Below are positions 1-64,000 of a stretch of 64,000 nt of DNA, piece by piece (within the stretch, counting starts at the first letter, position 1; every line of letters begins with the position of its first letter). Where the stretch lies: contig NZ_CP009429.1 of NCBI RefSeq assembly GCF_001314325.1, forward strand, positions 4,526,501-4,590,500, read 5' to 3'. The stretch is from Sphingopyxis macrogoltabida (GTDB lineage Bacteria > Pseudomonadota > Alphaproteobacteria > Sphingomonadales > Sphingomonadaceae). The translations under genes were made by a program, and so were the position numbers. The notes beneath the pieces were generated by a model. That model ran no database searches, was not told where the DNA came from, and saw only the letters and a list, made by a program, of their open reading frames with translations.

Positions 1-255
1 GTAATTTCCACCCCCTGCACAGCCGAATTGGTCACCATCCCGGGCCTGCGCCTGTCCGATGATCATCAACCCGCTTCCCTGACCGCGATACTTCTCCCAA
101 TGCTGGACGGATACCCACGTGACCAGACGATCGATGCGTTTTTGGCCGAACGCGGTCCACAAGCCTATTTCGCTGCCCTTCTAAAATCCACCCGGCCCGA
201 ATATCGTCGCCCGGTGTCGAAGAACGCGTCCCCGCCCCCCAACGGTCATGGATGA
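1..255 (+). CDS. C-terminal fragment of an unidentified protein
   Basis: The frame is open from the first base of the window, so only the last 84 residues of a gene that begins upstream are present. They read VISTPCTAELVTIPG and end in a Pro-rich tail. I recognise no family. The stop codon overlaps the next start in an ATGA arrangement at 252-255, which implies translational coupling to the following glycosyltransferase, so the gene probably belongs to the same exopolysaccharide operon. An internal TTG at 28 could in principle start a 75-aa protein, but the frame continuing to the window edge makes a truncated larger gene more likely. Confidence 0.5.
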   Translation, partial: VISTPCTAELVTIPGLRLSDDHQPASLTAILLPMLDGYPRDQTIDAFLAERGPQAYFAALLKSTRPEYRRPVSKNASPPPNGHG

Positions 256-1052
256 TCCGCGATATGTCGCCCCTGCTCAGCATCTGCATTCCCACATTCA
301 ATCGCCGCGACAAGATCGCGCGTCTCGTTGCGGAAATGCTTCGGACGCCGGGGCCGTTCGAAATTTGCGTCCATGTCGACGGGTCAACTGACGGCAGCTT
401 TGAAACGCTGCGTCAGTCGGACGATCCACGGCTGCGTGTCACCTATTCGGAAAACGCCGGACGCGCCCGATCACTGATGATCGCAATGGAAGCGGCTACC
501 GGCAAGTTCATCATGCCGTTCGACGATGATGACTGGTTATACGCTGCCGGCTTGCAAAATATTCTCGATGATTGCGCCTCGCCTCTTCCGCCGACTGCTA
601 CCGGCTATATCTACCATCTAGACGACGAGGACGGAAACCGGGTCGGCACCGCCTTCCCCGACGGCAGGAATAATTTTCTTTCCTTGCGCTGCGACCATGA
701 CGTACGCGGCGACAAGAAAGAGGTCGTTTTGACCGGCGACTTGCGCGCTGTCGCCTATCCGTCCAATACGCCTCATCGGCGCATTCCCACCTCCTATCTG
801 TGGTCCCGGCTGGCACTGACAAAGGATGTCGTTGCCCGAAACATCAGTGTAGGCCGCAAACATTACTTACCCGGCGGGATGTCGGAAAACATTGCCTCCC
901 TGAAGATAAAAAACGCGTCCCCGATGGCGGAATTGCAAAAAGTTCACATTCAAGGATATTTTAAGAAGAGATACAGGAGCAAAACCCACTTCGTGAGATG
1001 TGTAACACTATATTTTTCTTATATTATTGCTTCATTTTTAAATAGAAAATAG
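252..1052 (+). CDS. Family 2 glycosyltransferase
   Basis: This 266-aa protein is a cytoplasmic GT-A sugar transferase. The N-terminus carries the GT2 signature LLSICIPTFNRRDKI (about residues 8-22), followed by VHVDGSTDGS (the nucleotide-binding part) and FDDDDW near residue 92, which supplies the DxD-type metal/UDP-binding acidic residues. It overlaps the upstream gene by 4 bases and sits 2 bases before a flippase gene, so it is an assembly enzyme for the repeat unit of the polysaccharide made here. The donor sugar cannot be told from sequence. The last 100 bases of the gene are clearly AT-rich compared with the rest of the window, as is common in variable surface-polysaccharide genes acquired by transfer. 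A second possible start (ATG at 264) would shorten it by four residues. Confidence 0.85.
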   Translation: MIRDMSPLLSICIPTFNRRDKIARLVAEMLRTPGPFEICVHVDGSTDGSFETLRQSDDPRLRVTYSENAGRARSLMIAMEAATGKFIMPFDDDDWLYAAGLQNILDDCASPLPPTATGYIYHLDDEDGNRVGTAFPDGRNNFLSLRCDHDVRGDKKEVVLTGDLRAVAYPSNTPHRRIPTSYLWSRLALTKDVVARNISVGRKHYLPGGMSENIASLKIKNASPMAELQKVHIQGYFKKRYRSKTHFVRCVTLYFSYIIASFLNRK

Positions 1053-1054
1053 AC

Positions 1055-2332
1055 ATGATAAAGTCCCAGATAGAAGCAATATTCTTAAGAGCTGCCCCCG
1101 GCCTTATAAACATATTTGTCCTTTTTCTGTTAGGTAACCTGCTGTCGACGGTGGGCTATGGCTTTTTCTCTCTGGCGGTTTCGGTAACCAGCTTCGTTTC
1201 CATTCTGCTATTCGGTCCGTTGCAATTTTCCGCGGTATCGCAATTTGCCAAGGAAACTGCGGCCGGGCGCAAGGAGGAATATGAGGCCTCCTATATCGGC
1301 TTGGCGCTCCTCCTTGCATTGGCGGCCGTTTTGATCGGACTGATCCTGACGATGTTCGGGCTGATCGGCACGGCCCACATCTTCGCCGCCATATCTTTCG
1401 GACTATATAGCGTCCTGATCGAGCTGTTGCGTGCGAGGCTGAAGATATGGACATATGGGATAGTGTCCCTTCTTCAATCCATTCTGTATTTGGGGTTGGT
1501 TTTTGCCTTCGTCGGTCAGAAGGCATCCCACATCATTGCCTTGAACAGCTATTCCGCCAGCTATGGAATTGCGGCACTGATTTGCCTTTTCCTGATCGGG
1601 GTCCCGAAGTTGCGTATGTTCAGGATTTCCAGCCTTCACGATTCCTTGAAGATCGGTGGCGGCTACATCGTAAGCAACATGGCCGAGCAGCTTCTTTACC
1701 TTGGTACGCGTTATATCGTTCTTCTATTTGGCACGCCTCATTTGTTGGGCGTTTTTTCCTTCTGTGTTGACCTGGCACAACGCACGGTGGGCTTCCTGAT
1801 TAATGCCGCCAGCTTTGTTTTCGTCCCGCTGGCCTTTCATCAACTCGCCGCGGGAGAAAGCGGCCAGTTCGGAAAGACGCTGAAAAAGGGTGCCTATACT
1901 TCGTTCGGCTTGAGCATCCTCGCCTTCATCGCCATCCTGATTGCGCAACGCTCCGGCGTCTTGCCCTTTCTGAACAATGATTTGTTTGACGAGATTACAT
2001 TTGCCATCGTCTCGATGGCGGTCGTTTTGAACCGGCTCAAAAAGTTGACCGTCGATCCATTTGCGATGCGGGCGAACATGCCCGCTGCACTGGCAATCGG
2101 CTATATTATCGGAGCGCCGCCTGCGCTCATATTAACCGCAATCGCCTATCGAGCCGAATTGCCTTATTGGGGGGCGCTGGGCTATGCCAGCGGCTATCTG
2201 GTGGCGATCTGGCTGACGGTGCTCTATCTGAAGAAAAAGCAGATACTCATGGTTTCGAGGCGATCATTGGGTTGGCGCAACCCGAGCGACACGGGCAAGA
2301 GCCGGCCCAGCGACGGGACCAAAAATTCATAG
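1055..2332 (+). CDS. Wzx-type polysaccharide flippase / membrane transporter
   Basis: The 425-aa product is almost entirely hydrophobic with about twelve predicted membrane segments, starting with an amphipathic N-terminus and a first span around residues 14-30 (LINIFVLFLLGNLL). This is the layout of the MATE/MOP-superfamily Wzx flippases, which move undecaprenyl-linked repeat units across the inner membrane. It starts 2 bases after the glycosyltransferase stop and is the last gene of that plus-strand operon, facing the minus-strand polymerase operon. The C-terminus is a charged cytoplasmic tail rich in Ser, Arg and Lys. Family assignment rests on topology, length and context. Substrate is presumably the repeat unit of this locus. 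Confidence 0.75.
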   Translation: MIKSQIEAIFLRAAPGLINIFVLFLLGNLLSTVGYGFFSLAVSVTSFVSILLFGPLQFSAVSQFAKETAAGRKEEYEASYIGLALLLALAAVLIGLILTMFGLIGTAHIFAAISFGLYSVLIELLRARLKIWTYGIVSLLQSILYLGLVFAFVGQKASHIIALNSYSASYGIAALICLFLIGVPKLRMFRISSLHDSLKIGGGYIVSNMAEQLLYLGTRYIVLLFGTPHLLGVFSFCVDLAQRTVGFLINAASFVFVPLAFHQLAAGESGQFGKTLKKGAYTSFGLSILAFIAILIAQRSGVLPFLNNDLFDEITFAIVSMAVVLNRLKKLTVDPFAMRANMPAALAIGYIIGAPPALILTAIAYRAELPYWGALGYASGYLVAIWLTVLYLKKKQILMVSRRSLGWRNPSDTGKSRPSDGTKNS

Positions 2333-2553
2333 TCCGGCGCCGGGCTTTCGAACTCGTCAAATGCGGCCCCTTGGATTGCGGTCACCACGGACGAACCTAT
2401 CGCGATCGTTCCGACTACCGGCGCGACAAGGCGCCGCCGCGCAGCGATAAGAGTCACCACCTCGACGAGAAGGCGAGCCACCTCCGGCAGGCGCCAAAAA
2501 CATTAGCTGCGGCGCACCGTTCCTTCAGATATTCGGGACGCGCAATGCCCCAC

Positions 2554-3753
2554 CTATGCGTTAGTCGCGGCCGGGGCGAAATCTCGCTGATCGCTGCGCA
2601 TCACACCGCTATATCCCAAAATCAGGACAGCCCAAGGCAGGCCCAGCAGAAAATAGAACGGTGTTTTGAACGCCGCCGCAATAAGCGCACAATAAAGCAA
2701 AAAGGGCAGAATTCTGAATGAGTTGCGCAGGGCAGGTACAAAAAGGCCAAAGAAGGCGGTGATGAGCGATATTGCGAAGAACAGAAAGCCCACAAAGCCC
2801 AGCTCGATCAGCGAGGAGAACAGTATGTTGTGGGGCCTCACGCCAAGGTCGAGCACATCCAGCGACACCGACGGCCCGACGCCGAAGAAACTCGGGTTGG
2901 CTATGAAGAAGTCCAGCGCGGCATCGTTGAGATAGCCGCGAGAACTCTCGAATTCTCCGGTAAAGCCTGCGCCCTCGCTCAACAGGATAGAACTAAGAAA
3001 CCCGCCTATGCGAGCTACGCCGCCACTCTCGGACGCCGTCATCGTGGCCAGAAACTTGGCCAATACTTCGGTATCAACCGCCAGAAGCGCGACCGAGGCT
3101 GTTAGCCCCAGAATCGCCACGACGGAAAACCGCTTCACCGACGCGATCGAGATAAAGGCAATATACATAAAGAAAATCAATACGACAGAGACAAGCGACC
3201 CGCGGGATCCCGATACGAATATAAAAAGGATGGAGCTGACTATCACCAATAGCGGGACGATATTTTTCCTATAGTGGAAATTATACAGTGCAAAAGCAAA
3301 GGCGAAAGCCTGGAATACAGCCGCGCCGTTCGATTGATCGAACAACCCCGAGAACCGGTCGGAGCCCGTGAAGCCAATGCCGGTGACGAACAGGACCGTC
3401 TGTATCACATTCAGCGCCAAGAAACCCCAGCAGGCGGACGAACTCCCCCACAGCTTCTTCTTGCTCATTGCATCGACGATCGCCAGGCCCTTTAGGATCG
3501 ACAGCGCGAGCCCGCCGATCAGAATGAAATTCTCATTGTTTTCGACAGCATTGGCGATCCCCGAGACAGCGACGATCACCGACAAAGTTACGAACAAAAA
3601 GACTGCGATCGCAAAGGGTCGGATTAACACTTGTCCGCTGATCAGGCGCGGCAGCAGATAAGCCGCTGCCACGACATCAAAAGGCGTGACAATCCAGACA
3701 ATCCTCATGAAATCCAAAGGGAGGAGAAACATGACGGCGGACGGAGGCAGCAT
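2554..3753 (-). CDS. O-antigen ligase/polymerase-family membrane protein
   Basis: A 399-aa polytopic membrane protein with about ten to twelve hydrophobic segments. The Wzy_C-type core is visible as the periplasmic loop ending in GVGPSVSLDVLDLGVRPHN, where the GxG...RPHN pattern is typical of O-antigen ligases and related polymerases, and a preceding SGSRGS motif near residue 195. It is the last gene of the minus-strand export operon (168 bases after the unknown gene at 3922). Since another protein of the same superfamily is encoded at 8149-9615, one may polymerise and the other may ligate or transfer the chain; sequence alone does not say which. The ATG at 3753 has only a weak AAGAGCGA ribosome site. 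Confidence 0.75.
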   Translation of the reverse strand: MLPPSAVMFLLPLDFMRIVWIVTPFDVVAAAYLLPRLISGQVLIRPFAIAVFLFVTLSVIVAVSGIANAVENNENFILIGGLALSILKGLAIVDAMSKKKLWGSSSACWGFLALNVIQTVLFVTGIGFTGSDRFSGLFDQSNGAAVFQAFAFAFALYNFHYRKNIVPLLVIVSSILFIFVSGSRGSLVSVVLIFFMYIAFISIASVKRFSVVAILGLTASVALLAVDTEVLAKFLATMTASESGGVARIGGFLSSILLSEGAGFTGEFESSRGYLNDAALDFFIANPSFFGVGPSVSLDVLDLGVRPHNILFSSLIELGFVGFLFFAISLITAFFGLFVPALRNSFRILPFLLYCALIAAAFKTPFYFLLGLPWAVLILGYSGVMRSDQRDFAPAATNA

Positions 3754-3921
3754 CGCTTATCGCTCTTTACCGTAATTCCAGCAGAATGCGGCCACGCTTC
3801 TGCATGAATGATGTTGCGGCATCGCAGGGATCGATATCCGTAACTCGACCTGCGACGGCCTGCACCGATTCCGTTTATCCAAGTTTATCTGCCCCGACCA
3901 GACAGGGAAACATTACGGCGG

Positions 3922-5136
3922 TCACGGGACCCTCTCCAGAACCAGGTTGTGGAGTGTGTAATCAATCCCTCCGACGTCGTCAGGCACCGCAATCAGGAGG
4001 GAAAACCAATACCAGCGGCACGAACTCTGTCCGATTACCATTTCGGCGATTTGTCTTCCCGACTTCATTTCCGACGGAGAAGGCTTTGGTCCCAAATCGG
4101 CTCTCTCGGCGCAGTTGATATCGATGGTCAAAGGTGACGCCGCCGCTTCCGTATTGGCCGACATTGCCCATCGCGCGACATATTTCCCGGGCGAAAGACG
4201 GACAAGTTGGCGTGCGGCCACTCCGTTCGCGCCTCCCAAGGCAGAGATTGTAAGCGTTCGATTTGCGGTATCGATGGACGATCCCAAATTACCCGATGCA
4301 GCAAGTTGCCAATCGAACGGCGGCAGCAGTGGCTGGCGAGCAAAATTGGCGTTGACCAGCGGAAGCCTCCCGACCTCTCGAGTCAGTCCGGGCTGACCCA
4401 GCCTTACAGCCAGCTCGCGGGCCAGATTGAATTCTTCATTCTCCACCAGGCGGCGCACGAGTTTGCTGTCGGTCTGCTTGATGCGAAATTGCTTCCAGGG
4501 CGCGCCCATGATCGCCATGCGAATCCGACCAGCATTAGCTATGCTCGCAGGTTTGTCGAGGATCGTGCGCCAATAGTAAGGTGCCCAGTCCGGGTCGGGA
4601 CCAAGCACCGGGATCAACGTGCGAACGGCATCGTCACGGCTCGTTGCATCGACCATGGCACCGATATAGACTGCCCGCGCGCGCGTGTCGGTAACGGCCG
4701 CTCGCGTCAGCCACCTAAAGAATTTCGCGTCGTCTTGGCGCTTGGCAGCCGCCTTGATTAGATATTGGCTGACAAGATTACTGCGGCGGCTGAGCAGCCC
4801 GGCCTGCTCGAAGATCGCTTCCTGCTCTGACAAATCCTTGCTGTGACGCCCCAAAGCAAGGAGGCCTACGGCGGTCACCGATAACGGATCATTCCGATAA
4901 GCGTCCTCTGCCAACAGAAGTTCCTGCCTGCTGAGTTGAGCACGCGGGTCCTTTTGCAACCGCTGCGCAAAGGTCGAGTAAGCGAGCGTGGCTCCGGCCG
5001 CACTATAAGCCGGAAGACCGAACGCCAAGCTCGCGGCCGGATTTCGATACTGCTCGCCAATTGTTCTGCTCCATAGCGCCACCCCGATCGCAGCAACGAC
5101 CGCGACAAGCCAGCCCATGCCTTTGAAAAGGGTCAC
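3922..5136 (-). CDS. Unknown exopolysaccharide-locus protein with one membrane anchor
   Basis: I do not recognise a family for this 404-aa protein. It begins with a short cytoplasmic stretch and one hydrophobic segment (about residues 8-22, GWLVAVVAAIGVALW), then a helical region of about 200 residues rich in Ala, Leu and Arg that resembles TPR/SEL1-like helical repeats, followed by a probable beta-rich C-terminal domain with two Cys residues (NCAERADLG and GQSSCRWYW) suggesting a periplasmic disulfide. It lies 40 bases after the Wzc-like kinase gene and before the second ligase-family gene, so it is probably an accessory of polysaccharide assembly or export. The start at 5136 is GTG; an in-frame ATG lies at 5118. 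Confidence 0.6.
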   Translation of the reverse strand: MTLFKGMGWLVAVVAAIGVALWSRTIGEQYRNPAASLAFGLPAYSAAGATLAYSTFAQRLQKDPRAQLSRQELLLAEDAYRNDPLSVTAVGLLALGRHSKDLSEQEAIFEQAGLLSRRSNLVSQYLIKAAAKRQDDAKFFRWLTRAAVTDTRARAVYIGAMVDATSRDDAVRTLIPVLGPDPDWAPYYWRTILDKPASIANAGRIRMAIMGAPWKQFRIKQTDSKLVRRLVENEEFNLARELAVRLGQPGLTREVGRLPLVNANFARQPLLPPFDWQLAASGNLGSSIDTANRTLTISALGGANGVAARQLVRLSPGKYVARWAMSANTEAAASPLTIDINCAERADLGPKPSPSEMKSGRQIAEMVIGQSSCRWYWFSLLIAVPDDVGGIDYTLHNLVLERVP

Positions 5137-5176
5137 GACCGTATTTCCGATGCAGAAAATGCGCAGTATTCAACGA

Positions 5177-7357
5177 TCATTTTGCTTCCGACGTCGCGCC
5201 GTAACCGTAGCCATAGCCATAGCCATAGCCATAGCCATAAGCCTGGTTCCGTAGCCCCACCTTCGTTACCACCGCACCGAACAGCTTGGCTCCCGACATC
5301 CGCAACCGGCTGAGCGCCAGCGAGATAGCGCGGCCCTTCGTCGAATTGGCCTCGATGACGAACAAGACACCTTCGACGCAGCGCGCAACGATCGGCGCGT
5401 CAGCCAAACCGAGCAGCGGAGCCGTATCGATCAGCACATGATCAAAGCGAGCCGAAAGAAGTTCGACAAGTTGGTCCAGCCGTTCGCTGCCAAGCAACTC
5501 GGCCGCATTGGGCGGCACCTTTCCTGCCGTGATCACCGAAAAACCCTTGTCCGGAAGCTCGACGATCATGGCATCGAGATTGTCATCACCGGCCAAATAA
5601 TGAGTGAGTCCCAACTGGTTGGGAAGGCTCAAATAATGGTCCTGCGACGGGTTCCGGATATCGGCATCGATGAGGATCACGCTTTTTCCGGTGGCCGCGA
5701 GCACGGTCGCCAAGCTGAGCGAAGAGTTGCTCTTCCCCTCGCGAGGTTGCGACGACGTCAACATGAGCGTCCGCGGTGCCCCGTGGGTGGTCAGGAAACC
5801 CAGATTGGTCATCGCAGAGAAATAAGCCTCGTAAATGGCCGACTTTTTGTCGCTAATCGCTTCCGCGACCGGCTGGGAAGATTCCGGAATAGCGCCAAGG
5901 AGCGGCAAGCCGAACCGGTCCGCAACTTCCTGCGGATCCCGGACCGAGCTATCGATCTTTTCGAGGACAAAAATCGTCGCAGCGGCGGCCATGAGCCCGA
6001 TGAACAGGGCGAGAGCGAGGTTTAGCAGAAGAATCGGGCTGGACGGGCTGCTGGAAACCATCGCGCGATCAACGATCGAGATATTGTTCGTCCCGACGCC
6101 CGAAACGCCGATTTCCTTGTACCGCTGCAGCAGCCCTTCGTACAATTGCCGGTTCGAATCAACTTCTCGCTGAAGGATTGCCATTTCGATCGATTCGCGC
6201 TGCTGCTGATTATATTGGCCTGTCAGCTTTTCCAGTTCGGCGCGCAATTCATCTTCCCGGCGGCTAGCCGCATTGAACGCTTCACGATTGCTTTGCGTCG
6301 AACGTGCTGTTTCGGCCACGATGCTTCGATCGAGACTGGCGAGTTGCGTTCGAAGCGAGACAATACGAGGATAGTCTTCCGCAAAGATCGTCCGCTGCTG
6401 AGCGAGCTCGGCTTCGAGCTCCGCTCGCTTCTGGCGAAGGTTCGCGATCGAAGGAGCATTGATCGCCGCGCTACCCGTCATCGTGTTCGCCAATTCGGCT
6501 TGGGCCGCAACGCGCAATTCCTTAGCCTTTGAAAGCGCCGAACTGATTGCTTCGATGTCTGCGCCGACCAGCGTCCGGGCTTGTGTTCGACCATTGGCGT
6601 CGGTCTGGGCAGCGATCGTCACAATACCCTTGCTGGTCCCGTAATTTATCAGTGCCCTTTCCGAGGCTTCCAGACCTTGCCGCAGGGCTTCAAGACGTTG
6701 CTCGAGATATCTTCTTGCATCGGAAGTCGCAGAGAAACGTCGGTCTATGGTCGCCTGCAAAAATTGTTGCGCCCACAGATTCGCCAACTTCGCCGACAGC
6801 TTGGCAGAAGGCGTGGAAAAGCTGACATCGACGAGGCTCGAATTACGAACCGGCGTCACATTCACATTTTTCAAAAGAATGGCAGCAATCGATTTACTGA
6901 GCTTTTGCCTTTCGCCGCTGCCAAGCGAAGCGTCGGCGCCTTCCAGCTTATACGCTTCGAGAAAATCCTTGTCGGCAGCCAAATTGCCTGCACGCGCGAC
7001 GCGCTCGGCCAAGGATTCAGACTTCAGCAATGAATATTGCGTGTTGTAGAATGAAAGTTCGTTAAGCAACGCCTTCTCGCGCTGCCCCTCGACCGATGTT
7101 GCGACGGGCGCGTCGGGCAGGATTTCGATCCGCGTCTCTGACGAATATTGCGGCGTCGCAAGAAAAGTCGCAACAAGGCCAAGTAGCAAGGCACTCATAA
7201 TGATGCCCAGCGCCAAGGTCCGGCGACTCCAGACGGCCGCCCAGATCCGGGCGAAGATCAGCGCTCCGGTCTCCTGAAAGTCCTTCGCGCCAATCTTGCG
7301 TTGACCGGCAAGATCGGCTTCCCATGCCAGAGCTTCGCTGGCTTCATTCTGTTTCAT
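5177..7357 (-). CDS. Wzc-like polysaccharide co-polymerase / tyrosine autokinase (BY-kinase)
   Basis: This 726-aa inner-membrane protein controls polysaccharide chain length and export. An N-terminal Wzz segment has a first membrane span around residues 48-70, a long periplasmic coiled-coil region (residues about 130-430), a second span near 450-475, then a cytoplasmic P-loop kinase domain. The kinase has Walker A (SSQPREGKSNSSLS, about 545), Walker A-prime (SVILIDADIRNPS) and Walker B (HVLIDTAPLLGLAD). The tail is a Tyr-Gly array (seven Tyr), the expected autophosphorylation cluster. It lies 16 bases downstream of the Wza-like gene, the standard partner. Fusion of both parts in one chain is the proteobacterial Wzc arrangement. 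Confidence 0.92.
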   Translation of the reverse strand: MKQNEASEALAWEADLAGQRKIGAKDFQETGALIFARIWAAVWSRRTLALGIIMSALLLGLVATFLATPQYSSETRIEILPDAPVATSVEGQREKALLNELSFYNTQYSLLKSESLAERVARAGNLAADKDFLEAYKLEGADASLGSGERQKLSKSIAAILLKNVNVTPVRNSSLVDVSFSTPSAKLSAKLANLWAQQFLQATIDRRFSATSDARRYLEQRLEALRQGLEASERALINYGTSKGIVTIAAQTDANGRTQARTLVGADIEAISSALSKAKELRVAAQAELANTMTGSAAINAPSIANLRQKRAELEAELAQQRTIFAEDYPRIVSLRTQLASLDRSIVAETARSTQSNREAFNAASRREDELRAELEKLTGQYNQQQRESIEMAILQREVDSNRQLYEGLLQRYKEIGVSGVGTNNISIVDRAMVSSSPSSPILLLNLALALFIGLMAAAATIFVLEKIDSSVRDPQEVADRFGLPLLGAIPESSQPVAEAISDKKSAIYEAYFSAMTNLGFLTTHGAPRTLMLTSSQPREGKSNSSLSLATVLAATGKSVILIDADIRNPSQDHYLSLPNQLGLTHYLAGDDNLDAMIVELPDKGFSVITAGKVPPNAAELLGSERLDQLVELLSARFDHVLIDTAPLLGLADAPIVARCVEGVLFVIEANSTKGRAISLALSRLRMSGAKLFGAVVTKVGLRNQAYGYGYGYGYGYGYGATSEAK
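5201..5240 (-). repeat. Hexanucleotide repeat encoding the Tyr-Gly tail of the Wzc-like kinase
   Basis: On the plus strand the hexamer ATAGCC occurs four times in a row (5213-5236), flanked by the variants GTAACC and GTAGCC on one side and ATAAGCC on the other. Read on the minus strand this gives alternating TAT/TAC and GGC/GGT codons, producing seven Tyr-Gly units. Gain or loss of one unit keeps the reading frame and changes the number of phosphorylatable tyrosines by one. Confidence 0.9.
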
Positions 7358-7373
7358 GTGAGCGGGGCCCTTA

Positions 7374-8111
7374 TCAAAGCTCGCGAACTAGGAGGATAAG
7401 CGGCGAAAGGAATGCAGGAACCACCTGAAGAATGTCCTTGAATTGGCGACGCGCAGGCGAATCGCCTACAATAACGACATCATTCGGAAAGATTTCGGGG
7501 TCGGAATAATTCCCCCGCCGGATTGCCTGCAGATTATAGATGCCGACATATTGCTTCGCGCCGACATTGCGAAAAACCACGACATCCTCAAGCTTGGCGA
7601 ATTCATTGACGCCGCCAGCCAATGCGACAGCGCGCATAAGCGTAACACGCCCAACGACGGGATAGGCGCCCGCCCGGTTTACCTGCCCATCGACCGTCAC
7701 CGCCAAGGACTGGACGGCAAGCGGATTGGTCGAGGATTTAAAGTTCACCGTGACCTGCGGATCCCGAATATAGCGCCCTGCCAGTCTGGCACGTATGTCT
7801 TCTGAAACATCGTTGAGCGTCTTGCCCGCTGCCGCCACCGTACCGACGAGAGGGAATGAGAAATTACCTTCGCCGTCGGTCATGACGTCGCGCTGCATGT
7901 CGGGAACACCGAAAACTTCCACGCGCAGTTCGCTGAACGGCCCGACAAACGCCAGCCGGGTCGACCGGACCACATCGCCGGCCTCTGGGCGAGGCAGCGC
8001 CTCCAGGGCTGTCACCGGACTATTGGGGGCACTGCCTACCGGCGGCGGGTCTCCCGCACACCCTGCAAGCAGGGCGAGCGCCGAAGAGAGAAGAACGCGA
8101 CGTAGATACAT
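7374..8111 (-). CDS. Wza-like polysaccharide export lipoprotein
   Basis: A 245-aa outer-membrane export protein. The N-terminus MYLRRVLLSSALALLAGC is a lipoprotein signal with lipobox LAGC (Cys 18). A Poly_export (PES) domain follows (about residues 55-140, including DVVRSTRLAFVGPFSELRVEVFG and RDPQVTVNF), then an SLBB-type domain (QVNRAGAYPVVGRVTLMRAVALAGG). I chose ATG 8111 because it begins exactly at the signal peptide and has GAAGG about 8 bases upstream; a longer frame from 8165 would add 18 residues overlapping the preceding gene. It is shorter than E. coli Wza, as is common in alphaproteobacteria. Gene order polymerase-Wza-Wzc supports the role. Confidence 0.9.
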   Translation of the reverse strand: MYLRRVLLSSALALLAGCAGDPPPVGSAPNSPVTALEALPRPEAGDVVRSTRLAFVGPFSELRVEVFGVPDMQRDVMTDGEGNFSFPLVGTVAAAGKTLNDVSEDIRARLAGRYIRDPQVTVNFKSSTNPLAVQSLAVTVDGQVNRAGAYPVVGRVTLMRAVALAGGVNEFAKLEDVVVFRNVGAKQYVGIYNLQAIRRGNYSDPEIFPNDVVIVGDSPARRQFKDILQVVPAFLSPLILLVREL

Positions 8112-8148
8112 GAAGACCTTCGATTCCGAATGACGGCGATGAGGCCGG

Positions 8149-9615
8149 CTATAGAGAGTCCCCATTGGGCTTCAAGCTCAAATGTCGCCGAAACGCCCGA
8201 GAACTCGGGCAAAATACCAGCAAAACTAAGGCGATCGCCATCGCCTGCATCGAGGGGACACGGAGCGGATAATCCACGACGCTGGAACCGGCCAGAAGAA
8301 ATATGACGACCAGCGCCATCAGCCGGTAATCGCCCCGACGGCCAGACAGGAGAGTCCGTATGCCCTGGCCTACGACCTGCCGCACCAGCCAAAGTAACGT
8401 CAGCAACAGGATGAGCGCAAACGGCAAGCCGCCGGTCAGTAGAACCTCCACCCAGTCATTATGTGCATGATTGAAATAGCCGGGGGCCAGCAAGTTGTCT
8501 GGCTCGAAAATCTTGTAAACATCCGGGAAGGATCCAAATCCGCTTCCCCAAATCCAAAAGGTCTCAAGCATGCTGGAAACCGTCGGCCAAGCGCGAACTC
8601 GCAGGTCAGCCGCCATATCCTGATCGGCCAGCCGGCTGAGCGCTGTCGTGCGATCCGCCCACAAGGCGGCGTTGAGCGTCAGGAACAAAAGAAGCGCAGG
8701 TAGGGCGAGAATGGCCAGTTGCGCCCAGCCCCCGAAGCGCTTCTTTTCTGTCGGCGAAACCTCCACTCGAGTTCCTCGCAGCGTAAAGGCCAACGTCAAA
8801 TAGACGATCAGGATTACGCAGATCCCACCGATGAGCCCCGCCCGGGAGCCGATGAAAATTGTCAAAGAGGCGAACATGACCGCGGCGATCAGGAGAGCGA
8901 ATTTTGTCGCGCCGCGCTGACGGCGGGCGAGAAATTCGTCGCGCAACAATGTTCCCGCGATCATCAGGGCGCAAGCCATGAAGATGGCGTGATGATTTCG
9001 ATTGGCAAACAGCCCCACCATGGCATCGGCGTTGGTGATCCGGTACAGATAGGCGCCGCTCGCTCCGTCCGACAGGAGTTGAACGAAGCCCAGCAGAGCA
9101 CTAACGCATGCTATTCCCACAAATGCGAAGAGAATGTAGGAAATATCTTCTACGCGCACCCTTGCCGCGAGCAAGAGCGTTGCAAAGGGCACCGTCATTG
9201 CCAACAGGCTGTTCAGGGTCTGCGATGGCGCCAACGAAAGCGGCCGCCAGAGATCATCCTCTCCAAGCAGGCGCCCCGTATCGGCAACAATTTCGCGGCC
9301 AGGCAACGCCTGCCATGCTTCCGGAGGCAGCGGAACCAGTTGCAGTGCCATCCAGACACTCGCCGCCACGAGCAATCCAAGCGGCACGGCGATCCGCACC
9401 CAATCCTCTTTGCGCATTTGGGTCGCGGCCCAGAAAGCAAAAAGAAGACTGCCGCCTCTCAGCAAGGGAACCGACGCTATGTCGCTTCGACTTGCGCCTC
9501 CCAGTAGAAAGACAAAACACAGGAAAAATATAAGCGGCAATGCCGATTTCAGGCTGTACCGGCTCGCTTGCGCCAAATTTCGGCGGCCGTTCCGCTTCTT
9601 CATCTTTTCCAACAT
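8149..9615 (-). CDS. Wzy-type O-antigen polymerase/ligase-family membrane protein
   Basis: A 488-aa polytopic inner-membrane protein with about twelve hydrophobic segments. The family core is seen in NANRNHH-like LFANRNHHAIFMA (about residue 205), IFIGSRAGLIGG (GSRAG motif) and the C-terminal periplasmic loop WGSGFGSFPDVY...YFNHAHNDWVEVLLTGG, where the NHAHND motif is characteristic of O-antigen ligase/Wzy_C proteins. It is the first gene of the minus-strand operon followed by the Wza-like and Wzc-like genes, so it is the probable chain polymerase. A basic N-terminus (MLEKMKKRNGRR) precedes the first span. Its upstream region ends at an IS256-type insertion 247 bases away. Confidence 0.85.
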   Translation of the reverse strand: MLEKMKKRNGRRNLAQASRYSLKSALPLIFFLCFVFLLGGASRSDIASVPLLRGGSLLFAFWAATQMRKEDWVRIAVPLGLLVAASVWMALQLVPLPPEAWQALPGREIVADTGRLLGEDDLWRPLSLAPSQTLNSLLAMTVPFATLLLAARVRVEDISYILFAFVGIACVSALLGFVQLLSDGASGAYLYRITNADAMVGLFANRNHHAIFMACALMIAGTLLRDEFLARRQRGATKFALLIAAVMFASLTIFIGSRAGLIGGICVILIVYLTLAFTLRGTRVEVSPTEKKRFGGWAQLAILALPALLLFLTLNAALWADRTTALSRLADQDMAADLRVRAWPTVSSMLETFWIWGSGFGSFPDVYKIFEPDNLLAPGYFNHAHNDWVEVLLTGGLPFALILLLTLLWLVRQVVGQGIRTLLSGRRGDYRLMALVVIFLLAGSSVVDYPLRVPSMQAMAIALVLLVFCPSSRAFRRHLSLKPNGDSL

Positions 9616-9862
9616 CCCAAAAAGCCCTGTGGCGACCGGCTATCGACCGCTGTTCGATCCGCAAAAAAGGCCGCACCCAACCGGACCGACGGCTTCATGC
9701 GACCGTCCCTGCAAGGTCGCGCGATCGCTCTCATGGGCAGCGGCGCCGACCCGCGACAATTGCAGCCGAGACGCGTCCGGCGCTACAACCACATGCCTCG
9801 ACCGACGGCAAGCCCAAAGATTTGTCTTGTAGCTTGCGACATGTATCGGCAGGAACATTTCG
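9616..9862 (-). promoter_or_regulatory. Upstream region of the polysaccharide operon, truncated by an IS
   Basis: No convincing gene lies in these 247 bases. By position they carry the promoter and leader of the minus-strand polymerase-Wza-Wzc operon. The distal end (9854-9862) is one copy of the target duplication made by the neighbouring IS element. I could not assign a trustworthy -35/-10 pair. Confidence 0.4.
9854..9862. repeat. Target-site duplication, left copy
   Basis: AACATTTCG here is repeated exactly at 11284-11292, directly outside the other end of the IS. Nine bases fits the 8-9 bp duplications made by IS256-family elements. Confidence 0.75.
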
Positions 9863-9890
9863 GTCGCGTCCGTCAAGGTGGTGTAATTTC
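9863..9890. repeat. IS terminal inverted repeat (transposase 3' side)
   Basis: It pairs with the complement of 11255-11283, sharing GCGTCCG and GTGGTGTAATTTC with one gap and a few mismatches between them. This is the end downstream of the transposase stop. Confidence 0.75.
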
Positions 9891-9911
9891 GGCTGTGGCC
9901 GTGGGCCATCG

Positions 9912-11126
9912 TCAGGCGGCTTTGGCGGTGATGTGTAGGGGCTGATTTTCCTCCTCGATCATGGGTTGGTTGAGTTCGGCCATGCCTTCGATCTGCATGT
10001 ATCGGTGCTGGAGCTGCCACTCGTCGTTCTGCTCCATCAGCACAGCCCCGACGAGGCGGATGATGCTGTCTTCGTTCGGGAAGATTCCGACGACGTCGGC
10101 GCGGCGCTTGACCTCCTTGTTGAGCCGCTCGAGCGGATTGGTTGAGTGTAACTTCGTGCGGTGCTGGGTGGGAAAGCCGGTGTAGGCGAGCACGTCGGTT
10201 TCGGCCTCGTCCATGCAGGCGCCGAGCTTGGGCCAACGGGTGCGCAACTGGTCGGCGACCTGTCGCCAGACCTGCGTTGCGCTTTTCTGATCGGGCTGCA
10301 GGAAGACCTGGCGGATCGCGGCGGCGACGACAGTGTTCTGGCCCTTGGGCACATAGGACAGGGCATTGCGCATGAAGTGCACCCGGCAGCGCTGCCAGGT
10401 GGCGCCCATGACGCGGGTGATCGCGCCCTTGAGGCCCTCGTGAGCATCGGAGATGACCAGCTTCACGCCGGTAAGACCGCGCCGAACAAGGTCCTTCAGG
10501 AAGTCGGACCAGAAGACCTCCGCTTCCGAGGGGCCGATATGCAGGCCGACGATCTCGCGCCGGCCCTCGGTGTTGACGGCCATGGCGATTATTGCGGCAA
10601 CGCTGATGATCCGCCCGCCTTCGCGTACCTTGAGATAGGTGGCATCGAGCCAGAGATACGGCCATTCGCCGGTGAGCGGGCGTTTCAGAAAGGCATGGAC
10701 GCGCTCGTCAATGTCCTTGCAAAGCTTGGAGACGGTGGACTTGGAGATGCCGGTCATGCCCATGGCCTGGACGAGTTCATCGACCCGCCGGGTGCTGACC
10801 CCGCCGATCCACGCTTCCTGGATCACCGCAACCAGCGCTTTCTCGACCATCTTGCGGGGCTCAAGGAAGCCCGGAAAGTAGGACCCAGCACGCAGCTTGG
10901 GGATTTTCAGGTTCAGCGTGCCTACCCGGGTATCCAGCGAACGGTCGCGATAGCCGTTGCGCCAGGTCGCGCGCTCGCTGCTGCGTTCGTGGCGACCCGC
11001 GCCGATCAGGCCATCAACGTCGGCCTCCATGATCAGCTGCAGCACGTTCTCGGCGATGGTGCGCAAAAAATCCGGTTGGCCGCCCTTCGCAGCAAGCTCT
11101 TCGATCAGTAATCTGTCCTCGGTCAT
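9912..11126 (-). CDS. IS256-family (Mutator-type) DDE transposase
   Basis: A 404-aa transposase. The catalytic triad is recognisable: first Asp in YLWLDATYLKVREGG, second Asp in VISDAHEGLKGAI, Glu in STNPLERLNKEVKRR, the last being the family signature. The Cys/His region CRVHFMRNAL between the second Asp and Glu is also typical. ATG 11126 is preferred because AGGAG lies 6 bases upstream and the protein then begins MTEDRLLIEELAAKGG; a longer open frame to 11243 runs back through a large palindrome and is unlikely to be used. No frameshift or stop is present, so the enzyme is probably active. Confidence 0.95.
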   Translation of the reverse strand: MTEDRLLIEELAAKGGQPDFLRTIAENVLQLIMEADVDGLIGAGRHERSSERATWRNGYRDRSLDTRVGTLNLKIPKLRAGSYFPGFLEPRKMVEKALVAVIQEAWIGGVSTRRVDELVQAMGMTGISKSTVSKLCKDIDERVHAFLKRPLTGEWPYLWLDATYLKVREGGRIISVAAIIAMAVNTEGRREIVGLHIGPSEAEVFWSDFLKDLVRRGLTGVKLVISDAHEGLKGAITRVMGATWQRCRVHFMRNALSYVPKGQNTVVAAAIRQVFLQPDQKSATQVWRQVADQLRTRWPKLGACMDEAETDVLAYTGFPTQHRTKLHSTNPLERLNKEVKRRADVVGIFPNEDSIIRLVGAVLMEQNDEWQLQHRYMQIEGMAELNQPMIEEENQPLHITAKAA

Positions 11127-11204
11127 CGGGAACTCCTCTTCGTCACGGTTGAAGTGTGCAAACTCCACCATAACGATGAACCCGGTGGCCACCAGCGACG
11201 CCGC

Positions 11205-11236
11205 ATTCCGGGGTGGGGCATGCCCCACCCCGGAAT
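11205..11236. promoter_or_regulatory. Perfect 32-bp palindrome upstream of the transposase
   Basis: The two 16-base halves meet at 11220/11221 (GGGGCA|TGCCCC core) and are exactly complementary, with outer bases ATTCC/GGAAT. It lies 79-110 bases upstream of the transposase start and just inside the IS end. As RNA it would form a very strong hairpin without a loop or T-run. Hairpins at this place in other IS elements limit transposase expression from transcripts entering from outside; that role here is inferred. Confidence 0.7.
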
Positions 11237-11254
11237 ACACCATCGCCTACACCG

Positions 11255-11283
11255 GAAATTACACCACGAGCGCGGACGCTAAC
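11255..11283. repeat. IS terminal inverted repeat (transposase 5' side)
   Basis: The complement of this stretch matches 9863-9890. The outermost base is 11283, directly followed by the second copy of AACATTTCG. Confidence 0.75.
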
Positions 11284-11292
11284 AACATTTCG
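11284..11292. repeat. Target-site duplication, right copy
   Basis: Exact second copy of AACATTTCG (first copy 9854-9862), marking the insertion site of the IS. Confidence 0.75.
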
Positions 11293-11399
11293 CGATGAAC
11301 GGGACCATCCGGTCCGTAATTGCGACAGAATGGGCGCGGATATTTTTGACCTTCCTGTCCGCCAACCCGGTCGGCTGCCACTTTGCACAGGGAAAAATA

Positions 11400-13163
11400 A
11401 TGGGTGAATATCGTGGGGATATTCAGATATTCCGGGCGCTTGCCGTCACACTGGTGCTTCTTTTTCACCTGGGAATAGCCGGCCTGCCTTCCGGTTTTCT
11501 GGGGGTTGATATCTTTTTTGTGATCAGCGGGTATCTGATGCAGAAGCTGCATCGAAACGATCATTCTGCGGTGAGCTTTTATCAACGACGCGCGCGACGC
11601 CTGCTGCCCGCCTATTTCGCTACGATATTCTTCACGTTGATCGCCGCGTATTGGGTTACATTGCCGATCGACTTCGCTCAAACCGCGCACCAGGCTGCGT
11701 TTGCGTCGATTTTTTCCTCCAACATCGGATATTGGCTACAAAATTCATATTTTTCCAAGGACAATTTCAACCCTCTGCTCCACCTTTGGTCGCTGGCGGT
11801 CGAAGTTCAATTCTATATCGCTTTTCCGCTCATTGCCTGGCTTTGCCGGGACCGGCGCTGGCTGCTTGTCGGCATCGCCTTGGCATCGTTCGCGCTTTGC
11901 TTGGTCGTTCTCACGGTAAGCCCCAAAACTGCCTTCTTCATGGTCCCCACACGCCTGTGGCAATTTGCCATTGGCATGTTTGCGGCAACTTGGTCGGGGC
12001 CTGCCGACAAGCGCGTAGGCGCCGCCTCCCTCGCTGCCATGACCGTCATTCCTCTTATCGCGCTGGGTGTCGACGCGCGCGATATATTATATGGACATCC
12101 CGGCGCTGCCGCGCTCGCGATATCCGGAGCCACCGCCGTCGCGCTGGCCAATCCGCTCGATCGTCGCTTTGTCGAATCGGCAATCGGCCGCGCCTTGCAA
12201 CGCCTCGGAAATATTTCCTATTCGCTATATCTGGCGCATTGGCCCGTGCTCGTTCTGTTGCATTATCGACCCTTTGGAGGAACGATCACCGGCGGAGGCA
12301 GCGTCGCGCTTTTCCTGGTTTCGCTCGTTTTGATCGGAGCGGCCGCATTGGCGCTTTACGGGTGTTTCGAACGACCGGGCCCAAAAATCTATACTGCCAA
12401 GCGCGCCGTCCTGGTCGCGACCACCCTGGCCGGCACGGCCATTCTGGCTCCCTCGCTTCAACAAACGCGGTTTTCGGGCGAGCAGCGGCAGATATTCGCC
12501 GGCGCCACCGACCGGTCGACCTATCGGTGCGGGAAGATGTTCCGAATAGAATCGCCAGGTGAAAGCCTTTGCGCGATCGGAAAGGGCGAAAAGACCGTTT
12601 TATTGATCGGCGACAGCCATTCGGATTCGATCAAACAGACGTTCGCCAAAACGGCTTCCCAAAACGGATTTGCCACATATTTTTCGGTCGATAACACGCC
12701 GTTGATCTCCGGCGGCAACGACGCCGATTGGCTGGTCCACGAAGCGGAACGGAAGAATGCCGACCGGGTATATCTTCATTTCGCGCCGAAGAACCTGAAT
12801 CCCGCAATAATCCTGGACGCGGCGCACCGCTTGCGGTCGGCGGGAGTCCAGACCGTTCTGATCGCCCCTGTCCCGATTTATTCGGGCAATGTGCTGGTGA
12901 GCCTTTATGATCACGACGCCCATGGCAAACCCCTGCCCCGGCAAACGCTCGTTGAATATGACAAGCTCAATCGCGCCAAACTCGACGCGATTGGCAATGG
13001 CGGCGTACCGATCATCGAGGTCGCGGCGACGATGTGCGATCCTGTGTGCCGCCTTACCGATGCCAACGGCGATCCAGCCTATTTTGACGACACCCATTTG
13101 ACGCTGTCCGGCGCCCGCATGATCGAACGCCTCCTGAATCAGGATTTCGAAGCGCGGCGATAA
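11400..13163 (+). CDS. OafA-type membrane acyltransferase fused to an SGNH domain
   Basis: A 587-aa inner-membrane O-acyltransferase that probably acetylates the polysaccharide. The first 340 residues form an acyltransferase-3 domain: YRGDIQIFRALAVTLVLLFH with the catalytic His, LPSGFLGVDIFFVISGYL, and the RRARRLLPAY motif, within about ten membrane segments. The C-terminal part is a periplasmic SGNH hydrolase-like domain with the nucleophile block LLIGDSHSDS and the Asp/His block DDTHLTLSGARM. ATG 11400 was chosen because it begins at the conserved YRGDI region and AGGGA lies about 8 bases upstream; an earlier ATG at 11295 would add 35 residues and begins right at the IS boundary. Confidence 0.92.
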   Translation: MGEYRGDIQIFRALAVTLVLLFHLGIAGLPSGFLGVDIFFVISGYLMQKLHRNDHSAVSFYQRRARRLLPAYFATIFFTLIAAYWVTLPIDFAQTAHQAAFASIFSSNIGYWLQNSYFSKDNFNPLLHLWSLAVEVQFYIAFPLIAWLCRDRRWLLVGIALASFALCLVVLTVSPKTAFFMVPTRLWQFAIGMFAATWSGPADKRVGAASLAAMTVIPLIALGVDARDILYGHPGAAALAISGATAVALANPLDRRFVESAIGRALQRLGNISYSLYLAHWPVLVLLHYRPFGGTITGGGSVALFLVSLVLIGAAALALYGCFERPGPKIYTAKRAVLVATTLAGTAILAPSLQQTRFSGEQRQIFAGATDRSTYRCGKMFRIESPGESLCAIGKGEKTVLLIGDSHSDSIKQTFAKTASQNGFATYFSVDNTPLISGGNDADWLVHEAERKNADRVYLHFAPKNLNPAIILDAAHRLRSAGVQTVLIAPVPIYSGNVLVSLYDHDAHGKPLPRQTLVEYDKLNRAKLDAIGNGGVPIIEVAATMCDPVCRLTDANGDPAYFDDTHLTLSGARMIERLLNQDFEARR

Positions 13164-13272
13164 CCGCATCGTGCCCGCTTTGGCAGGATCGAATGGGGGA
13201 CCGGACCATTACCGAAGGGCTTCATTGCACGGCCGGAGGGCGGCCGCGGCAAAAATGGCCGGCAGCGCGAGC

Positions 13273-13977
13273 CTAGGCCGCGCTCTTTCGAAATGCGTAG
13301 CTACCGCCATTGCGGCCAATCTCGGCAAAGCCTTTTTCTGCCAGAAACGCCAGCAGCTTTTCGATCGGTTGATCGCCCACGAGCTTGCGGTGCGTCTCTA
13401 TCACGATCTTCTCGAAAAGCAGAAAATGATCGAGAGGGATCGCCGCTTCTCCACCCTCGATATCCATCACCAACGCAGTGGGCGGCACTGCCATGGCTTT
13501 CGCCAGCGAGGGCAGCGAGCGTGATGGAACCGAAACGCGTCGCTCGCCCTTTCGAGACGTCGTGCTGGACGACCAGAAGTCGCGGTTGATGCCGAACGAT
13601 ATCGTGCCGTCTACCGCTGCGACTGCCGCGTGTGTAAGTTTCGGGCTCGCAAGACCATTGAGTTCGAAATTCCGGTGGATCACTGGGATCATCTCTTCAT
13701 TGGCTTCAACCATGTCATATGATCTGACGCCAATATTCTTCAGGCAATGTATCGCCAGAAAACCTGTGGCAGAGCCTGCTTCCAGCACCACGTCATTTTC
13801 GTCGAGGACGGCAGACGCGAGTTCGGCATCCTCCGTCTCATAGCCCTTGTGCATCACATAGCGCATCCGGGGAGACGCATTGTCGAGCGTAAGCGTGATG
13901 CCCGCGACATCGACGACCGAATTCCGGTGGGTGGCGGCGAATAGAGCATCTCTGACTTTTCTTGCAAACTCGATCAT
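13273..13977 (-). CDS. FkbM-family SAM-dependent methyltransferase
   Basis: A 234-aa soluble enzyme. The SAM-binding motif I is VVLEAGSATGFLAIH (about residue 66), followed by an acidic residue after strand 2 (YDMVEANEEM), and the family motif TALVMDIEGGEAAI around residue 175, which is typical of FkbM-like O-methyltransferases. Lying inside the polysaccharide locus it probably methylates a sugar of the repeat unit or a precursor, but substrates of this family cannot be predicted from sequence. It stands alone between the convergent acyltransferase gene and galU. The ATG at 13977 has only a GGGG stretch as ribosome site. Confidence 0.8.
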   Translation of the reverse strand: MIEFARKVRDALFAATHRNSVVDVAGITLTLDNASPRMRYVMHKGYETEDAELASAVLDENDVVLEAGSATGFLAIHCLKNIGVRSYDMVEANEEMIPVIHRNFELNGLASPKLTHAAVAAVDGTISFGINRDFWSSSTTSRKGERRVSVPSRSLPSLAKAMAVPPTALVMDIEGGEAAIPLDHFLLFEKIVIETHRKLVGDQPIEKLLAFLAEKGFAEIGRNGGSYAFRKSAA

Positions 13978-14096
13978 TCAAAATCCCCAATAACGCGTCA
14001 GCGGTCGTCGTGCAAAATCCGCACCGCCCGACGTGGCAGAATGTTTGCATAGCAAAATAACTGACGTTTAGTTTCAATTCGTCCAGCAAGCGATCT

Positions 14097-14960
14097 CTAT
14101 TTCAGCAGGTCGACGGCGAAGGCGCGGACGTCGGCCGCCATGTCGGGCCGCGTGAGCGCGACGGCCAGATTGGCCTGAATATAGCCCGCCTTCGACCCGC
14201 AGTCATAGCGCGTGCCGTCGAAGGTCACGGCGTGGAAGGGCTGCTTGCCGATCATCGTCGCCATCGCGTCGGTGAGCTGGATTTCGCCGCCGGCGCCCTT
14301 TTCCTGCCGTTCGAGCACGCGCATCACTTCGGGCTGGAGGATATAGCGGCCCGAGATGATGAGGTTCGACGGCGCGTCGGCGACTGCGGGCTTTTCGACG
14401 AGTCCGGTGACTTCGGTCAGCGCGCCGTCGGCCTTGCCGGGGGCGATGACGCCGTAGCTCGAGACTTGCGCGCGCGGCACTTCGAGCACCGAGATCAGGT
14501 TGCCGCCGACGCGATGGTAGGCGTCGACCATCTGTTTCATGCAGCCGGGCGAGCCGTGCATGAATTCGTCGGGCAGAAAGATCGCAAAGGGTTCGTCGCC
14601 GACGATGTCGCGCGCGCACCAGATGGCATGGCCGAGCCCCATCGGTTCCTGTTGCCGGACATAGGCGCAATTGCCGGGGCCGAGGCGGGTCGGTTCGAGC
14701 ACCGACAGATCCTTGCCGCGTTCGGACATCGTCTTTTCGAGTTCGAACGCGATATCGAAATGATCCTCGATCGCGCTCTTGCCGCGGCCGGTGACGAAGA
14801 TCATCTGCTCGATCCCCGCCTCGCGCGCTTCGTCGACCGCATATTGGATCAGCGGCCGGTCGACGACGGGCAGCATTTCCTTCGGGATCGCCTTGGTCGC
14901 GGGCAGGAATCGCGTGCCGAGACCGGCGACGGGAAAGACGGCTTTGCGGATCGGCTTCAT
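14097..14960 (-). CDS. galU: UTP-glucose-1-phosphate uridylyltransferase
   Basis: A 287-aa cytosolic enzyme making UDP-glucose from UTP and glucose-1-phosphate. The nucleotidyltransferase signature AVFPVAGLGTRFLPATKAIPKEMLP opens the protein (broken here as AGLGTRFLPATKA and KEMLPV), followed by RPLIQYAVDEA, FVTGRGKSAIEDHFD, and EKPAVADAPSNL. Length and motifs are fully typical of bacterial GalU. It is transcribed divergently from ugd, whose enzyme consumes UDP-glucose, so the pair supplies UDP-glucose and UDP-glucuronate for the polysaccharide. Confidence 0.97.
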   Translation of the reverse strand: MKPIRKAVFPVAGLGTRFLPATKAIPKEMLPVVDRPLIQYAVDEAREAGIEQMIFVTGRGKSAIEDHFDIAFELEKTMSERGKDLSVLEPTRLGPGNCAYVRQQEPMGLGHAIWCARDIVGDEPFAIFLPDEFMHGSPGCMKQMVDAYHRVGGNLISVLEVPRAQVSSYGVIAPGKADGALTEVTGLVEKPAVADAPSNLIISGRYILQPEVMRVLERQEKGAGGEIQLTDAMATMIGKQPFHAVTFDGTRYDCGSKAGYIQANLAVALTRPDMAADVRAFAVDLLK

Positions 14961-15175
14961 CGGCGCCGCCTATCGGCAATTAATGTCGAAAGAAAGACAA
15001 TATAGCCCATTCAACGACTGAACGCGGCGAATGCATTGGGGCGCAGGGCCGAAGGGAGCGCAAGTTTCGCCGCACCCAAAAATCAAACCCCAACCCCCTT
15101 TCCGGCTTCCCGATTTATCCCTACTGACGCGCCCGGTTAGCGTCGATGAAACGCATCATGATAAAGGAGTCTTGC
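14961..15175. promoter_or_regulatory. Divergent promoter region between galU and ugd
   Basis: These 215 bases separate two divergent genes and must hold both promoters. The ugd start is preceded by AAGGAGTC, a strong ribosome site. No clear operator repeats were seen. Confidence 0.4.
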
Positions 15176-16486
15176 ATGAAAATCGCCATGATCGGAACCG
15201 GCTATGTCGGGCTGGTATCGGGGGCGTGCTTTTCCGATTTCGGCCATGACGTCGTCTGTGTCGACAAGGATGCCGGCAAGATCGAGGCGCTGAACGCGGG
15301 GCGGATGCCGATTTACGAGCCCGGCCTCGATTCGCTGGTGGCCAAGAATGTCGCGGCGGGCCGCCTGTCCTTCACCACCGATCTTGCGCCTGCGGTTGCC
15401 GGGGCCGACGCGGTGTTCATCGCGGTCGGGACGCCGTCGCGCCGCGGCGATGGCCATGCCGATCTTTCCTATGTCTTCGGCGCCGCCGAGGAACTGGCGG
15501 CGACGCTCGACCATGATTGCGTGATCGTCACCAAATCGACCGTCCCGGTCGGCACCGGCGACGAGGTCGAGCGTATCCTGCGCGAGGGCGCACCGGGGCG
15601 CGCGCACAGCGTTGCCTCGAATCCCGAATTCTTGCGCGAAGGTGCCGCGATCGGCGATTTCAAGCGCCCCGACCGCATCGTGATCGGTGCCGAAGACGCG
15701 CACGGCGAGTCCGTCCTCCGCGAAGTTTACCGGCCGCTCTTCCTCAACGAAGCCCCGATCCTCGTCACGCGCCGGCGCACCGCCGAAATGATCAAATATG
15801 CCGCCAACGCCTTCCTCGCGACCAAGATCACCTTCATCAACGAGATCGCCGATCTCTGCGAGGCCGTCGGCGCCGAGGTGCAGGACGTCGCGCGCGGCAT
15901 CGGCCTCGACAATCGGATCGGCGCGAAATTCCTCCACGCCGGTCCCGGCTATGGCGGCAGTTGCTTCCCTAAGGACACGCTTGCGCTGCTGAAAACCGCG
16001 CAGGACAATGAAGTGCCGCTACGCCTCGTCGAGGCGACAGTGCAGGCCAACGACCTGCGCAAGCGCGCGATGGGCCGCAAGATCATCGCGGCGATGGGCG
16101 GCAACGCGCGCGGCAAGACGGTCGCGCTGCTCGGGCTGACGTTCAAGCCGAACACCGACGACATGCGCGATTCGCCGAGCCTCGCGATCGTCCAGACGCT
16201 GCTCGACGCCGGCGCGCGCGTCACCGCTTATGATCCCGAAGGGATGGAGATCGCGGCGCCGATGATGCCCGAGGTCGAAATGAAGGCGAGCGCCTATGCC
16301 GCAGCCGAAGGCGCCGACGCGGTGGCGATCATCACCGAATGGGACGCCTTCCGCGCGCTCGATCTCGCGCGGCTTGGCGGCAGCATGGCCGACAAATTGC
16401 TCGTTGACCTCCGCAACATCTATCGCCGCGACGAAGTCCTCCGGCATGGCTTTCGCCACATCGCTATTGGAACCCGCGCCGAATAA
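15176..16486 (+). CDS. ugd: UDP-glucose 6-dehydrogenase
   Basis: A 436-aa NAD-dependent enzyme that oxidises UDP-glucose to UDP-glucuronate in two steps. The Rossmann motif GTGYVGLVSGACFSDFGHDV is at the N-terminus, the middle has KSTVPVGTGDEVE, and the catalytic Cys lies in GPGYGGSCFPKDT (about residue 260), followed by the C-terminal GLTFKPNTDDMRDSPS motif. ATG 15176 was taken because it is directly at the Rossmann strand and has AGGAG upstream; the in-frame ATG at 15146 lacks one. It is convergent with the phosphatase gene 33 bases downstream. Confidence 0.97.
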   Translation: MKIAMIGTGYVGLVSGACFSDFGHDVVCVDKDAGKIEALNAGRMPIYEPGLDSLVAKNVAAGRLSFTTDLAPAVAGADAVFIAVGTPSRRGDGHADLSYVFGAAEELAATLDHDCVIVTKSTVPVGTGDEVERILREGAPGRAHSVASNPEFLREGAAIGDFKRPDRIVIGAEDAHGESVLREVYRPLFLNEAPILVTRRRTAEMIKYAANAFLATKITFINEIADLCEAVGAEVQDVARGIGLDNRIGAKFLHAGPGYGGSCFPKDTLALLKTAQDNEVPLRLVEATVQANDLRKRAMGRKIIAAMGGNARGKTVALLGLTFKPNTDDMRDSPSLAIVQTLLDAGARVTAYDPEGMEIAAPMMPEVEMKASAYAAAEGADAVAIITEWDAFRALDLARLGGSMADKLLVDLRNIYRRDEVLRHGFRHIAIGTRAE

Positions 16487-16519
16487 GGGCTGGCGCGGCC
16501 CGCAGTTTTGCCGGATGGA

Positions 16520-17305
16520 TCAAGCTATGAGCTGTAGTTCGGTTTCGCGCGCAAACAGGTAGCGCCTGGCTTCACCCTCAAGACAGATTGCGGCGAGTAT
16601 CCCGCTCCGAAAAGCGCCGGTATCGATCCCGATCCGGTTCATCTGCTCGTCGGGTTCGGCCGAAATGCTATGGCCGTGTATGATCATTTTGCCATGTTCG
16701 CTCATGTCGTCGAGGAATTCATCCCGTATCCAGCGTAAGTCCGTCATTGACTGCTTTTCCAACGGCACGCCGGGCCGGATGCCAGCATGGACGAAGGCAT
16801 AGTCACCGATTTCGATTACATCCTCGCCCATTCCGAGAAACCGGACATGTTCAGCGGGCACCAGATCGGGTAGCCGCTCGGCCACTTCCTCGAAGCTTGC
16901 GGCATCGAGGCTTCCGTCGTCGTTCCAATAGCTGCGTACCGTCGCATCGCCGCCGATCCGCATAAAATAGCGCAGGCGCCGCACGTCGCCGGTCAAGGCA
17001 GCCAGAAAACATTCCTCATGGTTGCCGATCAGCAGGCGGGTGTCCGGAAACTCTTCGCGCAGGCGAATCGCGCGCTCCACCACGGCCGCCGATGCAGGAC
17101 CGCGGTCGATGAGATCGCCGAGCAGGACAATCGTAAGGTCGGCGGGACCCCGCCGTGCGTGGTCGGCGCGGATCAGGTCCATCATCTGGGCGAACAGATC
17201 GTCGCGGCCATGAATATCACCGATCGCATAAACACGACGACCTTCCGGAATGGCGTGGTTGCCACGAGCCACCCCGACTGGTTTGCTATTTCGTTTCCAG
17301 AACAT
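16520..17305 (-). CDS. Calcineurin-like metallophosphoesterase (Ser/Thr phosphatase family)
   Basis: A 261-aa cytosolic phosphatase. The PPP metal motifs are all visible: GDIHGR, LLGDLIDRGP, IGNHEE, and late His residues in FVHAGIRPGV and IIHGHS. These ligate the dinuclear metal centre. The family includes bacterial bis(5'-nucleosyl)-tetraphosphatases and PrpA-like protein phosphatases; length and motifs do not separate the two. I chose ATG 17305 (MFWKRNSK), giving a normal length; an open frame extends to 17407 with another ATG at 17332. It sits between ugd and wecB but need not be part of polysaccharide synthesis. Confidence 0.85.
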   Translation of the reverse strand: MFWKRNSKPVGVARGNHAIPEGRRVYAIGDIHGRDDLFAQMMDLIRADHARRGPADLTIVLLGDLIDRGPASAAVVERAIRLREEFPDTRLLIGNHEECFLAALTGDVRRLRYFMRIGGDATVRSYWNDDGSLDAASFEEVAERLPDLVPAEHVRFLGMGEDVIEIGDYAFVHAGIRPGVPLEKQSMTDLRWIRDEFLDDMSEHGKMIIHGHSISAEPDEQMNRIGIDTGAFRSGILAAICLEGEARRYLFARETELQLIA

Positions 17306-17573
17306 GAAAAGTCCAACCGATCTGCCGTCCATACGCCATTGGCGGCCGCAGCCATCCGCTCTCGCGACGACACCTGCCCCCCTAGGCGCTAAAATCCCAA
17401 GTGACAATATACGCCGAAACGAAGCAATTGTTGCAATAACCGCCGCAGCACTACCAAATGCGTTGTTGAAAATCGTTCAACTTAAGAGCGCTGCAAGATT
17501 TTGAGCCTAAACTCTCATCAACGAAACTCGGGGCGTTGCCGCTGATGTCGCCAGCCCGCAGGAGTCCTGCTGT

Positions 17574-18689
17574 ATGAAGGTCATGACGGTTTTCGGGACG
17601 CGACCGGAAGCAATCAAAATGTTTCCGGTCGTGCATGCCCTGCAGCGTCAGCCGGACATTGACGTCCGCGTCTGCGTAACTGCGCAGCATCGTGCGATGC
17701 TCGACCAAGTCCTCGATATCGCGCGAATCGTTCCCGACATCGACCTTGACGTCATGGAACCGAACCAAACACTCGATGGCTTGCTTGCGCGCTTGGTAAC
17801 GGGCCTGGGCGAAACCTTCGACGCTGAAAAACCCGATCGAATCCTCGTCCATGGCGACACGCTGACGACCATGGCAGCCACGCTGTCAGCTTATTTCCGG
17901 AAGATTCCGGTGGGCCATGTCGAAGCCGGGCTGCGCAGCGGAAACATTTACCACCCATGGCCCGAAGAGGTAAATCGCAAGGTCACGGGCGCGGTCGCCG
18001 ATTTGCATTTCGCGCCGACCGAGACCGCCGCTGCCGCGCTCCGCGCAGAAAATGTTGCCGCGGATCGCATTCATATTACCGGCAATACGGTAATCGACGC
18101 CCTGCTCGCCACCAAGGCACGAATTGACACGGAGCCCACCCTCGCAACGGCACTCGATCCGCTCGTTCGCCGTTTTACCGGCAAGCGCATCGTCGCCGTT
18201 ACCTCGCATCGTCGCGAGAATTTCGGCGAAGGCATGAAGGCGATCGCGGAGGCGATCGCGGCAATCGCGGCCCGCCCGGATGTCGCCGTCGTGTTTCCGG
18301 TCCATCCCAACCCGCAGGTGCGCAGCGCGATGGAGCCGATCCTTGGCAATCTGGCGAACGTCGCGCTGATCGACCCGCTCGATTATCCCCATTTCGTCCG
18401 CCTGCTCAGCGTCAGCGAGCTGATCCTGACCGACAGCGGCGGGGTGCAGGAAGAAGCGCCCTCGCTCGGCAAGCCAGTGCTCGTGATGCGCGAAACAACC
18501 GAGCGCCCTGAGGGCATTGCCGCGGGCACGGCGCGACTGGTAGGCACCGACCGCGACCGCATCGTTACCGAAATTTTCAGCCTTTTAGACGATGAGGATG
18601 CTTATGCCGCCATGGCCCGCGCCCACAATCCTTTCGGCGACGGCTCGGCGGGAGCCCAGATTGCGGAGATTGTCGCGCGTGCCGGTTGA
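17574..18689 (+). CDS. wecB: UDP-N-acetylglucosamine 2-epimerase (non-hydrolysing)
   Basis: A 371-aa cytosolic enzyme that interconverts UDP-GlcNAc and UDP-ManNAc. The signature start MKVMTVFGTRPEAIKM is followed by the active-site stretches VHGDTLTTMA, HVEAGLRSGN, VTSHRRENFG and LTDSGGVQEEAPSLGKPVLV, all at the family positions. It overlaps wecC and together they convert UDP-GlcNAc to UDP-ManNAcA, a uronic acid found in enterobacterial common antigen and many capsules. The gene is preceded by AGGAGTCCTGCTGT, giving a good ribosome site, and is divergent from the phosphatase gene. Confidence 0.96.
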   Translation: MKVMTVFGTRPEAIKMFPVVHALQRQPDIDVRVCVTAQHRAMLDQVLDIARIVPDIDLDVMEPNQTLDGLLARLVTGLGETFDAEKPDRILVHGDTLTTMAATLSAYFRKIPVGHVEAGLRSGNIYHPWPEEVNRKVTGAVADLHFAPTETAAAALRAENVAADRIHITGNTVIDALLATKARIDTEPTLATALDPLVRRFTGKRIVAVTSHRRENFGEGMKAIAEAIAAIAARPDVAVVFPVHPNPQVRSAMEPILGNLANVALIDPLDYPHFVRLLSVSELILTDSGGVQEEAPSLGKPVLVMRETTERPEGIAAGTARLVGTDRDRIVTEIFSLLDDEDAYAAMARAHNPFGDGSAGAQIAEIVARAG

Positions 18690-19974
18690 TATCGAACATA
18701 AAGTTACCGTGGTCGGGCTGGGATATATCGGCCTGCCCACTGCAGCGCTCATCGCCCGTTCGGGCTGCAAGGTTACGGGCATCGACGTCAGCGCGCATGT
18801 CGTCGAAACGGTCAACAGCGGCCGCGTCCATATCGAGGAAGTCGATCTCGACGGCCTCGTCCAGGGTGTCGTGTCGCGCGGCGCACTCGTCGCCTCGACC
18901 GAAACCGTCGCGGCTGACACCTATGTCATTGCCGTCCCGACACCACACGACGAAGCGCATCGTCCCGACGTCACCTACGTGCTCGATGCCGCGCGCAAGA
19001 TCACGAAGGTGCTGGAACCCGGAAACCTCGTCATTCTCGAATCGACCTCGCCCGTCGGCACGACCGAGAAGGTGGCGGAACTGCTCGCCGCCGAGCGCCC
19101 CGACCTCAAGATTCCCGGACGCTGCTCGGGCACCCCCGACATCTTTCTCGCTTATTGTCCCGAGCGCGTGCTGCCGGGGCGCATCCTCGTCGAACTGGTT
19201 GACAACGACCGTTGTATCGGCGGCATCACGCCGCGCTGCGCGCGCCGTGCGATGACCTTTTATAGACGGTTCGTCCGCGGCGCCTGCGTGACCACCACGG
19301 CGCGTGCCGCCGAAATGGTCAAGCTGGTCGAAAACAGCTACCGCGATGTCAACATCGCCTTCGCCAACGAATTGTCGATGATCGCCGACAAGATGGGCGT
19401 CGATGTGTGGGACGTGATCCGCCTCGCCAACCGCCACCCGCGTGTCAATATCCTGCAGCCAGGTCCTGGCGTCGGCGGCCATTGCATCGCGGTCGATCCC
19501 TGGTTCCTCGTCCACGGCGCTCCCGACGAAAGTCGGCTGATCCGCACCGCGCGAGAAGTGAACCTCGCGAAAACTTCGCATGTCATCGCCGCCACGTCCG
19601 CGCTGATCGCGCGCTTTCCTGACGTCCGGGTCGGCGTCCTCGGTCTCGCCTTCAAACCGAATATAGATGATTTTCGCGAGAGCCCTGCGGTTGAGATCGC
19701 CGCAGCGCTCGTCCGCGAGTTTGGCGCGCGTATTCAGCTTGTCGAGCCCTATGCGAAAACTCTGCCGGATGAATTGTCTGGCACCGGAGCTAAACTGGTC
19801 GAACTCGACGACGCACTTTCCGAATGCGAAATTCTGATTGTTCTTGTCGATCATGACGTGTTCAAATCGGTGCCGCTTGAGGAACGCTTGGACAAGACCG
19901 TATATGACACGCGCGGGCTGTGGCCTGATCAGCCGGAAGGTGAAAATCTCGGTCGCGTTCATCAACTGGCTTAG
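18679..19974 (+). CDS. wecC: UDP-N-acetyl-D-mannosamine dehydrogenase
   Basis: A 431-aa NAD-dependent nucleotide-sugar dehydrogenase. It has the Rossmann motif VVGLGYIGLPTAALIARSG, the ESTSPVGTTEKV block, and the catalytic region GVGGHCIAVDPWFL, in which HCIAVDPW is the pattern distinguishing WecC-type enzymes from UDP-glucose dehydrogenases. It overlaps wecB by 11 bases. The start is uncertain: I chose GTG 18679 with GGAG ten bases before it; TTG 18670 is also possible, and the longer frame from ATG 18592 lies inside wecB and is unlikely. The product UDP-ManNAcA would be a repeat-unit donor. Confidence 0.94.
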   Translation: MPVDIEHKVTVVGLGYIGLPTAALIARSGCKVTGIDVSAHVVETVNSGRVHIEEVDLDGLVQGVVSRGALVASTETVAADTYVIAVPTPHDEAHRPDVTYVLDAARKITKVLEPGNLVILESTSPVGTTEKVAELLAAERPDLKIPGRCSGTPDIFLAYCPERVLPGRILVELVDNDRCIGGITPRCARRAMTFYRRFVRGACVTTTARAAEMVKLVENSYRDVNIAFANELSMIADKMGVDVWDVIRLANRHPRVNILQPGPGVGGHCIAVDPWFLVHGAPDESRLIRTAREVNLAKTSHVIAATSALIARFPDVRVGVLGLAFKPNIDDFRESPAVEIAAALVREFGARIQLVEPYAKTLPDELSGTGAKLVELDDALSECEILIVLVDHDVFKSVPLEERLDKTVYDTRGLWPDQPEGENLGRVHQLA

Positions 19975-20018
19975 GGTAGAAGACTGGCCGATGGAACATC
20001 CAGAGCAGAAGAATCTGC

Positions 20019-20678
20019 GTGATCAATGACGGGCGCTGCAAGAGTTTAAGATGGGCAATTGCCCTGTCCTTTGGGCTCGCGCTTGCCACGCCAGCGCAAG
20101 CCCAATCTGCCGCCGAATGGGAGATCGGTCCGATAATCCGGGGTACAAACTACTCCGTCGGATTACCGAGCCACCCGACGCCACAGGGTAAAGGCTGGTT
20201 CTTCGATTTCCCTTACCCCTCTGAAACGCAAGGCCACGTGCACTATGTGACCGTTCGGCGTGGTCCGTTGGCCGGAAAATCAAAGATCGTGGTCCGTTAT
20301 CGAATTGATGCCGCACCCGAAGTGAAATTCATTCCGCGCCAATTTCCTCACCGGACGGCAGCTATAACATTATATTTCCAGAGGAAAAACGACAGTTGGA
20401 CGGCCAAGGGAAGATATGACTTCTTTCGCTGGTTTGCTGCCACTTCGACTATGCAGCCCCTTGCGCCCGGGCTTTACGAACTGACGGTTCGCCTCGACGC
20501 TCCAAACTGGGGCTCAGTAATGGGCCAGCAGTCCGGCTTGCATCCGGCAGAGTTTCGGGCGGCGCTTTCCGAAGCGGACCGTGTTGGCCTGTTGTTCGGT
20601 TCTCGCGGCGGGAGAGGGCATGGCGTCTTTGCTACGGGTCCGGCCCGCTTCACCATGCTCTCGTTCAACGTTCTGTGA
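20019..20678 (+). CDS. Secreted protein of unknown function
   Basis: A 219-aa protein with a clear signal peptide: basic start, hydrophobic WAIALSFGLALATP and cleavage after AQA (about residue 28). The mature part is beta-rich with many aromatic residues (GKGWFFDFPYP, DFFRWFAATS) and resembles an all-beta carbohydrate-binding or lyase-like fold in composition only; I recognise no family motif or catalytic residues. It follows wecC by 44 bases on the same strand, so it is probably the last gene of that operon and may act on the polysaccharide outside the cytoplasm. The start is GTG with a weak ribosome site. Confidence 0.6.
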   Translation: MINDGRCKSLRWAIALSFGLALATPAQAQSAAEWEIGPIIRGTNYSVGLPSHPTPQGKGWFFDFPYPSETQGHVHYVTVRRGPLAGKSKIVVRYRIDAAPEVKFIPRQFPHRTAAITLYFQRKNDSWTAKGRYDFFRWFAATSTMQPLAPGLYELTVRLDAPNWGSVMGQQSGLHPAEFRAALSEADRVGLLFGSRGGRGHGVFATGPARFTMLSFNVL

Positions 20679-20799
20679 AGATGGGTACGGTGCCTTAGCA
20701 ATTCCAGCAAGATCCAGGACTATGTCGCCCGTAGAGCCGTACGGCAGTTTAATGCATCAGGTGCGCGGAGAACCCTTTTGTAGAAAGTCACTCTCGCGT

Positions 20800-21312
20800 C
20801 TATTCTCGCCGAATTGCGACCGCCTTTCTAAATCGGGCGAGCGCACGCATCATGTGATACTCAATGCACTTTTCCCCAACACCGATATGATCGGCGATCA
20901 CTCGATAGGACATGCCCTTCAGCCGGTGCATCAGGAACACTCGTCGGGTTCGTCTCGGCAGATCTAGTAGCATTCGACGATAGGCTGCTCGAATCTCCCG
21001 CCCCTCAATCTTCCATTCCTGTTCCGGAGCGAGCGGAGCATCGCGGGCCTCGTCCAATGGATGGAGCATGCAACCTTTTCGATGCCAAGTCCGCGCCCGG
21101 TCGATTATCAGATTGCGAGCCGTCCGCGTCAAATAGCCATTGGGATTTTCGAGCCTATCGAAAGTCCCGCTTCGCAGCACACAGGTAAATGCCTCCTGGA
21201 CGAGGTCCGGAGCTTCATCACGCCCAACTTTCCTCCGGAAGAAGTGGAATATCCGATCATGCTCCGCCCGGTAGAATGCTTCGAACGTGGGGTAGGGTCC
21301 CGCAGCGGTCAT
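20800..21312 (-). CDS. ECF-type RNA polymerase sigma factor
   Basis: A 170-aa sigma-70 family protein with region 2 (HDRIFHFFRRKVGRDEAPDLVQEAFTCV, split here as FFRRKVGRDEAPDLVQEAF) and region 4 helix-turn-helix (FLMHRLKGMSYRVIADHIGV) joined by a short linker, as in FecI/RpoE-like ECF factors. Its ATG overlaps the stop of the upstream nucleotidyltransferase gene by 4 bases (ATGA), so the two are translationally coupled. No anti-sigma factor or TonB receptor gene is next to it, unlike most FecI systems, so the signal is unknown. It is the last gene of this minus-strand group. Confidence 0.88.
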   Translation of the reverse strand: MTAAGPYPTFEAFYRAEHDRIFHFFRRKVGRDEAPDLVQEAFTCVLRSGTFDRLENPNGYLTRTARNLIIDRARTWHRKGCMLHPLDEARDAPLAPEQEWKIEGREIRAAYRRMLLDLPRRTRRVFLMHRLKGMSYRVIADHIGVGEKCIEYHMMRALARFRKAVAIRRE

Positions 21313-21800
21313 GGCTGGTCTCCCCCGCGCTCACCGATGGGCAGCGACGCATCTCGCGACGCGCGGTAGAGGGTGATCCCGCCCTCGATCCGATCGAGAA
21401 TGAAGGTGTCGCCCTCGGCCCTTGCCGCGCGGATGTCGGACTTCGAGTAAATCTCGACATCGACCGCACAGCGATTGCCCAATTCGCGGTCAATCGTCGC
21501 GCACGCGCGCCGCCAACAACGCTCGTCGGTGAAGAGCGGATGATTGACGACGACCCAGAATTCATAATCGGAAAATTCGATCGTCCGGCTGTCTTCGTAC
21601 CAGGATCGCCGCGCGTAGGGACCGATAAGGATGATCCGCTTGATCTGTCCCGGCTCGGGCGCCTGAACCTGCGAGGGGGCGAACAGGCCGCGCAGGATGC
21701 GGGTGATACGCTCGATTTCGTGCTGCTTGCGCCGGATGAGGTGGCCGACGCGCGCCATCACGACTTCGCGCGCGTAAACGTCGGTTATTGGGGGTATCAT
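21309..21800 (-). CDS. Minimal nucleotidyltransferase (MNT) domain protein
   Basis: A roughly 163-aa protein with a polymerase-beta-like nucleotidyltransferase core. The motif IILIGPYARRSW replaces the usual GSxARG with GPYARRSW, and the metal-binding acidic pair is DYE in FSDYEFWVVV. A later acidic strand (VDVEIYS) could be the third carboxylate. No HEPN domain is attached. It is coupled to the ECF sigma gene by a 4-base overlap and lies 223 bases downstream of an MNT-HEPN gene on the same strand. The start is uncertain: ATG 21800 (MIPPITDVY) or ATG 21758 (MARVGHLI); neither has a strong ribosome site. An even longer frame reaches 21848. Confidence 0.7.
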   Translation of the reverse strand: MIPPITDVYAREVVMARVGHLIRRKQHEIERITRILRGLFAPSQVQAPEPGQIKRIILIGPYARRSWYEDSRTIEFSDYEFWVVVNHPLFTDERCWRRACATIDRELGNRCAVDVEIYSKSDIRAARAEGDTFILDRIEGGITLYRASRDASLPIGERGGDQP

Positions 21801-22023
21801 TTGCAGCTCGCACCGCGGCGGTCCGCGCGATTGCGCGCGGATAGGCAAGCGGTGTTCGCTGTGGTGCCGCCTGAGCGGCTATCAGCAACCGTCCGACACG
21901 CGGCCGGACCTACATGATGCCTGGCAGGATAATCCCCGGGATGGCCGCCAGTCGTCCCATTCCGTGAGACGGATTATGTCAGAATCCGGGAGTCCCGGCA
22001 AGCGGATCCGGGTCAAGCGCCTA

Positions 22024-22941
22024 TCAGCGCGCCGCCGCCTCAAGCTCGGCGATCTTGTCCGAACAGACCTGATGGACCACGCGACCAAGTTCCTCCACTC
22101 GCTCGCCGAGCCAGGTGAGTTCCTCTTCGCTTATCCGGTAATGTTTTGAGTACCTTGCCTTCGTGTAAGCTTCTTTCAGCTTTTGGAACATCGACCTCTC
22201 GCGATGGGTCCCCTCCGGCCAGATACCAAAAAGGCGACGGTCGAGCCCCTCTGCGAGCGAACGCAGGAAGGCGATGTTGTGGTTGTACGGTGTGTACAAT
22301 GTCAGGGTGAGCAGCAGTCCTTGGTACAGTCGTTCCGTCGCTTGATGGAGATCAAAGGCAGCGTATTTAAGCTGATTGTCACCGACGCTCTTTCGCGCGC
22401 GTTCGAGAGAATATTGAGCCGCCGGCATGTACTCGTCGAAATAATCTTTTGCCGCGGCCAACGCTTGGCTCGGTGTTTTCGGCTTCGGGTTGGCCAACTC
22501 GCTATCGTCAGCTTCGTAAACCGCGATCCCGTCCTTCGCGACCTCCATGAAGAAAACGCGGCCATGCGAGAGCCCGTCATTCACCTCGTGCAGGCTGTGG
22601 ATGATGAAGTTGACCGGCGTGTGGATGGTCTTTTCGATCGTGTAGGCGCGAATGAGCCGTTCCTCGGCGGTCGCCCAATAGGCGGCGCGGTCGGTCATCT
22701 CCTTCTGGCTGACGATGACGAGGATGTCATAGTCGGATTTATACTGATTCGCCGAGAGCGGCGCATCGACCCAGTCGCCTCGCGCGTGGCTACCGAACAA
22801 GATAATCTTGAGGATGCGGGCGCCCTTGCGGGGTCCCGTCGCGTTCTCGGTCGCGCCGCGGAACTCGTCGAATATCGTCTCGACGATCCGTTCGAGCTCG
22901 CGCTGCTTGGCGGCGGGAAGATGGGTGAGATCGTTACGCAT
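22024..22941 (-). CDS. Nucleotidyltransferase-HEPN fusion protein
   Basis: A 305-aa two-domain protein. Residues about 40-140 form an MNT nucleotidyltransferase with the complete motif KIILFGSHARGDW and acidic pair SDYDILVIV. Residues about 155-300 form an alpha-helical HEPN-type domain (QLKYAAFDLHQATERLYQG, then a second helical pair). Paired MNT and HEPN domains are known from toxin-antitoxin systems in which the MNT enzyme modifies a HEPN RNase; here both lie in one chain. The usual RX4-6H HEPN catalytic motif is not obvious, so RNase activity is doubtful. It follows the relaxase gene by 40 bases in the same orientation and is probably cargo of the mobilizable element. Confidence 0.8.
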   Translation of the reverse strand: MRNDLTHLPAAKQRELERIVETIFDEFRGATENATGPRKGARILKIILFGSHARGDWVDAPLSANQYKSDYDILVIVSQKEMTDRAAYWATAEERLIRAYTIEKTIHTPVNFIIHSLHEVNDGLSHGRVFFMEVAKDGIAVYEADDSELANPKPKTPSQALAAAKDYFDEYMPAAQYSLERARKSVGDNQLKYAAFDLHQATERLYQGLLLTLTLYTPYNHNIAFLRSLAEGLDRRLFGIWPEGTHRERSMFQKLKEAYTKARYSKHYRISEEELTWLGERVEELGRVVHQVCSDKIAELEAAAR

Positions 22942-22981
22942 GTAGCGGAATCTTCGGGAAGATCGGCCGCTTTGGCAAGAG

Positions 22982-25792
22982 CTAAAGCCCCATGCCGGGC
23001 AACGAGGCCGAGGCTTGCGAGACCGCCGCGCTGATCGCTTGGTTGGCAGCGGGCGCAGCGATGGCTGCTTGCGCCATGGCGGCCCCCGCCGCGGGTGCCT
23101 GTGAAAGCGCAGTCTGGACGACCCCGGCGCGCTCGTTGATCGCCGATGTCAGTCTCGCGCGATCATCGGTGACGATCGTCGCCGACTCCTTCGCGCGCGA
23201 GATACCGACATAGAAGCTTTTCTGGTCGACCAGATTGGCGGCGCGGCTGTCGGCGTGGATGATGACATGCTCGGCAGTGCGTCCCTGCGCGGCGAAGGCG
23301 GTATCGACATATGCGTGGGAAATATGTCGATCGCGCGCCGCGTCGAGGTCTAGGGTCTGCGTCTGCCCCCGCGCGCCAACTACCGTCGCGGTTCGCGCCT
23401 GCTCGTCGATCGCGGTAATTTCGCCGCGCGCACCGTTGATCCGCCCGGCGTCACGATCGTTGCGGGTGAAGCGGATGCTGTCGCCGGTCCTTAGATCCAT
23501 ATACTGGGGCGCGAACACCTGCACCTTGCCGGCGCCCCATTGGCGAGGTCGCCAGTCGACCTCGCGCCCATCCTCGGATTTGAGGGCAATCGTAGCCTTC
23601 GCCGGATCGACCGCCTCGACGCGATAGGCCTCGCCCCGCGCGACGCCCTTGTCGGCATAGTCGCGGGCGAAGCGCACGACATCGCCCCTGTCGTAGCTTA
23701 GGGGGTCACGCGCCTCGGCGCGGGTGAGCCCCTTGTTGACAAGGCTTTCGACGGCGACGGTAGGACCGGAAAGCGCGCCGGACCTGACGAGCGCCGCCCT
23801 TATGTCTGCTGTCAGCGCATCACGTCCCTCGCGCGAGGGCTCGATGACAAGAGTTCGCGTCCGCGCCGCCTTGTCGAGCCCGGCATAGCGCTCGGCGATA
23901 GCGGCGAAGCGGCCGATGCGATCGGCACGTTCGACAATCTGGCCGCCACCGCGATCAAGCGCCGCGAGCGCCTCCTTCGCGTCGCCCTCGATCGAGGCGA
24001 GCACGGCCTCCTTGGTCGCCGCGTTGCTCTGCCGGACGATCTCACCGAGCTTGGCGGTTTCCATGCCAGCGCCTTGGAGCTGGGCGAACGCCGCGCCAGC
24101 CTCGACCGATCCGAGCTGTTTCACGTCGCCGACCAGAATGATCCGTGCTTCATGCTGCTCGGCCAACTCGAACAGCTGCGCGGTATCGCGCGCCGACAGC
24201 AGCGACGCCTCGTCGACGATCCATGCGACCGGCTGGCTGGGTGCAGAACCTTCCGGCACAAGCAAATGGCGGGCGACGGTATCGCTGCGCGTGCCGAGTG
24301 CCTCGCCGAGTGTCATCGCCGCCGATGCCGTCGGCGCCAGGGCGACCACCGACACGCCCCGCGCTTCGGCCTCCCGCGCGAAGGTCGCAAGCACCGTCGT
24401 GGTCTTGGCGGTCCCGGCATAGCCTTGGACCGCGGTGATGCGGTTGCGACTGGTAAGAAGCTGCTCGGTTGCCGCTTTCTGGTCGGCATTCCAGCCAAAG
24501 CCGGACCGCTCCGCCTTCGCCGCCGCACCGGCGACAGCCTTGGCGGCGGCGAGGGGAGGTGCGATTGGCGCGAGCGCACCACGCCCGCGCGCTTCGACAT
24601 GCAGCAACGTCTTCTCGGACGCGATATTCTGGCGGGTCGTGAACCCAGAGAACGCCGCGCCGCGCCGATCGACGAAGGTACGGTCAATGAGCTCGCCCTC
24701 CTTCGTCGCCCGCCCGATCGCGTCGTCGATCTCGGCATAGCCGACCTTTCCAAGTCCAACCCGCCCCGCCTCCTCATGCAGCGCCGCGACCGAGAACACC
24801 GACTGCCGCTCGCCAAGCTTGTCGGCGGCATGGGCGACGGTGCGATCGGCGATCGATGGATCGGGAGAGTGAAGGCCGCTCGCGGCCCTCGCTTCGGCCT
24901 CACGCACCAAGGCCAGCCGGGCCTCGGCATTGAACCCGGCCCGGTCGGCGGTCTCGCGCCAGTCAGCGACAAGCGCGCCATGGTCGGCCGCCCCCTTCGC
25001 CTGCCGCGTATCGAGCGCGGCGACCTGCTTTTCGGCAGCGCTTGCCTCCTCGCGCGAAGTTCCGCGCTCGCCGAGCGCCGCCTCGATCTCGGCGCTACGG
25101 GTGCTGAACGCCGCCATCACGTCGGCCGAGACGCCTTTGATCTCGAACATCGACTCCTTGCCCGGCGCAATCTCATAGCCGAGCTCGCGGACCTTCAAGG
25201 CCAGCTCTTGCCGGTAGATGGCGCCGATCTGCTTCTGGAGCTGATAGATCGCGCGCGGCTCCAGGCTGCGCCACGAGCCAGCCTTGCCCTGCGTGGCATT
25301 CATGATGACATTGTGGGTGTGGAGTTGCGGGTCCTGCGCGCGGCTCGTCCCATGCTGAAAGCTCGCGACAATCAAATTGCCGGTGGCCTCGCGCGTCACG
25401 CTGCCGCCATGCCGAACACGGGTCGCGGCCATATGCGCCTCGACATGCGCGAGCGCCGTCTTCACCGCCTGCCCATGTGCCTCAATCAACCGCCGGTCGC
25501 CCGCGACCTCCGCCATGATCGACACCGACTTGGGCGCACTCATGGTCACATCCCAGCCGGGGCGATGTTCGAGCTGGCCGTCGCGAACCGTGCCGAGCTG
25601 TTGACCCGCGACCTTGCCGTCGAGCAACTCGCGGAAGGCGTCGCGATCGACGTCACCCGACAGCCCAAGCTCCTCGGCTCCCTTCCCATGCCATTCGGAC
25701 GGCGACAGCCCGCCATCGGCGTAATAATCGTCGGCTTCATAATAGCTGCTCGCCTGCGCCGAGCTGGTCAGCGCCGATACCGACGCGACCAT
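22982..25792 (-). CDS. MobF-family conjugative relaxase with helicase domain (TrwC/TraI-like)
   Basis: A 936-aa protein that nicks and unwinds DNA at an origin of transfer. The N-terminal 300 residues are a TrwC relaxase: candidate nicking tyrosines at SSYYEADDYY (17-24), GWDVTMSAPKSVS and the HUH histidines in FQHGTSR and QLHTHNV (about 147-162). The C-terminal half is a superfamily-1 helicase with Walker A VQGYAGTAKTTT (about 465), Walker B WIVDEASLLS and a UvrD-like end AYVDTAFAAQGRTA. The start overlaps the coupling-protein stop (TGATG). Length is close to R388 TrwC. It is intact, so mobilization could work with a helper secretion system. Confidence 0.93.
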   Translation of the reverse strand: MVASVSALTSSAQASSYYEADDYYADGGLSPSEWHGKGAEELGLSGDVDRDAFRELLDGKVAGQQLGTVRDGQLEHRPGWDVTMSAPKSVSIMAEVAGDRRLIEAHGQAVKTALAHVEAHMAATRVRHGGSVTREATGNLIVASFQHGTSRAQDPQLHTHNVIMNATQGKAGSWRSLEPRAIYQLQKQIGAIYRQELALKVRELGYEIAPGKESMFEIKGVSADVMAAFSTRSAEIEAALGERGTSREEASAAEKQVAALDTRQAKGAADHGALVADWRETADRAGFNAEARLALVREAEARAASGLHSPDPSIADRTVAHAADKLGERQSVFSVAALHEEAGRVGLGKVGYAEIDDAIGRATKEGELIDRTFVDRRGAAFSGFTTRQNIASEKTLLHVEARGRGALAPIAPPLAAAKAVAGAAAKAERSGFGWNADQKAATEQLLTSRNRITAVQGYAGTAKTTTVLATFAREAEARGVSVVALAPTASAAMTLGEALGTRSDTVARHLLVPEGSAPSQPVAWIVDEASLLSARDTAQLFELAEQHEARIILVGDVKQLGSVEAGAAFAQLQGAGMETAKLGEIVRQSNAATKEAVLASIEGDAKEALAALDRGGGQIVERADRIGRFAAIAERYAGLDKAARTRTLVIEPSREGRDALTADIRAALVRSGALSGPTVAVESLVNKGLTRAEARDPLSYDRGDVVRFARDYADKGVARGEAYRVEAVDPAKATIALKSEDGREVDWRPRQWGAGKVQVFAPQYMDLRTGDSIRFTRNDRDAGRINGARGEITAIDEQARTATVVGARGQTQTLDLDAARDRHISHAYVDTAFAAQGRTAEHVIIHADSRAANLVDQKSFYVGISRAKESATIVTDDRARLTSAINERAGVVQTALSQAPAAGAAMAQAAIAAPAANQAISAAVSQASASLPGMGL

Positions 25793-27690
25793 CAGATCGG
25801 TCCACCATCGTCAGCCGGCGGGGGTGCCGGCGGCTTCTTCCCTGCTTTCGGCTTTTCGACGACCTGCTTCTCGACCGGGGGCGGAACAGCGCTGTCTGGC
25901 TCTTCTTTGGGCGCCGCCTCCAGCGGCCGGTGCCAGAGGGTCGTATCCGGGTTTGCGGCGACAAAGGCGGGCTGACGCGGCTCGCCCCGTTTCTCGATAT
26001 GGTCGGCGGTGAGTGCGATGCGCGCGACCGGGAGCCCGTCGGGGAACAGCAAATAGCCTTGGTAGCGTGCGAGGCGGAGTTCGCTTTCGAACACGGCGGG
26101 TCGGGTTTTGCGCTGGCGGCCGAGCGTCATCCGCGGCTTGTCGTCGCCGTCGCCAAGCGCGCCGGTCATGGTCTGGACTTCGACTTCGCAGGTGCCGATC
26201 GTGTCGCTCGCCCAGCGTCGGGACTCGCCATCGCCCATCTGCAAGAACAGCTTGGTGTTGCAGCAACCGAGCATGGATTCGGCAAGGTCGTCGCCATAGC
26301 GGTGCCGCATCTGCCCGACGCCCTGAAAGGTCAGCACGACCGCCGCCCCGAACTTGCGGCCCTCGGGCAGAAGGCGGGTCAGATTGTCGACGCGGGGCAG
26401 GTCGGCAAGTTCGTCGAGCAGGAACCAGACGCGCCGGTCGGATGACGGAGCAAGGCCCAACATGGCGCTCGCGGCGCATTCGAGCCAACAGGCGAGCAGC
26501 GGCTTCAATGCCGCAAATTGTTCTTCCTTCCGCGGGACGAAGATCCAGGGCTTCGCGCCCTTCGTCTCGTCGAGCCCGGCGATGAACTCCCGGAACGAAA
26601 AGACCTTCTCGCCTTCCTCTGGCATGCGAAGGAACTGGATCAGGTTCGCGGCCTTCGCGAGCATGAAGAGCACGCTGCCGGTGGCCCGATCGGCGTCGTC
26701 GGAGAAGGTGCGCGCCGACGACGTGTCCTTGAGCCAGGTCTTGAGCTTGTCCTTGTCCATTTTCTGCAGCGCCTCAAGCAGATCGGTCAGCGTGCATTTC
26801 TTCTCCCTCCACAGTTCCCGGATCATGTTGGCAACGAGTATGCGGCTGGTCTCCAGCCAGACATCCTTGTCCTTATCACTGGTCTCCGTGACGAGTTGGT
26901 GCGCGATGCGATCGGCGTCGGCGGGATGGGCGATCTCGGCGAAGGGCGACCAATAGACACAGCGGGCATCGAAGGGGTTGAGGATGATGTCGCCGCACTC
27001 GGGTCGGAAGTAGTGGGCGATGAACTCGCCACTGGTGTCGTAGACCAGCGCGGCTTCGCCGCGCGCGGCGATCCCGTCGAGCATCTGGCGCAGCACCGTG
27101 GTCTTGCCGCTGCCGGTCGTGCCGACCATCGCCATGTGGCGGGTTTCGAGGCGGCGGGGAAAGGGGACGGGACCGATCGCCAGCGGATGCGAACCGGCTT
27201 CGGCTCGCGCCAGCTTCACAAGCGCCTTCTCGCTCGTCACCTTGGTGCCGTCGATCACGCGATCGCGTAGCGCGCGTTCGCGCCTGCGCGCGGCGACATC
27301 GCGGAGCAGGAACAGGCACGACAGCCATGCGACAAACCCCAGCATGGCGCCGCGCATGACAAACGACTTGGCAATGCTCGCCCGGCTGACAAAATAGGGA
27401 TCGGTCGCGACCGTGCGAGCAGGGTTCAGATAGTCTCTCCCCTCGTAACGGATGACGATCCCGGGATCGCCGCCGTCGCCTGCAAACCATGACAGCATCT
27501 TCGCGTGATAATGGGTGCCGGTGTCCCGAAGGATGCTCGGGTCGAGCATCAGATAGGGCGCCGCCAAACCGCCGAGCGCGATCGACGAAACCATGATCGC
27601 GAACTGTCGTTTGAACCGCCGTGTCTGACTGTAGCGAAGATGACGCCGCAGCGTCTCGGCATGAAGCCGGAGATCGTGAGGCTCGCTCAT
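25792..27690 (-). CDS. Type IV coupling protein (VirD4/TrwB/TraD family)
   Basis: A 632-aa inner-membrane ATPase that brings relaxase-bound DNA to a type IV secretion channel. Two N-terminal membrane spans (about 30-50 and 110-130) precede the motor domain with Walker A MVGTTGSGKTTVLRQML (about 190), Walker B VWFLLDELADLPR and the TrwB-type glutamine-rich motif VVLTFQGVGQMRHRYG. The C-terminus is a Pro/Lys-rich disordered tail (KPKAGKKPPAPPP). It overlaps the upstream small gene by 4 bases and the relaxase by 1 base, so all three are translated as a unit. No secretion-channel genes lie in the window. Confidence 0.93.
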   Translation of the reverse strand: MSEPHDLRLHAETLRRHLRYSQTRRFKRQFAIMVSSIALGGLAAPYLMLDPSILRDTGTHYHAKMLSWFAGDGGDPGIVIRYEGRDYLNPARTVATDPYFVSRASIAKSFVMRGAMLGFVAWLSCLFLLRDVAARRRERALRDRVIDGTKVTSEKALVKLARAEAGSHPLAIGPVPFPRRLETRHMAMVGTTGSGKTTVLRQMLDGIAARGEAALVYDTSGEFIAHYFRPECGDIILNPFDARCVYWSPFAEIAHPADADRIAHQLVTETSDKDKDVWLETSRILVANMIRELWREKKCTLTDLLEALQKMDKDKLKTWLKDTSSARTFSDDADRATGSVLFMLAKAANLIQFLRMPEEGEKVFSFREFIAGLDETKGAKPWIFVPRKEEQFAALKPLLACWLECAASAMLGLAPSSDRRVWFLLDELADLPRVDNLTRLLPEGRKFGAAVVLTFQGVGQMRHRYGDDLAESMLGCCNTKLFLQMGDGESRRWASDTIGTCEVEVQTMTGALGDGDDKPRMTLGRQRKTRPAVFESELRLARYQGYLLFPDGLPVARIALTADHIEKRGEPRQPAFVAANPDTTLWHRPLEAAPKEEPDSAVPPPVEKQVVEKPKAGKKPPAPPPADDGGPI

Positions 27691-28055
27691 GGCCGTTCCG
27701 CCATCGCGGCACGCTGCCGGTCATAAGCCCGGTTCGTCTCGGCGGTGATGATCTCATCGCTCTTGCCGCCGCCCATCGCCGCGCTACGCGCATAGCAATA
27801 AGCGGCGCAGGCCGTGTGCAAGGTGCGGGCGAGCAGGCGTTCGACATCGGCGAGACGCGTGCTCATCGACGCCACTTCGGCGACAAGTTCGCGATCGTCT
27901 GAGCTGCTGAAGGTGGGATTGGCCTGCCCGTCGATCCCTATCTTCACGCAGCGGCGAAGCATCGCGTAAACCGTCTTGCCCTGCCGGTCGGCGAGCGCGC
28001 GAAGCGCGGTATCGAGCGCCGCGGGCAGGCGGATGGAATGTTGGACGGTCTTCAT
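27687..28055 (-). CDS. Ribbon-helix-helix relaxosome accessory protein (TraK/TrwA-like)
   Basis: A 122-aa DNA-binding protein with an N-terminal ribbon-helix-helix (VQHSIRLPAALDTALRALAD) and a helical C-terminus (ADVERLLARTL). Proteins of this shape bind the origin of transfer, stimulate the relaxase and repress their own promoter; this role is inferred from position directly upstream of coupling protein and relaxase. ATG 28055 is supported by AGGGAGG ten bases upstream and by the RHH strand beginning at once; an open frame to 28181 is not needed. The stop overlaps the coupling-protein start (ATGA). Confidence 0.8.
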   Translation of the reverse strand: MKTVQHSIRLPAALDTALRALADRQGKTVYAMLRRCVKIGIDGQANPTFSSSDDRELVAEVASMSTRLADVERLLARTLHTACAAYCYARSAAMGGGKSDEIITAETNRAYDRQRAAMAERP

Positions 28056-28262
28056 CGCGCCGCCTCCCTGAGGGTGCGGATCGCACCCTCGAACTTTGGC
28101 GGAAAAGCGCCGCTTCGGCAAAGCGACGGCGAAGCGCACTCTGATCGCACCCTCGAAAACTGGCGGAAAAGCTCGATGCACCCGTGCGTGAGGTGTGTAT
28201 TCAAATTACGGGTCCGATGCGTAGCATCGCGGCCCCGCGACCTTCCGTCAAAGGCGACCGGT
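28056..28262. promoter_or_regulatory. Candidate oriT/operator region upstream of the mobilization genes
   Basis: No gene lies here. Two 30-base direct repeats (28079-28108 and 28143-28172) are identical apart from three bases and begin GATCGCACCCTCGAA. The first overlaps a perfect inverted repeat AGGGTGCG-GAT-CGCACCCT (28071-28089). Another perfect hairpin CGATGC-GTA-GCATCG lies at 28215-28229. Paired direct and inverted repeats next to a ribbon-helix-helix gene and a relaxase gene are the usual make-up of an oriT with its accessory-protein sites. I could not match a known MobF nick sequence. Confidence 0.5.
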
Positions 28263-28790
28263 TCAGACATGATCTGGGCCCTCCGCAGTATGCCGCATAG
28301 CTTCCCTGCGAGCGACCCAGTCCGCGATCATCGCCTTGGCTTCCCGGCCGGCTGTTTCGCGATCTTGAGGATTTCTTGCCGGTGGAGATTTGCGACGGCC
28401 ATTGTCCGCAAGCCAGGCGAGAATAGCGCGCTCGATAGCGGCCCGCATATGGTCGCGAAGGTCGTTCGCTTCGAAGGGATCGAGATCAGTCGTGACGCCG
28501 CGGCTGAAGATTTCTCCGCCCAAGGGAAGATCAAAATCGCCTGCCATTTGAAGCGGACCATCGATGTGACAGTTGCTCCCATCGCCATCATAGGTGGCTA
28601 GCGGCGGTCGCTCGGCGTAGCGCCAGAAATTGACTGCGGCGCGGTATGTGTCGCCATCCTCGCCATGGGCGAGCAACTTTTCGATGATCGGCCACATGTA
28701 GATGGCGGTCTGAACATCGGCGTCGATGTGCATGTCGGGCTTGGGCTTCGAAGAAAAGAAGCGGGGGAGAGCGTTGCGAACAACGGACAT
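28263..28790 (-). CDS. Unknown protein of the mobilization module
   Basis: A 175-aa soluble protein of no family I recognise. It begins MSVVRNALPRFFSSKPKPD and contains a central region (AIYMWPIIEKLLAHGEDGD, FWRYAERPPLATYDG) and a charged C-terminus rich in Arg and Glu. ATG 28790 was chosen because AGGAGG stands 7 bases upstream, an optimal ribosome site; a longer frame to 28856 overlaps the small HTH gene. It lies between the HTH gene and the relaxosome gene on the same strand, so it is probably part of the element's conserved backbone. Confidence 0.7.
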   Translation of the reverse strand: MSVVRNALPRFFSSKPKPDMHIDADVQTAIYMWPIIEKLLAHGEDGDTYRAAVNFWRYAERPPLATYDGDGSNCHIDGPLQMAGDFDLPLGGEIFSRGVTTDLDPFEANDLRDHMRAAIERAILAWLADNGRRKSPPARNPQDRETAGREAKAMIADWVARREAMRHTAEGPDHV

Positions 28791-28852
28791 GTCTTGTCCT
28801 CCTGAATCGAGAGGTGATCGAAATGCGCGGGCGGCAATTCGCCGCGTCGGTA

Positions 28853-29026
28853 TCAAGTCTCGGGGCGACCCTCGGTGAGCCGCGCGATGGATGCGGTCGT
28901 GATCAGCGTTCGCGTGCCGATCTTCAGCGCATCGACCTGGCCGGTCTTTATGAGCTTGTAGACTGTGCTCCGGCCGACGCCGAGCGCCTTGGCCGTGCGG
29001 TTAATCGAGTATGCGAGTTCATCCAT
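28853..29026 (-). CDS. Small AlpA/excisionase-like HTH DNA-binding protein
   Basis: A 57-aa protein starting MDELAYSINRTAKALGVG and continuing RSTVYKLIKTGQVDALKIG, the winged-helix pattern of excisionase/AlpA-like regulators (SINRTAKALGVGRSTVYKLI helix-turn-helix, then GQVDALKIGTRTLIT wing). The ATG at 29026 has GGAGG 5 bases upstream. Proteins of this type control excision or transfer genes of integrative elements. Its position as first gene of the minus-strand mobilization group supports such a role. The gene is complete and shorter than usual gene-finder limits. Confidence 0.8.
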   Translation of the reverse strand: MDELAYSINRTAKALGVGRSTVYKLIKTGQVDALKIGTRTLITTASIARLTEGRPET

Positions 29027-29136
29027 TGTCGCCTCCGTTGGAGTGCCGCGATGCGGCGGGCGACAGGATCATTTGCAGCTAATCGTCGGCAGTTCCAACG
29101 GCATGCGGATGTACCGGAAATCCGCCGTTCGCGGCT

Positions 29137-29193
29137 GTTCCCCGGTAATTGCCGTCGAACAAACGCACGGAAATGCGTCGTTCCTCGGTAATT
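29137..29193. repeat. Pair of 14-bp direct repeats upstream of the HTH gene
   Basis: GTTCCCCGGTAATT (29137-29150) and GTTCCTCGGTAATT (29180-29193) differ at one base and are 43 bases apart, about four helical turns. They lie 111-167 bases upstream of the HTH gene. They may be binding sites of that regulator or part of its promoter. Confidence 0.5.
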
Positions 29194-29203
29194 CAGCGCC
29201 AGA

Positions 29204-30055
29204 TTAAGACGAGCGATTTTTCGCGATCGTCTCCAAAATTTGATTTGCGTACGGTGCAAGCTGCGTCTGGCTGGGGACCTTTAAGCGCCTGCCGCGATAC
29301 CAATCCTCCATCAGCTCGATGATTTCCCTCTGATTGCCGCGCTTCTTCGAGGTATCGAGCGCCCGCACCTGAGGATGCTCAATCAGCGCGATGATTGCAT
29401 TGGTGTGATCGTACTGCTTCGGCGCTCCCTTGCGACTCGGGTGAGCCTTGGCGTCCGCAATGAGCTTGTCGACGTCCGCTTCGAGGAAGAGCTCGCGGCC
29501 GAACCAGAAGCCGACTGGGCCGACGAGCGCGCTGCGAATCGCTCCTTCCCGCGCCACATGGGCAGCCCGAAGTTTGCCGAAGAAATAGCGGTGATCGACA
29601 TACCGCCGCACCCCGCTCTTCTTCAGGTAGAACGCGCGTAGAGTCGACTCGCGTTGGAGCAGAGCAAATAGTCGTTCCAGGTTCCGCGCTGCGGACTCCT
29701 CAGGATTGGCATAAGCGGCGTCCTGCGGAGCGGACGCCTTGATCCCCCCATATTGAAAGGCGCGCCACGACGCGACCACGGCCATTGTCAGGATGAAGCA
29801 GGCTAGCCCGATGATCAGCATGGTATCGGCGCCGGGCGCTCCGTTGATAGTCCACACGGTTCCCAAGATTAGCATCAGAGTCGCCGAGATGGCGGTCGCG
29901 ACTAGCGCCAACCACAGCGCTAAATAGCGGTTCTGGACAAGACGGGAGGAATCCGCCGCGATGCGGTCTAGTTCGGCGAGGCCAGCCTGTTCGTCATTGT
30001 CCACGAAGCGCGCCGCGACGATGCGTAGCGGCAATACTTCCTTCCGTTCCTCCAC
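29204..30055 (-). CDS. Unknown inner-membrane protein with two membrane spans
   Basis: A 283-aa protein. After about 45 soluble residues come two hydrophobic segments (LALWLALVATAISATLMLIL, then TMLIIGLACFILTMAVVASW), followed by a cytoplasmic domain of about 170 residues rich in Arg and Lys, with RRYVDHRYFFGKL and GFWFGRELFLEADVDKLI. I recognise no catalytic motif. It lies between the tRNA-Gly and the HTH gene on the same strand as the mobilization genes, so it is probably element cargo. The start has AGGAG-like GGAGAAAACGG upstream (complement of 30056-30066). Confidence 0.6.
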   Translation of the reverse strand: MEERKEVLPLRIVAARFVDNDEQAGLAELDRIAADSSRLVQNRYLALWLALVATAISATLMLILGTVWTINGAPGADTMLIIGLACFILTMAVVASWRAFQYGGIKASAPQDAAYANPEESAARNLERLFALLQRESTLRAFYLKKSGVRRYVDHRYFFGKLRAAHVAREGAIRSALVGPVGFWFGRELFLEADVDKLIADAKAHPSRKGAPKQYDHTNAIIALIEHPQVRALDTSKKRGNQREIIELMEDWYRGRRLKVPSQTQLAPYANQILETIAKNRSS

Positions 30056-30161
30056 CGTTTTCTCCTAGCGAGCGAAGGCCACATTGCCTCCATCTCGGAG
30101 CAGATACAAATGCTTGCCCAACCGTTGGCAAGCGGCGGCGAATGCGGACGATGAATCTTTT

Positions 30162-30183
30162 CGGTGGTAGCCCGGTGGTAGCC
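30162..30183. repeat. 11-bp tandem repeat downstream of tRNA-Gly
   Basis: CGGTGGTAGCC occurs twice in tandem, followed by CGG. It lies 67-88 bases beyond the 3' end of the tRNA, on the side of the accessory island. The function is unknown; the surrounding 194 bases (30056-30249) hold no gene I can support. Confidence 0.6.
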
Positions 30184-30249
30184 CGGAGAAATAGGCGTCT
30201 TCAGGCGCCAACCCGAAATTTCTCAAGCTATTGAAAATGCTAGGGAAAC

Positions 30250-30324
30250 TGGAGCGGGCGAAGGGATTCGAACCCTCGACCCCAACCTTGGCAAGGTTGT
30301 GCTCTACCCCTGAGCTACGCCCGC
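30250..30324 (-). tRNA. tRNA-Gly (anticodon GCC)
   Basis: The complement folds into a full cloverleaf: acceptor GCGGGCG pairing with CGCCCGC, D arm GCTC/GAGC with AGGGGTAG loop, anticodon arm CAACC-TTGCCAA-GGTTG with anticodon GCC, T arm GAGGG-TTCGAAT-CCCTT, and encoded 3' CCA. Length is 75 bases including CCA. Its 3' end points toward the mobilization genes, the orientation in which tyrosine integrases use tRNA genes as attachment sites. Confidence 0.97.
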
Positions 30325-30522
30325 TCTGGCGGCTGGAAACGGGTGGCTCCCAGCGGGTGAGGCGGGCGATTAGCACCGGCTTTCGGAGTCGGCAACCCCC
30401 TTCATGCTTTTCCCGCAACATGACGGCCGAGGGGTTGGCATATCGCCCGCAAATCCCACATAAGCGGGTGCGAGTCTTTTCCGGCCGATGCCGGACCCGC
30501 AGATTTTAAGGAGCATCCCCAC

Positions 30523-31434
30523 GTGGCCACTTTGGGTCTGAACCCGCAAGAGAAGGAAGCCGTCGAAGCTTTCCGCCGCGACGTCGTCGAACCCTCGATG
30601 ACGAGCCTCGTCATTCTCGATTTCTGGGCCGAATGGTGCGGACCATGCAAGCAGCTCGCCCCGACGCTCGAAAAGGTCGCCGCCGATTATGCCGACAAGG
30701 GCGTCGTGCTCGCGAAAGTCGATGTCGACGCCAATCCGTTCATCGCCGGCCAGTTCCAGGTCCAGTCGATCCCGACCGTCTATGCGATCTTCCAAGGGCA
30801 GCCGGTCGCAAACCTGACCAACGCGCGCTCCGAAAGCCAGCTCAAGGCGATTCTCGACCAGTTGCTCGCCCAGCTGCCGATCGAGAGCGCGGCAAGCGCC
30901 CGGGCGGTCGAGATCGCGCCGCTGATCGAGATGGGCGAAAATATCCTCGCCGAAGGCGACGGACCGCGCGCCGCGAGCATCTTTGCCCAGATCCTCGACA
31001 TGGCGCCCGACAATGCCGCCGCACATGGCGGGATGATTCGCGCCCTGCTGCTCGCGGGCGATATCGACAGCGCGCAGGCCGCGCTCGACGCGGTTCCCGC
31101 CGAAATCGCCGCGGACCCCGCCGTCGCGCAGGCGAAGAGCGCGCTGGCGCTCGCTGCCGACGCCCCCGACGCGGGCGAGCTTGCCGGCTTCGAGGCCGCA
31201 GTCGCCGCCAATCCCGACGACCATCAGGCGCGCTTCGACCTCGCCACGGCGCAGATCGGCGCGGGGCAGCGCGATGCCGCCGCCGACAACCTGCTCCACA
31301 TCGCCGCCGCCGACCGCGAATGGCAGGACGGTGCCGCGCGGGCCAAATTGCTGTCGCTGTTCGAAGCGGTCGGGCTCGAGGATCCGTGGGTCGCGGCGCA
31401 GCGCCGCCGCCTGTCGCTGATCCTGTTCGGTTGA
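30523..31434 (+). CDS. YbbN-type thioredoxin with C-terminal TPR-like region
   Basis: A 303-aa cytosolic protein. Residues about 1-115 are a thioredoxin domain with active site WAEWCGPCKQL and the cis-Pro loop QSIPTVYAI. The rest is helical and Ala-rich, with TPR-like pairs (IFAQILDMAPDNAAAHGGM, ALLLAGDIDSAQAALDAVP), as in the co-chaperone CnoX/YbbN family; here the WCxxC motif is intact. The start is GTG with AAGGAG upstream. Its stop overlaps the start of the LON-substrate-binding gene by one base, so the two are coupled. This pairing is common in sphingomonads. Confidence 0.92.
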   Translation: MATLGLNPQEKEAVEAFRRDVVEPSMTSLVILDFWAEWCGPCKQLAPTLEKVAADYADKGVVLAKVDVDANPFIAGQFQVQSIPTVYAIFQGQPVANLTNARSESQLKAILDQLLAQLPIESAASARAVEIAPLIEMGENILAEGDGPRAASIFAQILDMAPDNAAAHGGMIRALLLAGDIDSAQAALDAVPAEIAADPAVAQAKSALALAADAPDAGELAGFEAAVAANPDDHQARFDLATAQIGAGQRDAAADNLLHIAAADREWQDGAARAKLLSLFEAVGLEDPWVAAQRRRLSLILFG

Positions 31435-32084
31435 TGAACGCTGACGCGCCCCTGACCGTCCAGCGGATCGCGATCTTTCCGCTGCCCGGCGCGGTGCTGT
31501 TTCCGGGGCTGCATCTGCCGCTGCATATCTTCGAGCCGCGCTATTCGGCGATGGTGCAGGAGGTGCTCGCGCGCGACCGGCAGATCGGGATGATCCAGCC
31601 GCGCCAGCTTCCCGGCGAAGAGCATCGCGAACCGCCCGCGCTGTACGATATCGGCTGCGTCGGCCGCATTATCGACGTCGAGGCGCTCGACGAGGGGCGC
31701 TTCAACCTCGTGCTCGAAGGCGTCGCGCGCTTTCGCGTTCGCCGCGAGCTCGACGTGACGACACCCTTCCGCCAGGTCGAGGCCGAAATCGAGATCGAGG
31801 CCGAGGACGACGCGGTGCTGTCGAGCATCGAACGCGCCAGCCTCGAGCGCGAAGCCAAGCGCTTCGCGGCGCGGCAGGGCTATGTCGTCGACTGGGATTC
31901 GGTCGGCCAGCTCGACGATGCGACGCTGGTCAACGGCATCGCGCAGGTCGCGCCGTTCGACGCAGCGGCAAAACAGGCGCTGCTCGAAGCGACACCGATC
32001 GACGCGCGCGCCGAACTGGTTGTCCAGATGATGCAATTCTTCGGTCGCTTCGACGGCGACGACGGACGCGCGACGCTGCAATAG
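31434..32084 (+). CDS. LON peptidase substrate-binding domain protein
   Basis: A 216-aa protein consisting of a stand-alone LON N-terminal domain, with the family start RIAIFPLPGAVLFPGLHLPLHIFEPRY and DIGCVGRIIDVEALDEGRFNL read in two blocks. No ATPase or protease domain follows. Such proteins probably bind or deliver substrates, but their exact role is not settled. The ATG at 31434 overlaps the upstream thioredoxin stop (TGATG), so expression is coupled. It is convergent with the sigma-like gene at 32089, only 4 bases away. Confidence 0.9.
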   Translation: MNADAPLTVQRIAIFPLPGAVLFPGLHLPLHIFEPRYSAMVQEVLARDRQIGMIQPRQLPGEEHREPPALYDIGCVGRIIDVEALDEGRFNLVLEGVARFRVRRELDVTTPFRQVEAEIEIEAEDDAVLSSIERASLEREAKRFAARQGYVVDWDSVGQLDDATLVNGIAQVAPFDAAAKQALLEATPIDARAELVVQMMQFFGRFDGDDGRATLQ

Positions 32085-32088
32085 CCAT

Positions 32089-32739
32089 TCAGTGCGGTTC
32101 GGCGGCGTGGCGGACGATGTCCGCCAGCGCACGGCGGACAACATGGCGCTCGCTCTCATTGAGGCGATCGGACGCTTCGCTAGCAGTCAATTGGCGGCGA
32201 ACCAGCGTCCGTTCACGCTCGCCGTTGCGGCTGCGGCGCCGTTCGGCCCAATCGGCAACAAGGCGGTCGGCAACAAGGCCGGCAAGGCAGTCGGCCGCGC
32301 CGCGTTCGGCAGCCTCCTCGGCCAGCGGGTCGGCGAGCCACATATCGGCGCTCACGTCGACCAACGCGTCGAGCGAGAGCGTTGCGGCCCCGTTCCCCCC
32401 GCCGCAACGCGGGTTGCCACGCAGGCGGAGGCGAAGCGCCTGCAATTCGGCGCGGAGCTGCCAGGTCACATAGGTGGTGAAGCGCGCCCGCGCGGGATCG
32501 TAGCGTTCGGCAGCGCGGTGGATCGCGATCGCGCACGCCTGCTGCGCCTCCTCGGCGTCGGCCCAAAGGCCATAGGCGCGCGTAAAATAGCGGATCCGCG
32601 GCGCAAGCAGCGCGGCGACCCGCGCGAAGGCTTGATCGACCCCGGCCCGCGCCCGTCCGCCGGGTGCGGTATCGAGCGCGGTGCGCGCCTCGATCAACGC
32701 CGTTACCGCCTGTTCGAGTGCCTCGCTTGTTGCCGACAT
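32089..32739 (-). CDS. Sigma-70-like protein lacking a recognisable region 4.2
   Basis: A 216-aa protein whose central part matches sigma region 2: TRAYGLWADAEEAQQACAIA, AAERYDPARARFTTYVTWQL with the conserved aromatic residues of the melting motif. After about 60 residues of linker comes RLNESERHVVRRAL, which resembles the beginning of RpoH-like region 4.1, but the protein ends 13 residues later, without the -35-binding helix-turn-helix. It may bind RNA polymerase without normal promoter recognition or be a decayed sigma factor. ATG 32739 was chosen since GGGGGA stands upstream. Confidence 0.65.
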   Translation of the reverse strand: MSATSEALEQAVTALIEARTALDTAPGGRARAGVDQAFARVAALLAPRIRYFTRAYGLWADAEEAQQACAIAIHRAAERYDPARARFTTYVTWQLRAELQALRLRLRGNPRCGGGNGAATLSLDALVDVSADMWLADPLAEEAAERGAADCLAGLVADRLVADWAERRRSRNGERERTLVRRQLTASEASDRLNESERHVVRRALADIVRHAAEPH

Positions 32740-32835
32740 GATCCCGTCCCCCGACCCGCGCGGCACGATTGCCGCAAAGACAGGGTTAGATTGTCGTGGT
32801 TAGCGGCGGCATGCCGGCCGCCTACGCAATATTAC

Positions 32836-34077
32836 CTAGATTTCGGCTCCGGTGAGCAGGCGCGGCAGGTCGCCCGCCTCGCCCCGCGCTTCCTCCATGA
32901 AGAAGCGCTTGAGCAACGGCAGCCGCTGCACCGCGCCGAGCCCGGTGCGGCGCACCGCCGCAGCGGTCCGGCCGGGGATGCCGAACAACCGCGTCAGTCC
33001 GTCGGTCGCAAGGCTGACCATCAGGCTGTCGAGCCCGCGCCAGCGCTGGTAGCGCGCGAGCAGCGCCGCATCGCCAAGGTCGAGGCCGAGGCGGGCACCT
33101 TCGACGAGCACTTCGGTGAGCGCCGCCACGTCGCGGAGACCAAGGTTGAGCCCCTGCCCCGCGATCGGATGGATGCCGTGCGCGGCGTCGCCGACGAGCA
33201 CCAGCCGCTCCGCGACGATCGACGCGCTGTGGTGGAAGCCAAGCGGATAGGTCATCCGCGGCGCGACCAGCTCCATCGCGCCGAGCAGGCCGCCGGCGCG
33301 CCGTTCGAGTTCGGCGGTGAAGCCCCGCTCGCCGAGCTTGGCGAAACCGGGTCCATCCTTTTCGGAGACGGTCCACACGAAGGCCGAGCGATGCCGGCCC
33401 TGTTCGTCGTCGACGAGCGGCAGCAGCGCGAACGGCCCGGCGGGATAGAAGATTTCGTGCGCGACATTGCCGTGCGGGCGTTCGTGGGCAACCGCACCGA
33501 TCATCGCATGATGATGATAGGACCAGTTCGCGATGCTGAACCCCGCCGCGTCGCGCGTCGGCGAGCGGCGGCCCTCGGCGACGATCAGCAGCGGCGCGGC
33601 AAGCTGCGTCCCGTCGGCGAGCGTCAACGTCACGCCATGGGCGTCGATGTCGCGCGCCGACACCCGCGCCGGCATGTGCAACCGGACGAGCGGCGCGTCG
33701 GCAAGCGCTGCGGCCAAGGCCAGCCGCAACCGGCGATTTTCGATCATCGTACCGAGCGGCGCGCTGTCTTCGGCGGTGACGAAATCGAGTTCGCCGCCGC
33801 GCCCCTGTCCCGGGGCGCCATCGCCGACCTTGATGGCGCGGATCGGGCAGCCGTGACCGGCGATACGATCGGCGAGGCCAAGCACTTCGAACATCTGCCA
33901 GGTCGCGCTGGCGATCGCCGAGGCGCGGCCGTCGAAGCCCGGCGCGATCGTCGCCACCGGATCGGCGGGGTCGACGATCTGCGACGACAGGCCATGATGC
34001 GCCAGCGCCAGTGCCAGCGCCTGGCCGACGAGGCCGCCGCCCGAAATCAGGACATCGCTGCGCAGGGTTTCGCTCAT
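32836..34077 (-). CDS. UbiH/UbiF-type FAD-dependent hydroxylase
   Basis: A 413-aa flavoprotein monooxygenase of ubiquinone biosynthesis. It has the FAD-binding start DVLISGGGLVGQALALALAHHG, the second motif VLVGDAAHGIHPIAGQGLNLGLRD (read as GDAAHGIHPIAGQGLNLG), and the middle DGRASAIASATWQMFEVLG. These define the UbiH/UbiF/VisC group; which ring position is hydroxylated cannot be decided here. Membrane association is expected to be peripheral. It is divergent from ftsK with a 125-base promoter gap. Confidence 0.93.
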   Translation of the reverse strand: MSETLRSDVLISGGGLVGQALALALAHHGLSSQIVDPADPVATIAPGFDGRASAIASATWQMFEVLGLADRIAGHGCPIRAIKVGDGAPGQGRGGELDFVTAEDSAPLGTMIENRRLRLALAAALADAPLVRLHMPARVSARDIDAHGVTLTLADGTQLAAPLLIVAEGRRSPTRDAAGFSIANWSYHHHAMIGAVAHERPHGNVAHEIFYPAGPFALLPLVDDEQGRHRSAFVWTVSEKDGPGFAKLGERGFTAELERRAGGLLGAMELVAPRMTYPLGFHHSASIVAERLVLVGDAAHGIHPIAGQGLNLGLRDVAALTEVLVEGARLGLDLGDAALLARYQRWRGLDSLMVSLATDGLTRLFGIPGRTAAAVRRTGLGAVQRLPLLKRFFMEEARGEAGDLPRLLTGAEI

Positions 34078-34202
34078 GCCGCTGCCCTAGCGCGGGCCAC
34101 GATCATTGGAAAGGCTGTGCGCAACCGGCGGGGCCCTGCTTGACGGCGAGTCCGGCCCATGCGCATATCGCCGTGGTTAACTGACAGGGACCCGAACTCA
34201 GC

Positions 34203-36515
34203 ATGGCAAGCCGCAAGGCCATTACCGCAAAGGCCGACTGGCGCACCGTTTTCCGCCAGAGCATCGCACGATCGCTGGTGATTGCCGCCGCGGTCGCGCT
34301 TGGCATCTTCACGCTGTTCCTGACCCTCGCGCTCCTTACCTACGACGGCACCGACGCCGCGATCCACACCGCGGCCGGCGGCAACCCGTCGAACTGGATG
34401 GGCGGCGCGGGTGCATGGTTCGCCGACCTGATGCTGTTCGTCGGCGGCGCCGCCATCGTCCTGCTGTTGCCGCTGTTCGGCATCGTCGCATGGCGGCTGT
34501 GGGCGGTGACGCCGCAGCCCTATTGGAAGCGCCAGCTCGCCCTGGCCTTCGTCGCGATCCTGCTCGTCGGGCTGGGGCTGCAGCTCTGGGCGCCCGACAG
34601 CAACGCGCCGCTTCCCGCCGGCTGGGGCGGGATTATCGCGCTGATCGTCGGCAGCGCGGTCGACCCCTTGTTCGAACGCGCGGGCGATCCCGCGGCGGCA
34701 CTGATCCGCTTCGCCACGATCCTTCTGCTCGTCGGTGTCGGCCTGTGGCTCGGCTGGCGTGCCTTGCGGCTCGAAAAGGGATGGGCATCGCGGTTCCGGT
34801 TGCCTGCGGCCGACGGCGGCCGCGTCGCCATGCCGGCGAGGGCGGCCGAAGCCGACCCGAAGATCGTCGATCCGGCCGAGCGCGTCGTCAAGCCGCGTCC
34901 GCTCGCCGAACCCAGCGACCGTGCCCCGCCCGAGATCGCCGATCCCGCGCAGCGCAGCGCGCCCTCGAAACCGCGGCCGAAACCGCAGACCGAGCTGTTC
35001 ACCAATTACCAGCTCCCCTCAATCGACCTGCTCGCGCCGCCGCCGCCTGGACCGACCGGGCAGATCGACAAGGCGGGACTGGAGCGCAACGCCAGATTGC
35101 TCGAATCGGTGCTCGAGGATTTTCAGGTCAAGGGCGTCGTCACCGCGGTGCGCCCCGGACCGGTCGTCACCATGTACGAACTCGAGCCCGCGCCGGGCAC
35201 CAAGGCAAGCCGCGTGTCGAACCTCGCCGACGACATCGCGCGCAACATGTCGGCGCTGTCGGCGCGCATCGCGCCGATCCCCGGCCGCACCGTGATCGGT
35301 ATCGAACTGCCCAACGCGCATCGCGAATCGGTCGTCCTGCACGAAATCATCGGCAGCGCGCTGTTTCAGGACCAGACCGGCGCACTGCCGATCATCCTCG
35401 GCAAGAATATCAGCGGCGACGCGATGATCGCCGACTTGGCGCCGATGCCGCACCTGCTGATCGCGGGTACGACCGGATCGGGTAAATCGGTCGGCCTCAA
35501 TGCGATGATCCTCTCTTTGCTCTACCGCCTCGGTCCCGATCAGGTGAAGATGATCATGATCGATCCCAAGATGCTGGAACTCAGCGTCTACGACGACATT
35601 CCGCACCTCCTCGCCCCGGTGGTCACCGAGCCCAAGAAGGCGATCCGCGCCCTCAAATGGGCGGTCGAGCAGATGGAGGATCGCTACCGGATGATGTCGT
35701 CGCTGTCGGTGCGCAACCTCGCCTCCTACAACGACAAGGTCCGCGGCGCGCTCGCCAAGGGCAAGTCGCTGGGGCGGCGGGTCCAGACCGGCTACGACCC
35801 CGACACCGGCCAGCCGGTCTATGAGGAAGAGACGCTCGACTACGCGCCGCTGCCGCAGATCGTCGTCGTCGTCGACGAACTCGCCGACCTGATGATGACC
35901 GCGGGCAAGGAGGTCGAATTCCTGATCCAGCGGCTCGCCCAGAAAGCTCGCGCGGCGGGCATCCACCTGATCCTCGCGACGCAGCGCCCGTCGGTCGACG
36001 TCATCACCGGCGTCATCAAGGCGAACCTGCCGACGCGGATCAGCTTCAACGTCACCAGCAAGATCGACAGCCGCACCATCCTTGGCGAAGCGGGCGCCGA
36101 GCAATTGCTCGGCAAGGGCGACATGCTGTACGTCCCCGGCGGCAAGCAGATCACGCGCATCCACGGACCTTTCGTATCGGACGACGAGGTGCGCGCGGTT
36201 GCCGATCACTGGAAGGGGCAAGGCCGCCCCGACTATATCGAGAGCGTCACCGAAGATCCCGAGGACGGCGGTTTCGCCATGGAAGGCGCCCCGGCGGGCG
36301 GCGACAGCGCCGAGGACCGCATGTATGCCAAGGCCTGCCAGATCGTCGTCGAAAGCCAGAAGGCGTCGACGAGCTGGCTGCAGCGGCAGCTCCGCATCGG
36401 CTACAACAGCGCCGCACGCCTGATCGAGCGGATGGAGGAGGAAGGGCTGGTCAGCCCGCCCAACCATGTCGGCCGCCGCGACGTGCTCACCGACCAATAT
36501 GGCCAGCAGCGCTGA
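34203..36515 (+). CDS. ftsK: DNA translocase FtsK
   Basis: A 770-aa division-septum protein that pumps chromosome ends to the dif site. Four membrane spans lie in the first 190 residues; a Pro/Arg-rich linker follows; the motor has Walker A LIAGTTGSGKSVGLNAM (about 425) and Walker B IVVVVDELADLMM. The C-terminal gamma domain (SWLQRQLRIGYNSAARLIE, GLVSPPNHVGRRDVL) binds KOPS sequences and activates XerCD. Length is normal for short-linker FtsK. It is the first of a plus-strand group continuing with lolA. Confidence 0.96.
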   Translation: MASRKAITAKADWRTVFRQSIARSLVIAAAVALGIFTLFLTLALLTYDGTDAAIHTAAGGNPSNWMGGAGAWFADLMLFVGGAAIVLLLPLFGIVAWRLWAVTPQPYWKRQLALAFVAILLVGLGLQLWAPDSNAPLPAGWGGIIALIVGSAVDPLFERAGDPAAALIRFATILLLVGVGLWLGWRALRLEKGWASRFRLPAADGGRVAMPARAAEADPKIVDPAERVVKPRPLAEPSDRAPPEIADPAQRSAPSKPRPKPQTELFTNYQLPSIDLLAPPPPGPTGQIDKAGLERNARLLESVLEDFQVKGVVTAVRPGPVVTMYELEPAPGTKASRVSNLADDIARNMSALSARIAPIPGRTVIGIELPNAHRESVVLHEIIGSALFQDQTGALPIILGKNISGDAMIADLAPMPHLLIAGTTGSGKSVGLNAMILSLLYRLGPDQVKMIMIDPKMLELSVYDDIPHLLAPVVTEPKKAIRALKWAVEQMEDRYRMMSSLSVRNLASYNDKVRGALAKGKSLGRRVQTGYDPDTGQPVYEEETLDYAPLPQIVVVVDELADLMMTAGKEVEFLIQRLAQKARAAGIHLILATQRPSVDVITGVIKANLPTRISFNVTSKIDSRTILGEAGAEQLLGKGDMLYVPGGKQITRIHGPFVSDDEVRAVADHWKGQGRPDYIESVTEDPEDGGFAMEGAPAGGDSAEDRMYAKACQIVVESQKASTSWLQRQLRIGYNSAARLIERMEEEGLVSPPNHVGRRDVLTDQYGQQR

Positions 36516-36631
36516 CCCGGTTCGGAACCATCGCCGCGCCCGCGACTTGAACAGCATCTAACCGGCGGGTTCAGGGCATGTTCAATGCCCGGACGCCATG
36601 AACCGGCCGGAACAAACAGAATGAGAGCCCG

Positions 36632-37282
36632 ATGACCCTGAACAATCCCCTCACCCGCGCCGCCGCTTTCATGCTCGCTCCTGTCGCTGCCGCCGGCCTT
36701 GCGCTGGCCCTGCCTGCGGTGGCGCAGTCGTCGAACGCGCTCGCTTCGGTGCAGGCCCATCTCAAATCGACCAGCTCGATGACCGCCGACTTCACCCAGA
36801 CCGACCGCAACGGCCAGCGGCTGACCGGCAAGCTGACCCTGAAGCGCCCCGGCAAGATCCGCTTCCAGTATCAGAAGGGTGTGCCGCTGCTGATCGTCGG
36901 CGACGGCAGTTCGCTGACCATGATCGATTATGAGGTGAAGCAGGTGCAGCGCTGGCCGGTGAAGAATTCGCCGCTCGGCGCGCTGCTCGACCCCGACCGC
37001 GACCTCAGCAAATATGCGAAGGTGCTGCCGACCGGCAACGACGGCGTCCTCAGCGTCGAAGTCAAGGATCCGAAACGCCCCGAATATGGCACGATCACCA
37101 TGGTGTTCATCCGCGACGGCGCGTCGCCCGGCGGCCTCCGGCTGCGCGGCTGGGTGGCGCTCGATTCGCAGAACAACCGGACGCGAATCGATCTCGCCAA
37201 CCAGAAATTCAACGTCGCGGTCGCCGATTCGACCTTCAAATGGACCGACCCGCGCCCCAAACAGCGCGGCCGCGCCGGCTGA
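36632..37282 (+). CDS. lolA: Outer-membrane lipoprotein carrier protein LolA
   Basis: A 216-aa periplasmic chaperone that carries lipoproteins from LolCDE to the outer membrane. It has a signal peptide ending in AVAQ (about residue 32), then the LolA beta-core with MTADFTQTDRNGQRLTGKL, RPGKIRFQYQKG and WPVKNSPLGALL. The C-terminal tail is Lys/Arg-rich (DPRPKQRGRAG). It starts 116 bases after ftsK and ends just before a strong terminator. The locus also encodes lipoproteins that would use it, such as the Wza-like exporter. Confidence 0.95.
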   Translation: MTLNNPLTRAAAFMLAPVAAAGLALALPAVAQSSNALASVQAHLKSTSSMTADFTQTDRNGQRLTGKLTLKRPGKIRFQYQKGVPLLIVGDGSSLTMIDYEVKQVQRWPVKNSPLGALLDPDRDLSKYAKVLPTGNDGVLSVEVKDPKRPEYGTITMVFIRDGASPGGLRLRGWVALDSQNNRTRIDLANQKFNVAVADSTFKWTDPRPKQRGRAG

Positions 37283-37309
37283 GCTACCCTTCTTTGCGAA
37301 GCTGTTGAG

Positions 37310-37347
37310 ACGGCGCCGGTTTCACGAACGAAACCGGCGCCGTTTTT
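37310..37347 (+). terminator. Rho-independent terminator after lolA
   Basis: A perfect 13-bp stem ACGGCGCCGGTTT / AAACCGGCGCCGT (37310-37322 and 37331-37343) with an 8-base loop is followed directly by five T residues. It lies 28 bases after the lolA stop. Confidence 0.9.
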
Positions 37348-37547
37348 CCGCCCAACCGCCGCCCAGTATCGACGAACTGCAATGACGCGCCCAAAACCGT
37401 TCATTTTCGTTCAGCTTGGCGACAGGGAGGAGCGGCTATTCCAACCCTCGAAGGCGCCAACACGGCACCCGGACTTGGGTTTCCCCCTGTTGCCCCATCC
37501 GGAACGCCCGGTGCCTTCATTCAAGAGCGTGACGAACGCTGACCTTG

Positions 37548-37584
37548 AACCCCCGTTCCACCGCCCCTGGGACGGGGGTTTAAT
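37548..37584. repeat. GC-rich stem-loop in the lolA-xthA gap
   Basis: AACCCCCGTTCC (37548-37559) pairs with GGGACGGGGGTT (37569-37580) with one mismatch, followed by TAATT. It may be a second terminator or a structured element; there is no proper T-run. The gap of 477 bases between lolA and xthA (37283-37759) holds no gene I can support; a 76-codon open frame at 37382 has neither ribosome site nor family. Confidence 0.5.
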
Positions 37585-37620
37585 TTGTCCGGTGTTTGCG
37601 TTTTGCCGCTGACGCGGCAG

Positions 37621-37706
37621 GCGGCACCGGCCCGCTCCCCCACCCAGCCTCCCAACAGTCTATCCTGAAATGGGAGGCCGGGTGGGAGAGCGCGCCCCGG
37701 TGCCGC
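37621..37706. repeat. 86-bp long imperfect inverted repeat
   Basis: The outer arms GCGGCACCGG (37621-37630) and CCGGTGCCGC (37697-37706) are perfect complements; the inner arms 37634-37654 and 37671-37691 (21 bases each, CTCCCCCACCCAGCCTCCC type) match with two mismatches, leaving a 16-base loop. It would fold into one long hairpin. It ends 54 bases before the xthA start. It may be a REP/MITE-like sequence or a structured leader. Confidence 0.75.
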
Positions 37707-37759
37707 AAAGCAAGAAAGCCACCGTTGCACCGGTCCGCCTGCGCCGATAGAGCCACCGC

Positions 37760-38545
37760 ATGACAAGCATCGCATCCTGGAACATCAACAGCGTCCGTGC
37801 CCGCATCGGCATCGTCGAAAAATTCCTGCGCGAAGAAGCTCCCGACATCCTGTGCCTGCAGGAAACCAAGGTCGAGTGCGGCACCTTTCCCAAGGATATG
37901 TTCCGCTCGCTCGGTTACGAGCATATCGAGACCCACGGCCAGCGCATGCACCACGGGGTCGCGATCGTCAGCAAGGTGCCGCTGATCGACGTGCGCAAAT
38001 ATGACTGGCAGGCAAATGGCGAGGCTCGCCACGTCGGCGTGACGCTGCCGTCGGGCGTCCGGCTCGACAATGTCTATATCCCTGCCGGCGGCGATATCGC
38101 CGACCGCGACCTCAATCCGAAATTCGGGCAAAAGCTCGATTTCTTCGGCCGGATGACCGAATGGGCCGGCGCGCTCGACCAGCCGACGGTGCTGACCGGC
38201 GACTTCAATGTCGCGCCGCTCGAAAGCGACGTCTGGAACCACAAGGCGCTGCTCGACGTCGTCAGCCACACGCCGATCGAGGTCGAAACCCTCGGCAGGC
38301 TGCAGGCCGCATCGAACTGGGTCGACCTCGGCCGCCATTTCATCGCCGCCCCGGCGCCGCTCTACACCTGGTGGAGCTACCGCGCGAAGGATTGGGAAGC
38401 GTCGAACCGCGGCCGCCGGCTCGACCATATGTGGATTACCCCCGACCTGCTGCCGCAGGCGCTGTCGCACCGGATCGTCCAGCCGGCGCGGAGCTGGGAA
38501 CGCCCGTCCGACCATATCCCGCTCGTCACGGAGTTCGCTTTTTGA
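37760..38545 (+). CDS. xthA: Exodeoxyribonuclease III
   Basis: A 261-aa AP endonuclease/3' exonuclease of base-excision repair. All family motifs are present: SIASWNINSVRARI, LCLQETKVE (metal Glu), HHGVAIVSK, TGDFNVAP (catalytic Asp/Asn), RRLDHMWIT and the final SDHIPLV with the active-site His. Length is normal. The stop overlaps the TTG start of ribA by 4 bases, linking repair and riboflavin genes in one transcript. Confidence 0.96.
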   Translation: MTSIASWNINSVRARIGIVEKFLREEAPDILCLQETKVECGTFPKDMFRSLGYEHIETHGQRMHHGVAIVSKVPLIDVRKYDWQANGEARHVGVTLPSGVRLDNVYIPAGGDIADRDLNPKFGQKLDFFGRMTEWAGALDQPTVLTGDFNVAPLESDVWNHKALLDVVSHTPIEVETLGRLQAASNWVDLGRHFIAAPAPLYTWWSYRAKDWEASNRGRRLDHMWITPDLLPQALSHRIVQPARSWERPSDHIPLVTEFAF

Positions 38546-39609
38546 CCGACGACGCGAGCGATGCCGGCGCCCGCCGGGCGGCGCGCGCCATCGACGCGCT
38601 GCGCCGCGGCTGGCCGTTCCGGGTAACCGGGCCCGACGGGGCGCTCGACCTGCTGGCGGTCGAAAGCGCGCGCGACGACGCGCTCGCCGAATTCGGCAGC
38701 AGCGACGTGCTGATTTCGGGCGAGCGCGCGGTGACGCTGAAACTCACCAACCAACGCGTCGCGGCAACGCCGGGGCCAGTGCGGCTCGCCGGCGCGGCCG
38801 ACCGGGTTGCGGCGGCGCTGGCAATCGCCGACCCCGCACTCGACCTTGCCCATCCGCTCAAGGGCCCCTTCCGCACTATCGCCACCGGCGGCGAGACCGC
38901 CGCGTCGGCCGCGATGACGATGGCGCGCCACGCCGGACTGCTCCCCGCCTTTTTCGTTCGCGAAGCCACCGGCGCGACCGAGACCGCCTGTTCGGCGGAC
39001 GACGTCGCACTGCTGCTCGACCCCGCCCGGCTGCAGGTCGCGGCGCGCGCGCGCCTGCCGGTCGAAGCGAGCGAAAGCGCCGAGATCGTCGCCTTTCGTT
39101 CGCCCGAAGAGGCCTCGGATCATGTCGCGCTCGTCATCGGCAAGCGCGACGGCAATCCGCCCGTCGTCCGGTTGCACAGCGAATGCCTGACCGGCGACGT
39201 GCTCGGCAGCCTCAAATGCGATTGCGGACCGCAGCTTCACGCCGCGCTCCACGCAATGGCCGACGCACCATGGGGGGTGTTGCTCTACCTCCGGCAGGAA
39301 GGCCGCGGCATCGGGCTCGTCAACAAGCTGCGCGCCTATGCGCTGCAGGATCAGGGCTATGACACGGTCGACGCCAATCTGCGGCTCGGCTTCCCGGTCG
39401 AGGCGCGCGACTTCGCGATTGCCGGGCGGATGCTCGAACTGCTGAACATCCCGCGCATCCGGTTGATGACCAACAATCCGGAGAAGGTTGCGCGGCTAGA
39501 AAAAGAGGGTGTCGAGGTCGTCGAGCGCTTGCCGCTGGCGCTGCCCACGAACAAATATAACGAGCAATATCTCGCGACCAAGCGGGATCGCACGGGGCAC
39601 CAGCTTTGA
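38542..39609 (+). CDS. ribA: GTP cyclohydrolase II with degenerate RibB-like N-terminal domain
   Basis: A 355-aa enzyme of riboflavin synthesis opening the GTP ring. The C-terminal 200 residues are a full GCH II: zinc Cys in SECLTGDVLGSLKCDCGPQL, the GTP-binding RQEGRGIGLVNKLRAYALQ and RLMTNNPEKV. The first 150 residues (AIDALRRGWPFRVTGPDG onward) resemble a dihydroxybutanone-phosphate synthase fold but lack its acidic DDExxENEG signature, so that activity is probably absent. The start is TTG at 38542, overlapping xthA (TTGA). The gene ends next to a hairpin shared with the opposing LytTR gene. Confidence 0.9.
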   Translation: MTDDASDAGARRAARAIDALRRGWPFRVTGPDGALDLLAVESARDDALAEFGSSDVLISGERAVTLKLTNQRVAATPGPVRLAGAADRVAAALAIADPALDLAHPLKGPFRTIATGGETAASAAMTMARHAGLLPAFFVREATGATETACSADDVALLLDPARLQVAARARLPVEASESAEIVAFRSPEEASDHVALVIGKRDGNPPVVRLHSECLTGDVLGSLKCDCGPQLHAALHAMADAPWGVLLYLRQEGRGIGLVNKLRAYALQDQGYDTVDANLRLGFPVEARDFAIAGRMLELLNIPRIRLMTNNPEKVARLEKEGVEVVERLPLALPTNKYNEQYLATKRDRTGHQL

Positions 39610-39611
39610 AG

Positions 39612-39641
39612 AAAAAGGCGCCGGGACGATCCCGGCGCCTT
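39612..39641. terminator. Bidirectional hairpin terminator between ribA and the LytTR gene
   Basis: A perfect 12-bp stem AAGGCGCCGGGA / TCCCGGCGCCTT (39615-39626 and 39630-39641) with a 3-base loop lies between two convergent genes. On the minus strand it is followed by a T-run (complement of AAAAA at 39612-39616), so it is a full terminator for the response regulator gene; on the plus strand the T-run is weak. Confidence 0.85.
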
Positions 39642-39648
39642 GATCAAA

Positions 39649-40455
39649 TCAATGCACGAACCTTGCCACGACGTCGCGGTAGCTGCGGCTCACCTTCACC
39701 TGCGCGCCCGATCCGAGCACGAGGAAGCATTCGCCGTTGGTGTGCGGCTTGACCTGTTTGACCTGGCTGAGGTTGACGATCGTCGAGCGGTGGACGCGCT
39801 GGAAGTTGCGCGGGTCGAGACGCTTTTCGAGATCCTTCATCGTCTCGCGCAGGATCAGGCTGTTGTCGGCGGTATAGATGCACATATAGTCGCCCGCGGC
39901 ATCGATCCGCTCGATGCTGTCGACGTCGACGCGGAAAATCTGGCCGCGATCCTTGATGTTGATCATCTTTTCATAGCGGTCGGCAGCATGCGCGTCGGGC
40001 TGGACCTCGGCGCCATATTCCTCGACCGCTTCGGGGGCGACTTCGGCGAGCACCGTCTTAAGCCTTTCGACCTCGGCCACGCCGCGCTTCTCGGCAAGGC
40101 GCTGGCGGACGCGGTCAAGCGCGTCGGCGAGCCGCTCGGGCTCGACCGGTTTGACCAGATAATCGACCGCCTGCGCTTCGAACGCGCGGATCGCATGGTC
40201 CGAATAGGCAGTGACGAAAACGACCAGCGGCGGTTCGACCTCCATCAGCCCCTGAATGACCGAAAAGCCGTCGAACCCCGGCATCTGGATGTCGAGGAAG
40301 ACGAGGTCGGGCTTGTGGGTCTTGATCTTTCTGATGGCCTCGCGGCCGTTGAGCGCGGTGTCGACCACTTCGACATCGGCATGGGCTTCGAGCCGCAGTT
40401 GCAGGCCTTGGGTGGCCAGTTTTTCATCATCCACCAGGATGGTTCTGATCGTCAT
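39649..40455 (-). CDS. LytTR-family response regulator
   Basis: A 268-aa DNA-binding regulator. The receiver domain has phospho-acceptor Asp in LVFLDIQMPGFDGF with acidic pair VDDE and late Lys in DYLVKPVEP. The C-terminal LytTR domain shows INIKDRGQIFRVDVDSIERI, FQRVHRSTIVNLSQV and GAQVKVSRSYRD. Such regulators often control surface polysaccharides or virulence. The start overlaps the upstream kinase stop by 4 bases, so the pair is an operon. Targets are unknown. Confidence 0.95.
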   Translation of the reverse strand: MTIRTILVDDEKLATQGLQLRLEAHADVEVVDTALNGREAIRKIKTHKPDLVFLDIQMPGFDGFSVIQGLMEVEPPLVVFVTAYSDHAIRAFEAQAVDYLVKPVEPERLADALDRVRQRLAEKRGVAEVERLKTVLAEVAPEAVEEYGAEVQPDAHAADRYEKMINIKDRGQIFRVDVDSIERIDAAGDYMCIYTADNSLILRETMKDLEKRLDPRNFQRVHRSTIVNLSQVKQVKPHTNGECFLVLGSGAQVKVSRSYRDVVARFVH

Positions 40456-41576
40456 GTGCGTTCGGTTCCAATCGTCATTTGCCCGTCAGGCTGGAACGGA
40501 AACTCGATAACCACCGTGAACCCGCCCTCAGCGTCCGTCTGGACGTCGAACCGGTGCTGGTCGCCAAAAGCCTGCGCCAACCGGTCCCTGATGTTGGCTA
40601 AACCCACACCGGTCGATTCCGTTGCAAAGCCAGTGGTGGGGTCCGTACCGTCGGCTGACAATCCCGACCCGGTGTCGGACACGGTGATCCGGACATTTTG
40701 ACCGGCAAGCTGTGCGGAAATGGTGATATCGGCGCCGTCTTCCTGCGGCGTCACCGCATATTTGATCGCATTTTCGATCAGCGGCTGGAGCAGGAGCGAG
40801 GGCAATCGCGCCCGCGCAACGGCCGGATCGATCGCGAAATGCGGGCGCAAACGCTCTTCGAAGCGCATCTTCTCGATATCGAGATACAGCTTCAGCGTCT
40901 CGATCTCCTGCGCCAGCGTCACCTGCGCGGTCGGCTCGTTGGCGAGCGTGTAGCGGAGGAAAGCCGACAGGCGCGACAGCATCGCATTGGCAGGCTCGGC
41001 CTGTTTGAGCAGCACGAGGGTCGAAATGCTGTTCAGCGTGTTGAACAGGAAATGCGGGTTGAGCTGATAACGCAGCATCGCGAGCTGTGCCGACGCCGCC
41101 TGCGCCTCGAGCCGCAGCATGCGGTCCTGCTGCTCCTCGAGCTGGAGGAAATAGTTGATCGCGAAATAGAGCGCCGACCAGGCACCGAGCGAGGTCGCAT
41201 CGATATAGACCGCGCCGAGCAACAGGCTGGTGAACCCCGCCTCGCTCGCCGGGTTCTGGATTTGCGCGACCCACGCGTCGATAAACGCCCAGAGCGCGGT
41301 CGCCACCCCCGCGAGCCCGAAGCTGACACCCCACATGAGCAGCGGACGGCGGTTGATCAGGGCACGATAGCAGACAGACAGGATCAGCGAGAGCGAGAAG
41401 CCGGTGATCGCCGAGATCATCTGCGGAATCAGGAAGGAAAAGCTCTGTCCGTTGGCGAGCCCTGATACGCCGCGCAGGCCGAGCCAAGCGGTCCAGCCCA
41501 ATATCTGGAGATTCCAGAAGGCGCGCACCTTGTTGCCGAAAAAGGGGCCCGGCGAGGACAGTCCGAACAGCGACAT
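40452..41576 (-). CDS. LytS/YehU-type membrane sensor histidine kinase
   Basis: A 374-aa kinase, partner of the LytTR regulator. Four hydrophobic segments occupy the first 165 residues; the phospho-acceptor His lies in YQLNPHFLFNTLNSIST (about residue 180), the mark of the His_kinase/LytS family, and the ATPase has LIENAIKYAVTP (N box), SDTGSGLS (G1) and GVGLANIRDRL (G2). No extracellular sensor domain is visible, so the signal is probably sensed in the membrane. It lies upstream of the regulator with a 4-base overlap. Confidence 0.95.
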   Translation of the reverse strand: MSLFGLSSPGPFFGNKVRAFWNLQILGWTAWLGLRGVSGLANGQSFSFLIPQMISAITGFSLSLILSVCYRALINRRPLLMWGVSFGLAGVATALWAFIDAWVAQIQNPASEAGFTSLLLGAVYIDATSLGAWSALYFAINYFLQLEEQQDRMLRLEAQAASAQLAMLRYQLNPHFLFNTLNSISTLVLLKQAEPANAMLSRLSAFLRYTLANEPTAQVTLAQEIETLKLYLDIEKMRFEERLRPHFAIDPAVARARLPSLLLQPLIENAIKYAVTPQEDGADITISAQLAGQNVRITVSDTGSGLSADGTDPTTGFATESTGVGLANIRDRLAQAFGDQHRFDVQTDAEGGFTVVIEFPFQPDGQMTIGTERT

Positions 41577-41619
41577 GGCGGCCTATGTGATCAGTGCTGG
41601 GCGCGTCGCAGCGAGGCGA

Positions 41620-42129
41620 TCATTCCGCCGCGACCGGGGCCATCCGCGCCCGTGCCTGCCCCAGCGGCTGGAGCTCGGAGCGATGCATCCACACCAGTTC
41701 CTTGTACCCGAGCGGCCGGCCGTCATGCGCCGTGATCGTCACCGGCCCGATCGGCTGTTCGTCGCGCGTGTCGACGAGCACCGGGGTCGACGGCACGCCC
41801 GCGCCCCATTTTTCGCCCCATTGGCGCAGCGCGATCATCGCCGGGAGCAGCTCGACGCCCTTTTCGGTGAGTTCGTACCGCACCTTGCGCCGGTCCTCGG
41901 CCATCACCTCGCGCGCCATGATGCCATGGTCGACGAGCCGCGACAGGCGGTTCGACAGGATGTTGCGCGCAATATTGAGTTCCTGCTGAAACTCCTCGAA
42001 ATGATGAACGCCGTTGAAGGCGGCGCGCAGGATCATGAACGACCATCGCTCGCCCATCGCCTCGAGTGCGAGCGGCAGGGCGCAATTGTCCCCGTAAAGA
42101 ATGTTCAGCGGTTCGCGTAATTTTCCCAT
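41620..42129 (-). CDS. HxlR-family winged-helix transcription regulator
   Basis: A 169-aa regulator. The HxlR core is seen as CALPLALEAMGERWSFMILR (the family's ERWSFMILRA helix and N-terminal Cys at about residue 17), HHFEEFQQELNIARNILSNRL (recognition helix) and the wing VRYELTEKGVELLP. Some members sense quinones or aldehydes through the N-terminal Cys. The gene is 43 bases upstream of the LytS start on the same strand; the spacing would allow cotranscription, but the products are unrelated. No obvious target gene lies next to it. Confidence 0.92.
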   Translation of the reverse strand: MGKLREPLNILYGDNCALPLALEAMGERWSFMILRAAFNGVHHFEEFQQELNIARNILSNRLSRLVDHGIMAREVMAEDRRKVRYELTEKGVELLPAMIALRQWGEKWGAGVPSTPVLVDTRDEQPIGPVTITAHDGRPLGYKELVWMHRSELQPLGQARARMAPVAAE

Positions 42130-42266
42130 GGGTCGAGCACTATCCGATAATATGCGTCAGCGCCAAAAAAAATTATGGCACCGGCAAGCTTGCCCTAAAG
42201 GAAATGGCGCGGCGCCAGCAATCTACAACCCCTGCTGTGCGCCGGGCTCCGCGGCGGAACCACGCA

Positions 42267-43526
42267 TCAGGAGACGAGCATCGCCTCCAGCCGGTCTTCC
42301 AGAATGCGAAGCTGGTGCGCCCGTTCGAGAGCGGCGGGAACCGCGGTCTTGCTCGCCATGCCGTCGGCGGCGAGGCGCGCGAGGAAATCGGCGATCGCGT
42401 CTTCCTGCGTCGTCGCGATGCCCAGTTCATAACCGGCGATGACCTTGCCCGAATCCGATCCCGGGTTCGCCAGCGCGATGATCGGACGGCCCGAGCCGAT
42501 ATATTCGAAAAGCTTGCCGGGCAGCAGCGTATCTTCCCACGGCGCCGTGCCGACGACCATGATCAGGGCATCGGCAGCGCATTGCGCGCGCAGCGCTTCG
42601 GCGCGCGGCACCTTGCCCCGGTCGACGATCGCGACATCCGGAAAATCGGCGGCCAGTTGCGCGACGATCTCCGGCTCCGATCCGTAGAAATCGATGCCGA
42701 CCTTCGATCGCAGCCGCTGCGCCGCGCGCAGCAGCGGGGTCACGTCGCGGCGTTCGCCATAGAGGATGCCCGTGTAGACAAGGCGAAGACGCGCCGGATC
42801 GCGGACATGGTCATCGCATTCGTCGATCCCCGCATCGACGCCGTTCATCACCGTGATCACCTTGTCGGCCAGCGCGGGATAGGTCGCCCGGTAATAGTCG
42901 CTCATCCCCTCGCTCACCGCGACGACAAGGTCCGCCGAGGCGAGCATCTGGCGTTCATAGCTGCTGTCGAGCGACTGATAGAAAGGCGCCGTCAGCTTGT
43001 AGGGATTGCGGGCCCAGATGTCGCGATTGTCGGCGACGAACAGCGCGCCGCATTGCCGCGCGGTATCGCGGGCGGCGGCGTGGACCGAAAAGGGCAGCGC
43101 GGTCGACAACACGACATCGGGTGCCGGGAGTTGGCGGAGGAGGTCGCGGGCCCGCCGCTTCATCGCCTGCGCGACCGGACGGATATGGTCGGGCCACGAG
43201 AGCAGGCGCAGCGCCGTACTGAGGCGATGCGCGATACTGCCCCGGCCCGGCTTGAAACTCGACGAGCGGGTCAGCCAGCTATCGGGTACATAGTGAACGT
43301 CGAAACCCGACAGGTCGGTGACGAAGGTCTGCGGAACCGCCTCCGATGCGCCGGCGATGACCGTAACCTGCCAGCCGCGCGCGGTGAAATAACGCGCCAT
43401 CGCGACGGCGCGCGACGAGCCGACTTCATTGACCGGCGGAAACCAGTAGCTGAAGATCCAGAGACGCTTCGCGGCGGGAGATTGCTCCGCAGCGGATGAC
43501 GTCGAATCAAGAATATGGGTCCCCAT
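42267..43526 (-). CDS. GT4-family glycosyltransferase
   Basis: A 419-aa GT-B enzyme. The start RLWIFSYWFPPVNEVGSSRA is the classical N-terminal glycan acceptor motif of family 4 (FPP.. G), VVLSTALPFS and NRDIWARNPY follow in the first domain, and the donor domain has RLVYTGILYGERRDV and TLLPGKLFEYIGSGRPIIAL with the conserved Glu. A role in lipopolysaccharide or exopolysaccharide synthesis is likely, though it lies far from the main cluster. ATG 43526 was preferred over the frame start at 43562 because AGGA stands upstream. It is divergent from rsh. Confidence 0.9.
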   Translation of the reverse strand: MGTHILDSTSSAAEQSPAAKRLWIFSYWFPPVNEVGSSRAVAMARYFTARGWQVTVIAGASEAVPQTFVTDLSGFDVHYVPDSWLTRSSSFKPGRGSIAHRLSTALRLLSWPDHIRPVAQAMKRRARDLLRQLPAPDVVLSTALPFSVHAAARDTARQCGALFVADNRDIWARNPYKLTAPFYQSLDSSYERQMLASADLVVAVSEGMSDYYRATYPALADKVITVMNGVDAGIDECDDHVRDPARLRLVYTGILYGERRDVTPLLRAAQRLRSKVGIDFYGSEPEIVAQLAADFPDVAIVDRGKVPRAEALRAQCAADALIMVVGTAPWEDTLLPGKLFEYIGSGRPIIALANPGSDSGKVIAGYELGIATTQEDAIADFLARLAADGMASKTAVPAALERAHQLRILEDRLEAMLVS

Positions 43527-43650
43527 CGTGCCGGTCCTAGTGCGCAGGGCCGGTGCTTCCAACCGCCTTTACCAAGTTGCGGGAGGTTTGTGAGGATGTG
43601 CAAGCAATTTTCGCATTGCAATTGCCGCGCCGGGGACGACATTGGGACCG

Positions 43651-45744
43651 ATGCTGAGGCAATATGAACTCGTCGAGCGTGTACGCGCCTATGATCCCGA
43701 CGTCGACGAGGCGTTGCTCAACCGCGCTTATGTCTTCACCGTCCAGAAGCATGGCAGCCAGAAACGCGCGTCGGGCGACCCCTATTTCAGCCATCCGGTT
43801 GAAGTCGCGGGAATTTTGACCGATCTGCACCTCGACAGCGAGACGATCGTCACCGCGCTGCTCCACGACACGCTCGAAGACACGCTGACGACGCCCGAGG
43901 AGATCGAGCGCCTGTTCGGGCGCGACGTCGGACGGCTGGTCGACGGCGTGACGAAATTGAGCAAGATCGAGGCGCAGACCGAGAATGAGCGCGCTGCCGA
44001 AAATCTGCGCAAGTTCCTGCTCGCCATGTCGGACGACATCCGGGTGCTGCTCGTCAAGCTCGCCGACCGGCTGCACAATATGCGGACGCTCCACTTCATC
44101 CAGAGCCCCGAAAAGCGCCGCCGCATTGCCAAGGAGACGATGGATATCTATGCGCCGCTCGCCGAGCGGATCGGCATGTACGAGTATATGCGCGAGATGC
44201 AGCTTCTTGCGTTCCGCGAGCTTGAGCCCGAGGCCTATGCGACGATCACCGGCCGCCTCGCCAAGCTGACCGCCGGCGGCAAGGACAAGGTCGCGGCGAT
44301 CAGCCGCGAGTTCAAGGAACTGCTCGCCAAAAACGGCATCGAGGCCGAGGTGTCGGGGCGCGAGAAGCATCCCTATTCGATCTGGCGCAAGATGCAGGAG
44401 CGGCACGTCAGCTTCGAACAGGTCACCGACATCATCGCCTTTCGCGTCATCACCCCGACCGACGCCGATTGCTATGCCGCGCTGGGCCTGTTCCACCGCA
44501 AGTGGAAAATGGTCCCCGGCCGGTTCAAGGATTATATCTCGACCCCGAAGCGCAACGGCTACAAGTCGCTGCACACGACGATCATGCACCAGCAGAATAT
44601 GCGGATCGAAATCCAGATCCGCAGCCTCGGCATGCACCAGCAGTCCGAATTCGGGCTCGCCGCACACTGGGCGTACAAGCAGGGCGGCAGCACGCCCGAC
44701 GGGCAGGCCGGGTGGATACGCGACCTCATCGAAATCCTCGAACAGACGCACGATCCGGAAGAGTTTCTCGAGAACACCCGGATCGCGATGTACCAGGATC
44801 GCATCTTCGCCTTCACCCCGAAAGGCAGCCTGCACCAGCTCCCCAAGGGCGCGACCCCGGTCGATTTCGCCTACGCCGTGCACACCGGCCTCGGCGACCG
44901 CACCGTCGGCGCCAAGGTCAACGGCCGCCTCGTACCGCTACGCACCCAGCTGGCCAATGGCGACACCGTCGAGATTCTTTCGTCGGACAAGCAGACGCCC
45001 CAGCCCGCCTGGCTCGGCTTCGCGGTTACCGGCAAGGCGCGCGCCGCGATCCGCCGCCACGTCCGCTCGAAGGAAAAGGTCGAGCTCGCCGCGCTGGGCC
45101 GCAAGATGTACGACGAGATCGTCGCGCGCCTGCCGAACAAGGTCGGCGACAAGGCGCGCGCCGCGGCGCTGACCCGGCTCAAGCTCGACGACGACAGCGC
45201 GCTCTACGTCGCGATCGCCAAGCAACGCCTGACCGACAATGCGGTGCTCGAGGCGCTCGTCCCCGGCATTACCGCCGAGATGAAGACCAAGCCCGGCAAG
45301 CTCGCGCAGGGGGCCGCGGTATCGATCGCCGGGCTCACACCGGGCGTCGCCTACCAGCTTGCCGATTGCTGCCACCCCGTCCCCGGCGACCGCATCGTCG
45401 GGCTCGCGCGGCCGGGCGAAGGGATCGAGGTCCATGTCATCGACTGCCCCAGCCTTGCCGACGGGGTCGATGCCGACTGGATCGACCTCAGGTGGCAGGA
45501 GGATAGCGAGGGCGGCAATGCGCGGCTGTGCGTCGTCATCCTCAACGAACCCGGCACCCTCGCCGAAATGTCGGGCATCCTCGCCGCCAATATGGCGAAT
45601 ATCACCAATTTGCGCCTGTCGAACCGCGAGGGCGGTTTCCACACCTACGACGTCGTCGTCGAGGTGCGCGACGTCCACCATGTGATGCGGATCCTGTCGG
45701 CGCTGCGCGCGTCGGACAATGTGGTGCAGGCCGAACGGCTTTAG
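43651..45744 (+). CDS. rsh: Bifunctional (p)ppGpp synthetase/hydrolase (Rsh)
   Basis: A 697-aa stringent-response enzyme. It has the HD hydrolase (SHPVEVAGIL, LLHDTLEDT), the synthetase (KDYISTPKRNGYKSLHTTI, EIQIRSLGMHQQSEFGLAAHW in two blocks), the TGS domain (IFAFTPKGSLHQLPKGATPVDFAY) and a C-terminal ACT domain (VVILNEPGTLAEMSGILAANM). Alphaproteobacteria usually have this single long enzyme. Both activities look intact. The ATG at 43651 was chosen; a TTG at 43642 would add three residues. The gene converges with the cytochrome operon across an inverted repeat. Confidence 0.96.
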   Translation: MLRQYELVERVRAYDPDVDEALLNRAYVFTVQKHGSQKRASGDPYFSHPVEVAGILTDLHLDSETIVTALLHDTLEDTLTTPEEIERLFGRDVGRLVDGVTKLSKIEAQTENERAAENLRKFLLAMSDDIRVLLVKLADRLHNMRTLHFIQSPEKRRRIAKETMDIYAPLAERIGMYEYMREMQLLAFRELEPEAYATITGRLAKLTAGGKDKVAAISREFKELLAKNGIEAEVSGREKHPYSIWRKMQERHVSFEQVTDIIAFRVITPTDADCYAALGLFHRKWKMVPGRFKDYISTPKRNGYKSLHTTIMHQQNMRIEIQIRSLGMHQQSEFGLAAHWAYKQGGSTPDGQAGWIRDLIEILEQTHDPEEFLENTRIAMYQDRIFAFTPKGSLHQLPKGATPVDFAYAVHTGLGDRTVGAKVNGRLVPLRTQLANGDTVEILSSDKQTPQPAWLGFAVTGKARAAIRRHVRSKEKVELAALGRKMYDEIVARLPNKVGDKARAAALTRLKLDDDSALYVAIAKQRLTDNAVLEALVPGITAEMKTKPGKLAQGAAVSIAGLTPGVAYQLADCCHPVPGDRIVGLARPGEGIEVHVIDCPSLADGVDADWIDLRWQEDSEGGNARLCVVILNEPGTLAEMSGILAANMANITNLRLSNREGGFHTYDVVVEVRDVHHVMRILSALRASDNVVQAERL

Positions 45745-45758
45745 GCTGGCCTCAAAAT

Positions 45759-45838
45759 CCGTTCGTGTCGAGCGAAGTCGAGACATCCATCGCCATCGCG
45801 CGACCGATGGGCATCTCGACTTCGCTCGATGCGAACGG
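45759..45838. repeat. 25-bp imperfect inverted repeat between rsh and the cytochrome operon
   Basis: Arm 45759-45783 and arm 45814-45838 are complementary except at two adjacent positions; the core of each reads TCGAGCGAAGTCGAGA or its complement. The spacer is 30 bases. It lies between two convergent genes and may act as a bidirectional terminator or be a REP-type element; there is no T-run. Similar TCGACTTCGCTCGA-type cores are often seen between sphingomonad genes. Confidence 0.75.
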
Positions 45839-45849
45839 GATAGGGAAGA

Positions 45850-48800
45850 TCAATTCGCGTAGAGCAGCGGCGGCCGCCAGCCGCTCTGATCGACTTCGTC
45901 GCGGACCTTGTAGACGATCCCCTTGCTGTTCAGGAACAGCTTCTCCATCTCGCCGCGCGTGAAGGGCCGCGATCCGACGCGGCCGAACACCGCCATCTGC
46001 CCGCCCGTCTCGTCGACCGCGCGGTCGCGGTCGAGGCCCTTCGACAGCGCGAGCGCCGGCGACGGCGTTTTCGCCCAGGCGATCAGTTCGGGGGTCGGTT
46101 TCGGCGAGAAGCCATAGAGGCCCGGATTGTCGGGGCTGGTCAGCTGGAGCACCTTGATGCCGTTCCGGCCGTCGGCGACATAGGCGAAGAGCGAGGCGTT
46201 GGTCGATCCGACGATCACGTCCTCGGCATCGTTCAGCGCCCCCCCGAAATTGAGCCCCGGCCAGACGATCGGCGCCGCCGGCCGCGTCACGTCGACGATG
46301 ACGAGGCCGTCCGCCTTCGCCGCGACATACATATAGGTGCGCGCGACATAGATTTTCCGCGCATTGGCAAGCCGCACCGTGCCCGACGGCACCGCGACCG
46401 GCTGCGCGAGATTGGTGACGTCGAACAGCTTCACCCCCTCGGCATCGGTGACCCAGAGATAGCGGAACTGCACCGCGCTCGCGCGCGCGTCGGTCAGCGG
46501 CAGTTGCGCCGTCACCTTCGGCTGGAGCGGGGTGGTGAGGTCGAGCACGACGAGCCCCGCGTCGGTGGTGACATAGGCGAAGCTGCCCGCGAGCGTCACA
46601 TGCCGCGCCCCCGCCAGCACATTGCCGTCGTTCCACGTCAGCGCACGGGTGAACTTGTTGTTGCGGAATTCGCCGTCGGCGAGCGTGTCGATGTCGACGA
46701 GCACCAGCCCTTCGACGCTGTCCGTGATCACCGCATAGCGATAGATGTCGTGCATCTTCTGCTCGTGGTTCTCGGGGAAATTCTTCACGATATTCTCGTT
46801 GCGCGACACGCTGATCGGCTGCGTCGTCGCGAGCGCCATGCAGGTCGCGTTCTTCGTCTTCACATGCGTGTCGTGGCCGAGCGGCGAGAAGGGCGCGCGG
46901 ACGATGCGTTCGGAGAAACCCTTGTTGCCGATCGAAGCGACGTCATAGACGCGGAAACCGCCCTTGCCTTCCGCGACGAACATATATTCGCCGCGCTGCT
47001 GCAGGCAGTTCACCCGGCCGCTGGTGCCCTGGACGATATTGGCGAACTCCTCGAGCGCATGGGTTTCGCCCGAGCCCTTTTTGTCGAAGGTCTTGCCACG
47101 CACCCAGTTCTTGAGCTCGCGGCCATTCTGTTCGACGTGGAGTTTCCAGTAATCGGGATAGGCATATTTCTGGAGATAGCTGCCGATCACCGCCTGCGGC
47201 TCGTCCCATTCGGTGACGCGCGTCGCCTGGAAGCCGCCTTCGAGCCCCGACCAGACGTTGAGCCCGACGAAGTTGACGAAATTGGTGCCGAGCAGATTGA
47301 GCTGTGCCATGATCGCATTATTGTCGTCGGCCGCCGACAGATGGCAGTCGGTGCACTGTTTGGTTTCCGACCGGCGCACCGTGTGCGGGAAGTGCGGCGC
47401 GAACGCCTGGCTCGAATAGCCCGCCGAGCTGATCGGCGGCTGCTGCACATAGATACGCTCGCGGTTGATGTTGGTCGAGGAGAGGACAAGCGCCGAGGTC
47501 GATCGCACCGGGGTGATGATCCCGCGCACCTCGCCGTCGGGGCCGGGTTCGCCGGGCTTGGTGAGCTGGTGCCGGCCGAGCTGGAACATCTCGTCGCGCG
47601 CCACCTGCGGATTATATGTCGCGAAGTTGCGCGTCTCCTCGCCCTCGAAATGGTGCATCTTGGTTTTCCAGTTCGCCTCGATCGGCAAATGGCAGCCGCC
47701 GCAACTGGTGGTCCACGACAGGTGACAGGTGAAGCAGGTCATCTTGTCGTCGCCGTGCGCGCGATCCTCCTTCGCCACCCCGGGCCCCCACGCGAATGTC
47801 CCGTCGTCGGCGCCCGAACGCGCCATCAGCTTGGCACGCGCCGCCTTGGCGTTGAAATGCGGCCCCGGCGTCACCGCCTGCTTGACGAGACTGACCTGCC
47901 ATTCGAGCTTGGGATCGACGATCGAACGCTGGATCAGCCCGATCACCTCGGCATTGTCGTCATACTGGAATTCGAAGCGCCGCCGTCCGTCGGGGTTGCG
48001 CAGCAGCGCGAGGTTGGTGCCCTGCGGCCGCGCCGCGACGTTCGAGGTCAGGAGGTTGGGCAGCGCGTCGGCGGTGCCGTGGCAATCCTTGCAGCTGATC
48101 TCGACCGCGTTCGCGACTTCGCCCTGGATATAGCCGTTGCCATGACTGTCCTGCGCGAAGTGGCAGTCGGCGCATTGCATGCCCTTTTCGGCGTGGATGT
48201 CCATCATATGGACCGCCTTGCCGGGGTTGATGCCGGGCGGCACGAACTTGCCCTCGACCCCCGGCTTGCCCGGATCGGCGCTCATCAGGCAGAGGTCGCG
48301 CTGCTTCGGGTCGCTGTAATGACTGCAACTCTTGCGCCATTTCTCGGGATCCTTGGGATCGATGATATTCGCGGTGTCGGTGCCATAGGTCGCCATATTG
48401 CCGTCGGCGGTCAGCAGATTGCCGTTGCGGTCGCGCTTGAAGATGCCGCGGAAGTTCCAGCCGTGGCCGTGATAGTCGGCGAACTGCGTATCCTTGTTCG
48501 TGTCGTTGACGTCATAGACGTCGCGCAGGAACTCGACATCGGCCCAGAGGCCGCGCGCCGCGGCGGCTTCGGGATTGCGTTCGAGTACCTTGTGGACCTC
48601 GGCGGCGGTCGGATAGCGCTGCTGCTTGTATTTCTTCTGATATTCCTCGTCGCTCATCCCCGGCGGGCGCGGCGCGGTGTTGTCGGGCCCCGGCCACATC
48701 TGCGGCGCGTCCGATTCATAATCCCACATCGTGTAGCCGAGGTAGGAGTTCAGGAAGATGTTCGGCTGGTGCATGTGGCAGCTCATGCACTGCGAGGTCG

Positions 48801-50151
48801 GGATCGCACGGGTGAACGCATGGCTGATCGGGTGCCCCGATTCGCCCCGTGCGGGCGAGCCGGGGCGTGCCGGCACCTCGGGATCGGCGGGATCGATCAG
48901 CGAACCATGACCGCCCCCGGCCTGATGACCGTCATCGGCGCCATGCGCGTCGCCGCCATGCCCGTCGCCGGCTTTCCGCTTCTTTTCCGCAATCGTCGGG
49001 TCGACCGTCGCCGTCTCGCCATCGCGGCCGAACTTGGCATAGGTCAGGCTGTGCCGCGGCTCGCGGTCGTTGGCGTAGATGACGTGGCAGCCCGAACAGC
49101 CCGAATGGCGATAATCGCCCGGCTGGTCGTTCGTCCCCATGAACCACATGAGCGGGTCGTTGAGACGCGTCTTGTGGATGTTGAGCACCGGGATCGAGAC
49201 GCGCAGGCCGGTGCCGGGACCGCGGTTCGACTGTTTGAGGTCGGGGCGTCCCGGTTCCTCGAGCCGCTGGATGCTGCCCGTCGGGTTGGGCAGGCCGATC
49301 TCGGGGAATTGCGTGTTGATGTTGCGCCCGCCGCGCTCGAAGACACGGAAGACGTCGCCCGGCGGGATCACGCTCCAGCGCGGCAGCGGATACATTTTCG
49401 CGAGCGCGCCGCGCTTCTTCTCATCCTCGGTCAAGATCTTGTCGGACGGGAAGCTCGGTTTGCACGCCTCTTTATATTCCTCGGCGGTCAGCCGCGACGA
49501 CGGCGACAGGATGCAGGCCGATTCGCCTGTGCGGGTATAGGCCTCGCCGAAAATATAATTCTTATAGGGGACGATGCCGTTGTTATACGCCGCCCCGCCC
49601 CACAGCATCGCACCGGTCGACATCATCGACCGCTCGGTCGCCTCGATCACCTCGAGGTGGCACGCCCCGCACGCCTCGCGCGCGACGCGATAGTCGCTGG
49701 GGTTCACAAAGCGGATGAATTCGGGCGATTCCTTGTTGAGCAACGTATAGCTCCGCTCGGGGTTCGCCGAACTGTCGTGCCAGGCGCCGGGCAGCGTCGG
49801 CTGCGGATGCGCGAGCTTCATCGCCGCGAGATTATAGGGGTTCTTGTAGCCAAGTTCGGGCTTGCCGAAGGCGGCGGGCGTCGTCGCGTCGCCGCCATGG
49901 CAGTCGGTGCAGCCGAGCCGCACCGCGGGCGTCGTGTGCATCGACGGCTGGTCGGTGCGCGTGTGGCAGCTATAGCAGCCCTCCGATTTTGCCGCGACAT
50001 CGGCCTCGGTCTGCTCGCGCGGCGCCGGCGGGGTGAAGCGATATTCGATCTTGAGCGGCTTTTCCTCTTCGGACGCGCGCACGATGCTGGCGCCAAAGGC
50101 CAGCGTCATCAACGCGAAGGCCAGAAAGGCGAAGAGTTTGCGCGCCACCAT
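45850..50151 (-). CDS. Decaheme c-type cytochrome with LVIVD-type C-terminal propeller
   Basis: A 1433-aa exported multiheme protein. A signal peptide (KLFAFLAFALMTLAFGAS) is followed by ten CxxCH heme sites at about residues 59, 81, 161, 352, 455, 660, 687, 806, 817 and 933. Residues about 394-416 are a Gly/His-rich insert (GDGHGGDAHGADDGHQ). The last 400 residues repeat blocks such as GLVLVDIDTLADG, GLVVLDLTTPLQP and GLVIVDVTRPAAP, the LVIVD beta-propeller pattern of surface proteins. Its ATG abuts the porin stop without a gap, so it is the last gene of the four-gene operon. It probably faces the periplasm or cell surface and carries electrons across or along the outer membrane; the redox partner is unknown. 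Confidence 0.85.
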   Translation of the reverse strand: MVARKLFAFLAFALMTLAFGASIVRASEEEKPLKIEYRFTPPAPREQTEADVAAKSEGCYSCHTRTDQPSMHTTPAVRLGCTDCHGGDATTPAAFGKPELGYKNPYNLAAMKLAHPQPTLPGAWHDSSANPERSYTLLNKESPEFIRFVNPSDYRVAREACGACHLEVIEATERSMMSTGAMLWGGAAYNNGIVPYKNYIFGEAYTRTGESACILSPSSRLTAEEYKEACKPSFPSDKILTEDEKKRGALAKMYPLPRWSVIPPGDVFRVFERGGRNINTQFPEIGLPNPTGSIQRLEEPGRPDLKQSNRGPGTGLRVSIPVLNIHKTRLNDPLMWFMGTNDQPGDYRHSGCSGCHVIYANDREPRHSLTYAKFGRDGETATVDPTIAEKKRKAGDGHGGDAHGADDGHQAGGGHGSLIDPADPEVPARPGSPARGESGHPISHAFTRAIPTSQCMSCHMHQPNIFLNSYLGYTMWDYESDAPQMWPGPDNTAPRPPGMSDEEYQKKYKQQRYPTAAEVHKVLERNPEAAAARGLWADVEFLRDVYDVNDTNKDTQFADYHGHGWNFRGIFKRDRNGNLLTADGNMATYGTDTANIIDPKDPEKWRKSCSHYSDPKQRDLCLMSADPGKPGVEGKFVPPGINPGKAVHMMDIHAEKGMQCADCHFAQDSHGNGYIQGEVANAVEISCKDCHGTADALPNLLTSNVAARPQGTNLALLRNPDGRRRFEFQYDDNAEVIGLIQRSIVDPKLEWQVSLVKQAVTPGPHFNAKAARAKLMARSGADDGTFAWGPGVAKEDRAHGDDKMTCFTCHLSWTTSCGGCHLPIEANWKTKMHHFEGEETRNFATYNPQVARDEMFQLGRHQLTKPGEPGPDGEVRGIITPVRSTSALVLSSTNINRERIYVQQPPISSAGYSSQAFAPHFPHTVRRSETKQCTDCHLSAADDNNAIMAQLNLLGTNFVNFVGLNVWSGLEGGFQATRVTEWDEPQAVIGSYLQKYAYPDYWKLHVEQNGRELKNWVRGKTFDKKGSGETHALEEFANIVQGTSGRVNCLQQRGEYMFVAEGKGGFRVYDVASIGNKGFSERIVRAPFSPLGHDTHVKTKNATCMALATTQPISVSRNENIVKNFPENHEQKMHDIYRYAVITDSVEGLVLVDIDTLADGEFRNNKFTRALTWNDGNVLAGARHVTLAGSFAYVTTDAGLVVLDLTTPLQPKVTAQLPLTDARASAVQFRYLWVTDAEGVKLFDVTNLAQPVAVPSGTVRLANARKIYVARTYMYVAAKADGLVIVDVTRPAAPIVWPGLNFGGALNDAEDVIVGSTNASLFAYVADGRNGIKVLQLTSPDNPGLYGFSPKPTPELIAWAKTPSPALALSKGLDRDRAVDETGGQMAVFGRVGSRPFTRGEMEKLFLNSKGIVYKVRDEVDQSGWRPPLLYAN

Positions 50152-52056
50152 CTAGAAACTCACGATCACATTGGCGAGGATCGACAGATAGGCGTCGTCG
50201 CGCTGCTTGTTGTCGAACAGATCCTTGAACCCCTTGCCGGGCAGCAGCACCGCAGCGCTCAAGCGCCCGACGATATTCTGCGTCGCTTTCGGGCGCCAGA
50301 TCGTCGCGACCGACAGGTCCCAGCCGATATCCTTCGGGATCGATCCCTCGCTGCGCAGCACCTGGAGCGACGAGGTATTCTCGAACCACAAATGGTTGAG
50401 GTTGGTGCTGAGGCGAAACTCCGGCGTCAGGTCGAAATCGGCCCCGGCGCCGAGAAAGATCGTCCCCGGATTGTTGAAGTTCGACTGGCCCTCTTCCTTC
50501 GACGAACGCAGCGAGTTCAAGATGCCATTGCGCCCGCTGATCGAGATGACGCGTCCGCCGCCCGCGAACGGGATCGTCTGGCGGATCCAGTAGCTGGTGT
50601 CGGCGCCGCCGAAGATCGGGTTTTCAAAGATGGCGTCAAAGCCGCCCTCGGTGTTGTTATAGGGATCGCCGTCGCCGGTCGCGTAGAGCCCCGACAGGCG
50701 GAAACGCATCCAGTCATGGTCGTAGCTGAGTTCAGCCGCAGCGAAACCGGCGCGAATCTCGGCGGGCTTGCTGGTGAAGAAGCTGTTCCGGTCCTCGCCG
50801 AGCGCGGCGTAAAGACTTGCGGTCAGGTTGATCCGCCCGATCCGCCCGTCAGCGCTGTAGCCGAGATAGACGACATCATATTCGCGCCCGCGCAGGTCGC
50901 CGAGCAGCGCGGGGCGCACGGGGAAACCGTTGTGGTCGATCTGGATGTCGTTCTTTTCGCGGTTCATATTATAGGTCACGCTGACCTGGCTGGTCAGCCC
51001 GACGAACGGGAAATCCTGGCGATAGAGATTGCCGGTGAAGATGAAATCGCTGCGCGGCGTCTGGGTGATGTCGTTGAGGCCGCTGTTCGTATCCTTCTCC
51101 AGCCGCCAGAAGGCCGCGAGATTATATTGGAAGCGGTTGTTGTCGCGGTTGCCGAACAGGCGGATGCCAAGCTGGCTGTCGTTGAACAGAAAGCCGCGGA
51201 AATCGCTCTGGAACGGCTGGATGCCGAGCCGGATCGAATAGAAATCGTAGCGGTCCGATGTGTTGCCGAGATGCTTGTCGATGAAGGCTTCCTGCACCCC
51301 GATGAAATGGTCGAAGCGATGGCTGGCCTTCGACGGGCGCACGTCGAGCACGCGCCGTTCGGGCACGTCGACATAATTGGCCTGATAGGCGAGCGTCAGG
51401 CGATATTCGACGTCGGGCGGCTTGAACGCGGTCGAGCCCTTGATCAGCGCAAAGCCCGCGATGAAGGTCTGCGCGGCGACGAAGCTGCGGTTCTTGCCGA
51501 ACACGTCGAGGCTGCCCGGCCGCTCGGTGGTCTGGACGCCGTTCGGGATCGGGAAGGTGCGCGGTTCGAACACCGAATCGGAGACGAGGTTGGCGACGAA
51601 GAACCAGTCATCGCCCTTGATCGGCAGCCACGGCACCTTGCTGCGGTCGATCGCGCGGTCGCCCTTCAGCACATTCTGGTGATAGGGATCGAACCAGCGT
51701 TCCTTGACCACCCCCAGCGTCTCGATCAGCCGCCAGCGGTCGGGAACGGGCAACTGGTCCTCGATTCCCGGAAAGGCTTCGGGCGGCGGCGGGCGGAGCG
51801 CCCCGACATTGTCCTGCGTCAACTGGTCGGGCAGGTCGGGCGTGTAGCCCGGGCGGCGGCGGCCCTCGATGATCTGGGTGACGAGGTCGTCGTCCATCAT
51901 CTCTTTCCAGTCGACCGGCGGCGGCGGCGGAGTCAGTTCGTCGAGCGCCGGCTCCTCGGCCGCGGGCGGCGGCGGCACGGGTTCGGCTGCGGCCTCCGGC
52001 GCGCCCTGCGCCGCGAGGCTCGCGATGATCGGCCAAAGGCTGCCCCCCGCCATCAT
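50152..52056 (-). CDS. Predicted outer-membrane beta-barrel of the multiheme operon
   Basis: A 634-aa protein with an N-terminal export-type start, a Pro/Glu-rich stretch (residues 20-50) and then a long run of amphipathic strands of alternating residues with many Tyr, Phe, Asn and Asp turns (QFNYNLAAFWRLE-like RFQYNLAAFWRLEKDTN, WDLSVATIWRPKA), ending in VIVSF with C-terminal Phe, the BAM signal of outer-membrane barrels. Size would allow 20 or more strands, similar to MtrB-like porins. No CxxC at the N-terminus is seen, unlike MtrB. It lies 3 bases after the HbpS-like gene and directly before the decaheme gene. A function as sheath for a heme conduit is inferred from context. Confidence 0.75.
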   Translation of the reverse strand: MMAGGSLWPIIASLAAQGAPEAAAEPVPPPPAAEEPALDELTPPPPPVDWKEMMDDDLVTQIIEGRRRPGYTPDLPDQLTQDNVGALRPPPPEAFPGIEDQLPVPDRWRLIETLGVVKERWFDPYHQNVLKGDRAIDRSKVPWLPIKGDDWFFVANLVSDSVFEPRTFPIPNGVQTTERPGSLDVFGKNRSFVAAQTFIAGFALIKGSTAFKPPDVEYRLTLAYQANYVDVPERRVLDVRPSKASHRFDHFIGVQEAFIDKHLGNTSDRYDFYSIRLGIQPFQSDFRGFLFNDSQLGIRLFGNRDNNRFQYNLAAFWRLEKDTNSGLNDITQTPRSDFIFTGNLYRQDFPFVGLTSQVSVTYNMNREKNDIQIDHNGFPVRPALLGDLRGREYDVVYLGYSADGRIGRINLTASLYAALGEDRNSFFTSKPAEIRAGFAAAELSYDHDWMRFRLSGLYATGDGDPYNNTEGGFDAIFENPIFGGADTSYWIRQTIPFAGGGRVISISGRNGILNSLRSSKEEGQSNFNNPGTIFLGAGADFDLTPEFRLSTNLNHLWFENTSSLQVLRSEGSIPKDIGWDLSVATIWRPKATQNIVGRLSAAVLLPGKGFKDLFDNKQRDDAYLSILANVIVSF

Positions 52057-52059
52057 CGC

Positions 52060-54039
52060 CTATAGCCCGTCGCAGACATTTTGCTGCGCCGTGTCGAGGA
52101 AGGGCGCGAAGGGGCAACTGATATAGCGCAGCCGCACCCCGGCGCCGACGTTCACGACGATCGTATCGGCGCGGATCGCCTTGGGCGCGTTGCCGATGCC
52201 GCCGACGCGTGCGCCACCGTTATGTGTGCCCAAAAAGCTGATCATGTCGTCCTGGTCGATGCCGTCGCCCGACACCCCGATCGCCCCGACAAGGCGGTCG
52301 CCGCGATAGATGGGGACCGAGCCGGGAAAGATCTGGATGCCGTTCTGGAGCCGGTTCTGTCCCGCCGCGACGTCGGGCAGCGTCGTGCAACGCTGCGGCG
52401 TGTCGGTCGCACTGCTGCCGCCGACGAAACCCAGATGCGCGCCGAGATTGCCGATGATCAGCGCCGATTGCAGCCCGGTCGAGAAGGGATTGAACTGCTG
52501 GATCGGTCGCGACAGCGGGCCGTGCGGCCGTCCCACTTCGCCGTCGGGGAAATAGGGCCGCGACAGATTGCCGCCCGAGCGGTCGGCGAAGGCGATCTTG
52601 CCGGTGAGCGCGGTCGAATCACTCAGGAAAGTCCGCGTCGCGGGCACGAACTGGCGGACATCGGCGCTGGTGTTGGCGCTGAGTTCGGCGCCCGCCTGCG
52701 CGCCCGAGAAGAAGGCGGCGGTGCGCGCCTTCTGCAGGCTGACGTCGGTGCCGAAGATCGGCGCATCGGGCGAGCGGACGATCCCGAGCACCGACCCGTG
52801 CGTATCGACGACACTGATTGTCACCTGCGCGCGGCTGTCGAGCGGGCGGCGGATCTGCGCGCGCGCGCGGCTCATCACCGCAAAGGCTTCCTCGAGGACC
52901 GCGCGCGTCTCGGCGGCGGTGAGCGGCGCGCTGTTCGACGCGCCGTCGGTGCCGGCACGGATCGGATAGCGGTTGGTGCCGCTGCCGTTGGTGAGGACAA
53001 AGGCGTCGCGGTTCGAGAATTCGGCGCTGGTCGCGGCGCGGATGCCCGACGCCTCGCTGCCATAAGCGGTTCCCGCAATCACCGCGGCATTGGCATAGCC
53101 GGTGACCGCGATCAGGCTGCCCGCACTGCCGTTGACGCTGGCGAAACTGGTCCCGCCGCTGCTCATCACCCCGGCGAAGGTCGCGTCGGAGAAGCGCAGG
53201 CTGGTCCCGTCGACGGTGATCTTGTCGGCGGTGATGCTCGCCGGCGCCTCGAAGCCGCGCGTCCCCGCGAGCGCGATAAACTCCTCGGGGTCGGCGTCGA
53301 TATCGAGCGTGTCGGTGTCGATGCCGTAGTCGCCATCGCCCATCACCCCGATGCCGCCGACGAGCACGCCGTTCTTGTAGAGCGGCAGTCCGCCCGGATC
53401 GGCGGCAAGCCCGAGCGGCGAGCGCTTCGGCCCGATCAGCGCCGCCGAACCCGCGGCGCCGAAGCGCGACGACAGGTCGCTGCACGGTAGCTGGCTGAAC
53501 TGCACCCCGAACAAGGGCCCGCTCTCCAGACCGACGGTGGTCGGTGCGGGCGGAAAATGCTCCTGGACGATCTGGCTCGCGGTGCGGGTCGAAAAGGCGT
53601 TGCCGCCGCTCGAGAGGTAAGCGCCCGTCACCGCCTTGGCGATCGCCCCGGCAGCGGCGGGAAAGGGCACATTTTGCGCGTCGATATTGGCGCCGTTCGG
53701 CGCTGCAGAGGTCGTCGCTGTGGCGCGTGCGCCGTTCATCCGGAACACCGCGAGGACGTTGCCGACGCGGTCGGTCACCGCGATCACCGACGGCAGGCCG
53801 CGCGCCTGCGCCTCGGCGACCGCATTGGCCAGAATCTGCTGCACCTCGGTGACGCTGAGCGATTGCGCGGCGGGCGGGGTATAGAGGCCGCCCGGCGGCG
53901 GGGTCGGAGTCGGCGTGGGGGTCGGCGTCGGGGTGGGCGTCGGCGTGCCGCCGCCACCGCCACCGCCGCACGAGGTCAGGAGCAGCGCGCCGATGGCCGC
54001 GAAGGTCGCCGAACGGAACAGGGAGGATCGGGTTTTCAT
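52060..54039 (-). CDS. Lipoprotein with two GlcG/HbpS-like heme-binding domains
   Basis: A roughly 659-aa surface or periplasmic lipoprotein. The start MKTRSSLFRSATFAAIGALL ends in lipobox LTSC, followed by a Gly run and a Thr-Pro repeat linker. Two GlcG/HbpS (DUF336) units follow: SLSVTEVQQILANAVAEAQA with GVLVGGIGVMGDGDY (first), and LTAAETRAVLEEAFAVMSRA with GDRLVGAIGVSGDG (second). HbpS proteins bind heme and act in redox sensing outside the cell. ATG 54039 was chosen because it starts the signal peptide; the longer frame to 54141 lies inside the upstream gene. It lies 4 bases downstream of the cytochrome gene. Confidence 0.8.
   Translation of the reverse strand: MKTRSSLFRSATFAAIGALLLTSCGGGGGGGTPTPTPTPTPTPTPTPPPGGLYTPPAAQSLSVTEVQQILANAVAEAQARGLPSVIAVTDRVGNVLAVFRMNGARATATTSAAPNGANIDAQNVPFPAAAGAIAKAVTGAYLSSGGNAFSTRTASQIVQEHFPPAPTTVGLESGPLFGVQFSQLPCSDLSSRFGAAGSAALIGPKRSPLGLAADPGGLPLYKNGVLVGGIGVMGDGDYGIDTDTLDIDADPEEFIALAGTRGFEAPASITADKITVDGTSLRFSDATFAGVMSSGGTSFASVNGSAGSLIAVTGYANAAVIAGTAYGSEASGIRAATSAEFSNRDAFVLTNGSGTNRYPIRAGTDGASNSAPLTAAETRAVLEEAFAVMSRARAQIRRPLDSRAQVTISVVDTHGSVLGIVRSPDAPIFGTDVSLQKARTAAFFSGAQAGAELSANTSADVRQFVPATRTFLSDSTALTGKIAFADRSGGNLSRPYFPDGEVGRPHGPLSRPIQQFNPFSTGLQSALIIGNLGAHLGFVGGSSATDTPQRCTTLPDVAAGQNRLQNGIQIFPGSVPIYRGDRLVGAIGVSGDGIDQDDMISFLGTHNGGARVGGIGNAPKAIRADTIVVNVGAGVRLRYISCPFAPFLDTAQQNVCDGL
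53902..53970 (-). repeat. Simple repeat encoding the Gly and Thr-Pro linker of the HbpS-like lipoprotein
   Basis: Hexamer units of the type GTCGGC/GTGGGG on the plus strand (about 53902-53949) encode seven Thr-Pro pairs on the minus strand, next to a CCGCCA run (53950-53970) encoding Gly. Such in-frame repeats can change linker length by slippage. Confidence 0.75.
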
Positions 54040-54043
54040 ATCG

Positions 54044-55501
54044 TTAGCGCAAAGCCCTGATCGAACGCACCGCGCTGCCGAGCGCGGTCTGGAAGTCGGC
54101 GGGTTTATAGGCGTTGGGGTCCTTGACCGCGGTATAGGCACGATCGATGTCGCCGCGGATGCCGGCCGCCGCGCCGACGGTGACCCGTCCCGACGACACC
54201 ATCGCGTTGAGCAACGTGTCGACCCCCATCACGGCCTGCTGCGATCCCGAATAATCGGTGAAGCGGTCGTTGATCGCCTTCGCCGAGATCGCATCGACCA
54301 TCGCAAAGGCGTCGGTGCCCGAAAAGCCGCGCGACGCAAAGGCGCTCTTGAGCGCCGCGACCGTCTGCGACAGCTCCGCCGCCGCCTTGACCGCGCTTGC
54401 CCGGTCGGTCGCCATCGCCTTGTGGAAGGCGGCAGTACGCGCCGCGAGCTGGTCGGCGAGCGCGGGCGAGGCGAGCCGCGCGGCGGCGGCGAGCATGATC
54501 AGATTCTCGTCATTATAGGGCGGCATGCCTTCGGGCAGATTGCGCCCAGGGTTGCTGAGGCTGGTCTTCACCGGCTTCGCCTGATCGAAGATGCGGCGAT
54601 GGCAGCTGTGGCAGTCGAGGAAATAGAATTCGGGGAACATGCCCTCGGTCCCGCGCCGCGACTGGAACAGCGACAGGCTGCGTTCGATCGCGGTCGCCTG
54701 TCCGACCGCCCACATCTGGACATGGTCGGTCCGCCCCGCCGGGGCGCCGAACTTGCGCCAGCCGTAATCGGCATCCTCCTGATGATGCGCCTGCAGCGAC
54801 GAGAAGAGGTCGAGTTCGAAGCTGATCCTGGGATGCCCGGCCGCCATGATGCGATGGGTAACGAACTGGCCCTCGCCGGCCGAACCGAAATGGCAATCGA
54901 CGCAGACCCCCGCGCGGACCACCGGGTCTTCGAGCTTTTTCAGCCCGGCCGACAGGTTGGCGAGGTGCTTCTGGCGCATTTCGGCGTCGGGATCGGCGTT
55001 GGTGCCGACCCCGGCATAATGGCTCGCGATCCAGCCGCCCGCAGGACCGTGGCACGATTCACAACCGACCCCGTCCTCGATCGGCACCGTGCCGCGCATC
55101 GCGCCGCCCGCCGCGTCGATCGCGCCCTTGGTGCTGTGGCAGCCGAGGCACATCGGCGCCGTCGCTGCGTCGCCGATGCCGAGATTTTGCGCGATAAACC
55201 GGCTGCGGCTGTTGCTGAGCACCGCCCAGGCGCGGCTGTGCGCGCCGCCGGGGGTCGAGGGCTCCTGCCATTTCATCAGCTCGTCCTGGCGGACGACGGT
55301 CCCGTCGCCCTCCATCCGGCCGTGGCAGGTCGATCCGGCGCAAGAGGCAACGCCGGTATAGCGGGCGCCGCTTTCGCCCTGCGAACGCGCGGGCGGCGCG
55401 GCGACGATGGCGGCGAGCGCCAGCGCGAACAGCATCGACGCAAGGGCGGCAAATGCCGTCCAAGACCGATCGCCGCGCCCTGAACCCGCGTTCGTCGTCA
55501 T
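54044..55501 (-). CDS. Cytochrome c554-like multiheme protein
   Basis: A 485-aa exported cytochrome, first gene of the operon. The N-terminus has an anchor or signal segment (AFAALASMLFALALAAIVAA, about residues 16-35). Heme sites are one CX4CH (CAGSTCH, about 54) and four CxxCH (CLGCH 118, CESCH 147, CVDCH 200, CHSCH 297), five in total. The pattern VASCAGSTCHGRMEGDG is typical of cytochrome c554-type proteins, which pass electrons in nitrogen or respiratory pathways. The C-terminal 170 residues are helical without hemes. AAGGGGA stands 6 bases upstream. It probably takes electrons from the inner membrane and hands them to the other operon products. Confidence 0.85.
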   Translation of the reverse strand: MTTNAGSGRGDRSWTAFAALASMLFALALAAIVAAPPARSQGESGARYTGVASCAGSTCHGRMEGDGTVVRQDELMKWQEPSTPGGAHSRAWAVLSNSRSRFIAQNLGIGDAATAPMCLGCHSTKGAIDAAGGAMRGTVPIEDGVGCESCHGPAGGWIASHYAGVGTNADPDAEMRQKHLANLSAGLKKLEDPVVRAGVCVDCHFGSAGEGQFVTHRIMAAGHPRISFELDLFSSLQAHHQEDADYGWRKFGAPAGRTDHVQMWAVGQATAIERSLSLFQSRRGTEGMFPEFYFLDCHSCHRRIFDQAKPVKTSLSNPGRNLPEGMPPYNDENLIMLAAAARLASPALADQLAARTAAFHKAMATDRASAVKAAAELSQTVAALKSAFASRGFSGTDAFAMVDAISAKAINDRFTDYSGSQQAVMGVDTLLNAMVSSGRVTVGAAAGIRGDIDRAYTAVKDPNAYKPADFQTALGSAVRSIRALR

Positions 55502-55560
55502 CGCAGTCCCCTTTTCCCCCGGCCGGGCGCTATTGCGCCTCGGCCCGCCGCGTCAATATC

Positions 55561-56916
55561 CTAAACCACCCCAAATGCCAGCATCGCGTCGGCAACCTTC
55601 TTGAATCCCGCGATATTGGCACCCTTCACATAGTCGACATAGCCGCCCCCCTGATCGCCATAAGTCAGGCAGCGCGTGTGGATGCCGTCCATGATGTCCT
55701 TGAGCATCTGCTGCAGCTCGGCCTCGCTCCAGCTACGGCGGCCGCTGTTCTGGCTCATTTCCAGCCCCGAAACCGCAACGCCGCCGGCGTTCGCCGCCTT
55801 GCCCGGCGCGAACATGATCTTCGCATCCTTGAAGACATGCACCCCGTCGAGGTTGGTCGGCATGTTGGCGCCCTCGCTCACCGCGATACAACCGTTCGCG
55901 ACCAGCGTCTTCGCATCCTCGCCGAGCAACTCGTTCTGCGTCGCACACGGCAGCGCGACGTCGCACTTCACCCCCCACGGCGTCTTGCCCGCGGTGAAGC
56001 TCGCGCCTTTGAACTCGTCGCAATATTCCTCGATCCGGCCGCGGCGGTGCGTCTTGTGCGTCTTCACCCAGTCGATCTTTTCCTGCGTAATGCCGTCGGG
56101 ATCGTGGATGAAACCGCCCGAATCGGACAGGGTCAGCACCTTGCCGCCCAATTGGACGATCTTTTCGGCCGCGTGCGTCGCGACATTGCCCGAGCCCGAG
56201 ATGACGGCGGTCTTGCCGACTAGATCCTGCCCCTTCGCCGCCAGCATGTTGGCGAGGAAATAGACCGCGCCATAGCCCGTCGCCTCGGTACGGATCAGCG
56301 AGCCGCCCCATTCGAGCCCCTTGCCGGTGAGCACCCCGGTGAATTCGTTGGTGATCCGCTTGTACTGGCCGAACATGAAGCCAATTTCGCGCCCGCCGAC
56401 CCCGATGTCGCCCGCCGGCACGTCGATGTCGGCGCCGATGTGGCGATAGAGTTCGGTCATGAAGCTCTGGCAAAAGCGCATGATCTCGCGCACGCTCTTG
56501 CCCTTGGGGTTGAAGTTCGACCCGCCCTTGCCGCCGCCCATCGGCAGCCCGGTCAGCGCATTTTTGAACGTCTGTTCGAAGGCGAGGAACTTGAGCACGC
56601 TTTCGGTGACCGACGGATGGAAACGGATGCCGCCCTTGTACGGGCCGATGGCATTGTTGTTCTGGACGCGCCAGCCGCGCTGGACGCGGATATTGCCGTT
56701 ATCGTCTTCCCAGCAGACGCGGAAGGACACGACCCGGTCGGGCTCGGCGATGCGCCGCAATATCTGCTGCGCGTGATATTCTTCCTTGTCCTTGATGAAA
56801 TCGAAGATGTCCTCGGCGACTTCCTGCACCGCCTGCGCAAACTCGGGCTGCCCCGGGTTGCGCTTTTTCACACCCTCCATGAACGTCGGAAAATCGACGT
56901 GATCAGATACTGCCAT
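55561..56916 (-). CDS. gdhA: NADP-type glutamate dehydrogenase
   Basis: A 451-aa hexameric dehydrogenase interconverting glutamate and 2-oxoglutarate plus ammonia. Motifs: substrate-binding GGIRFHPSV, catalytic Lys in LPMGGGKGGSNFNPKGKS, FMTELYRHIGADIDVPAGDIGVG (in two blocks), nucleotide-binding VISGSGNVATHAAEK and the C-terminal GANIAGFKKVADAML. Length is that of small bacterial GDHs. It follows the cytochrome operon on the same strand but with a 59-base gap upstream of that operon's start, so it is a separate unit. Together with putA it would feed proline carbon into the citric acid cycle. Confidence 0.96.
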   Translation of the reverse strand: MAVSDHVDFPTFMEGVKKRNPGQPEFAQAVQEVAEDIFDFIKDKEEYHAQQILRRIAEPDRVVSFRVCWEDDNGNIRVQRGWRVQNNNAIGPYKGGIRFHPSVTESVLKFLAFEQTFKNALTGLPMGGGKGGSNFNPKGKSVREIMRFCQSFMTELYRHIGADIDVPAGDIGVGGREIGFMFGQYKRITNEFTGVLTGKGLEWGGSLIRTEATGYGAVYFLANMLAAKGQDLVGKTAVISGSGNVATHAAEKIVQLGGKVLTLSDSGGFIHDPDGITQEKIDWVKTHKTHRRGRIEEYCDEFKGASFTAGKTPWGVKCDVALPCATQNELLGEDAKTLVANGCIAVSEGANMPTNLDGVHVFKDAKIMFAPGKAANAGGVAVSGLEMSQNSGRRSWSEAELQQMLKDIMDGIHTRCLTYGDQGGGYVDYVKGANIAGFKKVADAMLAFGVV

Positions 56917-57073
56917 GCACCCCTCCCCTGATGACTGGAAAGCCGGTGCGACCCCGTTAACGATTTAGTCGTTGACCGACCTTGCCCGATCAAGGCTACA
57001 CCATCGCGAAGCAAAGGCAATATGACGGCGCGCACAGACGATATTTTTTCGGCGGCGCACAAGAGGGGCAAAA

Positions 57074-58012
57074 ATGAGCGAGAGCAACAAGATGACCGGC
57101 GGCATCACGCGCACCAACCGGGCGATCCTGGTCGCCGCCTTCGTCCTGCTGGCGGGAGCGATCGGCTATGCAGCGTGGCGCGATTCCGCGCCGGCGGCGC
57201 CCGGTGCGGCCGCCGAAGCCGCCGCCGCGCCGTCCGACCAGCTCGCCGCGCTCGAGGCGCGGACGCAGCGCGAACCGAACAGCGCCGAGGCCTGGACCGC
57301 GCTCGGCGCGGCGCGATTCGACCTTTCCGATTTTGCGGGGGCGGCCGCCGCTTATGAGAAAGCGGTCGGGATTTCGCCCGAATCGGCAGGGCTGTGGTCG
57401 GCGCTCGGCGAGGCGCGCGTGATGGCGAGCGACCGCGACCCCATGCCGCCGCAGGCGCTGACGGCGTTCGAAAAAGCGATCGCACTCGACGCCAAGGATC
57501 CGCGCGCGCGCTATTTCATGGCGGTGAAGAAGGATATCGGCGGCGATCACAAGGGGGCGATCGACGACTGGTTCGCGCTGCTCGCCGACACGCCGCAGGG
57601 CGCGCCGTGGGAGGCCGACCTGCGCCGCACGATCGAACAGGTCGGCGCGATCCACAAGATCGACGTCGCCACGCGGCTCACCAATACGCAGGCGCGGCCG
57701 CTGACCGCCGACGAAATGCCGGTCGCCGCCCGCGCCATCCCCGGCCCGAGCCGCGCCGACATGGAAGCCGCATCGCAGCTTCCCAAGGGTCAGCAGGACC
57801 AGATGATCGAGGGCATGGTGAGCGGGCTCGAAGCCAAGCTGAAGGCCAATCCCGCCGACGTCGACCGCTGGATCATGCTGATGCGCAGCCGGATGACGCT
57901 CGGCGAAACCGCGAAGGCGGCGCAGGCCCTGAAGGACGGCATCGCCGCCAACCCCGCGGCGGCGGGGCGGCTGAAGGCACAGGCGCAGCTCTTGGGAGTG
58001 CCGGGAGCGTAA
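57074..58012 (+). CDS. CcmI/CycH-like cytochrome c maturation protein (TPR type)
   Basis: A 312-aa membrane-anchored periplasmic protein. One membrane span (ILVAAFVLLAGAIGYAAW, about 17-34) precedes TPR-like helices (LEARTQREPNSAEAWTALGA, AAAYEKAVGISPESAGLWSA, ALTAFEKAIALDAKDPRARY). The C-terminal block VDRWIMLMRSRMTLGE is found in CcmI-type proteins that present apocytochrome c to the heme-ligation complex. The second membrane span of classical CcmI is missing, and no other ccm gene is near. It would assist maturation of multiheme cytochromes such as those of the neighbouring operon. It is divergent from gdhA. Confidence 0.75.
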   Translation: MSESNKMTGGITRTNRAILVAAFVLLAGAIGYAAWRDSAPAAPGAAAEAAAAPSDQLAALEARTQREPNSAEAWTALGAARFDLSDFAGAAAAYEKAVGISPESAGLWSALGEARVMASDRDPMPPQALTAFEKAIALDAKDPRARYFMAVKKDIGGDHKGAIDDWFALLADTPQGAPWEADLRRTIEQVGAIHKIDVATRLTNTQARPLTADEMPVAARAIPGPSRADMEAASQLPKGQQDQMIEGMVSGLEAKLKANPADVDRWIMLMRSRMTLGETAKAAQALKDGIAANPAAAGRLKAQAQLLGVPGA

Positions 58013-58196
58013 TTGGCCGTTGGCCCGCGAACGAGAAGCAGATATACTGGCCCTGCTGCTGCGGGGGGAACCATAACAAAGGGTCGCCGCGGCGCAAAGC
58101 CGCGGGACGCTTTCGGACGTATTGCCCGGGACAGCCGTCCACTCTGTATCGGGCCTCGTGGTCACCTGATCCCACCGGACAACCGGCGGATTGCTG

Positions 58197-61100
58197 CTAT
58201 CCCGCCATCAGCGCCGCATTGCCGCCCGCGGCGGTGACATCGGTGCTGATCGTCTTTTCCTCGGCAAAGCGGTGCAGATAATGCGGCCCGCCCGCCTTCG
58301 GCCCCGTCCCCGACAGGCCGCGCCCGCCGAAGGGCTGCGATCCGACGATGGCGCCGATCTGGTTGCGGTTGACATAGACGTTGCCGACCTGCGCACGCGC
58401 CGCGACATGCGCCGCCACCCCGTCGATGCGCGTGTGAACGCCCAAGGTCAGGCCATAGCCCGAGGCGTTGATCGCATCGATCAGCTGGTCGAGCTCGCCG
58501 CCCTTCCACGTCGCGACGTGCAGCACCGGCCCGAAAATCTCGCGCTTCAGGTCGGTGACATGGTCGAGCCGGATCAGCACCGGCGGCACGAAATGGCCGT
58601 CGGCGGGCAGGTTCGTGCGCCCCGCCTCGGCGATGACGCGCCCCGCCGCGCGCGCTTCGGCGACATAGGCGGCAATATTGGCCTGCGCCTCGTCGTCGAT
58701 GATCGGGCCGACGTCGGTCGCGAGCAGCGCCGGATCGCCGACATTGAGCTCGGCCATCGCGCCCGCGACCATTTCGATCATTCCCTCGGCGACATCCTCC
58801 TGCACGCACAGCAGGCGCAGCGCCGAGCAGCGCTGCCCCGCCGACTGGAAGGCGCTGGCGACGGCGTCGCGCGCGACCTGTTCGGGCAGCGCGGTCGAAT
58901 CGACGATCATCGCATTGGCGCCGCCGGTTTCGGCGATCAGCGTCGCGATCGGCCCGTCGCGCATCGCCAGCCCGCGATTGATCGCGCGCGCAACCTCGGT
59001 CGAACCGGTGAAGGCGACCCCGATGATGTCGGCGTGGCCGGTCAGCGCGACCCCGACGGTCTCGCCGCGGCCGGGCAGAAATGCGAGGACATCGCCGGGA
59101 ATACCGGCTTCGAGCAGCAATTCGACCGCCGCATGGGCGATCAGCGGCGTCTGCTCGGCCGGCTTGGCCAGCACGGCGTTCCCCGCCGCAAGCGCCGCCG
59201 ACACCTGCCCCAGGAAGATCGCGAGCGGGAAGTTCCACGGGCTGATGCAGGTGAAGATGCCCTTGCCTTCGAGGATCAGCTCGTTGCGCTCGCCGGTCGG
59301 CCCGGGCAGCGCGACGGGGTAAGTGAAGTCGGCGCGCGCCTGACCCGCATAATAGCGCAGGAAGTCGATCGCCTCGCGCACCTCGGCGATCGCATCGACG
59401 AGCGTCTTGCCCGCCTCGTCGATCGCGAGACCGAGGAACTGCGCGTCGCGCGCTTCGAGCAGGTCGGCGGCGCGTTCGAGCCGTTCGGCGCGGAAGGCGC
59501 CGCCGGCGAGGCTCCAGTCGTCCTGCGCCGCGCGAGCGAGAGCCACCGCGTCGGCGACCGCCGCGGTGTCGGCCTCGATCACCTGTCCGACGACGGCGCC
59601 GGTCGCGGGGTTGCGCACGGGTTCGGCCTTGCCGCTGCGCGGGCTGCCACCGACGATCGGCGCTGCGACGGCGTCGCTGCGCCGCGCCTTGGCGATCGCG
59701 GCCGTCAGCGCCTCGGGCACGCCGGGTTCGCCAAGGTCGTAACCGCGCGAATTGCGGCGCAGCGGATCGAACAGCTGGAGCCCGGTCGCGATCTTCGATG
59801 CCGGCTTGCTCGCGACGCTGCGCGGGTCGACCGCAAGCTGTTCGGCGGTGACGTCGGGATCGGAGAACTGGTGCACGAAGCTCGAGTTCGCGCCATTTTC
59901 GAGCAGGCGGCGGACAAGATAAGCGAGCAGGTCGCGGTGCGTGCCCACCGGCGCATAGACGCGCACCGGGCGCGGCGGCGGGAACAGTGCGACGAGCGCA
60001 TCATGCGCGCCCTCACCCATGCCGTGCAGCCGCTGCAGCTCGTAATCGGCGCCCGCGAACAGTTCGGAGACGAACGCCAGCGTCATCGCATTGTGGCTGG
60101 CAAAGGCCGGATAGATGCAATCCTGACAGTCGCGCAGCAGCTGCGCGCAGCGAAGGTAATTGAGGTCGGTGTGAAGCTTTTCGGTGAAGACCGGGAAATC
60201 GCCGAGCCCCAGCGTCTGTGCGCGTTTGATCTCGGTATCCCAATAGGCGCCCTTGACGAGGCGCATCGACAGCTTGACCCCGCGCCCGCGCGCTTTCGCC
60301 GCGAGCCACTCGATCACCGCCGGCGCGCGCTTCTGATAGGCCTGGATGACGATGCCGAGCCCGGTCCAGCCGTCGGCGATTCCGGCATCGAGCAGCGCCG
60401 CGAACACGTCCATATGCGGTTCGAGCCGGTCGCTTTCCTCGGCGTCGATCATCAGCGGGATGTTCACCGCGCGCGCCGCCTGCGCGAGTTCGATGACCCG
60501 CGGGATCAGCTCGCCCTGGACGCGCGCCGGCTGCAGATATTCGTACCGCGGGTGAAGCGCCGACAGCTTGATCGAGATGCCGTGGTTGGCGTGCGGGTCG
60601 CCGGGCTTCGCCGCCTTGCCGATCCGCGCGATCGCACCCGCATAGCTGTCGTAATAGCGCGCGGCATCCTCGGCGGTGCGCGCCGCCTCGCCGAGCATGT
60701 CGAAGCTTGCGAGTTCCGATTTCTCCTTGTCGGCGCGCTTGACCGCGGCGTCGATCGTCTCGCCCATCACGAACTGCTGGCCGAGCAGCTTCATCGCGGC
60801 GAGCGCCGCCTGACGGATCACCGGCTCGCCCGAGCGGCGGATCATCGACTTGAGCAGGCTCAGCGGGTTCGCCTTGCTGCCCATCGCGCCCAGCATAAGC
60901 GTCGCCGACCCCAGCGACAGGCCGCGCGCCGATAGCGCGACGATCAGCGGGCTGTCTTCACCATCGCCCTCGGCCCAGTGGCGTCCGGCGATCTTGTCGC
61001 GGATCAGCGCGTTGGCGGTCGCATTGTCGGGCACGCGGAGCAGCGCCTCGGCAAGGCACATCAGCACGACGCCCTCTTCGGTCGACAGGCGATAGCGGTT

Positions 61101-61292
61101 CATCAACTGCGCGACGAGCGTCTCGCGCTCGCCCTCGTCCTTGGCGCGGCGGATGATCGTCAGCCCGCGCTGCGTCACCGCGGCGACGCTGGCGGACGAT
61201 GTCGCCAGCATCGCGCGCAGCTCGGCGACGATATCGGCTTCGGGACGGCGGGCGAGGGTGCGCAGCGCGGCGCGATCGTTGGTCTGGGTCAT
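58197..61292 (-). CDS. putA: Bifunctional proline dehydrogenase/P5C dehydrogenase PutA
   Basis: A 1031-aa enzyme converting proline to glutamate. The N-terminal half is the FAD-binding proline dehydrogenase barrel (SIKLSALHPRYEYL, MRLVKGAYWDTEIKRAQ), the C-terminal half an aldehyde dehydrogenase (TCISPWNFPLAIFLGQV, FTGSTEVARAINRG, catalytic Cys in QSAGQRCSALRLLCV). The E. coli ribbon-helix-helix repressor domain is absent at the N-terminus, so control is left to the divergent Lrp-type regulator. Length is that of short PutA proteins. The gene ends facing the CcmI-like gene. Confidence 0.96.
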   Translation of the reverse strand: MTQTNDRAALRTLARRPEADIVAELRAMLATSSASVAAVTQRGLTIIRRAKDEGERETLVAQLMNRYRLSTEEGVVLMCLAEALLRVPDNATANALIRDKIAGRHWAEGDGEDSPLIVALSARGLSLGSATLMLGAMGSKANPLSLLKSMIRRSGEPVIRQAALAAMKLLGQQFVMGETIDAAVKRADKEKSELASFDMLGEAARTAEDAARYYDSYAGAIARIGKAAKPGDPHANHGISIKLSALHPRYEYLQPARVQGELIPRVIELAQAARAVNIPLMIDAEESDRLEPHMDVFAALLDAGIADGWTGLGIVIQAYQKRAPAVIEWLAAKARGRGVKLSMRLVKGAYWDTEIKRAQTLGLGDFPVFTEKLHTDLNYLRCAQLLRDCQDCIYPAFASHNAMTLAFVSELFAGADYELQRLHGMGEGAHDALVALFPPPRPVRVYAPVGTHRDLLAYLVRRLLENGANSSFVHQFSDPDVTAEQLAVDPRSVASKPASKIATGLQLFDPLRRNSRGYDLGEPGVPEALTAAIAKARRSDAVAAPIVGGSPRSGKAEPVRNPATGAVVGQVIEADTAAVADAVALARAAQDDWSLAGGAFRAERLERAADLLEARDAQFLGLAIDEAGKTLVDAIAEVREAIDFLRYYAGQARADFTYPVALPGPTGERNELILEGKGIFTCISPWNFPLAIFLGQVSAALAAGNAVLAKPAEQTPLIAHAAVELLLEAGIPGDVLAFLPGRGETVGVALTGHADIIGVAFTGSTEVARAINRGLAMRDGPIATLIAETGGANAMIVDSTALPEQVARDAVASAFQSAGQRCSALRLLCVQEDVAEGMIEMVAGAMAELNVGDPALLATDVGPIIDDEAQANIAAYVAEARAAGRVIAEAGRTNLPADGHFVPPVLIRLDHVTDLKREIFGPVLHVATWKGGELDQLIDAINASGYGLTLGVHTRIDGVAAHVAARAQVGNVYVNRNQIGAIVGSQPFGGRGLSGTGPKAGGPHYLHRFAEEKTISTDVTAAGGNAALMAG

Positions 61293-61389
61293 GGCGCATG
61301 ATAGCGTATATCGTTTAGTCGATCCGACTTCATATTTGGCCTAGATATTATGATTTGACCTATTTCATGATTAACTTTAGTCCATTTGC
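61293..61389. promoter_or_regulatory. putA-regulator divergent promoter region
   Basis: These 97 bases are strikingly AT-rich for the window and lie between divergent genes. TTGACC at 61355-61360 could be a -35 box for the regulator. The region is the expected binding site for an Lrp-type protein controlling putA. Confidence 0.45.
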
Positions 61390-61860
61390 ATGAAGAATGA
61401 AGCTTCTATAGTCGATATGGACGAGTTCGACCGCAAGATTCTCGCGATTCTCGGCCAAAACGGCCGCATCACCTTCACCGAGCTTGCGCAACGCGTGGGC
61501 CTGTCGAAAACCCCGTGCCAGCAGCGCGTGAAGCGGCTGCAGGAAAGCGGGCTGATCATCGGCTTCCGCGCGATCATCGACCCGGCGAAGGTCGGGCTCG
61601 ACCATGTCGCCTTTGCCGAGGTCAAGCTGTCCGACACGCGCGAGGAGGCGCTGCGCCAGTTCAACGCGGCGGTCCGCCAGATCGCCGAGGTCGAGGAATG
61701 CCACATGATCGCGAGCAGCTTCGACTATCTGCTCAAGGTGCGCACCGCCGACATTCGCCGTTACCGCATCGTGCTGGGCGAAAAAATCTCGAGCCTGCCG
61801 CATGTCGCCAGCACCTCGACCTTCGTCGCGATGGAAACGATTCTCGAATCGGCGCGCTGA
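61390..61860 (+). CDS. Lrp/AsnC-family regulator, probable activator of putA
   Basis: A 156-aa DNA-binding protein with an N-terminal HTH (DRKILAILGQNGRITFTELA, then LSKTPCQQRVKRLQESGLI) and a C-terminal ligand-binding RAM/ACT domain (FAEVKLSDTREEALRQF, EVEECHMIASSFDYLLKVRT). This is the PutR/BkdR type of Lrp protein, which responds to proline and activates putA in other alphaproteobacteria. It is transcribed divergently from putA, as expected. Confidence 0.93.
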   Translation: MKNEASIVDMDEFDRKILAILGQNGRITFTELAQRVGLSKTPCQQRVKRLQESGLIIGFRAIIDPAKVGLDHVAFAEVKLSDTREEALRQFNAAVRQIAEVEECHMIASSFDYLLKVRTADIRRYRIVLGEKISSLPHVASTSTFVAMETILESAR

Positions 61861-61950
61861 CCGTCAGCGTCGATCTTCGATTGCGCTTTCATGGGTGACA
61901 GCGGCCGCGAGGGCGCTAGCCTGCGGTCCCGACCAACGACCGGAGCCACC

Positions 61951-62382
61951 ATGCTGTCACCCCTCCTTGCCCTCGCCGCCGCAACTGTTGCTCCAGCCGC
62001 CGCCACCGATCATGCGGCGATCGAGGCGACCTGTTTCGATTATGTCGACGGCCAGCTCGAGGGCGATCCCGAACGGGTGAAGCGCGCGCTGCACCCCGAT
62101 CTCGCCAAGCGCCGCGTGATCGGCGACACCCCCGACGAACGCCTCGGGCTGCAGCGGATGAGCCGCGAGGAACTCGTCGATCTCACGAAACGCGGCGCGC
62201 TCAAGACGCCGCGCGAAGCGTGGAGCCGCTCGTGCCGGATTCTCGACGTCACCGGCGACGCCGCCGCCGTGCGCGCCGAAACGCCATGGTTCGTCGACTA
62301 TTTCCACGTGGGAAAATTCGGCGAACGCTGGGTGATCGTCAACGCACTCTGGCACATGAAGCCGCGCCCGGACGCGCAATAG
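61951..62382 (+). CDS. Secreted NTF2-like (lumazine-binding-like) protein
   Basis: A 143-aa protein with a short signal peptide (MLSPLLALAAATVAPAAAT). The mature part has an NTF2-like pattern: AIEATCFDYVDGQLEGDPER near the start, then ETPWFVDYFHVGKFGERW at the end, typical of the putative lumazine-binding family whose members lack a proven substrate. ATG 61951 was chosen because it begins the signal peptide and GGAG lies 6 bases upstream; a GTG-type start further up is not needed. It follows the regulator by 90 bases on the same strand. Confidence 0.75.
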   Translation: MLSPLLALAAATVAPAAATDHAAIEATCFDYVDGQLEGDPERVKRALHPDLAKRRVIGDTPDERLGLQRMSREELVDLTKRGALKTPREAWSRSCRILDVTGDAAAVRAETPWFVDYFHVGKFGERWVIVNALWHMKPRPDAQ

Positions 62383-62475
62383 CCTGTCCCCGCCCGGTTC
62401 GAACCTCCCCGTCGCGCGGCGCTTGCAAAAGACACCGGTATCATTAGCAAGAGGCAAGAGCAGGGAGATACGATC

Positions 62476-63309
62476 ATGATCGCCGCCCCATTCGCCGCCG
62501 CGCTGCTGCTGACGCTCGCCGCCCAATCGTCGGGTACGGCGGCCGCCCCCGACCCCCGGCGCCCCGCACCGGTTTTCGACAGCGTCCCGCCCGAACTGCC
62601 CGCGCTGACCCGCCCCGCCGTGCTGATCGTCAGCAAGACCAACGGCTATCGCCACGACAGCATCGCCGAGGCGGTTCCCGCGATCGAAGCGCTGGTCCGT
62701 GCGCGCGGCTGGAGCAGCTTTGCCACCGAAAATGCCGCGATCTTCAACCCCGAACAGCTCGCCCGCTTCGACGTCATCGTCTTCGCCAATGCCAGCGGCG
62801 ACATTTATACCCCCGGCCAGCGCGCCGCCTTTCAGGCGTGGATCGCCAGGGGCGGCGGCTTCGTCGGCCTTCACAGCGCGGGCGACGGCAGCCACCCCGG
62901 CTGGTTCGTGCGGCTGCGCGGCAACGGGAATTTCACCGGTCATCCGGGCGGCGCCGACCAGTTCCAGCCCGCCGATCTGGTGCTGACCGACCGGAGCTAC
63001 CCCGCGACGCGCCATCTGCCGCCGCGCTGGCGCTGGACCGACGAATATTATGCGTGGGACGCCCCGCCCGCCGCCGACGCACACATCCTCGCCCGGCTCG
63101 ACGAAAACAGCCTGCGGCTCGACGCGGCATATCGCATGGGCGATGGCCATGCGCTCGTCTGGTGGCGCTGCGAAGGCCGCGCCCGCATCTTCTATTCGGC
63201 CCTCGGCCACCGGGCCGAGGCCTGGTCCGACCCCGCGCATCTCGAAATGCTTGATGGTGCGATCGGCTGGGCGGCTCGGGCCGAAGGAGAGGGCTGCGGC
63301 GACCCGTGA
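62476..63309 (+). CDS. ThuA-domain secreted protein
   Basis: A 277-aa protein with a signal peptide ending near GTAAAP (about residue 25), followed by a ThuA domain: PAVLIVSKTNGYRHDSIAEA at the start, VIVFANASGDIYTP, GGGFVGLHSAGDGSHP, and the late HALVWWRCEGRARIFYSALG with GHR. ThuA domains have a class I amidotransferase-like fold and are linked to keto-sugar or trehalose metabolism; the exact reaction is unknown. It follows the NTF2-like gene by 93 bases. The ribosome site is GGGAGAT. Confidence 0.85.
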   Translation: MIAAPFAAALLLTLAAQSSGTAAAPDPRRPAPVFDSVPPELPALTRPAVLIVSKTNGYRHDSIAEAVPAIEALVRARGWSSFATENAAIFNPEQLARFDVIVFANASGDIYTPGQRAAFQAWIARGGGFVGLHSAGDGSHPGWFVRLRGNGNFTGHPGGADQFQPADLVLTDRSYPATRHLPPRWRWTDEYYAWDAPPAADAHILARLDENSLRLDAAYRMGDGHALVWWRCEGRARIFYSALGHRAEAWSDPAHLEMLDGAIGWAARAEGEGCGDP

Positions 63310-63390
63310 CGAACCGTCACCGTCGCTTGCGTATCGCGCGCCGTGGCCTAAACTGCCGTAACCGCTTTCCGCCATACGGAAGAAACGACG

Positions 63391-64000
63391 ATGCGTCCGC
63401 TGACGAGCCTCATTCTCGCGCTTTCCTGCATTGCCGGAGCGACAGCACAGGAAAGCGCGCCGGCAACCGGCAAATCCGACATCGTCGTAATCGGCGAGAA
63501 CGACCGCGAGCAGCGCGAGCGACAGATCCGCGCCTTTGTCCGCGACCTCACCGACACGCAGGGGATCGATCCGGTCGCGCGCTTCGATCGCGACGCGGTG
63601 TGTCCGGCGGCGGTCGGGCTGAGCGAAGCGCAGGATGCCGCGGTGACCGCGCGGATGCGCCGGGTCGCCATGTCGGCGAAGATGCGGGTCGCCGTCCCAG
63701 GCTGCCGCCCCAATGCGCTGATCATCTTCGCGCAGGACAAGGAAGAATTGGTCCGCGCGCTGCTCCGCGCGCATCCCGCCTATTTCAAGGGCGACGAAAA
63801 CCGGCCGGTCGAACTCGCCAGCCGCCCCGGCCCTGCGGTCGCCTGGTATCTGGAGGATGTCGTCGATCGCAACGGGACGTCGGTGCCGATGAACAACCAG
63901 CGCGGCTATCGCATATTGAGCTCCACCGATACGCCGTCGCGGATCGCCCCGACGACGCGGCCGATGATCGTCGCATCGGTTGTCGTGGTCGAATATCGTG
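63391..64000 (+). CDS. Secreted protein of unknown function, cut by the window end
   Basis: An open frame from ATG 63391 (MRPLTSLILALSCIAGATAQ, a signal peptide) continues to the last base, giving 203 residues without stop. The mature part includes SDIVVIGENDREQRERQIRA, FDRDAVCPAAVGLSEAQDA and GCRPNALIIFAQDKEELVRA. I recognise this as a type of exported protein often seen in sphingomonads but know no function. The two Cys residues at CPAA and GCRPN could form a disulfide. Confidence 0.7.
   Translation, partial: MRPLTSLILALSCIAGATAQESAPATGKSDIVVIGENDREQRERQIRAFVRDLTDTQGIDPVARFDRDAVCPAAVGLSEAQDAAVTARMRRVAMSAKMRVAVPGCRPNALIIFAQDKEELVRALLRAHPAYFKGDENRPVELASRPGPAVAWYLEDVVDRNGTSVPMNNQRGYRILSSTDTPSRIAPTTRPMIVASVVVVEYR

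Follow-up and report, generated by a model that had tools for sequence, protein, structure and literature searches.

Four adjacent genes of Sphingopyxis macrogoltabida resemble one half, the outer one, of an electron-transfer machine that many Proteobacteria conserve and whose inner half is encoded elsewhere in this genome. We consider it somewhat better than an even bet that they specify the output end, at the outer membrane, of a signal-gated chain that takes electrons from NAD(P)H and exports them across the cell envelope. The genes lie in the window, the 64,000-nucleotide stretch of contig NZ_CP009429.1 that was analyzed, and the list of open reading frames agrees with an earlier, sequence-only reading of this DNA that they sit 0-4 bases apart on one strand (Table 1). 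The three candidate genes of the inner half lie 1.1 Mb from this operon in the same genome. In the chain that we infer, down to its cofactors, the direction in which electrons run, the assembly of complexes, exposure at the cell surface, gating and the substrate, cytosolic NAD(P)H would reduce the FAD and four [4Fe-4S] clusters of a protein here called red800, gated by two cyclic-nucleotide domains. Electrons would then pass to a membrane protein of five helices (IMP) with two b-type hemes, to a helix-anchored decaheme wire (deca2) with an FHA domain as its cytosolic end, and to the c554-like cytochrome cyt5 as shuttle or relay. They would finally reach an outer-membrane complex of the HbpS-domain lipoprotein, the barrel and the decaheme-propeller protein (deca), where the highly conserved deca would reduce a specific acceptor. 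The proposal draws on what the DNA shows directly: which genes are present, that they lie and occur together, the motifs of their products, a fused red800-IMP frame in two genomes, and adjoining signalling genes.

Table 1. Features of the four-gene run, in window coordinates.
Feature	Positions	Strand	Basis
cyt5, c554-like multiheme cytochrome, signal-like start, 485 aa	54044..55501	-	ORF, motifs, Pfam, profile search
cyt5 CX4CH site, non-canonical heme (CAGSTCH), residues 54-60	55322..55342	-	motif scan
HbpS/GlcG-domain lipoprotein candidate, lipobox LTSC, 659 aa	52060..54039	-	ORF, PF03928
Predicted outer-membrane beta-barrel, 634 aa, without Cys, aromatic C-terminus	50152..52056	-	ORF, homologue C-termini
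deca, 1433-aa decaheme, signal-like start, C-terminal LVIVD propeller	45850..50151	-	ORF, motifs
deca heme-bearing part, residues 27-1045, boundary approximate	47017..50073	-	motif positions, alignment
deca LVIVD-type propeller region, approximate	45982..47004	-	Pfam LVIVD, choice_anch_B match

The first of the four genes is cyt5; gdhA, encoded on that strand too, ends 59 bases upstream of it. Promoter and terminator scans of the window returned hits at chance level only, and one tRNA was found in it (Rfam and ARAGORN). An open reading frame of 1853 aa on the + strand (46504-52065), opposite the barrel and deca genes, was taken as a high-GC artefact.

The assignment of the first product to the c554-like cytochromes holds, as cyt5 matches Pfam Cytochrome_C554 (PF13435; 45.5 bits, cut-off 20.8) over residues 86-152 only, and a profile search finds the cytochrome c554 structure 1bvb (E 2.5e-6); its hydrophobic start score is 2.57. 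The previously claimed count of five hemes is less secure and hangs on one non-canonical site, a CX4CH that accompanies four CXXCH motifs and is kept in all 70 full-length homologues. The next frame opens at GTG 54141, with the lipoprotein-type start (MKTRSS...LLTSC) at an ATG placed 4 bases past the cyt5 stop. Its match to PF03928 (86.7 bits, cut-off 25) upholds the HbpS-like domain described for this lipoprotein candidate, with profile matches to GlcG/EfgA (6bws, E 5.5e-10) and, marginally, to HbpS itself (3fpv, E 0.0048); the lipobox pattern occurs in 46 of 82 homologues, for which start codons were chosen by script. The domain family is shared with HbpS of Streptomyces, GlcG and EfgA; unlike these, the protein at this locus is a lipoprotein candidate in which the HbpS-like regions carry long inserts, and it is fixed in a redox operon.

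The barrel candidate begins 3 bases past the HbpS stop and ends in NVIVSF. Its barrel nature is not confirmed, because a Pfam search matches nothing in the window's 634-aa protein. Of 92 homologues, 90 end in Y, F or W. The signal-like start is weak in the window protein, with a hydrophobic start score of only 1.39, and the score exceeds 1.8 in 45 of the 92. A crude test of beta-strand alternation counted 31 amphipathic segments against 29.7 +/- 2.7 in shuffled sequences, with deca (39 against 44.9 +/- 3.6) and the HbpS protein (31 against 26.8 +/- 3.3) as controls, and speaks neither for nor against a barrel. The sequence-only reading had named MtrCAB and PioAB as known porin-cytochrome sets and proposed HMM searches for MtrB/PioB; the MtrB_PioB family (PF11854) is absent from the window protein, from all 59 homologues scanned (E 0.05) and from the organism's own genome. 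Comparison of the barrel candidate with an MtrB-like protein likewise gave no similarity, as did the control comparison with the HbpS alignment, and a PDB sequence search with the barrel, deca and membrane-protein alignments gave no usable match. The sole hint of a fold comes from Alginate_exp, a transport porin family, to which 9 of 59 homologues show weak matches, with a 48-column match (probability 8.7%) when the candidate is compared with an Alginate_exp protein. The AlgE barrel has 18 strands, and the likeness, if real, implies a barrel whose bore might not be wide enough to enclose a decaheme.

Immediately after the barrel stop, with 0 bases between, begins deca, whose earlier description as a 1433-aa decaheme protein with an LVIVD-type propeller is well founded: it has exactly 10 CXXCH motifs and a C-terminal match to LVIVD (PF08309; 50 bits, cut-off 20.2, E 1.8e-13, best stretch residues 1263-1295). 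Because all 10 motifs are kept in 100 of 100 full-length homologues, a set that includes four pairs of identical rows, they are not chance occurrences; weak matches in two further genomes (G126, G302; at most 31% over part) were left out of the relatives. The most conserved component is deca, with a mean pairwise identity of 0.651 in 61 loci, compared with 34% for deca2 in the same loci; this suggests that deca acts as a dedicated reductase and not simply as a passive wire. A loose lipobox pattern is matched by 3 of 100 deca N-termini; deca is without a lipobox, and therefore a surface position is not given by its sequence. These features bear on an alternative that we judge unlikely, in which deca is a periplasmic reductase supplied by a porin of its own. 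A small substrate would be imported by the barrel and HbpS lipoprotein and reduced by deca in the periplasm, the NAD(P)H chain again being the electron source, and no electron would cross the outer membrane. The signal-like start without a lipobox, the very high conservation suggestive of an enzyme, the Alginate_exp hint and the heme-binding proteins within the HbpS/GlcG fold family all fit this account, whereas the propeller and the tight three-gene core equally fit a surface assembly, and the Alginate_exp match is absent from the window protein and weak in the other homologues.

The three genes of the inner module encode the remaining parts of the proposed export chain. The first, red800, is of the FAD-NAD(P)H type and combines two cyclic-nucleotide domains with four Cys groups of the [4Fe-4S] type; the FAD motif is present in 72 of 73 members, together with a second dinucleotide motif, and six CXXC lie beyond residue 600 in 73/73, with no CXXC within the flavin part of the reference protein. 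The flavin part matches Pyr_redox, the protein also matches PF13247, and from its motifs red800 would use NAD(P)H. IMP is a diheme-b-type membrane protein with two WX3HX13H motifs in 81/81 members and SGXXG in 79/81; five helices are predicted in 74/81, and the WX3HX13H motifs fall on helices 3 and 5 with SGXXG on helix 4 in 70/81. At two loci red800 and IMP are fused in one frame of about 1120 aa. The third protein, deca2, is another decaheme cytochrome, whose heme part is preceded by an FHA domain and a membrane helix; it has 10 heme sites (9 in 3 of 83 members), with one hydrophobic helix ahead of the first heme in 75/83 and two in 8/83. Profile searches with deca2 find the FHA structures of GarA, EmbR and Rv1747 at residues 23-101 and the cytochrome 3ov0 (1e-16); 11 of 15 members match FHA (PF00498) and 13 of 15 YscD_cpl, and the organism's own deca2, searched singly, scores 17 bits against PF00498, below the cut-off of 20.7.

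The character of this inner module weighs on two further alternatives. A general extracellular conduit of the MtrCAB kind, for respiring minerals, electrodes or other cells, is distinctly unlikely: the familiar genera among cultured hosts are known as aerobic heterotrophs (many host genomes are MAGs), the own genome is without MtrB/PioB, the outer cytochrome is the most conserved component though a generic wire should vary freely, and red800 suggests NAD(P)H rather than quinol as input. Such a conduit would nevertheless account for a porin candidate encoded with multiheme cytochromes and a membrane protein bearing the PCC3/PCC4 signature, which He et al. 2017 put forward for conduits of this kind (PMC5566968). 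Still less probable, in our view, is electron uptake, in which the outer decaheme would oxidize an extracellular donor (Fe(II), Mn(II) or organic) and feed quinone or NAD(P)+; the pairing of an NAD(P)H-type flavin domain with cyclic-nucleotide domains in red800 is what might be expected of a regulated reductase. Reducing NAD(P)+ with donors of this sort is also energetically uphill. The direction of electron flow is nevertheless not readable from sequence, and He et al. draw PCC3/PCC4 as running inward (PMC5566968).

Linkage of the two halves is seen in a species-level genome set, from which the best 80 of at least 594 matched stretches were taken as named loci. All six core genes (red800, IMP, deca2, hbps, barrel, deca) lie on one strand in 57 of these best 80; among the 57, 53 keep the order red800-IMP-deca2-hbps-barrel-deca, with cyt5 next in 34, and the remaining 4 have a betaproteobacterial order in which red800 follows cyt5. 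The 59 named loci (again among the best 80 of at least 594) with at least 9.5 kb upstream contain red800 in 56, IMP in 57, deca2 in 57, hbps in 57 and the barrel in 59; in two of them none of the three inner genes is within reach, and two give no HbpS match. The sequence-only reading would have been refuted by four genes not conserved together, and this did not come about: the core is kept together across Alpha-, Beta- and Gammaproteobacteria. The fourth gene, cyt5, is less constant, being near 57 and missing near 18 of the 75 named loci with room among the best 80 of at least 594. The suggestion of a different composition with an HbpS-like part was sound, since sequence comparison supports the HbpS-domain lipoprotein as a near-constant part of a non-canonical redox protein set, and it missed the inner three-gene half. 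The supposed rarity of the set in an aerobic sphingomonad was mistaken, with 33 of 35 Sphingopyxis congeners and 6 of 17 listed genomes from other genera of the family carrying it.

Co-occurrence extends to genomes in which the halves are separate. Among 20 Sphingopyxis tested, the two without one half are also without the other, and deca2 is present in 24 of 26 genomes (the 20 Sphingopyxis and 6 of other genera); the exceptions, G015 and G017, have weak red800 matches only and are without deca and barrel. All 11 genomes with a full deca among 398 of the phylum, the own genome included, have red800, and the inner module occurs without the outer in two genomes (G093, G212). Correlations between the distance matrices of the components range from 0.49 to 0.90 with no control and were set aside as evidence. 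A chance cluster was rejected on the gene order kept across classes, and a system limited to the window was rejected on the inner half found elsewhere. Signalling genes adjoin the operon in many relatives: among the best 80 of at least 594, the 34 gammaproteobacterial loci with enough sequence downstream include 22 in which a PP2C gene comes next, and 42 loci with room hold PP2C in 22, an FHA protein in 22 and both in 19, with a kinase at one locus; PP2C and FHA genes downstream of cyt5 are, within these best 80, essentially confined to Gammaproteobacteria.

If the export-chain reading is correct, many Proteobacteria (at least 594 matched stretches) would possess a machine for electron export with as many as 25 heme sites, and its hosts would include genera known as aerobic heterotrophs. 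In the database records examined, members of the gene set are annotated as hypothetical, LVIVD-repeat or multiheme cytochrome proteins. Sending electrons across the envelope would then be, besides a form of anaerobic respiration, a regulated activity with a specific substrate. Where aerobic bacteria carry out surface reductions with no enzyme assigned to them, the set is a candidate that can be tested. Sphingopyxis is a convenient case, as its two halves lie at separate loci and are separately deletable.

We found no description of the gene set in the open-access papers searched; it may stand unnamed in the supplements of PMC11475568, whose scan selected clusters of at least 15 hemes, or in Supplementary Table 6 of PMC5566968. 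The closest described systems are PCC3 and PCC4 (He et al. 2017, PMC5566968), whose inner-membrane protein has five helices, two WX3HX13H motifs and a single SGXXG. The likeness covers the helices, the WX3HX13H positions on helices 3 and 5, SGXXG on helix 4, and the company of a periplasmic multiheme cytochrome, other redox proteins and a porin, for which the locus has its barrel candidate; PCC4 subgroup II also has a pfam13247 Fe-S gene, and red800 matches PF13247. Also near are the mostly porin-less "other MHC + inner-membrane protein + redox protein" clusters in the same paper, and an exception mentioned there, the Leptothrix cholodnii SP-6 cluster with a 24-strand porin, may be the same system. 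The heme counts differ, with medians of 34 and 21 for the extracellular and periplasmic cytochromes of PCC3 and three periplasmic cytochromes of 4, 5 and 10 hemes for PCC4, against 10, 10 and 4+1 here, and the HbpS lipoprotein, LVIVD decaheme, FHA anchor, cyclic-nucleotide domains and PP2C/FHA/kinase genes go unmentioned in sections 15-18 of PMC5566968.

With MtrCAB and PioAB the locus shares an outer-membrane protein candidate encoded with decaheme cytochromes. It differs in that the porin candidate matched PF11854 in none of the tests made and there is no MtrA/DmsE-type decaheme; against TIGR03508 (cut-off 192.2 bits) deca gives no match, cyt5 15.8 and the deca2 of locus L069 17.9 bits. Unlike in MtrCAB, the outer decaheme is not a lipoprotein, and electrons apparently enter by way of a flavo-Fe-S protein and a diheme b, in place of a quinol dehydrogenase of the CymA type (PMC5566968). 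An ordinary MtrCAB was rejected on the absence of its porin and decaheme families. ExtM of the selenite/tellurite reduction operon (NF040943) is the best named NCBIfam match of deca and is matched by 13 of 13 members scanned, with best stretches of ~50 residues around heme motifs; at 70.4 bits for the window deca and 56.7 for that of L059, far below the cut-off of 800, the ExtM operon was rejected.

Eukaryotic NADPH oxidases are regulated by signalling. It is a speculative idea, to which we allow a modest chance, that the system is their trans-envelope bacterial counterpart in Proteobacteria at large, carrying cytosolic NAD(P)H electrons under signal control to one defined cell-surface reduction. 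Gating would be by cyclic nucleotides and, in many gammaproteobacteria, Ser/Thr phosphorylation (FHA, PP2C, kinase); electrons would run from the diheme b through the FHA-anchored decaheme wire to the outer-membrane HbpS-barrel-decaheme complex, and might turn O2 into superoxide or reduce a bound metal or heme ligand. The analogy with NADPH oxidases and ferric reductases lies in a flavin followed by two b-hemes on HX13H pairs of helices 3 and 5 (PMC5566968). Among the features tested only the HX13H spacing agrees, as the flavin here is of Pyr_redox type, with no FNR-type match among the best 25 of 26 families, and the membrane proteins scanned do not match PF01794. Unlike in NADPH oxidases, Fe-S clusters and multiheme c-cytochromes would here carry the electrons onward across the periplasm.

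The four genes most likely form the outer part of an electron-export chain that spans the envelope, is gated by signals and driven by NAD(P)H, and has a dedicated outer decaheme reductase. In such a chain electrons from NAD(P)H would be exported across the envelope under signal gating, and the 1433-aa decaheme protein (Deca) would act as the dedicated reductase at its outer end. An ORF check of the window found all four minus-strand frames where the sequence-only reading had placed them, and the spacing of 0-4 bases that it proposed held (gaps of 4, 3 and 0 bases, given a lipoprotein start at 54039); as a whole, its observation is confirmed. Motif counts gave ten CXXCH in Deca and four CXXCH plus one CX4CH in the c554-like cytochrome (Cyt5). 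Both flanking genes were identified by visual inspection, in agreement with how the equivalent neighbourhood of Sphingopyxis indica is annotated. The same gdhA-operon-rel neighbourhood lies on S. indica pMC4 (L176), a 404 kb plasmid record typed conjugative.

Coordinates of the gene set, its neighbours and features of related loci
Feature	Location	Strand or position
Cyt5	window 54044-55501	-
HbpS lipoprotein candidate	window 52060-54039	-
Barrel candidate	window 50152-52056	-
Deca	window 45850-50151	-
gdhA-like gene	window 55561-56916	- (strand of the set), 59 bases upstream
rel/spoT-like gene	window 43642-45744	opposite strand, other flank of the set
Inner genes, window's genome	C1:3462283-3467364	~1.1 Mb from the four-gene set
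Phosphoesterase and Trans_reg_C genes	L087:5179-7106	beside own inner module
PP2C phosphatase, FHA protein, 289-aa protein (no Pfam match), autotransporter, Ser/Thr kinase	L132:14925-21237	after cyt5
cl9 gene	L153:5274-6206	between deca2 and hbps
Peptidase_C14 and Trypsin_2 side genes	L069:17348-18001 and L069:2654-3814	
Red800-membrane protein fusion, ~1120 aa, one frame	L196:3044-6403 and L197:3052-6420	

Matches of the window proteins to Cytochrome_C554, HbpS-like and LVIVD families were all above Pfam cut-offs, and the HbpS alignment matches GlcG/EfgA and other proteins of that fold in the PDB. The best named NCBIfam relative of Deca is ExtM, of a selenite/tellurite reduction operon, at 70.4 bits versus a cut-off of 800; this family was matched by 13 of 13 scanned Deca homologues. 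The 634-aa barrel candidate of the window matched nothing in Pfam or NCBIfam at E 1. Its homologues have an aromatic C-terminus (90 of 92), a likeness to Alginate_exp (9 of 59) and a short shared motif, modest indirect signs of the predicted barrel fold; one further indirect test came out blank, and the signal-like start of the window copy is weak.

A scan of species genomes yielded at least 594 confirmed Deca stretches, the best 80 of which were ranked against a gammaproteobacterial query and are not a random draw; by title these are 53 Gamma-, 14 Alpha- and 8 Betaproteobacteria and 5 without class, with numerous MAGs. The joint occurrence of the core genes was borne out by comparison: the barrel and Deca genes were together in all of the first 30 loci fetched, accompanied by HbpS in all except L065, whose stretch starts inside the barrel gene. 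Relatives' loci additionally encode Red800, a ~810-aa protein that matches Pyr_redox once, the cNMP-binding domain twice and 4Fe-4S domains several times, as well as a membrane protein of ~290 aa and another decaheme (Deca2). All six genes fall within the stretch in 57 of these best 80 loci, 53 of them in canonical order on one strand (Cyt5 next in 34) and the other 4 in a betaproteobacterial arrangement that places red800 behind cyt5. Among the 59 of these 80 with 9.5 kb or more of upstream sequence, Red800 was present in 56, the membrane protein and Deca2 in 57 each, HbpS in 57 and the barrel in all 59; L148 and L157 had none of the three inner genes within reach of the stretch, L112 and L144 had no HbpS match, and L172 is without red800, its contig ending soon after cyt5, where red800 lies in related Betaproteobacteria. 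Cyt5 was near in 57 of the 75 loci from the same 80 that had room for it. In a second set of 19 loci with room, red800 was near in 13, unlinked in G405 and G451, and beyond the stretch in G186, G409, G146 and G317. Some loci carry further genes: cl9, a small gene partly biotin/lipoyl-like in L153, occurs in ten (nine alphaproteobacterial, one titled just Proteobacteria), and L069 has a caspase-domain gene, truncated where the stretch ends, upstream of its inner module, and next to deca a protease gene of which L070 has a homologue.

The 5.75 Mb genome of the window carries its inner genes at a distant site, beside a calcineurin-type phosphoesterase and a Trans_reg_C gene that may take part in controlling the system; the L053 homologue of this phosphoesterase resembles the cyclic-nucleotide phosphodiesterase SpdA, below cut-off. 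Deca2 occurs in 24 of 26 genomes (20 Sphingopyxis and 6 of other genera), and the two exceptions, G015 and G017, also lack Deca and the barrel and have only weak Red800 matches. Red800 was found in 15 of 398 phylum-sample genomes, including all 11 with full Deca. The others comprise G213, whose HbpS and barrel genes run to the end of a contig and whose genome gave no Deca match in the phylum-sample search; G060, with Red800 at two sites, at one of which the membrane protein and a decaheme come next, close to where a contig ends; and G093 and G212, where Red800 and the membrane protein are fused beside a 9-heme cytochrome. No outer module lies within these last two stretches (L196, L197), which are stand-alone inner modules. 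Such a fusion supports direct contact between Red800 and the membrane protein.

Red800 has a flavin-type motif in 72 of 73 homologues, a second dinucleotide motif, and Cys groups resembling those of a DmsB-type four-cluster ferredoxin. Both cyclic-nucleotide domains show a G-E...R pattern, a ligand-binding signature, with the Glu of the second at only 70% or more. Deca2 has an FHA domain by profile matches, ahead of a hydrophobic helix that precedes the first heme (one helix in 75 of 83, two in 8), and its heme part matches cytochrome 3ov0, a c7-type wire, at 1e-16 in a profile search.

Pairwise identity, averaged over one common set of 61 loci, was 0.651 for Deca (lowest pair 0.588), 0.565 for the barrel, 0.538 for HbpS, 0.542 for Red800, 0.46 for the membrane protein and 0.336 for Deca2, an almost twofold difference between Deca and Deca2, which belong to one gene set and have ten hemes each. 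A passive wire located at the surface would be expected to vary most. Since the outer cytochrome is the least variable component, we infer that Deca would have a defined substrate and tight partners.

Signalling genes were counted in the 42 loci, from the best 80 of at least 594, in which cyt5 lies on the plus strand with 3 kb or more beyond its end: PP2C follows in 22, an FHA protein in 22 and both in 19. The 34 gammaproteobacterial loci account for 22 and 20, respectively, and neither gene was found in the five betaproteobacterial loci with room; the remaining two FHA-protein matches are L150 (no class) and L136 (alphaproteobacterial, weak and distant from cyt5). In L132 the last four bases of cyt5 are shared with the PP2C frame. 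Together with the cyclic-nucleotide and FHA domains, these PP2C, FHA and kinase genes suggest an enzyme that is gated, not a wire that works constitutively.

Deca is present in 33 of 35 congeners, one of which (G010) has it in two pieces on contigs C9 and C2, one with an internal stop, and in 0 of 24 genomes from other families of the order. The phylum sample gave 13 of 398 genomes, own included (11 full-length and 2 weak partial relatives), and the class sample 16 of 240, own included, counting one of those weak matches and a contig-end fragment. Class labels form clusters in a tree built from 101 decahemes, 97 of them different (5 changes versus a minimum of 2 and 20.4 when shuffled), with Betaproteobacteria and a Lysobacterales group on the alphaproteobacterial side. 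A MAG titled Bordetella parapertussis (L165) carries the operon beside betaproteobacterial relatives in the tree and looks mislabelled. Plasmid records carry the gene as well, 12 from Sphingobium and 1 from Sphingopyxis (13 in all), and two more match in the propeller only. Sphingobium herbicidovorans pMSHV (L175; 959 kb, typed conjugative) holds both halves together; on their flanks are two ShlB-type secretion genes and a 2092-aa protein that matches nothing in Pfam.

We found no description of this gene set in the main text of the open-access papers searched. The interpretation of the sequence-only reading survives in part: the composition differs from MtrCAB/PioAB, and the four-gene conduit gives way to a probable outer module, with the inner half located elsewhere in the genome. 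Identity with MtrCAB/PioAB was rejected, as neither the barrel candidate nor the decahemes tested match the porin and decaheme families of those systems. The membrane protein has two WX3HX13H motifs in 81 of 81 homologues and SGXXG in 79 of 81, placed on helices 3 and 5 and helix 4, respectively, of five in 70 of 81, a signature that He et al. 2017 (PMC5566968) give for PCC3/PCC4 inner-membrane proteins. PCC3/PCC4 resemble the present system in this inner-membrane protein signature but differ from it in cytochrome make-up.
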